A DNA stretch of 38,691 nt from Gemmatimonadota bacterium (GTDB taxonomy: Bacteria > Gemmatimonadota > Gemmatimonadetes > Gemmatimonadales > GWC2-71-9), in the NCBI GenBank assembly GCA_009692185.1, contig SHZT01000017.1, forward strand, positions 1-38,691. The letters run 5' to 3'. This document shows positions 1-38,691 of the stretch, piece after piece. Position 1 is the stretch's first letter, and every line of letters starts with the position of its first letter. The notes under the pieces are model-generated. The model was not told the origin of the DNA. It searched no databases and saw only the letters and a list, made by a program, of their open reading frames with translations. The position numbers were made by a program, and so were the translations under genes.

Positions 1-1
1 C

Positions 2-73
2 GAGGCGTACGCCAAGGATCCTCGTATCAAGAGCGTCGAGTGGCATAAGGCAGCTACCAGCTGGTGGCCCTAG
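2..73 (+). CDS. 3' end of an unidentified gene (partial)
   Basis: An open frame enters from the left edge and stops at TAG 71-73. The 23 visible residues end in a tryptophan-rich tail (..AATSWWP) and do not identify a family. The stop lies 4 bases before a GCCTAAC motif that opens an attC-like inverted repeat, the spacing expected of the last gene of an integron cassette. It could also be a chance open frame; too little is visible to decide. Confidence 0.35.
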   Translation, partial: EAYAKDPRIKSVEWHKAATSWWP

Positions 74-77
74 TGCC

Positions 78-221
78 GCCTAACCAGCGCGTGAAGCTGG
101 CAAGCGTCGCTGGAGGTAGAATTGCCGTTATGCGCCCCGCGTTGACCGGCGTAAGCCTAGGCCGAGTTCCTTGCGCCCCAGCGGAGTCGCTCGCAGCTTA
201 AGCGCGATCCGTTTCTTAGAC
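78..221. other. attC-like imperfect inverted repeat (possible integron recombination site)
   Basis: GCCTAAC at 78-84 matches the attC R'' consensus RYYYAAC, and CTTAGAC at 215-221 matches the R' consensus GTTRRRY except for its first base. Nested complementary arms lie between them: CGCG 88-91 with CGCG 203-206, AAGCTG 94-99 with CAGCTT 194-199, and CGCTGG 108-113 with CCAGCG 178-183. The whole would fold as one long bulged hairpin of about 144 bases, at or slightly above the usual upper size of attC sites. It directly follows a stop codon and precedes a nuclease gene. No integrase is in the window. It may be a decayed site or a coincidental repeat. Confidence 0.35.
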
Positions 222-228
222 CGCTAGT

Positions 229-567
229 ATGGACGCATCGACAAGCGGCAATGACATGAACCGCTGGAAAATCCCCGGCTGGCTAGAACGCGAAGTCATT
301 GAACGCGACCGCTGCTGTGTTTACTGCGGAGTAGAGTTCAGAGCGCAGAGCGAGAATCGACGCGACAGACCGTCATGGGAGCACATTATCAATGATGCAC
401 GTATCATCACGCGCGAGAACATTGCCAGATGCTGCGTCGGATGCAACGCAAGCAAAGGCACCAAGAATCTTGTTCAGTGGCTCGAGTCAAAGTACTGCCG
501 AACTCGCGGCATTACTGGCGAATCAGTTTCGTCGGTCGTTCGGACCGTCCTCGGGGCGAATGCCTGA
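229..567 (+). CDS. HNH endonuclease family protein
   Basis: The 112-residue protein is a small stand-alone HNH nuclease. Visible landmarks are a CxxC pair (C30, C33), a WEHI segment with the likely catalytic H52, and a second CxxC pair (C69, C72) followed by N-A-S-K-G, the usual zinc-ribbon plus HNH layout. HNH domains make metal-dependent DNA nicks or breaks and occur in restriction systems, mobile elements and phage-type genes. The start at 229 is the longest; an internal ATG at 256 begins just before the conserved part and neither has a clear ribosome site. It sits between an attC-like repeat and a second, broken nuclease gene, which suggests a defence or mobile cassette. The substrate cannot be read. 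Confidence 0.75.
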   Translation: MDASTSGNDMNRWKIPGWLEREVIERDRCCVYCGVEFRAQSENRRDRPSWEHIINDARIITRENIARCCVGCNASKGTKNLVQWLESKYCRTRGITGESVSSVVRTVLGANA

Positions 568-625
568 AGCTGACGGGCGCAAATCCCGCCATTGCGGGCC
601 GAGTTAAACCCAGCCGGGAGATCCT

Positions 626-1359
626 GTGACGAACAAGGAGCAGATCCGCCAACAGGCACTGGCCATCCTCGAGGCCGAACCTCACGGTATCCGGATTTCG
701 TCCGACGGATTAGCGAGGCCCTGCCATCCATCCCCAAGAACACAATCCACGGCAATCTGTGGAATCTCGAGACGCAGTTACCTGACGTCGTTTTCAAACC
801 AGCCCGTGGACGGTATCTCCACGTGAAGTTCCGTGATTCCTCGACAGCTGCAATCACCCCGACCAAGCAGCCGACAAAGGAGAAGATCAGAGAAGAGGAG
901 TTCTACGAACCGTTCGCCGACTGGCTCGTCAATGAACTCGAGGAATGCACAAAGGCTATACCCGTGGGTGGAGCGGTGTTCAAGGACAAATGGGGTACCC
1001 CGGACGTAATCGGCATTCGCGAGCCGCGGAAGAGCGACATCATCAAGTTCCCGACCGAGATTGTCACTGCCGAGGTGAAGATCGACGCCGCGGGCCTCAT
1101 CACCGCCTTCGGCCAAGCCTGTGCATACCGATTGTTCAGCCACAAGTCCTACATTGTGATCCCCTCAGCGTCGGCCGAGGATGACGTCACCCGCTTGGAT
1201 ACTCTAGCGCGGATTTTCGGCATTGGCCTCATCCTTTTCGATGCGGCGCACCCGAAAGAACCATCCTTTGAGATTCGCGTGCGGGCAGCCAAACAGGAGC
1301 CCGACATGTTTTACGTGAACCGCTCTATGAAGCTCATCGAGGATCAGTTGTTTGACTAG
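626..1359 (+). pseudogene. Frameshifted winged-helix / PD-(D/E)XK nuclease-like gene
   Basis: A GTG start at 626 with a GGGAG ribosome site at 616-620 opens a frame that begins like a winged-helix domain (residues 1-25, ..LEAEPHGIR). That frame then turns into nonsense, while the natural continuation (FVRRISEALPSIP) appears in another frame from about 698. One base appears to be missing near 690-700. The second frame runs to TAG 1359 and carries a GTPD motif (Asp codon near 1003) and an EVK motif (1072-1080), the spacing of a PD-(D/E)XK nuclease core, then a GQACAYRL helix. The likely ancestor was a DNA-binding fused nuclease of about 244 residues. A sequencing or assembly error is an equal alternative to a real mutation. 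A TTG at 592 opens the second frame too but gives an unrelated N-terminus. Confidence 0.6.
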
Positions 1360-1806
1360 TCAGCCGATCAGTGGCGCGGCCTCGCCCATCCTTGGAGTCA
1401 GCGAACTGCACACTTAGTTCATCCCGGGTTGTGGCAACACCGATTCCCCTGCAACTAGCGGCCCATCGGGCAGCACGTGTACCAAGCGCCTACGGAGGTG
1501 CTCCCACTCCTCCGCGCTCATCAGGTCGCGCACCAGCGCCACATCCTCCGGCCAGATCGGCGGAGTGTTAGCCCAAACTGCCTCACGAAATGGGGTACAG
1601 AGCAAGGCACCATTGCGGGGCGCAGGTCTCGGCCGAATATTCAATCATGTTCACACCAAGTCCCCAGCCAGAAGAGACTGTCGTGGCATCGGTTGGCAGG
1701 CAAACGACTATGTAACGTCGAATCGGGGATTGGGCATTCGCCGCGGGGACGCTCGCGTGTACCGATCACGGCTGCGGCCCGGCCCCGACCACCACGGAGG
1801 CTTCGC
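1360..1806. other. Gene-poor stretch with one weak minus-strand open frame
   Basis: No gene is convincing here. A 76-codon open frame on the minus strand (1644-1414) reads ..LVRDLMSAEEWEHLRRRL.., which loosely recalls the N-terminus of IS5-type transposases, but no catalytic segment follows, so it could be an insertion-sequence remnant or chance. The last ~100 bases must hold the leader of the lipoprotein gene at 1807, which has a GGAGG ribosome site at 1796-1800. I see no clear promoter or terminator. Confidence 0.3.
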
Positions 1807-3120
1807 ATGAAACCAGTACCACGCTCTTTTGCCGTCCTCTGCAGCATTCTCGCCACCGTCACCGTCGGCTGCGAGGAAGCCGCGACCCCGGCACCGCCAA
1901 GGACCGCGGCTCCGACCGACCCCGTCACCATCGTCGCGGCCGTCACGGTTCCCGGCAATGCGATCCAGAGTGGTACCAAGTCCTGGGTCGACGACGCCAC
2001 CAAGCGGTACTACCTCACCGATGTGTCGAACGCCGGCGTGGACGTCATCGACGCCACGACCTACGCCTACGTGGGGCGCGTGACGGGATTCGTCGGGAGC
2101 ACCGGGGTCGCCGGGACCTCCGGGCCCAACAGCATTGTGTTTACGGGAGACGGGAAGGCCTGGGTCACCGACGGCATCAGCGGGGTGAGAGTGGTGGACC
2201 TCGGCACCTTGACGATCAGCGCGACGATCAGCACCGCTATCGCGGCGTGCGACAACGGGACGGTGCGCAACTGCCAGCGCACGAACGAGATCTCCTACGA
2301 TCCAGAGCACAAGATCATCTTCGTCCAGAATCCTTCCCCGCTTGACCTCGCGGGTAACGCGATCGACACCTACGGGGTGTTTATTTCCGCGGTCCCCCCG
2401 TACCCGGTGCTGGGCACGATCACGTTCGTGGATCGTAGAAACCAGGAGGCACCGCTCTGGGACCCCGTGCAACACCGTTTCCTGACCGCCGTGGCGGGGA
2501 GGCTGGTGGGCACCACGGTCTACGATCAGTATGTCGCGGTCATCGATCCTACGGTTCGCCCCTTCACGATGGAAAAGAAGTTCCCGATCAATTGCTTCGC
2601 GCTGGGGCTCACCCCAACGCCGGGGGGCTTGTTCGGCATCAATGATCCAGCCCTCGGACCGAACGGGAAGATGGTGATACCAGGGTGCGGCAAGGCGCTC
2701 ATCATGGATACCCAGACGGGAGCAGTCACCCCGATTCTGCAGATCGGGGGCGGTAACCAGACGTGGTACAACTCGGGCGACGGCCGCTACTACGTCACCG
2801 GGGTGGACATCACGACCGGCGCCAACTCGCTCGGCATCATCAACGCGGCCACCGGTACCTGGATCCAGAGCGTCGTCGCCCTGCAGGCGACGAACCCCAC
2901 CGCCTACGCGGCGACAAATACGATATTCGCCGTCGTTCAGATCACGGCGGCCCAGGCCGCAACCCCGGCAACGGACACCAGCGAGTGCATCGCGTTCAAC
3001 GTGGCGGGCAGAGGCTGCATTCTGGTGTTCAAGCACACGGTGAACGCCGCTCCCCCCTTCAGCGCCATGCGGCGCGCGTTGCCGGCCGACGGCGGCTACA
3101 TCGAAGATGACGACAGTTGA
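1807..3120 (+). CDS. Secreted beta-propeller (YncE/YVTN-like) lipoprotein
   Basis: The 437-residue product starts at ATG 1807, 6 bases after GGAGG. An open frame extends further upstream but lacks a ribosome site there. Residues 1-21 form a lipoprotein-type signal ending in TVTVGC, then a Pro/Ala/Thr-rich linker. The rest contains repeated segments of the type 'xxVWVTDGxxGVRVVDLGTLxxxATI' spaced at about 40-60 residues, typical of YVTN/YncE beta-propellers, with conserved W-x-D and V-x-D steps. The C-terminus is acidic (IEDDDS). It is probably anchored in the envelope facing the periplasm or outside. No ligand residues can be assigned. It is monocistronic and followed by a hairpin terminator at 3188. 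Confidence 0.75.
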   Translation: MKPVPRSFAVLCSILATVTVGCEEAATPAPPRTAAPTDPVTIVAAVTVPGNAIQSGTKSWVDDATKRYYLTDVSNAGVDVIDATTYAYVGRVTGFVGSTGVAGTSGPNSIVFTGDGKAWVTDGISGVRVVDLGTLTISATISTAIAACDNGTVRNCQRTNEISYDPEHKIIFVQNPSPLDLAGNAIDTYGVFISAVPPYPVLGTITFVDRRNQEAPLWDPVQHRFLTAVAGRLVGTTVYDQYVAVIDPTVRPFTMEKKFPINCFALGLTPTPGGLFGINDPALGPNGKMVIPGCGKALIMDTQTGAVTPILQIGGGNQTWYNSGDGRYYVTGVDITTGANSLGIINAATGTWIQSVVALQATNPTAYAATNTIFAVVQITAAQAATPATDTSECIAFNVAGRGCILVFKHTVNAAPPFSAMRRALPADGGYIEDDDS

Positions 3121-3187
3121 GGAGCTCGTGGCGGGGTGAAGTAACGAAGGACCTGTAAAGGCGTTTTTGCATTTCAGGAACACCGAG

Positions 3188-3217
3188 GCCCGCTCCAGAC
3201 CATCGGAGCGGGCTTCG
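3188..3217 (+). terminator. Hairpin terminator after the propeller lipoprotein
   Basis: GCCCGCTCC (3188-3196) and GGAGCGGGC (3205-3213) form a perfect 9-bp stem with an 8-base loop, followed by TTCGTATT. The T-run is weak, so termination may be partial. It lies about 70 bases past the lipoprotein stop and before the transporter fragment. Confidence 0.6.
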
Positions 3218-3287
3218 TATTGCCCGCAGCGTTGACGGCCTCCACTCCGTGCCGTAGGGTACCGCTTCCCTGCCTCCAAGAGGGCGA

Positions 3288-3617
3288 ATGACTGCACCGA
3301 AGACCGCGGGGGCCGAGCACGTCGACCTGGCCGACATGCGCCGCCGCATCAAGGCGATCTTCATCGGCTCCGTCGGCAATCTGGTCGAGTGGTACGACTT
3401 CTACGCCTACGCGGCGTTCGCCCTCTACTTCGCCGGCTCCTTCTTCCCGGGGAACGACCCCGTGGTCCAGCAGCTGAATGCGGCGCTGCTGTTCGCGTTC
3501 GGCTTCATCGTGCGGCCTGTCGGCGGCTGGCTGTTTGGCCACCTCGCCGACCAGTACGGGCGGCGGAAGGCGCTGATGCTGTCGGTGCTGTTGATGTGCT
3601 TCGGGTCGCTGATGGTC
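3288..3617 (+). pseudogene. Truncated MFS transporter, MHS family, N-terminal fragment
   Basis: ATG 3288 opens a frame whose first 110 residues are a metabolite:H+ symporter (KgtP/ProP-type) N-terminus: the cytosolic segment, TM1 with GNLVEWYDFYAY, TM2, and the signature GHLADQYGRRKALMLSV in loop 2-3. After GSLMV (about 3617) the sequence stops resembling a transporter and runs into unrelated Pro/Arg/Thr-rich codons, ending at 3734. Family members have about 430 residues and 12 TMs, so only about a quarter remains and transport is not expected. The break is the left edge of a fusion with a truncated lipoprotein gene in another frame. Confidence 0.8.
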
Positions 3618-4036
3618 GATCGGCCATCTACGGCGGCACCGCCGACGAGACGATCCACCCCCGAATCGCGGGGTCCCGTTTCCGCACGATGGCCGTCGTC
3701 GCCGGGAATGACGCCAAGACGGACCTCAACTTGAGCGCTGGTCTTCGAGAGATGCTGCGGGACTCCGGTTGGACGGCTCTTCAGGCGCCGGGTCGTTGGG
3801 AATCGGAGCTCGACGCCACTGCCGACCTCTGCAGCCGGGCGACGTTTCAGGGAGTTCTGGTGGTCATGTACGACCGCTTGACCTTGCGTGCCTGCCCCGA
3901 TCGTGAAATCGCCTATGAAATCGACGGTGCCGCGGATCTTGGGCTACGGGGAATGGCAAACCGCCTCATGGCCTACCTGAGAACGGGCAGGGCCGATTCG
4001 ACCAGTACGGGACGGCGGAAAGTATCTCCCTTTTGA
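3618..4036 (+). pseudogene. 5'-truncated copy of the 27.8-kb lipoprotein family
   Basis: In a frame different from the transporter fragment, codons from about 3684 to 4000 encode a protein clearly related to the intact lipoprotein at 28260-27781. Both share GW-AL---GRW, an A-AD-C segment, a central VLxxxYxxLxLxxC strand and the ending DLG(L/I)(R/D)GMANRL(M/I)(A/S)YLRTG. The copy lacks the signal peptide and lipobox, so it cannot be exported as such. An ATG at 3689 could start a 115-residue cytosolic product, but no ribosome site is visible. It ends at TGA 4036. It is best read as the right half of a deletion or recombination scar. Confidence 0.7.
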
Positions 4037-4094
4037 CCCTTTGACGGCGGGGTAGGAAACACCCCGTTTCTCGAATATCTTCCCCGAACCTCCC

Positions 4095-4133
4095 GTTCCC
4101 CTCTCCCGAGAGGGAGAGGGGACAGGGGCGAGG
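4095..4133. repeat. 39-bp palindromic repeat, copy 1 (abuts tRNA-Ser)
   Basis: A palindrome CCCCTCTCCC (4098-4107) / GGGAGAGGGG (4112-4121) is followed by an asymmetric tail ACAGGGGCGAGG. It aligns over all 39 bases with copies at 4283-4321 and 8535-8573, differing at a few positions in the loop and tail. The tail runs 2 bases into the acceptor stem of tRNA-Ser. Confidence 0.85.
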
Positions 4134-4221
4134 AGGAGTGGCCGAGTGGCTGAAGGCGCCGGTTTGCTAAACCGTTATAGGGTCAAAAGCTCTATCGGGG
4201 GTTCGAATCCCCCCTCCTCCG
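4132..4221 (+). tRNA. tRNA-Ser(GCT)
   Basis: GGAGGAG (4132-4138) pairs with CTCCTCC (4214-4220), with discriminator G4221. The anticodon GCT (4166-4168) lies in the loop TTGCTAA. The long variable arm of serine tRNAs is present (TTATAGGGTCAAAAGCTCTA) and the T-arm is GGGGGTTCGAATCCCCC. No CCA is encoded. It reads AGC/AGU serine codons. Confidence 0.95.
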
Positions 4222-4261
4222 TGAACGCGATGTCCGGTCTCTGGACCCAATCCGTGATACA

Positions 4262-5608
4262 ATGCCCATGAGCGAGTCGAACGTTCCCCTCTCCCGCCAG
4301 GGAGAGGGGTCAGGGGTGAGGCTCCGCTTCGCTCCGTCTCCGACGGGCTACCTCCACGTCGGGGGCGCGCGCACCGCGCTCTTCAACTGGCTCTACGCCC
4401 GCAGGGTGGGCGGGGCCTTCCTCCTCCGAATTGAAGACACCGACAAGGCCCGCTCCTCGGACGAGCACACCCAGGTCATCCTTGATGGCCTGACGTGGCT
4501 CGGCCTTGACTGGGATGAAGACGTGGTCTTCCAGGGCGCCCGCGTCGAGCGGCACCGCGACGTGGCCGACCAGCTCCTCGCCGCCGGGCACGCCTACGCC
4601 GAAGAGGGCGCCGTCCGGCTCCGCATGCCCCAGGGCGAGATCGCCTGGGATGACACGGTCCACGGGCCCATCAGCTTCCAGGGCGTGGACGTGAAGGACT
4701 GGATCATCCTGCGCTCAGATCGCACGCCGACCTACAACTTCTCGGTCGTCGTGGACGACATAGACATGAAGGTCACGCAGGTCATGCGGGGCGACGATCA
4801 CATCTCGAATACGCCGAAACAGATCGCGGTCTACCGCGCCCTCGGTGTTCCCCTCCCCGCGTTCGGCCACGTGCCAATGATCCACGGCATGGACGGGAAG
4901 AAACTGTCCAAGCGCCACGGCGCCACCGCCGTCGGTGACTATCAGCAGCTCGGCATCCTGCCCGCCGCCATGCGCAACTTCCTCGCGCTCCTGGGCTGGA
5001 GCCCGGGCGGCGACCGCGAGCTGTTCTATGACATCAAGGAAATGACCGAGGCGTTCACCCTGGAAGGAATCCAGCGCAAGGCCGCCATCTTCGACACGAA
5101 GAAGCTCGAGTGGATGAACGGCCAGCACCTGACACAGCTCGCGCCGGCGGAGCTGCTCCCGATCATCACCCCGATCCTCACATCGCAGGGCTTCGATCCA
5201 GCGGCGTACGACGGCGAACGGATTCTTCGCGCAATCCAGGTCGTCCGCGAACGTTCGCGCACGACACTCGAGGTTGCCCGCCAGGTGGCCGTGCGCCTGG
5301 GTAGCGGGGCGATCGAAAACGACCCCAAAGCGGCGGAAGCAATCGCCAAGGACCCGGCCGCCTTCAAGACTGCAACCGAATCCGCCGCGCGCAGGCTGGC
5401 CGGCGTTCCCGAGGACAAGTGGGAGCCGACGCAGCTTGAAGCCGAGCTCCGCGCCTTGGCCGAGTCGTTCGGGATCCCCGCCGGCAAGGTGTTCCAGCCA
5501 ATCCGGATCGCGCTCACCGGCGGCACGGTGTCGGAGCCTGTGCACGACCTGATATGGGCGGTCGGGAAAACCGAAACCCTCTCTCGTCTCAAGGCCGCGA
5601 CCGGTTAG
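4262..5608 (+). CDS. gltX: Glutamyl-tRNA synthetase
   Basis: This class I synthetase charges tRNA-Glu (and possibly tRNA-Gln, if non-discriminating) in the cytosol. The product has RFAPSPTGYLHVGGARTALF with the HIGH-type motif, the GluRS signature WxxLGLDWDEDV, and KKLSKRHGA as the KMSKS loop near residue 219. The C-terminal anticodon-binding domain fills the rest; 448 residues is near the family's usual 460-490. The N-terminus is odd: residues about 8-20 (PLSRQGEGSGVR) are encoded by a 39-bp palindromic repeat, and the native protein usually begins right at VR(L/V)RFAPSPTG. A GTG at 4316, preceded by the repeat's GGAGAGGGG, may be the real start. ATG 4262 and 4268 are alternatives. It stands between a tRNA and a YceI-like gene 9 bases downstream. 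Confidence 0.97.
   Translation: MPMSESNVPLSRQGEGSGVRLRFAPSPTGYLHVGGARTALFNWLYARRVGGAFLLRIEDTDKARSSDEHTQVILDGLTWLGLDWDEDVVFQGARVERHRDVADQLLAAGHAYAEEGAVRLRMPQGEIAWDDTVHGPISFQGVDVKDWIILRSDRTPTYNFSVVVDDIDMKVTQVMRGDDHISNTPKQIAVYRALGVPLPAFGHVPMIHGMDGKKLSKRHGATAVGDYQQLGILPAAMRNFLALLGWSPGGDRELFYDIKEMTEAFTLEGIQRKAAIFDTKKLEWMNGQHLTQLAPAELLPIITPILTSQGFDPAAYDGERILRAIQVVRERSRTTLEVARQVAVRLGSGAIENDPKAAEAIAKDPAAFKTATESAARRLAGVPEDKWEPTQLEAELRALAESFGIPAGKVFQPIRIALTGGTVSEPVHDLIWAVGKTETLSRLKAATG
4283..4321. repeat. 39-bp palindromic repeat, copy 2 (at the gltX 5' end)
   Basis: The arms CCCCTCTCCC and GGGAGAGGGG flank a 4-base loop (GCCA), followed by the tail TCAGGGGTGAGG. The tail contains a GTG in frame with gltX. 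The copy therefore either encodes 13 extra residues or supplies a ribosome site plus start codon. It matches copy 3 at 37 of 39 positions. Confidence 0.85.
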
Positions 5609-5617
5609 AGTTGTCCC

Positions 5618-6358
5618 ATGCGCTGGTTCAGCCGCACGCTCGTCCTTTGTTTCGTCCTGACCCGCCCCGCCATTGCCCAGTCCGAGCGCTGGGTGGTCGA
5701 CCCGGCGCTCAGCCTCGCGTGGTGGCAGATCAATCCCCACCTGAACCATCTGTGGGCTACTACCTGCCCCGGAGATCCCTCCTGGCGCCCGGGGGAAGAC
5801 CGCGGGGCCGGTTGGCTCGTTCCCGACCTCAAGACCCCCAGGGGGTACGCGGCGATCGCCGATACGGTGGTGCCGCTCCTCCCGCGAAAGTGGGCCCTGC
5901 CGCTTTGTGCGCGGGCCGTGCGCGGCGAAATCGCCACCTCGGACGCCAGTGGCTGGAAAGAGGTCCGCGGGCTGATCGTGCTCCGCCCCGACTCGCTGGT
6001 TACCGGGTTGGCCATGCGCGACGAATACGCGCGGAAGGCCGTGTATGAATCCGTGCGCTACCCCGACATCCGGTTCACCATCGACAGCCTGACCGACATC
6101 CAGCCGGGCGATACGTTGCGCGCCACCATCGTGGGGACATTCGAGTTCCGCGGCGTAAAGCGGGCGGCGACCGCTTCCGCGAAGGCGTGGCGGAACGCCG
6201 GCGGGCTTCGGGTCATGGCGCAGTTCACCGTGGTGCCCCGTGATCTCATCAATGTGTACGGAGTCTCCAGCGTGGCCCTTGGGCTGGGGGTGGGCGGCCA
6301 GGTCTGGAAGACATTGCATCTCGGCGTTGACGTGGTGCTCAAGCGGGAGGGTGCATGA
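5618..6358 (+). CDS. YceI-like periplasmic protein, paralogue 1
   Basis: The 246-residue protein has a signal peptide (residues 1-21, ending AIAQ) and a YceI-type fold recognisable from its C-terminal half: YARKAVYESVRYPDIRFTID, a GTFEFRGVKR strand and a closing LGLGVGGQVW. YceI proteins are secreted eight-stranded barrels that bind isoprenoid-like lipids. An N-terminal block absent from typical YceI carries WWQINPHLNHLW and TTCPGDPSWRPGE, and this block recurs in the paralogues at 25039 and 26336. Its Cys and a second one in PLCARAVRG are conserved in all three, suggesting a disulfide. It follows gltX by 9 bases and its stop overlaps the next start (ATGA). The ligand is unknown. Confidence 0.8.
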   Translation: MRWFSRTLVLCFVLTRPAIAQSERWVVDPALSLAWWQINPHLNHLWATTCPGDPSWRPGEDRGAGWLVPDLKTPRGYAAIADTVVPLLPRKWALPLCARAVRGEIATSDASGWKEVRGLIVLRPDSLVTGLAMRDEYARKAVYESVRYPDIRFTIDSLTDIQPGDTLRATIVGTFEFRGVKRAATASAKAWRNAGGLRVMAQFTVVPRDLINVYGVSSVALGLGVGGQVWKTLHLGVDVVLKREGA

Positions 6359-6756
6359 AGGGTCGGTCCCTGGTTGCCAGCATGCTGGCCGGCACGCAAC
6401 TGGCCTGTCTTGCCCCGATGCGTCGCGTCGAGCTGAGTCACATGGACGACGGCATCGGGCGCGTGTGGGTCACCCGCAACGATGGCGCCAGGATGGAAGT
6501 GCACTCGCCCCGTATCATCCAGGATTCACTGTTCGCCGGGTGGGCGCCGGACGGCATCACGTTCATCGGATTCCCCGTGTCGGAAATCCAGGAGGTGTCG
6601 ATGCGGGGGTCGGCGCTGGGCCGGACTTTGCTGCTGGTGGGAGTAGTGTCGGGCGTAGTGCTGATCACCGTGTTCACGGTGAGCGGGCACAGCCCCGATA
6701 CGCAGGAAATCGAGGAGGACTTCACGGTGCCGCGAATCCCGCGGGTTCCTGACTAG
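6355..6756 (+). CDS. Small lipoprotein/membrane-anchored protein of unknown function
   Basis: The 133-residue product overlaps the YceI-like gene by ATGA, so the two are probably co-translated. It has a hydrophobic N-terminus with a possible lipobox (GTQLACLAPMRRVE), a short beta-rich domain (VWVTRNDGARMEVHSP..DSLFAGW), and one TM helix near residues 88-107. The tail is acidic and proline-rich. The layout and the motifs R-(N/D)-x-DG-A, IxxDSLxG and (I/V)xxVxxR before the TM are shared with the lipoprotein at 27661-27206, so they are likely paralogues. Its stop overlaps the stop of the convergent gene (CTAG 6753-6756). No function is assigned. Confidence 0.65.
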   Translation: MKGRSLVASMLAGTQLACLAPMRRVELSHMDDGIGRVWVTRNDGARMEVHSPRIIQDSLFAGWAPDGITFIGFPVSEIQEVSMRGSALGRTLLLVGVVSGVVLITVFTVSGHSPDTQEIEEDFTVPRIPRVPD

Positions 6757-7571
6757 GGAATCAGCGGCGCCTTCTGGGTGGTGTCCGGCGGAATCCGCTG
6801 CTGATGTTCCGCCTCTTTCCGCTCTCGTAGCTCCTTCACATACCGCTTGAATTCCACCGCGCTCTGCGCCCGGAACGCCGCCTGCATGAGGTCTTCCCGC
6901 ATCCGCTGAAGCTGGGCGTTCCGCTGGGCCAGTTCGTAGTTCCCCGAGGGCAGAGGCAGCAGCGCCAGCACGGCAGTCGGCAGCTTGATGGGCCCAAGGT
7001 AGATCCATTTGCCATCAATGCCCCACGTCTGTCCGGCGATCTCGGTCGTCCACTTGGGCGCCTGGCGCACCGAGAACGAATCCGGCGGCACCGTGTCCAT
7101 GTAGGTCCGGATCTTCTCGGCCAGGGCTGAGTCCACCCGGGCCACGTGGTTCGGCATTTCCTTGGCTTCCCGCTTCGCGGGCAGGTTGCCGTTGAGCACG
7201 TCCGTGACGCGCACCCAAAGCCGTCCGTCGCCGTACCGGGGCTCGATGGCCGCGTGTCCAGCTGCCGGCATGGTGTCCACTGCCGGGCGGAGCGGAGCGG
7301 CTGGAGCGCGGCCGTCTGGAATCACCATGGCGACGGCCGGTGCGGCGGGCGGCGGCGCGGGTGCCGGTGCGGGCTCCGTGGGTCGCGGTCCCGCGACCGG
7401 AATACCATGCACCGGCTCTCGATAGACCGGCACCGTGGCCAGGGCCTCGTCGCCGTCGGTGAGGTCGATGTACGTGACCTTGGGCTGGGGTTTCGCCCTC
7501 ATGGTGGAAAGCATGAGACCGATCACCAGGACGTGAACGACGCCGCTGACCACCATCCAGCGCCGCGACAT
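6753..7571 (-). CDS. Single-TM, TonB-like protein of unknown function
   Basis: From ATG 7571 the protein has 272 residues; a TTG at 7631 adds 20 residues but lies inside the helicase gene. It has a short Arg-rich cytosolic tip, one TM helix (about residues 5-24), then a Pro/Ala-rich stretch (about residues 65-105) as in TonB-type linkers that span the periplasm. A folded C-terminal region contains WGIDGKWIYLGPIKLP and a basic coiled segment rich in Arg, Glu and Gln. No TonB C-terminal signature is seen. It is the last gene of the nine-gene minus-strand operon, 28 bases after the helicase stop. Confidence 0.6.
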   Translation of the reverse strand: MSRRWMVVSGVVHVLVIGLMLSTMRAKPQPKVTYIDLTDGDEALATVPVYREPVHGIPVAGPRPTEPAPAPAPPPAAPAVAMVIPDGRAPAAPLRPAVDTMPAAGHAAIEPRYGDGRLWVRVTDVLNGNLPAKREAKEMPNHVARVDSALAEKIRTYMDTVPPDSFSVRQAPKWTTEIAGQTWGIDGKWIYLGPIKLPTAVLALLPLPSGNYELAQRNAQLQRMREDLMQAAFRAQSAVEFKRYVKELRERKEAEHQQRIPPDTTQKAPLIP

Positions 7572-7599
7572 ATCTCGCGGAACGAGGTTGCCGCCCAGC

Positions 7600-10161
7600 T
7601 TATCGAGCTGCACCGGCGACCCGTTGCGCAAAGAAATCTTCCGCCGCCGCGCGCACGCTGGCCCACGGCCCGATAACCTGGGTCGCAGGCGGCAGCGTTT
7701 CCAGCAATGTCCGGCCGTACGATTTGCTCACGATGCGATGATCCATCAATACGATGACACCATAGTCGGTTCGCGCCCGGATAAGGCGCCCAAAACCCTG
7801 CTTGAGCTTGAGCGCCGCGGTCGGCAGAAGATAGTCCCGGAACCCATTACCCCCCTCCGCCTCCAAACGTTCGAGCCGCGCCGCGGTCAGCGGCTCGTCC
7901 GGCACCTTGAACGGAAGCTTGGCGAGGATGAGCACCCGCAGGGCCTGGCCCGGTACGTCGACTCCCTCCCAGAAACTGTCCGTCCCGAAGAGAATCGCGT
8001 TGCCCGCTTCACGGAACCGCCGGAGCAGGCGGTCGCGCTGGCCCTCGCCCTGCACCAGCAGGGGCCACCGCCCTTCCCCCCCAGCATGACGCACGGCAGA
8101 GGAAATGCGTCGCAGCTGGCCGTGACTGGTAAACAGGACGAACATGCCGCCATCCGACGCGTTGGCCAGGTCCATGATCGCCTGCACCACCGCGCGGTCA
8201 TGGCCGAGTTCGTCGGTCCGGGCGTCCGGCAGGTCCGTCGGCACGCCGAACAGGCACTGTTCCGCGAAGTCGAACGGCGAAGCCAGGATCTGTTCGGTCC
8301 GCACCGGAGACGGCGTGAGGTTGAGCCCCAGACGGCCCCGGAGAAACCCGAAGTCACCGGCCGTTGCGAGGGTCGCGCTGGTCACCACGACGGTTTCGAT
8401 CCGGTCGAACAGCGACTCCTTGAGCACCCCCGCCAGGTTGAGCGGCACCGACGACAACCCGATCGGAAACGGCAACCCGCCTTGCGGCTTGGAGCCTTTC
8501 TTCTCGATCCATCGGACCGACTGTACGGGTGCGGGTCCCCCTCTCCCGTCAGGGAGAGGGGTCAGGGGTGAGGGTGCCGGTCGCAAGGTCAGCAGTACAC
8601 CGTCACACACCCCGGCCAGTCTCCGAACCACCGCGCGCATCTCGTTGAGGAGCTGGGAACGCGTGTCCTGGTCGTCGTCCAGCTCCATGCGATCCGCGAC
8701 CGTCTCGACGGCGTCCTGCAAACGCCGGAGCACGCCGACAAAGCCGTCAAGCGAGACATCCAGGCCGTCGGCCCAAATCGAATCGGCCGCGAACTCGTCC
8801 GTCAGGCGGAGGACGCCGTTTCGTTCGTGGAGTATCCGCGCTGCGAGGAGCCCGAACATGCGGTCGCCCCACTCCCGCGCCTTTCCCAAGTCCGGCAGGA
8901 GCCCTCGCCGCAGCAGCTCTACCGACGCCGCCGAGAGCATGTCGTCCCGCTGGGACAAGTCGGCGAGGAGCGTGGGCACCAGGCCCTTACCATTCCGCTC
9001 GAGCCGCGAGAGGAGCCGCGCTACGCCCCGGGACGACACGTTGGCGCCCAGGTGCTGGGCCGCCGTGTCCTCCAGGTGGTGCCCTTCGTCCAGCACCAGG
9101 CGCCGGTACGGCGGCAGGACCGCGGCGTCCTGCCAGTTCTCCTGCACCCGGCGGACCGCGAGGTCGGCCGCCAGCAAGTGGTGATTCACCACCACGATGT
9201 CGGCCTCCGCGGCCTTCCGCCGCGCCGCGAACACGAAGCACTCATCGAAATGCGGGCATTTGAGCCGGTTGCAGAGATCCGGCTCCGCGCTCACCTCGTC
9301 CCACACCTCGGGGCTCGGTACGTCCGCCAGGTCGGCGAGTGATCCGTCGTTCGTCTTCGCGGCCCACTGCGCGAGCGCGGTCAGCTCCGCCTGGCGCTCG
9401 GATTCGAGCAGTGACGTTTGCCCCCCGCCCGCCAGCGCGAGCCGGGCCAGGCACACGTAGTTCCGCCACCCCTTGAGCATCGCGAACGTCGGGACGCCGT
9501 GCTCGTCGTCAGCCAGCGCGCGCGCCAGCATGGGCAGGTCCTTGCCGACGAGTTGTTCCTGGAGATTGATGGTGTTGGTCGACACCACGGTGCGCTCGCC
9601 GTTCGCCCTGGCCCAGAGCACCGCCGGCACGAGATACGCAAACGACTTGCCCACGCCGGTGCCCGCTTCCAGCAGGGCAACCCCGCCTTCGTTGTAGGCA
9701 TCGGCGACGTAGGCCGCCATGTCACGCTGGCTGGGACGGTCCTCGTACTGGCCCAGCAGTGGCGCGATTGGTCCGTCGGCGCCGAGGAGCCGCGCGGCGT
9801 GCACCGGGTCGATCTGCTCCCCCTTCTGCGCCTGGGGAACCTCCACGACCACGTAGAGATCGGTGGCCGTGTTGTTGATGATGCCGAACCCGACGCCGCC
9901 GTCGTGCATGCGCGCCGCGACGGTCAAGTCCGCCTGGGAGGGCTCCAGCACGCCGCTGGGGTGATTGTGCAGCATCATCTCGCCCCGGCGCGCCACTCCC
10001 GGCAGGGCGAGGACCCGGTCCGATGTTCCCCGGGCCACCGGCCGGACTGACGCAATGGTCCCGTCCGGTTGGACATCGGCCACGAACGACACTTCACGCC
10101 CGCCCGCGAGCGCGATTTCGCTCGCCAGGCGGGCGCGTGCTTCGTCCGACAACCGGGTCAC
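7600..10161 (-). CDS. JAMM-domain / DinG-type ATP-dependent DNA helicase fusion
   Basis: The 853-residue protein joins two domains. Residues about 1-110 form a JAB/RadC-like fold with a complete JAMM motif, H65-x-H67-x7-S75-x2-D78, predicted to bind zinc. Residues about 140-853 are an XPD/DinG superfamily 2 helicase: Walker A EAGTGVGKS (165-173), four Cys for a 4Fe-4S cluster (one in YVCLARL, three in CNRLKCPHFDEC), VVNHHLL, the DEAH variant LDEGHH, and motif VI GFGRLIRARTDYG. DinG-like enzymes unwind 5'-3', removing R-loops or damaged structures. Residues about 530-542 are encoded by a 39-bp palindromic repeat that stays in frame. It starts at GTG, overlapping the upstream stop as GTGA. Confidence 0.9.
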   Translation of the reverse strand: MTRLSDEARARLASEIALAGGREVSFVADVQPDGTIASVRPVARGTSDRVLALPGVARRGEMMLHNHPSGVLEPSQADLTVAARMHDGGVGFGIINNTATDLYVVVEVPQAQKGEQIDPVHAARLLGADGPIAPLLGQYEDRPSQRDMAAYVADAYNEGGVALLEAGTGVGKSFAYLVPAVLWARANGERTVVSTNTINLQEQLVGKDLPMLARALADDEHGVPTFAMLKGWRNYVCLARLALAGGGQTSLLESERQAELTALAQWAAKTNDGSLADLADVPSPEVWDEVSAEPDLCNRLKCPHFDECFVFAARRKAAEADIVVVNHHLLAADLAVRRVQENWQDAAVLPPYRRLVLDEGHHLEDTAAQHLGANVSSRGVARLLSRLERNGKGLVPTLLADLSQRDDMLSAASVELLRRGLLPDLGKAREWGDRMFGLLAARILHERNGVLRLTDEFAADSIWADGLDVSLDGFVGVLRRLQDAVETVADRMELDDDQDTRSQLLNEMRAVVRRLAGVCDGVLLTLRPAPSPLTPLPDGRGGPAPVQSVRWIEKKGSKPQGGLPFPIGLSSVPLNLAGVLKESLFDRIETVVVTSATLATAGDFGFLRGRLGLNLTPSPVRTEQILASPFDFAEQCLFGVPTDLPDARTDELGHDRAVVQAIMDLANASDGGMFVLFTSHGQLRRISSAVRHAGGEGRWPLLVQGEGQRDRLLRRFREAGNAILFGTDSFWEGVDVPGQALRVLILAKLPFKVPDEPLTAARLERLEAEGGNGFRDYLLPTAALKLKQGFGRLIRARTDYGVIVLMDHRIVSKSYGRTLLETLPPATQVIGPWASVRAAAEDFFAQRVAGAAR
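8535..8573. repeat. 39-bp palindromic repeat, copy 3 (inside the helicase gene)
   Basis: This copy has the same arms, CCCCTCTCCC and GGGAGAGGGG, with loop GTCA and tail TCAGGGGTGAGG. It is read on the minus strand as SPLTPLPDGRGG within the helicase, in a Pro/Gly-rich segment between the recognisable motor motifs. Being 39 bases long, it adds 13 codons without a frameshift. Confidence 0.9.
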
Positions 10162-11468
10162 GTCTTGAGTTCGCGCTTCTTGGCGGCGGGGAACAGCACG
10201 TTGTTGAGGATGAGCCGGTAGCCCGGTGACTGCGGATGCAGCGTGAGATCGGTGGCCGGGTCACCCACCTGGTGCTGGGGATCTTCCGGATCGTGGCCGC
10301 CGAGGAACGTCCAGGTGCCCTTCCCGTAGTCGCCATGGATGTACTTGACCCACGGCGCGCCGGGCTCGTCCGCGAGCACCGTGACGCCCGGCTTCAGGCG
10401 ACTCTGGATGAACGACGTCGTGAGGCCGTAGAAGTCCGGAATGATCTGCCGGTGGCACTGCACCAGCATGGCGGGCACCGGGTCGATCTTGGCGGAAAAG
10501 TTGAACAGCTTGAACGCGCCCAGCTGCTGCCGGAGCGGCGTGTTGTTCACCTGGTGGCCGTCAATGTCGGAGAAGCTCGCGATCGCCGGCGACAGCTCGA
10601 GGTGGCCGTTCTGGAACGCCATGGTGCGGTCCCAGCGAAGCTTGGCGTTGGCCGCGGCATCGGGCGGCGTGCCGTCCGCGTACGCCGCCGCAACGTCCAC
10701 GCCCTCCGCCGCCAGCGCGATTTCCAGCGTCTCCGTGGCCGTGCACATGGCAAACAGGAACCCGCCATTCTCCACGAATGTCCGGATCCGCCGAGCCACC
10801 TGCTTCTTGAGCTCGGCCACGTTCGCGAAACCCCACTGCTTGGCCATCTGCGTGTTCCGCTGAACCGCGTCCGCCAGCCACGGGGACCCGCTGTAGGTCA
10901 GGTAGAACTTCGAATACTGCCCCGTGAAGTCCTCATGATGTAGGTGCAGCCATTCGTAGTTCTTGAGCTGCCCGCCCAGTACTTCGGCATCCCACAGCTT
11001 GTCGTGCTCGATGTCGGCGTAGGCCAGCGCGATGCGCACCGCGTCATCCCACGGCTGGGCGCTCGGTGACTGGTAAACGGCCACCTTGGGGGCCTTCTCC
11101 AGCGGAATCGCCTCCATGTTGCCCGAGGCGATCTGGCCCCGTATGTCCAGCACGTCAGAGTCAGTCAGGAACTGCGCTGACACGCCGACCAGGGCAGCAT
11201 CCCGCTCCGTCCGGGCGTCGCGTTCGAGTAGAAAACTGCCGGCCCGGTAGTTGAGCAGCCATTCCGTCTTCCAGCCGGCCTTGAGCGACCGGAAAATCAC
11301 GCCGTAGGCCTTGAGCTGCTGCGGCTGGGAGGCGTCCATGGGGATCAGCATCCAGCCGGCCATGGAGTCGTCGCGCCCAAGGCGAATGAGTCCGCCGCCG
11401 CCCGCCCCTTTCCGCCCGAGGCCGACCACGCCCCCCGCGACCGCGGCAAGAAAATCCCGTCGTTTCAT
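10158..11468 (-). CDS. Tat-exported GATase/ThuA-like protein
   Basis: The 436-residue protein begins MKRRDFL, a twin-arginine signal, so it is probably exported folded. The central region has RTFVENGGFLFAMC, which resembles the FIENGGFL step of the DUF4159 protein in the same operon and of class I glutamine-amidotransferase-like (ThuA-type) folds. The C-terminal part has VKYIHGDYGKGTWTFLGGHDPEDP. From memory, relatives are sometimes labelled asparagine synthetase B, but no N-terminal Cys nucleophile or ATP-pyrophosphatase loop is visible, so that name should not be taken literally. It starts 4 bases after the TPR gene and overlaps the helicase start by GTGA. Confidence 0.6.
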   Translation of the reverse strand: MKRRDFLAAVAGGVVGLGRKGAGGGGLIRLGRDDSMAGWMLIPMDASQPQQLKAYGVIFRSLKAGWKTEWLLNYRAGSFLLERDARTERDAALVGVSAQFLTDSDVLDIRGQIASGNMEAIPLEKAPKVAVYQSPSAQPWDDAVRIALAYADIEHDKLWDAEVLGGQLKNYEWLHLHHEDFTGQYSKFYLTYSGSPWLADAVQRNTQMAKQWGFANVAELKKQVARRIRTFVENGGFLFAMCTATETLEIALAAEGVDVAAAYADGTPPDAAANAKLRWDRTMAFQNGHLELSPAIASFSDIDGHQVNNTPLRQQLGAFKLFNFSAKIDPVPAMLVQCHRQIIPDFYGLTTSFIQSRLKPGVTVLADEPGAPWVKYIHGDYGKGTWTFLGGHDPEDPQHQVGDPATDLTLHPQSPGYRLILNNVLFPAAKKRELKT

Positions 11469-11471
11469 GAC

Positions 11472-13235
11472 TTATCCCGGGGTCCGGCCACGCACCCGGT
11501 CCAGCATCCGGCGCGCCTGCGGCACGAGCGCGCTCTGCGGGTAAGTCAGGATGAGATGTTCTAGACGGTCCTGCGACTCCTTCGCGTTCCCGGTCGCGAA
11601 GAGTGATTGCGCCAGGTGGAACTCCGCGACAGGGGCCACCGCACCCTGCGGGTCGGCCAGGAGGACCCCCGCCAGGAAGGGCTGGGCCCGTGCGTGGTCA
11701 CCCTTCGCTTCGGCCACCTGCCCCGCGTAGAACAGCACGTCCGCTCGGCCCCCGCGGGGCGGCAGGGACTCCGCCGCCGTCGCGAACTGCGTCAGCGCGG
11801 CAGTCGTGTCGCCCTGGGCGAGCAAGAGCAGCGCTCGGCCGAAGTCCGGCACCGAGTCGGGCTCGATCCGCTGAATGAGCCCGGCTATCTGGGTGCGCTG
11901 CACCGCCTGCTCCCGCGTCCCCGCCCCCGGTCCCGCCGCCCGGAAGTTCTTGGTCGCGATCTTGAGATCACCGGTGAAGAGCGCCATCCATCCGCGGATC
12001 GCCATGGACCCGATGGATGAATCGTCCGCAATCACGGTCTTGGCCGTCAGGAAATCGCCCTTGACGATCCAGGCCCAGGAAATCCTCTGCCGCAGCTGGG
12101 CCGCATCTTCGCCATTCATTCTGCCGGACCACTCGCGCAACTGGGCCTCGGCCTCTTCCACGCGGCCGTTGTCGGCCATCATGGCGATCAGCAGCACCAT
12201 CGCGCTGTTGGCCCCGGTCGGCGCTCGGGCCGAGTCGGCCGCCAGGCGCGTGAGCATCCGCTCGGCCGCGACGGCGTCACCCGCGTCGGCGTAGGCACGC
12301 GCCGCATCCACCCGCGCTCGCTCTGACGCGACGCCGGTGAGGACTCCCGCCAGTCGCTCCAGCACGACGCCACGCACGCGGTACGAGTCGCGTGACCGTG
12401 ATAGCCGGGCGCGATCCGCAAAACGCTGGAGCACCTGCTCCGCCTGCAAGCGGTCGGCGGGAATCGCCGGCTCGAGCAGTGCCCAGGCCTGTGGGGCGTG
12501 CCCCCAGCCCAGCTCCAGATCGGCCGCCATGCGGCGGGCCGCGGCACCGGGAAGCGTGCGGGAAAGGAGCGTGAGCACCTGCGGCCGCGTGGCCTCCGGC
12601 ACCGCCGTGAGGTTCTCGTTCGCCAGGTCGGCCAACTGCTCCGCGCCCGCCACGGCCGTATGCCACAGGCGCGCCGCCTCCACCCACTGGCCGCGCCCGG
12701 CGGCCAGCTGGGCCAGGTCAGGCAGCATCGGCGGCTGGCCGAGTTTTGCCGTGGCCACGCCAAGCACGCGCTGGGCGTCGTCGAGCCGCCCGGCCGCGAG
12801 CAGGCCCCCGGCCCACTCATGGTACGGATCGGGACTCTCCGGCGCCGTCTGGATCCAACGCTCGGCGGAAGCCGTGACGCTGTCGTCGTTCCCGATCCCG
12901 GTCCACACCCGGAGCTCGATGGCCCGCAACACCGGGTTCCGGGAATCCCGCGACAGGGCGCGCTGCAACTGCGGGAAAATCGTCGGGAGCTGCCTGGAAG
13001 ACTTGAGAACGCGCTCGAGGCCGAGCAGGGCGGACAGGTTCGACGGCTCGACCCGCAAGGCGGCGCGGAAGCCCTCCGCCGCCTCCGGGTAGCGCTCGTC
13101 GCGCTCGAGGTCCAGCGCGTCCGTCACCAGCTCCGCCGCCGCGCCGGGCCGTGCCTGGGCTGCGGCTCCTGACCCTCCTCCCCCTCCTGCCGCCACCAAC
13201 AGGGCCAGGATACGGAGGACTCTACCGTTGATCAT
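11472..13235 (-). CDS. Exported tetratricopeptide-repeat protein
   Basis: The 587-residue protein has a signal peptide (about residues 1-27, ending AAAQA). Helical TPR-like pairs run along its length, e.g. RDERYPEAAEGFRAALRVEP near the start, DPYHEWAGGLLAAGRLDDAQR, and FHLAQSLFATGNAKESQDRL near the end. TPR proteins are scaffolds for partner proteins; here the partners are likely the DUF4175 and DUF4159 products made from the same transcript. The start overlaps the DUF4175 3' end by 14 bases. A Gly/Ala run (AAGGGGGSGAAA) sits in the signal region. Confidence 0.8.
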   Translation of the reverse strand: MINGRVLRILALLVAAGGGGGSGAAAQARPGAAAELVTDALDLERDERYPEAAEGFRAALRVEPSNLSALLGLERVLKSSRQLPTIFPQLQRALSRDSRNPVLRAIELRVWTGIGNDDSVTASAERWIQTAPESPDPYHEWAGGLLAAGRLDDAQRVLGVATAKLGQPPMLPDLAQLAAGRGQWVEAARLWHTAVAGAEQLADLANENLTAVPEATRPQVLTLLSRTLPGAAARRMAADLELGWGHAPQAWALLEPAIPADRLQAEQVLQRFADRARLSRSRDSYRVRGVVLERLAGVLTGVASERARVDAARAYADAGDAVAAERMLTRLAADSARAPTGANSAMVLLIAMMADNGRVEEAEAQLREWSGRMNGEDAAQLRQRISWAWIVKGDFLTAKTVIADDSSIGSMAIRGWMALFTGDLKIATKNFRAAGPGAGTREQAVQRTQIAGLIQRIEPDSVPDFGRALLLLAQGDTTAALTQFATAAESLPPRGGRADVLFYAGQVAEAKGDHARAQPFLAGVLLADPQGAVAPVAEFHLAQSLFATGNAKESQDRLEHLILTYPQSALVPQARRMLDRVRGRTPG

Positions 13236-16200
13236 TGAGGCGACGGAAGTAGTCGAGAATCAGCCGCCGCTCTTCGGGAGAGAGCTGGCGCAGGTCCTCC
13301 CACGTGGGGTACGGGAACCGCGGGGGCGCGCCCGCCGCGCCCGGCTTGAGCTTGGGCGGAACGAGGACGTTGCCGTCCTTCGCCGTTTCACTCTTCCGCT
13401 CGTCCTTGTTGTCTTCCTCCTCACCCGTGAGCGTGCGACCGGCATCGAGCAAGCGGCGGTAGAGGCGGTCCTGCCGCTCCACCGTGCGCCGGTTCAACTG
13501 GCCGGCTTCCATTTCCCGCGCCAGCGCCCGGGCCTCCTCGGCCATCTGCTCGACGCCCGAGGGGGTCTGCCCCTCGGCGTCCAGCCGGTCCAGGTCATCG
13601 GCCAGGCGGCGCTGCTGCGCTCCGGCCTTCCGGAGCTGCTCCCGCGCCTCTCCCTGGTCGCCCTGCTGCATCTGCGGCAGCAACTGCCCGCTCTTCCCCG
13701 CGAGCGCGCTCTGCGTGCCCGCCATGTTTGCCAGTTTCTCCACCGCCTCGGAGAACCCCGAGCCGCTGCCGGCCCCCTGCACGTCCTCCCGCGCCGTGAG
13801 CATCGAATACGCCACCGACGTGAGCCCCGTGACCGCCTGGCCGGCAATGCTCGCGGCGCTCCGCGTGTTCGGCACCGGCTGCTGCAGCATTTCCAGCGCC
13901 TGCTTCATCTGCTGGCGCGCGTAACCCATCGCCGTCGCGATCTCGGACGACACCAGGGCGTTCTTCCCCGCCGCCGACTGCAGCCGCTCGACGATCTTGT
14001 CCATGCCTTCCTTCACCGCCGCCTGCTGACCGCGCACGTCTGAACCCCCGTCACCCTTCTGCATGCGCTCGGCCAGCTCCTGCTGCTGCTTGGCCAGTTC
14101 CGATGTCTCGGCGATGGAGGCATCCATCTTCCCCATCACCTCGGCCTTCCACGCCGCCCGCATGTCGTCGCGGCTCTTCCGCAGTTGTTGGGACAGGGGA
14201 TCGAGCTTCTGGCTCGCTTCTTCGCCTTCACCGCGCGCCTTGTCGGCTTCTTTCTTCTGGGCCTGCTGGGCGGCGTCCCGCATGTCCTGGGCCGCCTGCT
14301 TCGCCTGCTGCGATTCCGTTGGCTTGGGCCCCTGCTGGTCGCCCGCCTTGGGATTCTGCCGGTTCTGCTGGCCCGCGTCCGGCGGCGGCTGTTGCTGCTG
14401 CCCACCGGCCATCTTCAGCGAGTCGTTGGCCCGCACGCTGTCCGAAAGCTCGTTCCGCTTGTCCTTCGCCTGGTCGATCATCTTCTTCAGCGCATCGAGC
14501 CGCGCCGCCAGGCTGTCGGCCTCGGTAGCCATTCCCTTCTCGGCCTTGGCCATGGACGAGTCGAGGCCCTTCTTGGTCGCCTCGTTCCAGTCCCGCTGGC
14601 GCTCCGCCAGGTCGTCCGCGTCCGACGCCAGGGTCGTCATCGACCCCTCGATCGCCGCCCGCTCCAGCATTTCCTTGCTGCGCTCCATCTTCTCCTGCAA
14701 CTGGCGCGCTGACTCGGACATCTGCTGCATCTGCTCGCGCGAGTTCTTGGCGTCGAGCTTCTGGAGCGACTCGCGCATCTTCGCCAGCTGCTCGCGTATT
14801 TCGGGCGTCATCGCCTGGTCCATCAGGCGCTGAAGATCCTTGATCTGCTGGTGGAACTGCGGATCGTTGAGCCCGGCCGCCTTGGCCGCCTCCGACAACT
14901 GACGCAGTTCCTCCTTCATTTCCTCCGCACGGTCCAGCACCTGCTGCTGGCGCTTGGTAAGGTCCTCCGCTTGCTCCGCCGCCCGGAACGGCAGGTCCTT
15001 GGGCGGCTCCCCTCCCTTGTTGGCCTCCAGCTCGCGCTGCCGTTCTTCCGCGGCATCCTGGGTTTCTTCGGCAAGCGCCGTCTGTGCCTTGAGGATCGAA
15101 TCCAGCGCGGCCTTGAGATCTCGCGAGGCCTCGCGCACCGCTTCCCGCATCTCGGCCAGCGTCGGGAGGCGCAGGAGGTACTCACGGGTCTCGGCCACCT
15201 GCGGCGACGGCGCGTTGTCGTAGGCGCGCACGCGGAAGTACGCCGTATCGCCCGGCACAAAGCCCTGCCCGTTGAGGTCCAGGAGCCACTGCAGCACGAG
15301 CCGCTCGGCGCCTTCTTCCGGTACGGGGATATCCTCGGTACTCCGGCCCCCCGCGACCCCGGCATGACTCACCCGCCGTGTGATCAGCTCAACGCGGGTG
15401 ATCCGGTTGTCATCCCGTACGTCGATCACCAGCGGCTGCTTGAGCGTCGACGGCGCGGTCGTGTCGGCACCGGGGACCGGCACGCTCACCGACGGGGCGC
15501 TGTCGCGCACCGCCATCAGGTGCAGCTCCGGAGCGAAGTCTTCCAGGCCGCTGCCGCCGACCGGCACGACAAGCAGCTTCCAGGCCGAGTTCCCCTCAAC
15601 CAGCGCATCACCGGAGAATTCCTGGCCGTTGACCACCAGTCCGGACGTGCGACCCGAATGCACCCATCCGGCGGAACGCACCGGCACGGTCGCCCGCCCG
15701 TGGGTCGCGATCCGCGTCCCCGACGGCACCAGTATCGTGTCCGGTCCCGGCACCAGCGGCTCATCGGCCAAGCCCAGGTAGTCGGGGTACCGGGCGACGA
15801 TCTGGAGTTCGGCCAGGAACGACGGGAGAGCTACCCGCACGCGAATCGTTTCCGACGTCCGGCCGGCCGCGGAGGCCCGGACGAACTGGTCGCTCTCGAG
15901 CGGACCGATGACGTGGGTGGCGGCGCCGGTGCTGTCGAGCACGATGGGAATCGCCTGCCACGGCTCCCCGGGAGCGCGGGTCCACAGCGTCGCGCTCGCC
16001 CTGCCCAAGGCCTGGACCCTGACGCTCACGCGCTCGCCGCGCTTTACCTCGTCCCGGTCCACGCTCACCTGCACCGGCCCGCGGGCGCGTGCCAGTGTCG
16101 CCACCGGGTTCCAGAATGCGGCCGCCCGGCCGGACGTCGGCTCGGTGACCGCGAACAGCAGGGCGCCCACGCCCGTCACGGCCACGGCCCAGCGCAACCC

Positions 16201-16629
16201 GCGCGCACCGCGTCCCCGCGCCGGCTGCAGCGCGCCGTCCCCGTGCTCCGTCAGCCACTGCGATGCCCGCGAATCGGCGAGCGCCGCCAACGCGCCGCTT
16301 CCCGGCATCGGGCCGTCTCCGGCGACGCCGGACAACGAACCACGGCGCAACTGACCCTCCGACTCGATCTCCGTGGCCAGGCGCCCCGCGCCGAGCTTGC
16401 CGGCCCGGCGGCGATACCACCGGACACCCGCGACGACCGCCCCGAGGGGCGCCAGCCACATGATGAGGAGCACCCACGGAGCCCGCAGGTACGTCCCCGC
16501 GCGCGCCAGGCCGACACCGGCCGCAAACAACGCCAGCACCACGCCGGCCGTCAGCGCCAGCCCGGCGCCCAGCTCCAGGCGTACCAGGCGCTCCCGCCGC
16601 TCCTCGAGCCACCGCCGGGTAGACGTCAC
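13222..16629 (-). CDS. DUF4175-type large membrane protein
   Basis: The 1135-residue protein fits the DUF4175 family. Two TM helices lie near residues 22-65, a cytosolic segment follows, and a third TM lies near 145-165. A periplasmic beta-rich region follows (about 170-500; GERVSVRVQALGRAS, RVRVALPSFLAELQ). A very long charged coiled coil rich in Gln, Glu, Lys and Ala fills about 510-1080, with a Gln/Pro tract (GGQQQQPPPDAGQQNRQ). The C-terminus reads TWEDLRQLSPEERRLILDYFRRLND. In other bacteria such genes neighbour DUF4159, VWA and MoxR genes; here MoxR and VWA genes are absent. The start is GTG, overlapping the DUF4159 stop (GTGA). Confidence 0.8.
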   Translation of the reverse strand: MTSTRRWLEERRERLVRLELGAGLALTAGVVLALFAAGVGLARAGTYLRAPWVLLIMWLAPLGAVVAGVRWYRRRAGKLGAGRLATEIESEGQLRRGSLSGVAGDGPMPGSGALAALADSRASQWLTEHGDGALQPARGRGARGLRWAVAVTGVGALLFAVTEPTSGRAAAFWNPVATLARARGPVQVSVDRDEVKRGERVSVRVQALGRASATLWTRAPGEPWQAIPIVLDSTGAATHVIGPLESDQFVRASAAGRTSETIRVRVALPSFLAELQIVARYPDYLGLADEPLVPGPDTILVPSGTRIATHGRATVPVRSAGWVHSGRTSGLVVNGQEFSGDALVEGNSAWKLLVVPVGGSGLEDFAPELHLMAVRDSAPSVSVPVPGADTTAPSTLKQPLVIDVRDDNRITRVELITRRVSHAGVAGGRSTEDIPVPEEGAERLVLQWLLDLNGQGFVPGDTAYFRVRAYDNAPSPQVAETREYLLRLPTLAEMREAVREASRDLKAALDSILKAQTALAEETQDAAEERQRELEANKGGEPPKDLPFRAAEQAEDLTKRQQQVLDRAEEMKEELRQLSEAAKAAGLNDPQFHQQIKDLQRLMDQAMTPEIREQLAKMRESLQKLDAKNSREQMQQMSESARQLQEKMERSKEMLERAAIEGSMTTLASDADDLAERQRDWNEATKKGLDSSMAKAEKGMATEADSLAARLDALKKMIDQAKDKRNELSDSVRANDSLKMAGGQQQQPPPDAGQQNRQNPKAGDQQGPKPTESQQAKQAAQDMRDAAQQAQKKEADKARGEGEEASQKLDPLSQQLRKSRDDMRAAWKAEVMGKMDASIAETSELAKQQQELAERMQKGDGGSDVRGQQAAVKEGMDKIVERLQSAAGKNALVSSEIATAMGYARQQMKQALEMLQQPVPNTRSAASIAGQAVTGLTSVAYSMLTAREDVQGAGSGSGFSEAVEKLANMAGTQSALAGKSGQLLPQMQQGDQGEAREQLRKAGAQQRRLADDLDRLDAEGQTPSGVEQMAEEARALAREMEAGQLNRRTVERQDRLYRRLLDAGRTLTGEEEDNKDERKSETAKDGNVLVPPKLKPGAAGAPPRFPYPTWEDLRQLSPEERRLILDYFRRLNDQR

Positions 16630-17294
16630 CGGGCGCCCGCCACCGCGTAGGTGAAGAGATTGACGCCCATCTTCAGCGCCGTCTGGTGTTTCTCGACACC
16701 GTCACCGTGCACCTCGAGATCCTCCCAGCCGTCGCCGAGGTCGGTCTGGTACGTGTAGTAAACCACCAGTCGCCCGTTGAGGAAAATGCCCAGCCCCTGC
16801 GCCGGCTTGCCGTCGTGTTCGTGAATCTTGGGCACGCCGCGCGGAAAATCGTAGACGATGTGATAGACCGGGTGATCGAGCGGCACGTCCACCAGCGGCC
16901 GGTCCGGGAAGACCCGGGCCATTTCCTTCCGGAACGACTCGTCCAGGCCATAGTTGTCGTCGGCGTGCAGGAATCCGCCGTTTTCGATGTACCGCCGGAG
17001 CGTCACCACGTCGGCATCGCTGAAATGCACGTTGCCGTGACCCGTCATATAGATGTAAGGAACATCCCACAGGTCGCGCCCCGACAGGGTCACGACCCGC
17101 TCCCGCTGGTCCACGGCGAACGTGGTGTTCTGCCGGATGTACTTGAGGAGATTGGGCAGGCTGGACGGGTTGCCGTACCAGTCACCCCCGCCCTCGTATT
17201 GCAGGCGGCCGATCGTCAGCGATGCCTCGGGCCGCGCCCCCGATATGGCGAGCGCGGTGACGCCCAGGACCATCACGCGTTTCAGGAGTCTCAC
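16626..17294 (-). CDS. DUF4159 domain-containing exported protein
   Basis: The 222-residue product has a signal peptide (about residues 1-24) and a DUF4159 domain over the rest: LQYEGGGDWY, PYIYMTGHG, LRRYIENGGFLHADDNYG, a FPDRPL stretch and YHIVYDFPRGVPKIHEHDG. The fold is related to glutamine-amidotransferase-like sandwiches, but the catalytic triad of true GATases is not evident. A role in envelope biogenesis with DUF4175 partners is often assumed and unproven. GTGA overlaps join it to rsmI upstream and DUF4175 downstream. Confidence 0.88.
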   Translation of the reverse strand: MRLLKRVMVLGVTALAISGARPEASLTIGRLQYEGGGDWYGNPSSLPNLLKYIRQNTTFAVDQRERVVTLSGRDLWDVPYIYMTGHGNVHFSDADVVTLRRYIENGGFLHADDNYGLDESFRKEMARVFPDRPLVDVPLDHPVYHIVYDFPRGVPKIHEHDGKPAQGLGIFLNGRLVVYYTYQTDLGDGWEDLEVHGDGVEKHQTALKMGVNLFTYAVAGAR

Positions 17295-18118
17295 AGCGCG
17301 TTCACCATGCGGTACGCCTCGTTGCGCGGAACTCCGAGTTCATCTGCTAACTGAGCCGCCACATCACGCCGGCTCAGGCCCTCTCCCAGTAATGCGCGTG
17401 CCCGCTCCTCGACGTTGACCGGCGGTGCCGCTTCTGCCTCTTCTGCCGCGGAGAGAACAACCGTCACCTCTCCCCGGGGTGGGTGCTCCCGGTAATGCGC
17501 AGCCACCTCCGTGAGGGTCCCGGCTTTCAGCTCTTCGTGAATCTTGGTGAGCTCGCGGGCAACCGCCACCTGACGTTCCGCCTCGCAACGGCCGGCCAGT
17601 TCATCCAGCAGGGCCACCAGCCGGTTCGCCGCTTCGAAGAACACGACAGTGAGCGGGCTCGTCGCGGCCTGCTCCAGCATTCGCCCCCGCTCACCACCGC
17701 GCCGCGGGAGAAACCCCAGAAAAATATAGCGATCCGCGGGCATCCCCGAGATACTCAGGGCCGCCGCCACCGCGGAGGGCCCGGGCACGACCGTCACCAG
17801 GTGTCCCTCGGCCCGCGCCTGGCGGACCAGTTCGGCGCCCGGGTCGCTGACTGTCGGCGTGCCCGCGTCCGTCACCAGGGCTACCGCCTTCCCTTCCTCG
17901 AGCAGGTTCAGCACCTGGCGAAACCGGCCCGGCGGCGAGTGCGCGTGAAAGCTGATCACGCGCGGGTGCGCCCCGGCCGTCATGAGCAGCGTACGGGCGC
18001 GCCGGGTATCCTCGGCGGCCACGACATCGGCCGCCGCGAGGACCGAGATGGCACGTTGGGTCAGGTCGGAAAGATTGCCAAGCGGAGTGGCGACAACGAA
18101 GAGCGTGCCGCCGCTCAC
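17291..18118 (-). CDS. rsmI: 16S rRNA 2'-O-ribose C1402 methyltransferase
   Basis: RsmI uses S-adenosylmethionine to methylate the 2'-OH of C1402 in 16S rRNA, tuning decoding. The 275-residue protein begins GGTLFVVATPLGNLSDLTQRA, and has AAEDTRRARTLL, VALVTDAGTPTVSDPGAELV and VVPGPSAVAAALSISG, all hallmarks of the tetrapyrrole-methylase-fold RsmI family. The start is GTG 18118, overlapping the upstream stop as GTGA; a longer frame to 18259 lies inside that gene and is not homologous. The C-terminal 40 residues form a helical DNA-binding-like tail (LSRRDVAAQLADELGV), common in this family. Confidence 0.95.
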   Translation of the reverse strand: MSGGTLFVVATPLGNLSDLTQRAISVLAAADVVAAEDTRRARTLLMTAGAHPRVISFHAHSPPGRFRQVLNLLEEGKAVALVTDAGTPTVSDPGAELVRQARAEGHLVTVVPGPSAVAAALSISGMPADRYIFLGFLPRRGGERGRMLEQAATSPLTVVFFEAANRLVALLDELAGRCEAERQVAVARELTKIHEELKAGTLTEVAAHYREHPPRGEVTVVLSAAEEAEAAPPVNVEERARALLGEGLSRRDVAAQLADELGVPRNEAYRMVNAL

Positions 18119-19131
18119 CAGCGAACGGTCCACGGCAGGCGGGTGAAGAACCCCGACTTCTGCAGCATGAACCGCTGCTCCTTGGTGGCGTCCTTGAGGA
18201 CCGTGGCGGCGATGCCCGGCGATATGATTTCGAGCTGTTCCAGCACCTTGGACGTCCATGCGGCCAGCGCGTTGGTGAGCTGGTCCGCGGTCGTGACCAG
18301 CTGGCCCGGTTCGCGGTCCAGCGGCGTGCCCAGCACTGGCAGCGGCTCATGCGCGGCGGCCAGCGCATCACGAGTCTTGTAGGCGCGCTTCGTGCCCTCG
18401 CCAGGCAGCTCCTTCTCGGCCGCGTGGGTAATGCGCCAGAACAGGTCGCGGTAGGTCTCAATCATTGCCGGTGACGCCTGCTCCGGAATCTCCGATGCCG
18501 GCGAGAACACCGCGGCAGAGATGTGGGGGCGGGTGCCGTCGGCCGACGACTGAAACAGGCTCTCGACGTACTGCGGCACCGTCATCTCTTCCGTCTTCCC
18601 GCAGTAGTATCCGTTCACGAACTTCCCGTCCTGGAACCGGAAGTAGCTCATCCGCCCATTGGACATGAGCTCGAGCACGCCGCTGAACAACTCGTGGAAC
18701 AGCACCGGGAAAAGTTTCGTCGGCTCCCGCTCGTCCACGAACCGCTTCCTGGCCGGCATGGCGCAGCTCGCGTACATCCAGGCCAGCTGTTCCATGGTCG
18801 CATCGCAGTAGGCCAGCTCACCGCGTTCCATTTCTTCCCGCATGTCCCGCAGGGCCCGCGCGATCGGAATGACCTGGCGCCCGCCCTCGGTAAACGAAAC
18901 CGAGGAGATGACGTCGCCCCGGCGCATCAGGAGGAGAATGACCTGGTCGGGAAGGTAGGCCGCGATGAAGCCGTCAAGGCGGCCGTCGCGGTCGATCTTG
19001 GCGAAGTGGAGCAGGTTGTCGAGGTGGATGAATGCCAACCGGGTCCGCTGGATGTGGACCCGGTTGAACGGAAACGCCATTTCGGTCAGCCGGACCTGCG
19101 TCTGAGGCAAGAGCGCGGTGCTCTGGCGCAT
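18115..19131 (-). CDS. Cytosolic protein of unknown function (trxA-rsmI interval)
   Basis: The 338-residue protein has no signal peptide or TM segment. It begins with a variable tail; the conserved-looking part starts at MAFPFNRVHIQRTRLAFIHL (second Met, codon 18). Visible features are a mixed alpha/beta N-terminal domain (GFIAAYLPDQVILLLMRRGD, then GRQVIPIARALRDMREEMERGELAYC), a middle FPVLFHELFSGVLELMS, and a helical C-terminus. I do not recognise the family. It lies 25 bases after trxA and overlaps rsmI by GTGA, so it is translated with them. Confidence 0.7.
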   Translation of the reverse strand: MRQSTALLPQTQVRLTEMAFPFNRVHIQRTRLAFIHLDNLLHFAKIDRDGRLDGFIAAYLPDQVILLLMRRGDVISSVSFTEGGRQVIPIARALRDMREEMERGELAYCDATMEQLAWMYASCAMPARKRFVDEREPTKLFPVLFHELFSGVLELMSNGRMSYFRFQDGKFVNGYYCGKTEEMTVPQYVESLFQSSADGTRPHISAAVFSPASEIPEQASPAMIETYRDLFWRITHAAEKELPGEGTKRAYKTRDALAAAHEPLPVLGTPLDREPGQLVTTADQLTNALAAWTSKVLEQLEIISPGIAATVLKDATKEQRFMLQKSGFFTRLPWTVRW

Positions 19132-19156
19132 GGTCGTCCTTCACCCCTCCGGTGAT

Positions 19157-19489
19157 CTACTTCAAGTGCCGCTCGATCTTCTCAACAAGATAGGGCTTAG
19201 GCACGGCACCCACCACCGTCTCGACCAGCTGGCCGTTCTTGAAGAGCAGCACACTGGGAATCGACCGTACATTGTAACGCACCGTGGTGCGCTGGTTCGC
19301 GTCCGTGTCCAGCTTGCCCACCTTCACGCGGCCGTCGTATTCCACGGCCAGCTGCTCGATGATGGGCGCAATCATCTGGCACGGGCCACACCACGTGGCC
19401 CAGAAGTCCACCAGTGTCAGGCCGTCGAACTTCTCGACCTCCTGCGACCACACATCATCACTCAGTTGTACCGGATGGTTGCCTGCCAT
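19157..19489 (-). CDS. trxA: Thioredoxin
   Basis: The 110-residue protein is a classical cytosolic thioredoxin, reducing disulfides with electrons from thioredoxin reductase. It has DFWATWCGPCQMIAPI (active-site WCGPC), VGKLDTDANQ, the cis-proline RSIPSVLLFKNGQ and a final Gly-Ala-Val-Pro segment. The start is ATG 19489 after GGGAG; an open frame upstream to 19633 belongs to the divergent gene region. It heads the minus-strand operon. The AT-rich stretch ATTTATGG near 19509-19516 may hold a promoter in either direction. Confidence 0.95.
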   Translation of the reverse strand: MAGNHPVQLSDDVWSQEVEKFDGLTLVDFWATWCGPCQMIAPIIEQLAVEYDGRVKVGKLDTDANQRTTVRYNVRSIPSVLLFKNGQLVETVVGAVPKPYLVEKIERHLK

Positions 19490-19571
19490 GACACTCTCCC
19501 GTTCGTTATTTATGGGGGAGGTCGCGACACCGCGCCGCGACTCCCAGTTCTTCGATCGCATGGAGCCACCC

Positions 19572-19994
19572 GTGACCCCTCGAGCGCCCGAACCGGCCCG
19601 CCCCCGCTCTCCTGAAGTCGCCCATGTCGGCATCGCCGTGACCGACCTCGAGCAGGCCCTGGCCTTCTACCGCGACGTCCTGGGCCTCACGCCACACCCG
19701 CCGGAAACCGTCGACGGGGCGACCATCGTGTCCCTGTCGTTCGGGGACGCCCAGGTCGAGTTGCTCCACCCCCTCACACCCGACAGCCCGGTCGGCAGGT
19801 TCCTTGCCAAACGCGGCCCGGGGATCCATCACCTGTGCTATCGGGTGCCGGACCTGGACCAGGCGCTCGAAACATGCCGGCGCCAGGGGTATCGACTGGT
19901 GGACCAGGCGCCCCGCTTAGGCGCTGGTGGACGGCGCATTGCCTTTCTCCACCCCAGCACAACCGCCGGCATTCTTATTGAACTGACGGAATAG
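19572..19994 (+). CDS. VOC-fold protein, methylmalonyl-CoA epimerase-like
   Basis: The protein has a single VOC module: HVGIAVTDLEQALAFYRDVLGL, VSLSFGDAQVELLHPL, GPGIHHLCYRVPDLDQAL and a closing RIAFLHPSTTAGILIEL. The H-x-GIAV, E-L and HH-CYRV positions match metal ligands and the fold of methylmalonyl-CoA epimerase, which interconverts (S)- and (R)-methylmalonyl-CoA. The best start is GTG 19572, 6 bases after GGAG, giving 140 residues, near the family's 135-150. ATG 19560 and 19512 are alternatives without a clear ribosome site. No mutase gene is nearby, so a glyoxalase-like role remains possible. It is divergent from trxA. Confidence 0.8.
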   Translation: MTPRAPEPARPRSPEVAHVGIAVTDLEQALAFYRDVLGLTPHPPETVDGATIVSLSFGDAQVELLHPLTPDSPVGRFLAKRGPGIHHLCYRVPDLDQALETCRRQGYRLVDQAPRLGAGGRRIAFLHPSTTAGILIELTE

Positions 19995-20025
19995 CTGCTG
20001 CAGACAGGAACGCGGCCGGCTCCGG

Positions 20026-20523
20026 CTAGGTTCCCGAACTCGCGGGCCTGGGCGGCGCGCACGATCGCACCGGGTTCCCGGCCGCGGACAGATCGATGTC
20101 CTTCACCAGCCAGCGGCTTTTATAGCGGACCACCGTGAACGGCACCACCGGCTGACAGCCGTTTCGCGACAGGCGCACATCCAGCACGCGCTGCTCCGCG
20201 CCCATCGCGTCTATGGTGTTCCGCACCTGGAACTCGAACTTGTCATGCACCAGGAATGTCCGGATCACAGAGAGACGCTTGTCCATCTCCTGGTGATCCA
20301 TGGTATTGGACGCCGGGCCCTTGTCGGTGCCCCAGAGCTCGGCCATTCCCTGAAGGCTGTTGGCTTTCACGGCATTGAGAAACGCCCGGACGGCGGCTTG
20401 CGGGTCGACTGCCGCGGGCCCGGCCGCGAGCCTCTGCCGGCCGCCGCATCCTGCAGCCACCAGCGCCGCCAACAGGGCGAATCCGGCCGCGCGAGCCGGT
20501 TGCGCAACGGGGAGTCGTGGCAT
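20026..20523 (-). CDS. Small lipoprotein of unknown function
   Basis: The 165-residue product starts at ATG 20523 and has a clear lipobox ALVAAGC near residue 26. The mature part begins with a Gly/Arg/Ala linker, then DPQAAVRAFLNAVKANSLQGMAELWG, a helix pattern seen in NTF2-like (DUF4878-type) exported domains, followed by beta strands (FEFQVRNTID, RVLDVRLSRNGCQPVVPFTVVRYKSRWLVKDID). The NTF2-like fold is inference. It is divergent from pdxJ, 52 bases apart. Confidence 0.75.
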   Translation of the reverse strand: MPRLPVAQPARAAGFALLAALVAAGCGGRQRLAAGPAAVDPQAAVRAFLNAVKANSLQGMAELWGTDKGPASNTMDHQEMDKRLSVIRTFLVHDKFEFQVRNTIDAMGAEQRVLDVRLSRNGCQPVVPFTVVRYKSRWLVKDIDLSAAGNPVRSCAPPRPASSGT

Positions 20524-20575
20524 GAAGTTCAGTACGTCGAACCTAACACTGCCCCGAATCGCGAAGCAAGCGACC

Positions 20576-21304
20576 ATGCGTCTCTACATCAACGTCGATC
20601 ACGTCGCGACCCTGCGTCAGGCGCGCCGCGCAACCGAGCCGGATCCCGTCGCAGCCGGGCTCGAGTGCGAACGGAACGGCGCCGACGGAGTCACCGTTCA
20701 CCTCCGGGAAGACCGGCGGCACATCCAGGACGCCGACGTCCGCCGCCTCGCCGCCGAGGTAACGACGGTCCTCAACCTGGAACTGGCTACCGCCCGGGCC
20801 ATCGTGGCACTCGCCGTCGAGCTCCGGCCCCACCAGGCCACGTTCGTTCCCGAGCGCCGGGAAGAGATCACTACGGAAGGTGGGCTCGACCTTGCCACCG
20901 AGGCGACCCGCCCGGGCGAGCCGCTCCGGCGCGCCATCGACCAGCTCCAGGAAGCCGGGGTGCGCATCAGCTTGTTCCTCGATCCCGACACGGCCGTGCT
21001 CGACTACGCAGCGCGCCTTAAGGTCGCGGCGGTGGAGCTGCACACCGGCGAGTACTCGAACGCGACGGGCGCCCTCCGGGACAAGGCCCTGGCACGCCTG
21101 CGTCACGCCGCGGCCCACGCAAAGGCCGCCGGGCTGGCCGTGCATGCCGGTCACGGCCTTACGTACGAGAACGTGAAACCGGTCGCGGCCATTCCCGAAA
21201 TCGAGGAGCTGAACATCGGCCACAGCATCGTCAGCCGGGCGGTGTTCGTCGGGCTCGGCCAGGCGGTCCGGGAAATGCGTGCCCGAATCCACGAAGCGCG
21301 TTGA
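20576..21304 (+). CDS. pdxJ: Pyridoxine 5'-phosphate synthase
   Basis: PdxJ condenses 1-deoxy-D-xylulose 5-phosphate with 3-amino-2-oxopropyl phosphate to make pyridoxine 5'-phosphate in the DXP-dependent vitamin B6 route. The 242-residue TIM barrel begins MRLYINVDHVATLRQARR and has GADGVTVHLREDRRHIQDADV, RISLFLDPD, AVELHTGEYSNA, GLAVHAGHGLTYENV and ELNIGHSIVSRAVFVGL, all family hallmarks. The length is typical. The start at 20576 is set by conservation; the frame is open further left. The next gene begins 31 bases on. Confidence 0.97.
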   Translation: MRLYINVDHVATLRQARRATEPDPVAAGLECERNGADGVTVHLREDRRHIQDADVRRLAAEVTTVLNLELATARAIVALAVELRPHQATFVPERREEITTEGGLDLATEATRPGEPLRRAIDQLQEAGVRISLFLDPDTAVLDYAARLKVAAVELHTGEYSNATGALRDKALARLRHAAAHAKAAGLAVHAGHGLTYENVKPVAAIPEIEELNIGHSIVSRAVFVGLGQAVREMRARIHEAR

Positions 21305-21335
21305 CCCGGCAACCAGTGCCGCGTAGCATGTAGCG

Positions 21336-22976
21336 ATGTCCCCACCTCAGGGCATGGCCGAATTCTTCGCGATGGAGGCGAGCGACTATCTCGCGCGCCT
21401 CGACGCGCTCGTTTCGGGTGCTGGCAGCCCCGACGCCGAGGAGTTCGTCCGGTTGGCGCGCTCTCTTCGGGGCTCGGCCCTCATGGCAAACCAGCAGGCC
21501 ATCGCGGCCACCGCCGGTGGCGTGGAAGCACTCGCCCGGGCCCTGAAGGACGGACGCCTCGCCTGGGACGCGGCGAACAAGCAGCTCGGCATTCGCGCCG
21601 TGGACGACCTCAAGATCTTCGTCCGCGCCCTCGGCAAGTGGACGCCCGCAGAAGAAGCCAAGGCGCAGGCCCTGGCCCAGGAGCTGGAGCGGCTGGCGGG
21701 TGGAAAGACACCGGGACGCCCCTCGGCCCGAACACCGGACGCCGGCACCCGGGCGCTGGTGGCCCGCGAGGGCGCCGCCCTCGCCTCCGAACTCGATCGC
21801 ATGTCCGTGGCGCTGGCCCAGAATCCCGGCGCGACTGACCAGGCCGCGAACGCGCTCAAGCTCATGCAGCCGCTCCGCGGGGTGGCCGGCCTCGCGGACC
21901 TCCCGCCCCTGCCGGATATCCTCGAGGGCGTCGAACGGGCGGTCGGCGAGGTTACCCGCCGGCCCGCGTCCGCGATGGCCGCGGCTGCCGTGTTCCACGC
22001 GGCCGCACAGGCCCTTGCGCGCGCCGCGAAGGAAGCGACCAGCGGCCCGGTCGCCGCCGACACCCCAGAGTTGTCCGCCTTCGCCGCAAGCCTGCGTCAG
22101 CTGATCGAGCCCGGTGGCGCGGTGCCGATCGAGTCGCTCTACTACGAAGACGCCGGCCCCCACGTGGCGCAGGCCGGCACACCGCCGGCCCGTGCCGGCG
22201 CCATTGACCGGGTCGAACTGGTTTCACACGGCGAGCACCTGAAGCAGGTGGCAGACGGACTCCAGCGTGCCACGTCACCCGCCCAGCGGGACCTGAGGGC
22301 CCAGTCGCTCACGACCACGCTGCGATCCCTGCAAGCCGCCGGCGGCGCGCTGGCCGCCTTTGCCGCCGCCGCTCACGACGCGGTGACGCGTGCTGCCTCG
22401 TTACCCGACCCCTCGGTACTCGTCACCGCATTGCGCGACGCCGGCACGCTGCTCGCCCACGCCACGAGCGCGGAGGACACCGGGCTGGGTGATGCCCTGA
22501 CGCGTATTGCCACAACGCTCAAGACCCGGACGGCCCAGCCGGCGCGCTCCCCCACACGCGCCGTCGCCGCCCCGGCGCCCGCGACGCCACCACCTGCCCC
22601 CACCGCCGCTCCTGCCGCAACTCCTGCCCGCCGATCGGGCGCCGGAGCACCGGTGATGGAGGAAACCGGTGACCTCGCGGGCAGTTTCCTCCGGTACAAC
22701 CGCTATGTGACGACGCTGGGCCCGGGGACGTCCTCGGTCGCCGAGTTGATCGCCGGTCCCCCGGCGTTTCCAGCCATGGCTCCGGCCGCTGGCGCACAAG
22801 CGGCCGTGTCGCTCGCCGACTTGAGTTACTCTGGCCCCGCGGCGCTGGAACGGGCCATGGCCCTGCAGGCGGACATCCGCGCCGCCATGCGGCCCGGCGG
22901 TAACACGGCCAAACTCCCCGATCTCGTCGAGGAAGTCTTCGATCTCGTCAAACTCGGAATCCAGCGCGGGAGCTGA
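21336..22976 (+). CDS. Hpt-like protein with the phospho-histidine replaced
   Basis: The 546-residue protein is Ala-rich and mostly helical. Residues about 8-70 resemble a histidine phosphotransfer (Hpt) domain: AEFFAMEASDYLARLDALV, then FVRLARSLRGSALMA, where active Hpt domains have a His (LAHSLKGSA) and this has Arg42. Further helical blocks follow, then a Pro/Ala/Thr linker (about 405-435) and a C-terminal helical region (YSGPAALERAMALQADIRAAM..LVEEVFDLVKLG). No kinase, receiver or CheW domain is seen. It cannot relay phosphate in the usual way; a scaffold role is possible. It lies between pdxJ and a membrane protein. Confidence 0.6.
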   Translation: MSPPQGMAEFFAMEASDYLARLDALVSGAGSPDAEEFVRLARSLRGSALMANQQAIAATAGGVEALARALKDGRLAWDAANKQLGIRAVDDLKIFVRALGKWTPAEEAKAQALAQELERLAGGKTPGRPSARTPDAGTRALVAREGAALASELDRMSVALAQNPGATDQAANALKLMQPLRGVAGLADLPPLPDILEGVERAVGEVTRRPASAMAAAAVFHAAAQALARAAKEATSGPVAADTPELSAFAASLRQLIEPGGAVPIESLYYEDAGPHVAQAGTPPARAGAIDRVELVSHGEHLKQVADGLQRATSPAQRDLRAQSLTTTLRSLQAAGGALAAFAAAAHDAVTRAASLPDPSVLVTALRDAGTLLAHATSAEDTGLGDALTRIATTLKTRTAQPARSPTRAVAAPAPATPPPAPTAAPAATPARRSGAGAPVMEETGDLAGSFLRYNRYVTTLGPGTSSVAELIAGPPAFPAMAPAAGAQAAVSLADLSYSGPAALERAMALQADIRAAMRPGGNTAKLPDLVEEVFDLVKLGIQRGS

Positions 22977-23013
22977 GCGCCGCCGGGCCGGCTGGACTGG
23001 CCTCGCCGGCATC

Positions 23014-24006
23014 GTGGTCTCAATTGGCCTGCTGTGGTGGGCACTGCACGACATCCCCCTGGACGAAGTCGTGGGCCATGTCGCGAATGCCCGGCCGCTC
23101 TATTTTTTGGCGGCCGTGCTGGTCGCGACCGCCACATTTCCCCTCCGCACCGCCCGGTGGCGCTACCTGCTCCGGCTCGAAGGGGCGTCGCTCCCTTTCC
23201 TCCCGCTCTGGCACGCCACGGCCATCGGGTTCATGGCCAACAACCTGCTCCCCGCGCGGGCCGGTGAGTTTGCCCGGGCCTTCGCCGCCAGCCGGTTGAC
23301 CGGGGTGAGTTTCGCCGCCGCGCTCGCTTCGGTGGCTGTCGAACGGATCATGGACGGCATCGCCATCGTGGCGCTCATGTTCATTGCAATTGCCGCCGGC
23401 GACTTCTCCCGCTCCACGAAAATCGGCGGCGTATCGATCGTCGGAATGACCTCGGGCGCCGCGGCGTTCTTCGGCCTCGCCCTGGTCACCGCCATCATCG
23501 TGGTCCAGCGGCCGGAACCGGCGCTCCGGTTCGCCCGCGCCATCGTTCGCCGAGTCCTCCCGGCGCGGCTCGGCGAACGGGCCGTCGGCGTGCTCGAGGG
23601 ACTCCTCGCGGGCCTCGACTCCCTGCGCAGTCCCCGCCGGTTCGCCGCCGTCGCCTTGTGGTCCATGGCAGTGTGGCTCACGTACGCCGCGTCATTCACA
23701 CTCTGCTTCGCGGCGTTCGGCATCAACGTGCACTGGACAGCGACCTTCATGCTCCAGGGACTCATCGGGTTCGGCGTAGCTATCCCGTCGTCCCCGGGAT
23801 TCTTCGGGCCGTTCGAGGCCGCGACGCGGGCCGCCCTGGCACTGTACGGCGTCGAACCCGGCAAGGCAGTCTCGTACGCCGTCGCTTATCACATCGGCAC
23901 GTTCATTCCGATTTCCGTCCTCGGCCTCTGGTCCTTGTCCCGCGCCCACCTGCACCTGGCTGACCTGCGCCGAAGCCGAGGGGCCGCCGCCCCGCCCCCG
24001 TCGTGA
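23014..24006 (+). CDS. Flippase-like integral membrane protein (LPG synthase TM / UPF0104 type)
   Basis: The 330-residue protein has about 8 hydrophobic helices and the family signatures TARWRYLLRLEG, ATAIGFMANNLLPARAGEFARA and GFGVAIPSSPGFFGPFEAA, as in the transmembrane domain of lysylphosphatidylglycerol synthases and AglD/YbhN-type proteins. The soluble aminoacyl-transferase domain of MprF is absent, so it is the stand-alone type thought to move lipids or lipid-linked sugars; the substrate is unknown. The only usable start in frame is GTG 23014, inside the first TM helix region. The frame is open upstream but has no standard start there, so the true N-terminus is uncertain. It overlaps ispE by GTGA. 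Confidence 0.8.
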   Translation: MVSIGLLWWALHDIPLDEVVGHVANARPLYFLAAVLVATATFPLRTARWRYLLRLEGASLPFLPLWHATAIGFMANNLLPARAGEFARAFAASRLTGVSFAAALASVAVERIMDGIAIVALMFIAIAAGDFSRSTKIGGVSIVGMTSGAAAFFGLALVTAIIVVQRPEPALRFARAIVRRVLPARLGERAVGVLEGLLAGLDSLRSPRRFAAVALWSMAVWLTYAASFTLCFAAFGINVHWTATFMLQGLIGFGVAIPSSPGFFGPFEAATRAALALYGVEPGKAVSYAVAYHIGTFIPISVLGLWSLSRAHLHLADLRRSRGAAAPPPS

Positions 24007-24896
24007 CCGCGTCCGCGACGCCGGAAACCGTCACACTCCGAGCGCACGCGAAACTGAACCTGTTCCTGCGCGTGCTGGCGAGGGAGGCTTCGGGGTTCCA
24101 CGGACTGGAAACCGCCTTTTCCCTTGTCGAGCTGAGCGACGAGCTGAGCGTCAGGCGGATCGCGCGCGGAGTAGAACTGACGGTCGAAGGCGTGGACACC
24201 GGCCCGCCCAACGACAACCTGGCGGTACGCGCCGCCCATCTCGTCCTGGATGCCACCGGAAACCGGTTCGGCGTCCGGATGCACCTCCGGAAGAACATTC
24301 CCGTACGCGCCGGGCTCGGTGGCGGCTCAAGCGACGGGGCTGCCGCACTCTGGGCAGTAAATACGCTGGCCGGCAACGCCGTGCCCGGGCACGAAATCCT
24401 TCAGTTCGCGTCCCGCCTGGGGAGCGATGTCCCCTTCTTCGCGGCACGCGTTCCTTTCGCGCTTGCATGGGGCCACGGCGAGCGCCTGTTCCGGCTCCCC
24501 CCCCCGCCCCCGGCCCCCGTCCTCCTGGTCGTCCCGGACTTCGGCGTGTCCACGGCGGAGGCCTACGGCCAGCTGGATGCCGCGCGCGCAGCCGATCCGG
24601 CGCGCGGAGCTGTCGTCCTTGACCCCACCGCCCTCTCGGGCTGGGGGAGCATCGCGCGCCTGGGTGGCAACGACTTTGAGAGCGTGCTCTTCGCCCGGGA
24701 ACCCCGGCTTCGGGCCCTGTTCGAGCGGCTGGCCGAGACTCGGCCCCTCCTGCTTCGGCTGTCGGGCTCTGGCTCGGCGATCGCCGCGGTGTACCGGACT
24801 CCGGACGACCGAAATGCTGCTCAGGATGTACTAGGACAGCCGGATCGCGTCTCGTTTTTTGCGACCGAAACCATGGCGGAGGCCCCCGCTGCGTAG
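24003..24896 (+). CDS. ispE: 4-diphosphocytidyl-2-C-methyl-D-erythritol kinase
   Basis: IspE phosphorylates CDP-methylerythritol in the MEP isoprenoid pathway. The 297-residue GHMP kinase has AHAKLNLFLRVLAREASGFHGLETAF at the N-terminus, the ATP loop PVRAGLGGGSSDGAAALWAVN, SRLGSDVPFFA and a C-terminal LRLSGSGSAIAAVY. The usual GYHxL is here GFHGL. It begins at GTG, overlapping the upstream gene by 4 bases, which suggests co-translation with the flippase-like protein. Length is normal. Confidence 0.95.
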   Translation: MTASATPETVTLRAHAKLNLFLRVLAREASGFHGLETAFSLVELSDELSVRRIARGVELTVEGVDTGPPNDNLAVRAAHLVLDATGNRFGVRMHLRKNIPVRAGLGGGSSDGAAALWAVNTLAGNAVPGHEILQFASRLGSDVPFFAARVPFALAWGHGERLFRLPPPPPAPVLLVVPDFGVSTAEAYGQLDAARAADPARGAVVLDPTALSGWGSIARLGGNDFESVLFAREPRLRALFERLAETRPLLLRLSGSGSAIAAVYRTPDDRNAAQDVLGQPDRVSFFATETMAEAPAA

Positions 24897-24898
24897 GC

Positions 24899-24926
24899 TT
24901 GCACAACCTTAGGTTGCCGATAGCTT
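24899..24926 (+). promoter_or_regulatory. Possible promoter with a palindrome in its spacer, upstream of YceI paralogue 2
   Basis: TTGCAC (24899-24904) and TAGCTT (24921-24926) are spaced by 16 bases, a weak sigma-70-like pair. The perfect palindrome CAACCTTAGGTTG (24904-24916) overlaps the -35 and fills most of the spacer, as an operator would. The YceI gene starts 112 bases downstream. The -10 element is poor, so this is tentative. Confidence 0.25.
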
Positions 24927-25038
24927 TATGCATTCATCGGGCAGGCAGAAACGAGGCCCCCCAGCGTCTGGGAAGGCCAACGACGCCGGGTGGCCACGCG
25001 TACGCATGAACGAACCCTAACATTCTTGGAGGAACACC

Positions 25039-25821
25039 ATGGTCGGTCAGCAGTCAAACACGTCGCGATGGTTCCGGACTGCCCAGGCGATCATTCTCGC
25101 ACTGGCAGTACTCGCACCCGCGACGGTTCGAGCGCAGGATGTGAAGTTCAAGGTTGAGGAGCGCTCGAGCCTGGCCTGGTGGCAAATGAGCCCGCACCTC
25201 CTGCACCTTTGGGCAACCACGTGTCCCGGGGACCCGTCCTGGCAGCCGGGCGCCGAACGCAGCTCCGGGTGGGTGGTTGACGACAGCAAGTATCCCTCCA
25301 CGGGACACTCGAACACGATCGACACCATCCACGTGCCACTCTACCCGCGGCCTGTGGCGCAGGCCATCTGCACGCCCGCCGTCCGTGGCGAATTCACCGT
25401 GCGCGACACGGTACGTTGGACCGGCGTCAAGGGCATGGTCGCCATCCGCGTCGAGCACCTGATTACCGGCCTCGACATGCGTGATAACTACGCCCGCAAG
25501 GCCGTCCTCCAGACGTCCGCCTATCCCGAAGTGAAGTTCCAGGTGGACAGCATGATCAACCAGCGGAAGTCGGGCGATACGACAATCGCCGATCTGTTCG
25601 GTATTTTTGAAATGCGCGGGGTCCGCGTGCCCAAGAAGATCCGCGCTTACTTCTGGCAAGAGCCGCTGGGCCTGCGCGTGACAGCGAAGTTCAAGTTCCC
25701 CGGGACCGACCTCCCCGAGGTCTACAAGATGTCGCGGCTGTCCCTGGGCCTCGGCGTCGGCACCGGTCTGTGGAAGATTGTTCACCTGGGCATCGACGCA
25801 ATCCTCACACCCGGGTCCTGA
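25039..25821 (+). CDS. YceI-like periplasmic protein, paralogue 2
   Basis: The 260-residue protein starts at ATG 25039 with GGAGGAA 7 bases upstream. It has a signal peptide (about residues 1-32, ending VRAQ). The same added N-terminal block as paralogues 1 and 3 is present (SSLAWWQMSPHLLHLW, TTCPGDPSWQPG), then the YceI-like core with LDMRDNYARKAVLQTSAYPE and LGLGVGTGLWKIVHLGIDAIL. The two conserved Cys (in TTCPGD and AICTPAVRG) are present. It is 31 bases before a small lipoprotein gene and 514 bases before paralogue 3. It probably binds a lipid or quinone-like molecule, by analogy with YceI only. Confidence 0.8.
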   Translation: MVGQQSNTSRWFRTAQAIILALAVLAPATVRAQDVKFKVEERSSLAWWQMSPHLLHLWATTCPGDPSWQPGAERSSGWVVDDSKYPSTGHSNTIDTIHVPLYPRPVAQAICTPAVRGEFTVRDTVRWTGVKGMVAIRVEHLITGLDMRDNYARKAVLQTSAYPEVKFQVDSMINQRKSGDTTIADLFGIFEMRGVRVPKKIRAYFWQEPLGLRVTAKFKFPGTDLPEVYKMSRLSLGLGVGTGLWKIVHLGIDAILTPGS

Positions 25822-25852
25822 ACGGCAGGTTGGAGGGCCATAGCACATAAAA

Positions 25853-26287
25853 ATGCATAAACTGCTGCTCGCCGCCGGGGTCGCCGCCGCCATCATGGCG
25901 TGCGACCTCCGCGGCACCAATGACCCGATTCCGCTAACCAAGATTACCAAGATGCAGGCGTTCCTCTGCGTCGTGCCGAACGCGCCCGTATGCCTCGGCC
26001 GCGGAGCGACCATCCCGGCCGGGCAAAACCCGCCGCGGACGGAAGCCTTCCAGGTGTGGGCGTGGCACCCGGGCTACAACACCACGGCCTGGCGCATCTT
26101 CTGGTCAGACCGGGTGTCCGACCCCGCCTCGATCCTCATTGGCTCAGACTCCGTCCTCCAGCCCATCACGCTGGAAGACCTGCCCGACTCCATCAAGACC
26201 GTCGGCGTGCGGGCCTACATTTTGGGGCAGACCGGAAAAGACACTACGGTCCTGTACAAGGACTCTCTCATGTGGACGTACCCTTAG
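25853..26287 (+). CDS. Small lipoprotein between YceI paralogues
   Basis: The 144-residue product has a short signal and lipobox (AAAIMAC, Cys17). The mature domain reads like a small beta sandwich: FQVWAWHPGYNTTAWRIFWSD, SVLQPITLEDLP and VGVRAYILGQTGKDTTVLY. Two further Cys (FLCVVPNAPVC) could form a disulfide. A GGAGGG stands 15 bases before ATG 25853, longer than usual. I do not recognise the family. Its position between two YceI-like genes on the same strand suggests an operon. Confidence 0.65.
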   Translation: MHKLLLAAGVAAAIMACDLRGTNDPIPLTKITKMQAFLCVVPNAPVCLGRGATIPAGQNPPRTEAFQVWAWHPGYNTTAWRIFWSDRVSDPASILIGSDSVLQPITLEDLPDSIKTVGVRAYILGQTGKDTTVLYKDSLMWTYP

Positions 26288-26335
26288 TTTTTCTGGCCTC
26301 CACGTCGTGAAACAAGGCAACACAGGAGGATCGCA

Positions 26336-27124
26336 ATGAAGGTCACCGTACGAACCTATCTTCTAGCGGGCCTGGTAGCGGCCGGCATGACGGTATCGGG
26401 CGTCGCGCAGGCCCAGCAACCTGTTCGCCTCACGATCGACTCCAAGTCGAGCCTGGCGTGGTGGCAGGTCAACCCGCACATGGAACACCTTTGGGCCACG
26501 ACGTGCGCACAAGACCCTTCCTGGCGTCCGGGTGAAGGTGCCAGCTCGGGGTGGGCGACCGACTTTCTCTCCAAGGGGATGGCCACGGGACATTCATCCA
26601 AGCTGGTAGACAGCTCCTCGATCCCGCTCTACCCGAGACGGCGCGTGCGCCCCCTCTGCAACGAGGCGGTCTCCGGAGACGTCACCATTGACACCCTGAA
26701 TTGGTCCACTGCACGCGGCACCGTGACCGTGAAAGCAGACCAGCTTACCACGGGCACGGACATGCGGGACAACTACGCCAAGAAGAGCATCCTCACGACG
26801 AGCAACTATCCGGACATCAAGTTCACCATCGACAGCCTGGGTCCCATGACAAAGAAGGTCTCCGTCAAGGGCGACACGCTGCGTGGAGATGTCTTTGGCA
26901 CGTTTGAGTTGCGAGGGGTGAAGCATCCCATGAAGGCCAGCGCCCGGACGACGCACGAGGCGGGTGGCCTTCGGGTCCGGGCCAAGTTCATGATGGGCAC
27001 AAGGGACATGGTCGAGGTCTACAACATGTCCAAGGTTTCGCTCGGCCTGGGCGTCGTGCAGTCGATCTGGGAAGAACTCTGGATGGGGGTCGATGTGCTG
27101 CTGAAGGTGCCGGGGACCCCGTAG
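26336..27124 (+). CDS. YceI-like periplasmic protein, paralogue 3
   Basis: The 262-residue protein starts at ATG 26336 behind AGGAGGATCGCA, a strong ribosome site. It has a signal peptide (about residues 1-26, VAQAQ). It shares with the other two the block SSLAWWQVNPHMEHLW, TTCAQDPSWRPGEG and the second Cys in PLCNEAVSG. The core has TDMRDNYAKKSILTTSNYPD, FGTFELRGVKHPMKASA and VSLGLGVVQSIW. Paralogue 1 (5618) is closer in its core (IKFTIDSL versus IRFTIDSL) than paralogue 2. A strong terminator follows at 27153. Confidence 0.82.
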   Translation: MKVTVRTYLLAGLVAAGMTVSGVAQAQQPVRLTIDSKSSLAWWQVNPHMEHLWATTCAQDPSWRPGEGASSGWATDFLSKGMATGHSSKLVDSSSIPLYPRRRVRPLCNEAVSGDVTIDTLNWSTARGTVTVKADQLTTGTDMRDNYAKKSILTTSNYPDIKFTIDSLGPMTKKVSVKGDTLRGDVFGTFELRGVKHPMKASARTTHEAGGLRVRAKFMMGTRDMVEVYNMSKVSLGLGVVQSIWEELWMGVDVLLKVPGTP

Positions 27125-27152
27125 TTCAACAGGTTTCTTGTGGACAAACGGA

Positions 27153-27185
27153 ACGGGGGTCGCAACCGCGACCCCCGTCTTCTTA
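27153..27185 (+). terminator. Rho-independent terminator after YceI paralogue 3
   Basis: ACGGGGGTCGC (27153-27163) and GCGACCCCCGT (27168-27178) form a perfect 11-bp stem with loop AACC, followed by CTTCTT. It lies 28 bases past the stop codon. Confidence 0.85.
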
Positions 27186-27205
27186 ACCCTATGAGCCTGC
27201 AGTGT

Positions 27206-27661
27206 TCAGGGCTGCGGGTCTCCCCCCGCGGTGCAGGAGTACTTGCAGTCGGTCACGGTGTTCGCACACTGATTGTTCCGGTTTGCGAGCCGATTACAAT
27301 CCTTGCTGGAGCCCGCCAGCATCGCTCCGGTCAGCACCATCCCGGCCAACCCGGTCATGCCCGCGGCGAACCCGAATGTCTTTCCCTTGTCGTACTTCCG
27401 GACCACCATCGCATCCACTTCGCGCAGGTTCATGGCCACGCGTTCGCCGTCCTGATTACCGACCAGGCTGTCGGCCACGATGGTCGGCTCGGTGATCGCA
27501 AAAATGGCTCCGTCGGCATCACGTACCACAACCTGCGTGGGCTTCTCGGTGGTGATCAACCGGGCGGGCACCCGCTGCATGCTGTAGCAACCGGCCGTCA
27601 GCGTGAGCAGAACCGCGCCAGCCACCACGCGCACTTCCCACAGGACAGATCGAAGATTCAT
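27206..27661 (-). CDS. Small lipoprotein with C-terminal TM, paralogue of the 6.4-kb protein
   Basis: The 151-residue product starts at ATG 27661 behind GGAGGGAG and has the lipobox TLTAGC (about Cys24). The beta-rich domain VVVRDADGAIFAITEPTIVADSLVGNQ resembles VWVTRNDGARMEVHSPRIIQDSLFAGW of the protein at 6355, and both then have an (A/E)V..VVRK/VSMR step and a glycine-rich hydrophobic helix. The tail contains five Cys (DCNRLANRNNQC..DCKYSCTAG), unlike the paralogue, and could be disulfide-bonded. Function is unknown. Confidence 0.7.
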   Translation of the reverse strand: MNLRSVLWEVRVVAGAVLLTLTAGCYSMQRVPARLITTEKPTQVVVRDADGAIFAITEPTIVADSLVGNQDGERVAMNLREVDAMVVRKYDKGKTFGFAAGMTGLAGMVLTGAMLAGSSKDCNRLANRNNQCANTVTDCKYSCTAGGDPQP

Positions 27662-27780
27662 TGGGCAACTCCCTCCGGGATGATTACCGGTTTCAGGCCA
27701 CTCATGGATCCCCTGCAATTTGCGAGCTCCGGCTACCTGACGCAAGTTCGTCGCGGTCCCTGAGCCGGACGGACGGAGCC

Positions 27781-28260
27781 CTACCGCCCCCCGCCGCCCT
27801 TACCGGTCCGCAAATAGCTGATGAGTCGGTTGGCCATGCCGTCAATGCCAAGATCGTCTCCGCCCTGGATGGTGATAGCGGGCGTCCGGGTGCGGCAATC
27901 GACCAGACTCAACTGGTTGTAGTAAATGAACAGGACCCCGTCCACCGACACCGACTCACCGGCCGGGCAGATGTCCGCGATCGCCTCGGCCTCGGTGGCC
28001 CAGCGGCCGGAGCGCCGCAGGGCTTGCCAGCCACCCTCAGCGAGCTTGGCGCGCACCATGGAGCTCTGCCGGAGTTCGGCCCGGCTGTCGCCTCCGGCCA
28101 CGGTGACGATGACCTGGTACTTCGAACCCTCGTGCAACTTGCTCACCTGCTCGCTCGAGCGGTTCTTCTTGGGTAGCATCTCGGCACATGCGCCGAAGCC
28201 CACCACAAACGCCAACGCAACCAGCGACTGCACAGCCCGCCGTAGCGAAGAACTCATCAT
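27781..28260 (-). CDS. Lipoprotein with intact family domain (source type of the 3.6-4.0 kb fragment)
   Basis: The 159-residue product begins at ATG 28260 behind GAGGCGGATA; a second ATG follows at once. It has a signal with VVGFGAC as the lipobox, then an alpha/beta domain: YQVIVTVAGGDSRAELRQS, GGWQALRRSGRWATEAEAIADIC, VDGVLFIYYNQLSLVDC and DDLGIDGMANRLISYLRTG. The same domain, without signal, is at 3684-4036. The two Cys of the mature domain (AIADIC and SLVDC) are kept in both copies. It lies 11 bases after the barrel gene at 28931-28272, so they likely form an operon. Function unknown. Confidence 0.75.
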   Translation of the reverse strand: MMSSSLRRAVQSLVALAFVVGFGACAEMLPKKNRSSEQVSKLHEGSKYQVIVTVAGGDSRAELRQSSMVRAKLAEGGWQALRRSGRWATEAEAIADICPAGESVSVDGVLFIYYNQLSLVDCRTRTPAITIQGGDDLGIDGMANRLISYLRTGKGGGGR

Positions 28261-28271
28261 TATCCGCCTCA

Positions 28272-28931
28272 TCAGTGTGTTGACCATAGTGCGAATGAAA
28301 GTCCCAGTGACCAGATGATGTCATGATGCGTCAGCGCCCGCGTCTGGTTGGGCAGGCCGACGTTGAACTGCGAACGGCTGACGTTGTCTTCCAGTTCGAA
28401 CCGGAAGGCGGGGCCCCGCTTGCCCTTCCCCAGCACCGCGGTCCCACCCGCGACGAATACGACAGACTCATCGGGCGTCGCCGGCGTGTCCAGGAACGCC
28501 TGGCCGCTGCGGCCCACGACACCTAATCCCGACCCGACGTACATGGAGAGCCGCCGGTGCGTGTCCGGCGTCAGACGCACCAGGGCCCGCAGGTTCGCCA
28601 GCCACAGTGTCGCCCGAAGGTCAGACACCACGCGGGCTGCCGTGCTGTCGCGAACCGCGACCTGCCCCTTCCCGTACTGCATGGCCCCCTCGATACCGAA
28701 CCGGGGGTGGAACCAGAACACCAGCCGCCCGATGGCCAGGCCCGTGATGATCTGCTGCTTCCGGAGCCCCGGCTCGTCGATCATGGGGCCGCCCAGGGGC
28801 ATGTAGACGCCAATCCCTGGGCTGAACCGCACTTCCCGCCTAACCTGCCCCTGCGCGACGCCAGGACCCGTCCCCACCAGCACGGCGGCGACGATCAGCG
28901 AATAACGCTTGGTCCGGCCGCGGCTAGGCAT
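28272..28931 (-). CDS. Predicted outer-membrane beta-barrel protein
   Basis: The 219-residue protein has a signal peptide (about residues 1-28, ending VAQGQ) and alternating hydrophobic strands with glycines typical of small 8-stranded barrels: FSPGIGVYMPLGGP, FGIEGAMQYGKGQ, LSMYVGSGLGVVG, FVAGGTAVLG, PAFRFELEDNV, IIWSLGLSFALW. The last residues (LWSTH) do not end in the usual Phe. ATG 28931 follows AGGACACCA. It is the first gene of a short minus-strand group with the lipoprotein at 28260. Confidence 0.65.
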   Translation of the reverse strand: MPSRGRTKRYSLIVAAVLVGTGPGVAQGQVRREVRFSPGIGVYMPLGGPMIDEPGLRKQQIITGLAIGRLVFWFHPRFGIEGAMQYGKGQVAVRDSTAARVVSDLRATLWLANLRALVRLTPDTHRRLSMYVGSGLGVVGRSGQAFLDTPATPDESVVFVAGGTAVLGKGKRGPAFRFELEDNVSRSQFNVGLPNQTRALTHHDIIWSLGLSFALWSTH

Positions 28932-29003
28932 TGGTGTCCTGAGGGATCGGTTCAGGCCGTAAAAATCGCCCGCCCACTGGCTGCCCGCAAGGCGGATTTG
29001 TCT

Positions 29004-29047
29004 GTGAAAAGAAGAAACGCGTAGTGTCCTAAGACACTACGCGTTTC
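29004..29047 (-). terminator. Rho-independent terminator for the cytochrome-porin transcript
   Basis: GAAACGCGTAGTGTC (29014-29028) and GACACTACGCGTTTC (29033-29047) form a perfect 15-bp stem with loop CTAA. On the minus strand it is followed by TTCTTTTCAC, a T-rich tail, so it acts on transcripts arriving from the cytochrome-porin gene. Confidence 0.9.
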
Positions 29048-29065
29048 CCCGTGTTCCCAACCGAC

Positions 29066-29086
29066 CCCGGCCTGGATCAGGCCGGG
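29066..29086 (-). terminator. Second hairpin directly behind the cytochrome-porin stop
   Basis: CCCGGCCTG (29066-29074) and CAGGCCGGG (29078-29086) form a perfect 9-bp stem with a 3-base loop, 10 bases past the stop codon. No T-run follows, so it may protect the mRNA end or act in tandem with the stronger hairpin at 29014-29047. Confidence 0.6.
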
Positions 29087-29096
29087 ACCGACCGAA

Positions 29097-30536
29097 CTAG
29101 AACATGTAGTCGAAGCCGATGTTCCAGCTCCAGCCGTCGCGCTTGAAGTTGCCCAGCGCGTTCGGTGTAGCGTTGACGCCTTCCTTAAGGAACGAGGTGC
29201 TGCTCGTCTGGTTAGCAGCGGTCGTCAGGAACGACAACCCCAGGCTCAGCGAGAAGTTCATCGCCGGGCGGTAGAAGAACGTGAAGTTCATGGGGTTGAA
29301 CGGCACCTTGTTGAAATTGTGCACGACGCCGTTCTTGTCCTTGAACGTGCCGTACTTGTACGGGCGGGTCAGCGCGTACTCTACGCCGTACGTACGGTCG
29401 TAGTAGTAACGGAACCCGAAGCCGACGCTGCTGTTCCCGATGAACTCGGAACCTTCAGCGTACGTCTCCTTGATACCCGGCGACCAACCAGCGCCGCCGG
29501 AGAAGCTGTGCGGGCCACGATCAACGAACCCGTACAGGAACTGAACGCCGTGCTGGAAGAAGTCACCCATGTCCGCCGGCTTGTAGGCCACGCGGGTCGC
29601 GGCGGTGTTGCCGCGGGTGTTGGTGTACAAGCTGTTATTCGTGTACGTGATGTTCCGGTCGGCATCAAGGCCCACGCCGCCAACGGTGGGAATCTTGTCG
29701 TTGCCGGTGCGGAACTCGTACTTGATCCACATCTGGTTGTAGTCCGAGTTGCCGAGCGCGTAACCGATAAGACCGCCGTAGTTGTGACCAGAGAAATCAC
29801 GGTTGTCTTCGCCCGGCTGCATGCCGAGCGCGGTCACGAGGCGGTCCTTGATCAACGCGTACAGTATCAGGTTCACGTAGGGCGTGTGCGCGTTGCCGAT
29901 GCCGCCGCCACCCAGGCTGGCCGTACCACCGCCAGGCGAGTAGGGGCAGAAGCCGGCGAGACAGTTGAGGCCCTGGGTCGTGTACGCGACACCAACAATG
30001 TTGTCGTACCCAGGATTGATCACGAACTTCAGGTCGTACTCGTCGAACGACTCGAGGCGGAAGATCGAGTTACCTGTGCCGCCGCCGGCGCCGTCGAGGT
30101 ACAGTTCGTTCCACAGTCCGATGTGTTCGCCGATCGCGCCCACGTAGAACCACGAAATCGAGGAACCAGGCGTGGTCGTGAGGGAGCTGGGCGAAGACGC
30201 AGGGGACTTTGACCGTGTCGCAGACTTGCTCTGCGACAGCAGGGTGTTGCGGAAACGCAGCGAGTAGATGTTCTGGATGCCAAGCATGAGGCGCTTACCG
30301 TTCAGTGCGCCTTCTTCACCAGCTTCAATCTTCTCGGCTACGTACGGAGCCCGATACCCGTTCATCCGGAACTTGCGGCCGGTGAACGTGAAGTCGGGCA
30401 CGTTTGCGAACGTGATATGGCACTGGTTACAGGTCAACCCGGTCTGCCGCACAAACGACGGCACCGCGTTGGCTGTAGCTGCCACGGCCACGATCCCAAA
30501 CGCTACGAGAGCTGCTACCAATCCGAACCGACGCAT
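29097..30536 (-). CDS. Monoheme cytochrome c-porin fusion, Cyc2-like architecture
   Basis: The 479-residue protein starts at ATG 30536 behind a perfect AGGAGGT. Residues 1-24 are a signal peptide. The first ~30 mature residues are a tiny cytochrome domain: PSFVRQTGLTCNQCH (C36, C39, H40) followed by GRKFRMNGY. Residues about 70-479 alternate as beta strands and turns and end in FDYMF, the C-terminal Phe of outer-membrane barrels. One heme plus a barrel of this size is the layout of Cyc2-type cytochrome-porins, which move electrons across the outer membrane in Fe(II) oxidisers; related proteins of unknown role also have it. A Ser/Thr-rich loop (LSQSKSATRSKSPASS) and a LNCLAGFC loop are notable. 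Two tandem hairpins end the transcript. The substrate is unproven. Confidence 0.8.
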   Translation of the reverse strand: MRRFGLVAALVAFGIVAVAATANAVPSFVRQTGLTCNQCHITFANVPDFTFTGRKFRMNGYRAPYVAEKIEAGEEGALNGKRLMLGIQNIYSLRFRNTLLSQSKSATRSKSPASSPSSLTTTPGSSISWFYVGAIGEHIGLWNELYLDGAGGGTGNSIFRLESFDEYDLKFVINPGYDNIVGVAYTTQGLNCLAGFCPYSPGGGTASLGGGGIGNAHTPYVNLILYALIKDRLVTALGMQPGEDNRDFSGHNYGGLIGYALGNSDYNQMWIKYEFRTGNDKIPTVGGVGLDADRNITYTNNSLYTNTRGNTAATRVAYKPADMGDFFQHGVQFLYGFVDRGPHSFSGGAGWSPGIKETYAEGSEFIGNSSVGFGFRYYYDRTYGVEYALTRPYKYGTFKDKNGVVHNFNKVPFNPMNFTFFYRPAMNFSLSLGLSFLTTAANQTSSTSFLKEGVNATPNALGNFKRDGWSWNIGFDYMF

Positions 30537-30601
30537 TCTTGAACCTCCTGGCTTTAACGGTATGTACGGACGGTTCAACCACTCCATTCGCTCACTGCAC
30601 T

Positions 30602-30613
30602 GCACCTAGGTGC
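30602..30613. promoter_or_regulatory. Perfect 12-bp palindrome upstream of the cytochrome-porin
   Basis: GCACCTAGGTGC lies 66 bases before the cytochrome-porin start in a 132-base gap. TGCAC steps flank it on both sides. It shares the core ACCT(T)AGGT with the palindrome at 24904-24916. It could be an operator. No clear promoter pair is visible around it. Confidence 0.3.
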
Positions 30614-30668
30614 TGCACCTACAACTAACAAACTACACTGCCGTTCTCTTCCTCCTTCTTGAACGACA

Positions 30669-31058
30669 TCACTTTTTCGCTAGTCGGTCTTCTTCTCCGC
30701 GGACATACGTCAACAACAACTCGATGTCCTGATCCGTAAACTTCTGCTGGGGCATACGGATGCCCTTCCACTCAGCCACCATGGCGATTGCGGTCGAGTC
30801 CGACGCAATCATCTCGTTGGTGTTCATGAGCCACTTGTCGATCCACTCCCGCGTGCGACGCTGCTCAAGGCCCGCGAGATCGGGGCCGGCCATTCTCTTG
30901 CCAACCCCGTGGCACGCACCGCAACCGCGGTTGGTCCACAACATCTTGGATTTCGCCTTCGTGGCGGCGTCCTGTGCCTGGGCGCTGGATACAAGCGCGA
31001 GCATCGCCACCACTAATACGAAAGGTACCGCCCCCGCCGAGAGGCGCAACTTCGTCAC
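30669..31058 (-). CDS. Monoheme cytochrome c, periplasmic (second of a tandem pair)
   Basis: The 129-residue product has a signal peptide (about residues 1-28, SSAQA) and a class I cytochrome c fold: RGCGACHGVGKRMAGPDL binds heme through C46, C49 and H50, and RMPQQKFTD supplies the likely sixth ligand M102, before a final helix DIELLLTYVRG. It is closely related to the adjacent gene at 31441-31055; they share GLEQRR, EWI-KWL, MIASDSTA and the RMP step. Its ATG overlaps the upstream stop by 4 bases. It probably shuttles electrons in the periplasm, next to the cytochrome-porin 132 bases downstream. Confidence 0.93.
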   Translation of the reverse strand: MTKLRLSAGAVPFVLVVAMLALVSSAQAQDAATKAKSKMLWTNRGCGACHGVGKRMAGPDLAGLEQRRTREWIDKWLMNTNEMIASDSTAIAMVAEWKGIRMPQQKFTDQDIELLLTYVRGEEDRLAKK

Positions 31059-31441
31059 TTACCGGCTTGGATCCTCGTCTCTTGTGCCCGGACGTAAGCC
31101 AGCATCGCGTCGATGTCGTTGTCAGTCAAGCGCTGCTTGGGCATCCTGGCGCCGTTCCATTCCTGTACCAAGGCCATGGCGGTCGAGTCGGACGCGATCA
31201 TGACGTCGGTTTCCTTGAGCCACTTGTAGATCCACTCCTTCGAGCGGCGCTGCTCAAGACCCATCAGGTCAGGAGCAATCATCTTCCTACCGATGCCATG
31301 GCACGACTTGCATCCCCGGTTCTCGTAAAGCCGCTTTCCGCGTACTGCCATCGCGTCAGCGGCCTGCGCGTTCGCAACGGGCACAGCCACGAAATACGCA
31401 GCCACCAATACGCATACCAGCGCCAACCCCGTCTTATGCAT
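31055..31441 (-). CDS. Monoheme cytochrome c, periplasmic (first of a tandem pair)
   Basis: From ATG 31441 the product has 128 residues: a signal peptide (about 1-27, VANAQA), heme motif RGCKSCHGIGRKM (C44, C47, H48) and Met ligand M100 in GARMPKQ. An ATG at 31498 has AAGGTGGG upstream and would add 19 residues, but that site overlaps the -10 of a promoter at 31507-31535, whose transcript would start near 31500. The shorter form also gives a normal signal peptide. It heads the leftward cytochrome transcript, divergent from ccmA. The pair arose by tandem duplication, judging from their strong similarity. Confidence 0.9.
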   Translation of the reverse strand: MHKTGLALVCVLVAAYFVAVPVANAQAADAMAVRGKRLYENRGCKSCHGIGRKMIAPDLMGLEQRRSKEWIYKWLKETDVMIASDSTAMALVQEWNGARMPKQRLTDNDIDAMLAYVRAQETRIQAGK

Positions 31442-31501
31442 GATGGAGCTCGCCTTCGTGATAGGGTTTATGGTACTCGCCACAACAGCTTGCTTCATGA
31501 G

Positions 31502-31561
31502 GGCCCACCTTATCACCGGCCGCAACACCTGTCAAGACTTGCCCTCCCATGCAGGTGGGCC
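31502..31561. promoter_or_regulatory. 9-bp inverted repeat bracketing the cytochrome promoter
   Basis: GGCCCACCT (31502-31510) and AGGTGGGCC (31553-31561) are perfect inverted repeats with centres 51 bases apart, about five helical turns. The left arm overlaps the -10 and the right arm lies upstream of the -35 of the cytochrome promoter. This arrangement suits a regulator that loops DNA, but could be chance in GC-rich sequence. Confidence 0.35.
31507..31535 (-). promoter_or_regulatory. Promoter of the cytochrome c / cytochrome-porin group
   Basis: On the minus strand, TTGACA (31535-31530), a perfect sigma-70-type -35, is followed after exactly 17 bases by TAAGGT (31512-31507). The -10 is weaker (3 of 6). 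Transcription would begin near 31500, giving a leader of about 59 bases to ATG 31441. Confidence 0.55.
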
Positions 31562-31703
31562 AAGGTCCAGACAGATCGGGAGCGAGCGGTCAGCTACATA
31601 CGTAGTTTTCTCGGATGCCGGAACCAACCAACGGCCTACCAACCGTCTTCACGATGGGTCGCTCTGATATCCCAAGCCTAGATATGGCTTTGGTTTGGAC
31701 CCC

Positions 31704-31733
31704 TTGCCCGTCCTGTCCAACGGCAGTTAGAAT
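31704..31733 (+). promoter_or_regulatory. Possible promoter of the ccm operon
   Basis: TTGCCC (31704-31709) and TAGAAT (31728-31733) are separated by 18 bases. The -10 matches TATAAT at 5 of 6 positions. Predicted transcript start is near 31740, about 53 bases before the ATT proposed as the ccmA start. Confidence 0.45.
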
Positions 31734-31792
31734 CTACCCCGCACGGACAATCTGAACGACGTCCACACGCCACACAGGCCGCCGGGGGACCG

Positions 31793-32512
31793 ATTCTTCC
31801 AGCATCAGTCGCAAGTCCGGCAGTCACGGTCCAAGGCCTGGGGAAGCGGTTTGGGTTCCGCTGGGCGCTCCGTGGCGTCACCCTGACGATCAATGCCGGT
31901 GAATCCGTCTGTCTTCTCGGGCCCAACGGCTCGGGAAAGAGCACCCTCCTCCGGGTGCTGGCGACGGCGGCCCGGCCGAGTCGCGGCGAGGCCCGGGTAT
32001 TCGGGTTCCTGACGGATGGCGAGGGCGACGACGTCCGCCGCCGGGTGGGTCTCCTTTCCCACCGTTCCTATCTATATGGTGAACTGACGGCCCTCGAGAA
32101 CCTCCGGTTCGCCGGCGCGATGTACGGGCTCGACCTCGATACCGCGGCTTTGATGAACCGACTGGACGCCGTCGGGATGGGACATGCGGCCGACGCCCGG
32201 GTGCGGGGGTTCTCCCAAGGAATGACCCAGCGCCTGGCCCTTGCCCGCGCGACCATGCATGCACCGCCCCTGCTCCTCCTGGACGAGCCCTATACCGCCC
32301 TCGACGCGGCGGGCCTTCAACTGCTGGATCGGTACCTGGGACAGTTCACCGCTTCCGGCGGAACGGCGATACTGGTGACCCACCAGCTGGAGAAAGGCCT
32401 GGCCGCCTGCGACCGGGCCGTCGCCCTCCGGGACGGCCAGGTGTCATTCGACGGCCCATCCCTTGACTTCCGGGGATCCGCCGAGGCCGCCGCCATTGGC
32501 GAGTGGGGATGA
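31793..32512 (+). CDS. ccmA: Heme exporter ATP-binding protein CcmA
   Basis: CcmA is the ATPase of the CcmABCD complex that releases holo-CcmE during cytochrome c maturation. The protein has VTVQGLGKRFGFRWALRGVTL, Walker A LLGPNGSGKSTLLRVL, the Q-loop region, signature GFSQGMTQRLALARA, Walker B LLLLDEPYTALD and VTHQLE. The frame is open from 31682, but no ATG, GTG or TTG occurs in it before GTG 31955, which lies after Walker A and would give a useless protein. ATT 31793 (ILPASVASPAV) is the most reasonable non-standard start, giving 239 residues. A missing base or a wrong call upstream is the alternative. It ends one base before ccmB. Confidence 0.88.
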   Translation: MLPASVASPAVTVQGLGKRFGFRWALRGVTLTINAGESVCLLGPNGSGKSTLLRVLATAARPSRGEARVFGFLTDGEGDDVRRRVGLLSHRSYLYGELTALENLRFAGAMYGLDLDTAALMNRLDAVGMGHAADARVRGFSQGMTQRLALARATMHAPPLLLLDEPYTALDAAGLQLLDRYLGQFTASGGTAILVTHQLEKGLAACDRAVALRDGQVSFDGPSLDFRGSAEAAAIGEWG

Positions 32513-32513
32513 C

Positions 32514-33215
32514 ATGACAGAGTGGCGGCGGGTCTGGGCCATAGTCTGGAAGGACACGCTCACCGAGCGGAGGACCAAGGCGGCCTTCAACGCCATGGCG
32601 TTCTTTGCCGGCCTGGTCCTCCTGATTTTCGCATTCGCGATCGGGCCGGACATCCCGGTGACCGGACCAGCCGGCCAGGGGCTGATGGCCTATATCTCGC
32701 CGGGCCTCCTCTGGATAGCGATCCTGCTCACGGGGGTGCTGGCCCTCGGTCGGTCCTTCCAGATGGAGCTGGAGAACGGGGCCCTTGAGGGACTCCGGCT
32801 GTACCCGGGGGACCGCCGAGCCATCGGGGCGGGCAAGATCATCGCCAACCTGATCTTCCTGGCCGCGATGGAAGTACTCGTCGTGCCGATCGGCGGCGTC
32901 CTGTACAGTATTGATCTCTGGTCAAAGCTGCCCCAGCTCGGCGGCGTCTTGTTCCTGGCGACCCTGGGGTTCGCGGCGGTCGGCACATTCTACGCCGCCC
33001 TCACCGCGAACATGCGGGCGCGCGAGGTCATGCTGCCGCTCTTGCTGTTTCCGGTCATGGTGCCGGTGGTCCTCGCGGCGGTCAAGGCGACATTCCTCAT
33101 TCTGAATGGCGACCTGATGGGCGAACTGTCCACCTGGATACGCCTGCTGGTAGTTTTCGACGTGGTGTTCGTGACTGTATGCACGCTGGCCTTCGGCTTC
33201 GTGATCGAGGAGTAA
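32514..33215 (+). CDS. ccmB: Heme exporter membrane protein CcmB
   Basis: CcmB is the six-TM permease partner of CcmA. The 233-residue protein begins MTEWRRVWAIVWKDTLTERR, a typical cytosolic N-terminus, and has FQMELENGALEGLRLYP (the conserved coupling segment after TM2), GKIIANLIFLAAMEVLVVP and a PLLLFPVMVPVVLAAVKAT helix. ATG 32514 follows the ccmA stop by one base and uses GGGGAT as its ribosome site. A longer frame upstream lies within ccmA. Confidence 0.93.
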   Translation: MTEWRRVWAIVWKDTLTERRTKAAFNAMAFFAGLVLLIFAFAIGPDIPVTGPAGQGLMAYISPGLLWIAILLTGVLALGRSFQMELENGALEGLRLYPGDRRAIGAGKIIANLIFLAAMEVLVVPIGGVLYSIDLWSKLPQLGGVLFLATLGFAAVGTFYAALTANMRAREVMLPLLLFPVMVPVVLAAVKATFLILNGDLMGELSTWIRLLVVFDVVFVTVCTLAFGFVIEE

Positions 33216-33218
33216 GGC

Positions 33219-33911
33219 ATGGCTCAATCGCAACGGGTACAGGTGCTCGGGACCGCCGCCGGCGCACTGGCGGTGGTTGCCCTCGGCGCGGGGCTCTACC
33301 TCGGCCTCGTCGTGGCCCCGCCCGACTTCCAGATGGGCGAACTGCAACGGATCATGTACGTGCATTTCCCGAGCTGGATCGCCGTGGCCCTCACCTACTT
33401 CGCGGCATTCGTCGCCAGCATCCTGTACCTGGTGAAACGGCAGGACCGGTTCGACTACTGGGCGCAGGCGGGGGCGGAGATCGGGGTCGTGTTCAACATT
33501 ACGGGGTTGATCACGGGGTCCCTCTGGGGCCGGCCGACGTGGGGCGTGTACTGGACGTGGGACCCGCGGCTCACCACGACCGCCATCATGTTGGTGACGT
33601 TCGCCGGGTACCTCGTTCTGCGTGGCTTCATGGAAGATCCCGACACGCGGGCCCGGGTGGCGGCCCTGGTCGCAACCATCGGGTTCCTCAACGTGCCGAT
33701 CGTCTACTTCTCGGTGAAATGGTGGCGCACGCTCCATCAGCCGCAGTCCTCCCCGTCAACCGTGGACTCCGACATGGTGAGGCCGCTGCGGATCATGATG
33801 GTGGCCTTCGTCCTCCTGGCGACTTACCTCATGACCCGACGGGTTGCGCTCGCGGAAGCCGAAGGAACGGCGGAGCGAGAGGCCTTGCAAATGGGAGCGG
33901 CCAATGGATAA
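33219..33911 (+). CDS. ccmC: Heme handling protein CcmC
   Basis: CcmC loads heme onto CcmE. The 230-residue, six-TM protein has the tryptophan-rich WWD segment WGRPTWGVYWTWDPRLTT facing the periplasm, and conserved His residues beside it (MYVHFPSW, and LHQPQSS after a TM). The C-terminus is cytosolic and Glu/Ala-rich. It starts 3 bases after ccmB and its stop lies inside the ccmD start region. Confidence 0.93.
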   Translation: MAQSQRVQVLGTAAGALAVVALGAGLYLGLVVAPPDFQMGELQRIMYVHFPSWIAVALTYFAAFVASILYLVKRQDRFDYWAQAGAEIGVVFNITGLITGSLWGRPTWGVYWTWDPRLTTTAIMLVTFAGYLVLRGFMEDPDTRARVAALVATIGFLNVPIVYFSVKWWRTLHQPQSSPSTVDSDMVRPLRIMMVAFVLLATYLMTRRVALAEAEGTAEREALQMGAANG

Positions 33912-34032
33912 CGTGGGCTTCGTAACGGCCTCCTACATCGCGACCTTTGTCGTGCTCGCGGGGTATACCTGGTCGCTGTGGAGGCGGCTCCGGCACGCGC
34001 GCCGGAATCCGCCGGCCGATCCCAAGCGCTGA
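33904..34032 (+). CDS. ccmD: CcmD-type small membrane protein
   Basis: The 42-residue product has one TM helix (FVTASYIATFVVLAGYTWSLW) followed by a basic cytosolic tail (RRLRHARRN), the usual form of CcmD, which stabilises CcmC-CcmE in the CcmABCD complex. ATG 33904 overlaps the ccmC end by 8 bases. Sequence conservation in this family is low; the call rests on size, topology and position. Confidence 0.85.
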   Translation: MDNVGFVTASYIATFVVLAGYTWSLWRRLRHARRNPPADPKR

Positions 34033-34051
34033 CCGAGTAAGGAAGGCATGA

Positions 34052-34510
34052 ATGGCAAAGGGACTGAAGGGAAAGTCTGCCGGGCTCCTGCTCGGAGCCG
34101 CGGTGGTTCTGGTGGCCCTGGGCTACCTGATCTGGGGCGGCATCGGGTCCAACCTGGTCTACTTCTACACGCCAACCGAGCTCCTGGCCAAGGGAGCGGC
34201 CGCGTACGACAAGTCCGCGCGGGTCGGCGGGATGGTCGAGGCCGGTACGGTCGTCTGGAACGCGGACGCCCGTGAGCTCCGGTTCGGCATCACCGATGGC
34301 GACACAACGGTTTCGGTGGTCAGCGTCGGCACCCCGCCGCAGATGTTCAACGAGGGACAGGGGGTCGTCGTGGAGGGCGTCTACACGCCCGAGCACCTGT
34401 TCCGTTCGAACAAGCTGATGATCAAGCACAGCAACGAGTACCGGGCACCAGACCCCGGCAAGCACCCCGCCGAGTACTACCGGGAGCTCTTCAAGAAGTC
34501 AGCATCGTGA
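34052..34510 (+). CDS. ccmE: Heme chaperone CcmE
   Basis: CcmE carries heme covalently on a His in the periplasm and passes it to CcmF/H. The 152-residue protein has an N-terminal TM anchor (GLLLGAAVVLVALGYLIWGG), an OB-fold barrel (VGGMVEAGTVVW, VSVGTPPQMFNEGQGVVVEGVY) and the attachment motif KHSNEY with H126 and Y130, followed by a Pro-rich tail. The H-xxx-Y form is the standard type, not the Cys variant. It overlaps ccmF by GTGA. Confidence 0.95.
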   Translation: MAKGLKGKSAGLLLGAAVVLVALGYLIWGGIGSNLVYFYTPTELLAKGAAAYDKSARVGGMVEAGTVVWNADARELRFGITDGDTTVSVVSVGTPPQMFNEGQGVVVEGVYTPEHLFRSNKLMIKHSNEYRAPDPGKHPAEYYRELFKKSAS

Positions 34511-36525
34511 GCGGACCGCTGGGTAACCTCGCGACCATCGTCGCGCTGGTCATCGCGGCCCTCGGCGCCGCGGCGGCGTTTACCGGGGCGGCCACACGCC
34601 GCCCCGCGCTCGTTGCGAGCGCGCGGAACGCCGCGTTCGCCACGCTGGCGCTCGTGATCGTCGCCTTCCTGTCCATGGAATACGCGCTGATCACCCACGA
34701 CTTCAGCGTGAAGTACGTGGCGCAGGTAGGGAGTCGGGCGACCCCGCTTTTCTACACGATCATTTCGGCGTGGAGCGCGCTCGAGGGGTCCATTCTCCTC
34801 TGGGCGCTGATCCTCGCGACGTACACCGCCATCGTGGCCTGGCGCACCGGCCGGCAGCCGGAGACCGAGCTCATGGACTCCTACGCGCTCGGCGCAATGC
34901 TCACCTCGAACATCTTCTTCCTCTTGCTCATTGCCGGCCCGGCGAACCCCTTCGGGACCGTGAGCCCCGTCCTGGCGGACGGACCAGGACCCAACCCGCT
35001 GCTCCAGAATCACGCCTTCATGGGGGTGCATCCGCCCCTGCTCTACATCGGCTACGTGGGCATGTCGGTGCCGTTCGCCTTCGCGATCGGGGGTCTCCTT
35101 TCGGGCAACCTGGGCCGCGACTGGAGCCGAACCCTCCGGCGCTGGACGCTCGTCCCGTGGGCGTTCCTGACGCTCGGTATCACCGCGGGCGCCTGGTGGT
35201 CCTATGAAGTGCTGGGGTGGGGCGGGTTCTGGGCCTGGGACCCGGTGGAAAACGCGTCGTTCATGCCGTGGCTGACGGCCACGGCGTTCGTGCACTCGGT
35301 GATGGTGCAGGAACGGCGCGAAATGCTCAAGACGTGGACGGTCTCTCTCATCATCGCGACCTTCCTGCTGACGATCCTGGGGACGTTCCTCACCCGGAGC
35401 GGCGTCATCGCGAGCGTGCACGCGTTCAGCGAAGGCCTGGTCGGGCCATTTTTCCTCGGCTACCTGGGCCTCGTGCTCCTGCTCTCGCTGGTGCTGATCG
35501 CCTGGAAAAGCGAGCACCTGCGGGCGGCCGGAAGCCTGGACAGCGTGGTGTCCCGCGAGACGGCTTTCCTGTTCAATAACCTGCTCTTCGTGGCGTTTAC
35601 GTTTGTCGTCCTGCTCGGCACCATGTTCCCGCTGCTGGCGGACGCGATCCGCGGCGCCAAGGTGACCGTGGGCGGTCCCTACTTCAACCAGATGACCGTT
35701 CCCATCGGCGTCGCACTGGTATTCCTCGCGGGAATCGGTCCCGCCCTGCCGTGGCGCCGCGGCGACGGCGGGGCGTTTTCGCGAAAACTGGTCTGGCCGG
35801 CCGGCGTGGCCGCCCTTGTGGGTGTCATGCTGATGGTGGCCGGCGTCCGCCATTTCTGGGCGTGGCTCACGGTCGTCACGGCGGTCTTCGCGGGCGGGCT
35901 GGTCATCGGCGAGTTCACCGGCCCCGCGGGAGCAAGGCGGCGAAGTCACCGTGAATCGTGGCCTGCCGCCCTCTGGAGCGTCATGACCGGCAACCGCCGG
36001 CGCTACGGCGGCTACATCGCCCACTACGGCGTGCTGGTGGCGGCCATCGGCATTGCCATTTCGTCCGCCTACAAGCACGAAGGCGAGTGGAACTTGACCA
36101 AGGGCGGGCCACCCCAGCAGTACGGGGCGTACAGCCTGCAGCTGGACTCGGTGTGGGCGGTGAAGGAGCGCCAGCGCGACGGCGTCATCGCCAGCGTGCA
36201 GGCGTTCAAGAACGGGCGGCTGATCGAGCGCATGGAGCCGCGCCTCAACTACTACCCGATGTCCAACGAGCCGATCGCGACCCCGTCCGTGCACGAGGGT
36301 GCGTCAGAAGATCTGTACCTCGTCCTCGTCGCGTATGAACAGGACGGATCGAGGGCGACGGTCAAGGCCATCGTAAGCCCGATGGTGGGCTGGATCTGGT
36401 GGGGCGGCATCATGATCGCCTTGGGCGTCATCTGGGGATTGTGGCCCAAGCGGCGCACCGCCCCGGAATCCGGGGACGCGGCGGCGGGCCCGGCTCGCGA
36501 GCTGGCCGGTTCGGCGCGGTCGTGA
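34507..36525 (+). CDS. ccmF: Cytochrome c heme lyase subunit CcmF
   Basis: CcmF is the large integral part of the heme ligase that joins heme to CxxCH in apocytochromes. The 672-residue protein has many TM helices, SRATPLFYTIISAWSALEGS early on, NHAFMGVHPPLLYIGYVG, and the periplasmic WWD signature AWWSYEVLGWGGFWAWDPVE at about residues 228-247. The C-terminal domain has a long periplasmic loop (YGAYSLQLDSVW) and a last TM. The start is GTG, overlapping ccmE. Confidence 0.96.
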   Translation: MSGPLGNLATIVALVIAALGAAAAFTGAATRRPALVASARNAAFATLALVIVAFLSMEYALITHDFSVKYVAQVGSRATPLFYTIISAWSALEGSILLWALILATYTAIVAWRTGRQPETELMDSYALGAMLTSNIFFLLLIAGPANPFGTVSPVLADGPGPNPLLQNHAFMGVHPPLLYIGYVGMSVPFAFAIGGLLSGNLGRDWSRTLRRWTLVPWAFLTLGITAGAWWSYEVLGWGGFWAWDPVENASFMPWLTATAFVHSVMVQERREMLKTWTVSLIIATFLLTILGTFLTRSGVIASVHAFSEGLVGPFFLGYLGLVLLLSLVLIAWKSEHLRAAGSLDSVVSRETAFLFNNLLFVAFTFVVLLGTMFPLLADAIRGAKVTVGGPYFNQMTVPIGVALVFLAGIGPALPWRRGDGGAFSRKLVWPAGVAALVGVMLMVAGVRHFWAWLTVVTAVFAGGLVIGEFTGPAGARRRSHRESWPAALWSVMTGNRRRYGGYIAHYGVLVAAIGIAISSAYKHEGEWNLTKGGPPQQYGAYSLQLDSVWAVKERQRDGVIASVQAFKNGRLIERMEPRLNYYPMSNEPIATPSVHEGASEDLYLVLVAYEQDGSRATVKAIVSPMVGWIWWGGIMIALGVIWGLWPKRRTAPESGDAAAGPARELAGSARS

Positions 36526-37067
36526 ACTGGAAGGGCATGGCCGGCGGGCTGGTCTTTGCCGCCGGCTTTCTCGGACTCCTCGTCTACGGCCTGGTCTGGG
36601 GCGACCCGCGGGCGGTGCCGACACCCATGGTTGGCGGCCCGGCCCCGGACTTCGCGCTGGAAACACTCTCGGGCGACACGCTCCGCCTTTCTGAAGCCGG
36701 CGACCAGCCCCTGGTCATCAACTTCTGGGCCTCGTGGTGCATTCCGTGCCAGGATGAGCACCCGCTACTCGTTGACTACTCGGTCGCCTACAAGGGGCGC
36801 ATTCGCCTCATCGGCATCGTGTACCAGGACACCCGGGCAAACGCCGAGCGGTGGATTCGCGAGCGCGGTGGCGACTGGACCAACGCCCTGGATCTGCGAA
36901 GTCAGACGGCAATCGAATACGGCGTGCGCGGAGTCCCGGAGACGTTCTTCATCACCCGGGATCGCCAGGTATTGCAGCACCTGCCCATGCCGATGACACC
37001 CGCGGTGCTGCGGTTCTGGACAGACAGCCTCCTGGCGCTCGGCAAGACGAAGGCCCCCGGCACATGA
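36522..37067 (+). CDS. ccmG: Thiol-disulfide protein CcmG/DsbE
   Basis: CcmG keeps the apocytochrome CxxCH cysteines reduced. The 181-residue protein starts at GTG 36522 (GTGA overlap with ccmF), has a TM anchor (GMAGGLVFAAGFLGLLVYG) and a thioredoxin fold with FWASWCIPCQDEHP (C73, C76), IGIVYQDT and the cis-proline GVPETFFITRD. The acidic/aromatic loop typical of DsbE is present. It overlaps ccmH by ATGA. Confidence 0.93.
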   Translation: MNWKGMAGGLVFAAGFLGLLVYGLVWGDPRAVPTPMVGGPAPDFALETLSGDTLRLSEAGDQPLVINFWASWCIPCQDEHPLLVDYSVAYKGRIRLIGIVYQDTRANAERWIRERGGDWTNALDLRSQTAIEYGVRGVPETFFITRDRQVLQHLPMPMTPAVLRFWTDSLLALGKTKAPGT

Positions 37068-37561
37068 ATCGGCGGATCGCACTGTCCGCCGTTGTTTTCG
37101 CAGCGATGTGGTTCGGGAGTATCCCCGGAAACGCGCAGACCACCGCACCGCCCGACTCTGTGGCCCTCGAAGCGCGAGTCCGGGAGATCGCCGCGACGAT
37201 TCGTTGTCCCGTCTGCCTGAATCTCTCGATCGCCGATTCACCGTCCGAACTGGCCCGCGACATGCGGGACGTGATCCGCGAGCACCTCAAGCGGGGCGAA
37301 ACCGAGGCGCAGGTCAAGGCGTTCTTCGAAGCGCGCTACGGCGAATGGGTGGACATGAAGCCCAAGGCACACGGCTTCAACCTGCTGGTGTGGCTGCTGC
37401 CGGGCGTGCTGGTCCTCGCGGGCGGCGGTCTCATCGTGCTCCTGGTACGGCGGTGGATCGGGAATTCGGCCGCGACCGCGACGGCGGCTTCCGCAGGGAC
37501 TCCGAGCGACGAGGACCGGCACAGAGTCCAAGACGAACTGGCGCGAGGCGAGCTTGATTGA
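37064..37561 (+). CDS. ccmH: Cytochrome c maturation protein CcmH
   Basis: CcmH reduces or presents apocytochrome thiols to CcmF. The 165-residue protein has a signal peptide, the motif IRCPVCLNLSIADS with C48 and C51 (usual form LRCxxCQNQSI), the helical MRDVIREHLKRGETEAQVKAFFEARYGEWV, and one C-terminal TM helix. It corresponds to the short, TPR-free form; the TPR part is the separate next gene. It overlaps ccmG by 4 bases and the next gene by 8. Confidence 0.93.
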   Translation: MNRRIALSAVVFAAMWFGSIPGNAQTTAPPDSVALEARVREIAATIRCPVCLNLSIADSPSELARDMRDVIREHLKRGETEAQVKAFFEARYGEWVDMKPKAHGFNLLVWLLPGVLVLAGGGLIVLLVRRWIGNSAATATAASAGTPSDEDRHRVQDELARGELD

Positions 37562-38528
37562 ATTGCTGGTTGTCATGCTGGTGCTCGGTGCCAGCATGGT
37601 CGTGTTCTACCCGGTGCTGGCGGGCCGGGACTTCCGGGCCGCCGGCCCGGCAAGGACGGCCGGCAATCGGTCGGTGGACCCCGAAACCGAAGAGCAGGTC
37701 ACGGACCTGCGCGAGCAGAAACGCCGCGTCCTCCGCAACCTCCAGGAACTCGAAAAGGAGCGGGCGGCAGGACGTATCGCCGACACGGACTACGCTGTTC
37801 TCCGCGACCGCGACACCGTCCAGGCCGCCCGCATCATCGAGCAGCTGGACAAGATCGAGGCCGAGCTCAAGGCTGGCCGGCGTCCGTCGAAGAAGGCACC
37901 CGCCGTGAAGGCCCAGGTGCCCCCACGCCAGCGGGCAGCTCGGGTGCTCGCGTGGGTCGGCGGAATCACGGCGTTCGGGGCCGTCCTCGTATTCACGATG
38001 TCCCAGGCGATTACCGATCGCGAGCCGGGCGGCACGATCACCGGCACGATTCCAGGGGGACCGGGAGACGGAGGTCCGGCCGGCGGCGGCGGAGCGGCGT
38101 TCATGCCGGCCGCGGACCCGGCTCGCCTGCAGGCCCTCGAGCGGACGCTGAGGGGCGACTCGGCAAACCTCAAAGCCCTGCTGGAAGCCGGTCACCTGTA
38201 CCTGGCCGAGCGACGTCTCGATGAAGCGGCGTCGGTAACGCTCCGCGCACTGCGCATGGACTCGGTGGCGCCCGAGGCGCATGCGCACATGGGGGTGCTG
38301 CTGATGGCCGCGGGAATCCCCGACACGGCGCTCATGGCAGAGAACACGGCGCTCCGGCTCAAGCCCGACTTGGCGGAAGCGTGGCTGTTCAAGGGGATGA
38401 TCTACATGGCGGGGCTGCAGGATCCCAAGTCCGCCGCGGCGGCATGGGAGCACTATCTGCAGGTGGCCCCGAAGGGCGCCGACACCAGCCGGATCGCCGC
38501 GATCGTTCGGGGAATGAAAAACCGCTAG
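37554..38528 (+). CDS. ccmI: CcmI-like TPR protein of cytochrome c maturation
   Basis: CcmI chaperones apocytochromes to the ligase. The 324-residue protein has an N-terminal TM (LLVVMLVLGASMVVFYPVLAG), a cytosolic coiled coil (TDLREQKRRVLRNLQELEKERAAGRI), a second TM near residues 130-150, a Gly-rich linker and about three TPR units (KALLEAGHLYLAERRLDEAA.., EAHAHMGVLLMAAGIPDTAL.., AWLFKGMIYMAGLQDPKSAA). The start is TTG 37554 inside ccmH; ATG 37575 is an alternative. It ends the ccm operon, 16 bases before tRNA-Gln. Confidence 0.85.
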   Translation: MIELLVVMLVLGASMVVFYPVLAGRDFRAAGPARTAGNRSVDPETEEQVTDLREQKRRVLRNLQELEKERAAGRIADTDYAVLRDRDTVQAARIIEQLDKIEAELKAGRRPSKKAPAVKAQVPPRQRAARVLAWVGGITAFGAVLVFTMSQAITDREPGGTITGTIPGGPGDGGPAGGGGAAFMPAADPARLQALERTLRGDSANLKALLEAGHLYLAERRLDEAASVTLRALRMDSVAPEAHAHMGVLLMAAGIPDTALMAENTALRLKPDLAEAWLFKGMIYMAGLQDPKSAAAAWEHYLQVAPKGADTSRIAAIVRGMKNR

Positions 38529-38544
38529 CTACATTTCAGGCTAC

Positions 38545-38615
38545 TGGCCCCTCGTCCAACGGCAGGACAGCGGACTTTGGATCCGCGAATCGTGGTTCGA
38601 ATCCACGGGGGCCAA
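38545..38615 (+). tRNA. tRNA-Gln(TTG)
   Basis: TGGCCCC (38545-38551) pairs with GGGGCCA (38608-38614), discriminator A38615. The D-stem is GTCC/GGAC, the anticodon stem GCGGA/TCCGC with loop CTTTGGA and anticodon TTG (38577-38579), and the T-arm CGTGG/CCACG with TTCGAAT. No CCA is encoded. Confidence 0.95.
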
Positions 38616-38620
38616 TGGTG

Positions 38621-38691
38621 CTACTGCGTCACCGGCTTGAAGGCCCGCGTCTGGTACGCAACCTCGACGTGCTTCTCTTCCGGCTCCAGGG
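38621..38691 (-). CDS. 3' end of an unidentified minus-strand gene (partial)
   Basis: A minus-strand frame enters at the right edge and ends at TAG 38623-38621. The visible end reads LEPEEKHVEVAYQTRAFKPV and then TQ. It is charged and soluble-looking but too short to assign. It is convergent with tRNA-Gln, 5 bases away. Confidence 0.45.
   Translation of the reverse strand, partial: LEPEEKHVEVAYQTRAFKPVTQ

Follow-up and report, generated by a model that had tools for sequence, protein, structure and literature searches.

RadC-like DinG and related proteins

In 2017 Aravind's group listed fusions in which RadC/JAB domains are joined to DinG/RAD3 helicases and suggested a role as nucleases, arguing that RadC-type JABs are without a ubiquitin-tail groove and may be nucleases; the JAB domains characterised so far are peptidases (PMC5512222). 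Cheng (2025) gave the RadC-like DinG subgroup its name and modelled its Desulfuromonas soudanensis member, in which a RadC-like domain with an E/H/H/D site precedes a YoaA-like motor in a genome without HolC, obtained metalloproteases and zero nucleases in a DALI search, and noted no reported research on RadC-like DinG (PMC11981726). The main text of that study mentions neither Fusobacteria nor Gemmatimonadota. In animals the 5'-to-3' helicase FANCJ unfolds crosslinked proteins, a step that probably precedes the action of SPRTN (PMC10175854).

The protein described here, from a Gemmatimonadota genome, is encoded in the window, by which we mean the whole 38,691-nucleotide stretch of DNA that was analysed, and is a further member of RadC-like DinG, a fusion already in print. 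New here are the co-evolution of JAB and motor, secondary losses of the JAB, catalytic decay in one Gemmatimonadota genus and a dead JAB in Fusobacterium.

An N-terminal JAMM domain on a YoaA/DinG-type helicase

The open reading frame at 7600-10161 of the (-) strand is intact, with zero internal stops, and encodes the following parts.

7600..10161, (-) strand: whole RadC-like DinG gene, 853 aa, GTG start, stop codon within the coordinates
9841..10161, (-) strand: JAMM/RadC-like (JAB) domain, residues 1-107, from the AlphaFold2 fold and PF04002
10093..10095, (-) strand: E23, predicted catalytic glutamate of the JAMM site, invariant in 104/104 homologues, pairing with E25 of RadC 2qlc
9928..9969, (-) strand: H65-x-H67-x7-S75-x2-D78, predicted zinc site, invariant in 104/104
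9745..9840, (-) strand: linker, residues 108-139, one helix from 119, part retained in JAB-less members
7603..9744, (-) strand: Fe-S SF2 helicase module of XPD/DinG/YoaA type, residues 140-853
9643..9666, (-) strand: Walker A AGTGVGKS, residues 166-173
9238..9453, (-) strand: Fe-S cluster cysteines C237/C297/C302/C308, each in at least 105 of 106 homologues
9079..9090, (-) strand: motif II DEGH, residues 358-361
7777..7800, (-) strand: motif VI QGFGRLIR, residues 788-795

An H-x-H-x7-S-x2-D zinc motif had been claimed for the N-terminus in a preliminary description, and it is there exactly as claimed, reading H65-N-H67-x7-S75-x2-D78 (residues 65-78). A chance motif was rejected, given that HxHx7Sx2D arose anywhere in only 0.1% of 100,000 shuffled copies of the protein and is invariant in 104 homologues. 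Pfam RadC (PF04002) covers residues 62-94 above its curated cut-off and matches 80 of 80 JAB sequences scanned. The same description would have fallen had structure prediction given no JAB fold within residues 1-110; instead, AlphaFold2 placed a JAMM fold at residues 1-107, and residues 1-135 modelled alone (pLDDT 88) had RadC 2qlc as their top Foldseek match. In VIA-align, Rpn11 (Z 9.7, rmsd 2.8, 102 aligned), the bacterial BubCD (Z 9.5, rmsd 3.0, 109 aligned), PfJAMM1 (Z 8.7, rmsd 3.1, 101 aligned) and RadC 2qlc (Z 8.2, rmsd 3.4, 100 aligned) were recovered, in each case over about residues 1-107, values at most 1 Z apart counting as ties, so that the comparison supports a JAMM fold and gives no ranking inside JAMM. 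The high-Z matches listed belong to the JAMM/MPN proteins and include the peptidases Rpn11, CSN5, BRCC36 and PfJAMM1. The domain has the combination that marks JAMM/MPN+ proteins, a (predicted) JAMM fold with the glutamate and HxHx7Sx2D, and we infer that it binds zinc and is catalytic.

The claim that the remainder is an Fe-S SF2 helicase with all motor motifs was likewise borne out: besides the four cysteines and the motifs from Walker A to motif VI, the module has TSATL at 594-598 and motif V at 725-735, which completes the motor set, and matches Helicase_C_2 of Pfam with 160 bits. E23 and cysteines C237/C297/C302/C308 are our additions to that earlier reading. In NCBIfam the motor is nearest to YoaA and DinG, under the cut-offs of both, the top match being YoaA NF053712 at 555 bits against a curated equivalog cut-off of 680. 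The full-length AlphaFold2 model, built from 90 aligned sequences, had a mean pLDDT of 91.8 and a pTM of 0.89, and in Foldseek E. coli DinG with ssDNA ranked first. The protein is confirmed as a RadC-like DinG, a YoaA/DinG-type Fe-S helicase with an N-terminal JAMM domain whose predicted site is intact; by analogy with its family, the motor may run 5'-to-3'.

Like RadC-like DinG as defined by Cheng, the protein has a JAMM domain directly before the motor, the E/H/H/D site and an Fe-S core, and HolC (PF04364) was not found in its 99.9% complete genome; the window copy differs in belonging to a Gemmatimonadota lineage and in having an in-frame repeat element. With YoaA (NF053712) it shares the Fe-S helicase, but it has a JAB and its genome is without the HolC partner. 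In ExoDinG (Staphylococcus/Bacillus DinG) an enzyme domain also stands ahead of the DinG motor, and the preliminary description was correct that in Bacillus this is a 3'-5' exonuclease domain (PMC11981726), whereas here it is a JAMM domain. Canonical RadC (UPF0758) shares the RadC-type JAB and the HNHPSG motif, but its HhH N-terminus is absent from the fused JAB, as are, in the alignment, its VHPREVF helix and DHxIxG tail; PF04002 was found only at residues 62-94 and UPF0758_N not at all. An ordinary stand-alone RadC is encoded separately in the source genome, and the fused JAB is therefore not a displaced RadC. The fusion protein is the sole match of its kind in this 2.63-Mb genome.

Conservation and co-inheritance of JAB and motor

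The five residues E23, H65, H67, S75 and D78 are identical in all 104 site-covering homologues of the 106 aligned, the 104 coming from Gemmatimonadota, Desulfuromonadales, KSB1 and Calditrichota. JABs share 50.2% identity on average and motors 50.5%, and pairwise distances in the two parts are correlated with a Mantel r of 0.95 (permutation maximum 0.06 in 999 permutations). Equal mean identity and this correlation show that JAB and motor were inherited as one unit and evolve as such.

Distribution, loss and decay of the JAB

The protein was matched in 257 of 295 Gemmatimonadota genomes, and the best 80 loci outside the phylum are mainly in Desulfuromonadales, KSB1 and Calditrichota. A JAMM-first DinG had been called unusual, which is half right: the arrangement is that of a published subgroup (PMC11981726, PMC5512222), and most Gemmatimonadota genomes hold a homologue. 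A chimera or assembly artefact of the metagenome-assembled genome was rejected, both from the presence of the same architecture in the isolates Desulfuromusa kysingii DSM 7343 and Malonomonas rubra DSM 5091 and from its presence in most relatives searched.

In family f2, genera g39, g43 and g46 have no JAB and keep the motor and part of the linker; a relocated JAB was sought in 11 JAB-less f2 genomes and none was found, each having ordinary RadC only. Genus g81 (family f5) has a different, helical N-terminus in the JAB position. In one of its members (L153, genome G098) this unrelated, helical-looking region apparently consists of two similar repeats. In the tree, from which the Walker A filter removed three of the four intended outgroups, JAB-less members nest among JAB-bearing relatives, and the losses are therefore secondary.

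Genus g88 retains a JAB with a degraded site, the glutamate being replaced by S or R, HNH by ISH or LSQ, and D by E, and these dead domains are the most diverged as well. The g88 loci with decayed JABs (L146, L147, L156 and L159) have an otherwise full-length DinG and lie in two 2.0-Mb genomes, in neither of which was canonical RadC detected. A homologue in Fusobacterium vincentii has a JAB-derived N-terminus without catalytic residues (hhalign E 2.7e-6, 129 columns), and in the tree long branches meet at its placement. This DinG-like helicase lies at L121:3980-6448 of NZ_CP084075.1, a 2.1-Mb record labelled plasmid that is probably a chromosome. Among the plasmid and phage matches listed, only one Fusobacterium record spans the JAB region, and a mobile-element origin was rejected.

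Some lineages, as the dead and lost JABs show, can do without the predicted JAB activity, which suggests that the motor is able to work in its absence; these lineages are natural controls.

Possible roles of the JAMM site

The preliminary description offered a nuclease, a peptidase or a DNA-end sensor, and all three are still candidates. As a tentative reading, with a probability of about 0.38, we propose that the motor displaces or unfolds a DNA-bound protein and the tethered JAMM site cleaves that protein. The motor would track along ssDNA at stalled or damaged forks and there displace or unfold a protein tightly bound or crosslinked to DNA, in which the tethered site may then cut a peptide or isopeptide bond. 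The whole might be a one-polypeptide analogue of crosslink removal in animals by FANCJ, as unfolding helicase, and SPRTN, as metalloprotease. FANCJ is, like the motor here, a helicase of the XPD-like Fe-S class. SPRTN falls outside the JAMM enzymes, and the animal system, made of two proteins, is alike only in how it would work on DNA-protein crosslinks. We favour peptidase action because the high-Z neighbours include JAMM peptidases, the characterised JABs are peptidases and FANCJ unfolds crosslinked proteins. It is consistent with the invariance of the E/H/H/S/D set across several phyla despite ~50% mean JAB identity, with a complete motor whose nearest structure is ssDNA-bound E. coli DinG, and with the Mantel r of 0.95. 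Against it stand the loss of the JAB in several genera and of catalytic residues in others, the argument that RadC-type JABs have no ubiquitin-tail groove and may be nucleases (PMC5512222), and the failure to find a Pup gene in this genome; gene context held nothing pointing to proteolysis or crosslink repair. If the site is a peptidase, the protein would be a bacterial helicase-protease fusion clearing proteins from DNA. The more specific idea of bacterial DNA-protein crosslink repair by one polypeptide, its XPD-type motor unfolding the crosslinked protein and feeding its own JAMM peptidase, appears unlikely.

Rather unlikely, in our judgement, is that the JAMM domain acts as a metal-dependent nuclease or nucleotide-end processor that cuts the strand exposed by the motor, in place of the exonuclease of ExoDinG or the endonuclease of EndoDinG. 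We know of no JAMM nuclease, and a nuclease here would be the first known to us and would largely settle the long-open role of RadC-type domains. Such activity was proposed by Aravind's group from RadC fusions (PMC5512222), other DinG subgroups have known or predicted nucleases at the same N-terminal position (PMC11981726), and a helix-hairpin-helix, a typical DNA-contacting element, forms the N-terminus of canonical RadC; however, the structural matches listed at high Z are JAMM/MPN proteins, and Cheng's DALI search gave metalloproteases and no nucleases (PMC11981726).

We also think it unlikely that the main task of the JAB is docking the helicase to a partner (a replisome part, SSB or RadC), its metal site serving shape or binding and not catalysis. 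The retention of catalytically dead JABs in genus g88 and in Fusobacterium would fit docking, as would the failure to find HolC, which partners YoaA in E. coli, in the source genome, where another docking device may be needed. Invariance of five site residues in 104/104 nevertheless exceeds what docking alone would lead one to expect, and in g88 the dead domains show the greatest divergence too, as decay predicts.

We consider it very improbable that DNA-bound proteins are the substrates from which the site trims or removes a small ubiquitin-like modifier or sulphur-carrier tail. That would be classical JAMM chemistry, and BubCD, a structural match at Z 9.5, comes from a bacterial ubiquitination-like operon; but no Pup, the only modifier system sought, was found in the genome, and a tail groove is reported to be unlikely in the RadC clade (PMC5512222).

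Genomic context

The gene upstream overlaps the helicase gene by four bases and is kept beside RadC-like DinG in 41 Gemmatimonadota loci.

10158..11468, (-) strand: upstream gene, no Pfam family, 4-base overlap with the helicase gene

In 11 Desulfuromonadales loci (L054, L065, L071, L076, L082, L083, L084, L089, L105, L107 and L110) the helicase gene is followed downstream, on its own strand, by a canonical radC. For a functional link to RadC this is weak evidence because 45 other loci with sufficient downstream sequence have no downstream RadC and the sampled carriers form one clade. An anti-phage or CRISPR helicase was set aside: the strong PADLOC matches come from the helicase part and are to type IV DinG models, and of four neighbours tested none is a convincing defence gene. 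Elsewhere, the window encodes three proteins with YceI-like domains (5618-6358, 25039-25821 and 26336-27124).

An in-frame repeat element

The helicase module contains extra residues that most of the homologues shown are without.

8512..8589, (-) strand: extra residues within 525-550, in-frame repeat palindrome at 8539-8560

The model has a pLDDT of 59 at residues 531-540, and the extra residues probably lie outside the protein's function. The palindromic repeat, CCCTCTCCC-n-GGGAGAGGG, occurs at 23 places in the genome, with copies in the window at 8539-8560, 4099-4120 and 4287-4308. One copy is inside the helicase gene, one in the first codons of the gltX open reading frame and one adjoins tRNA-Ser.
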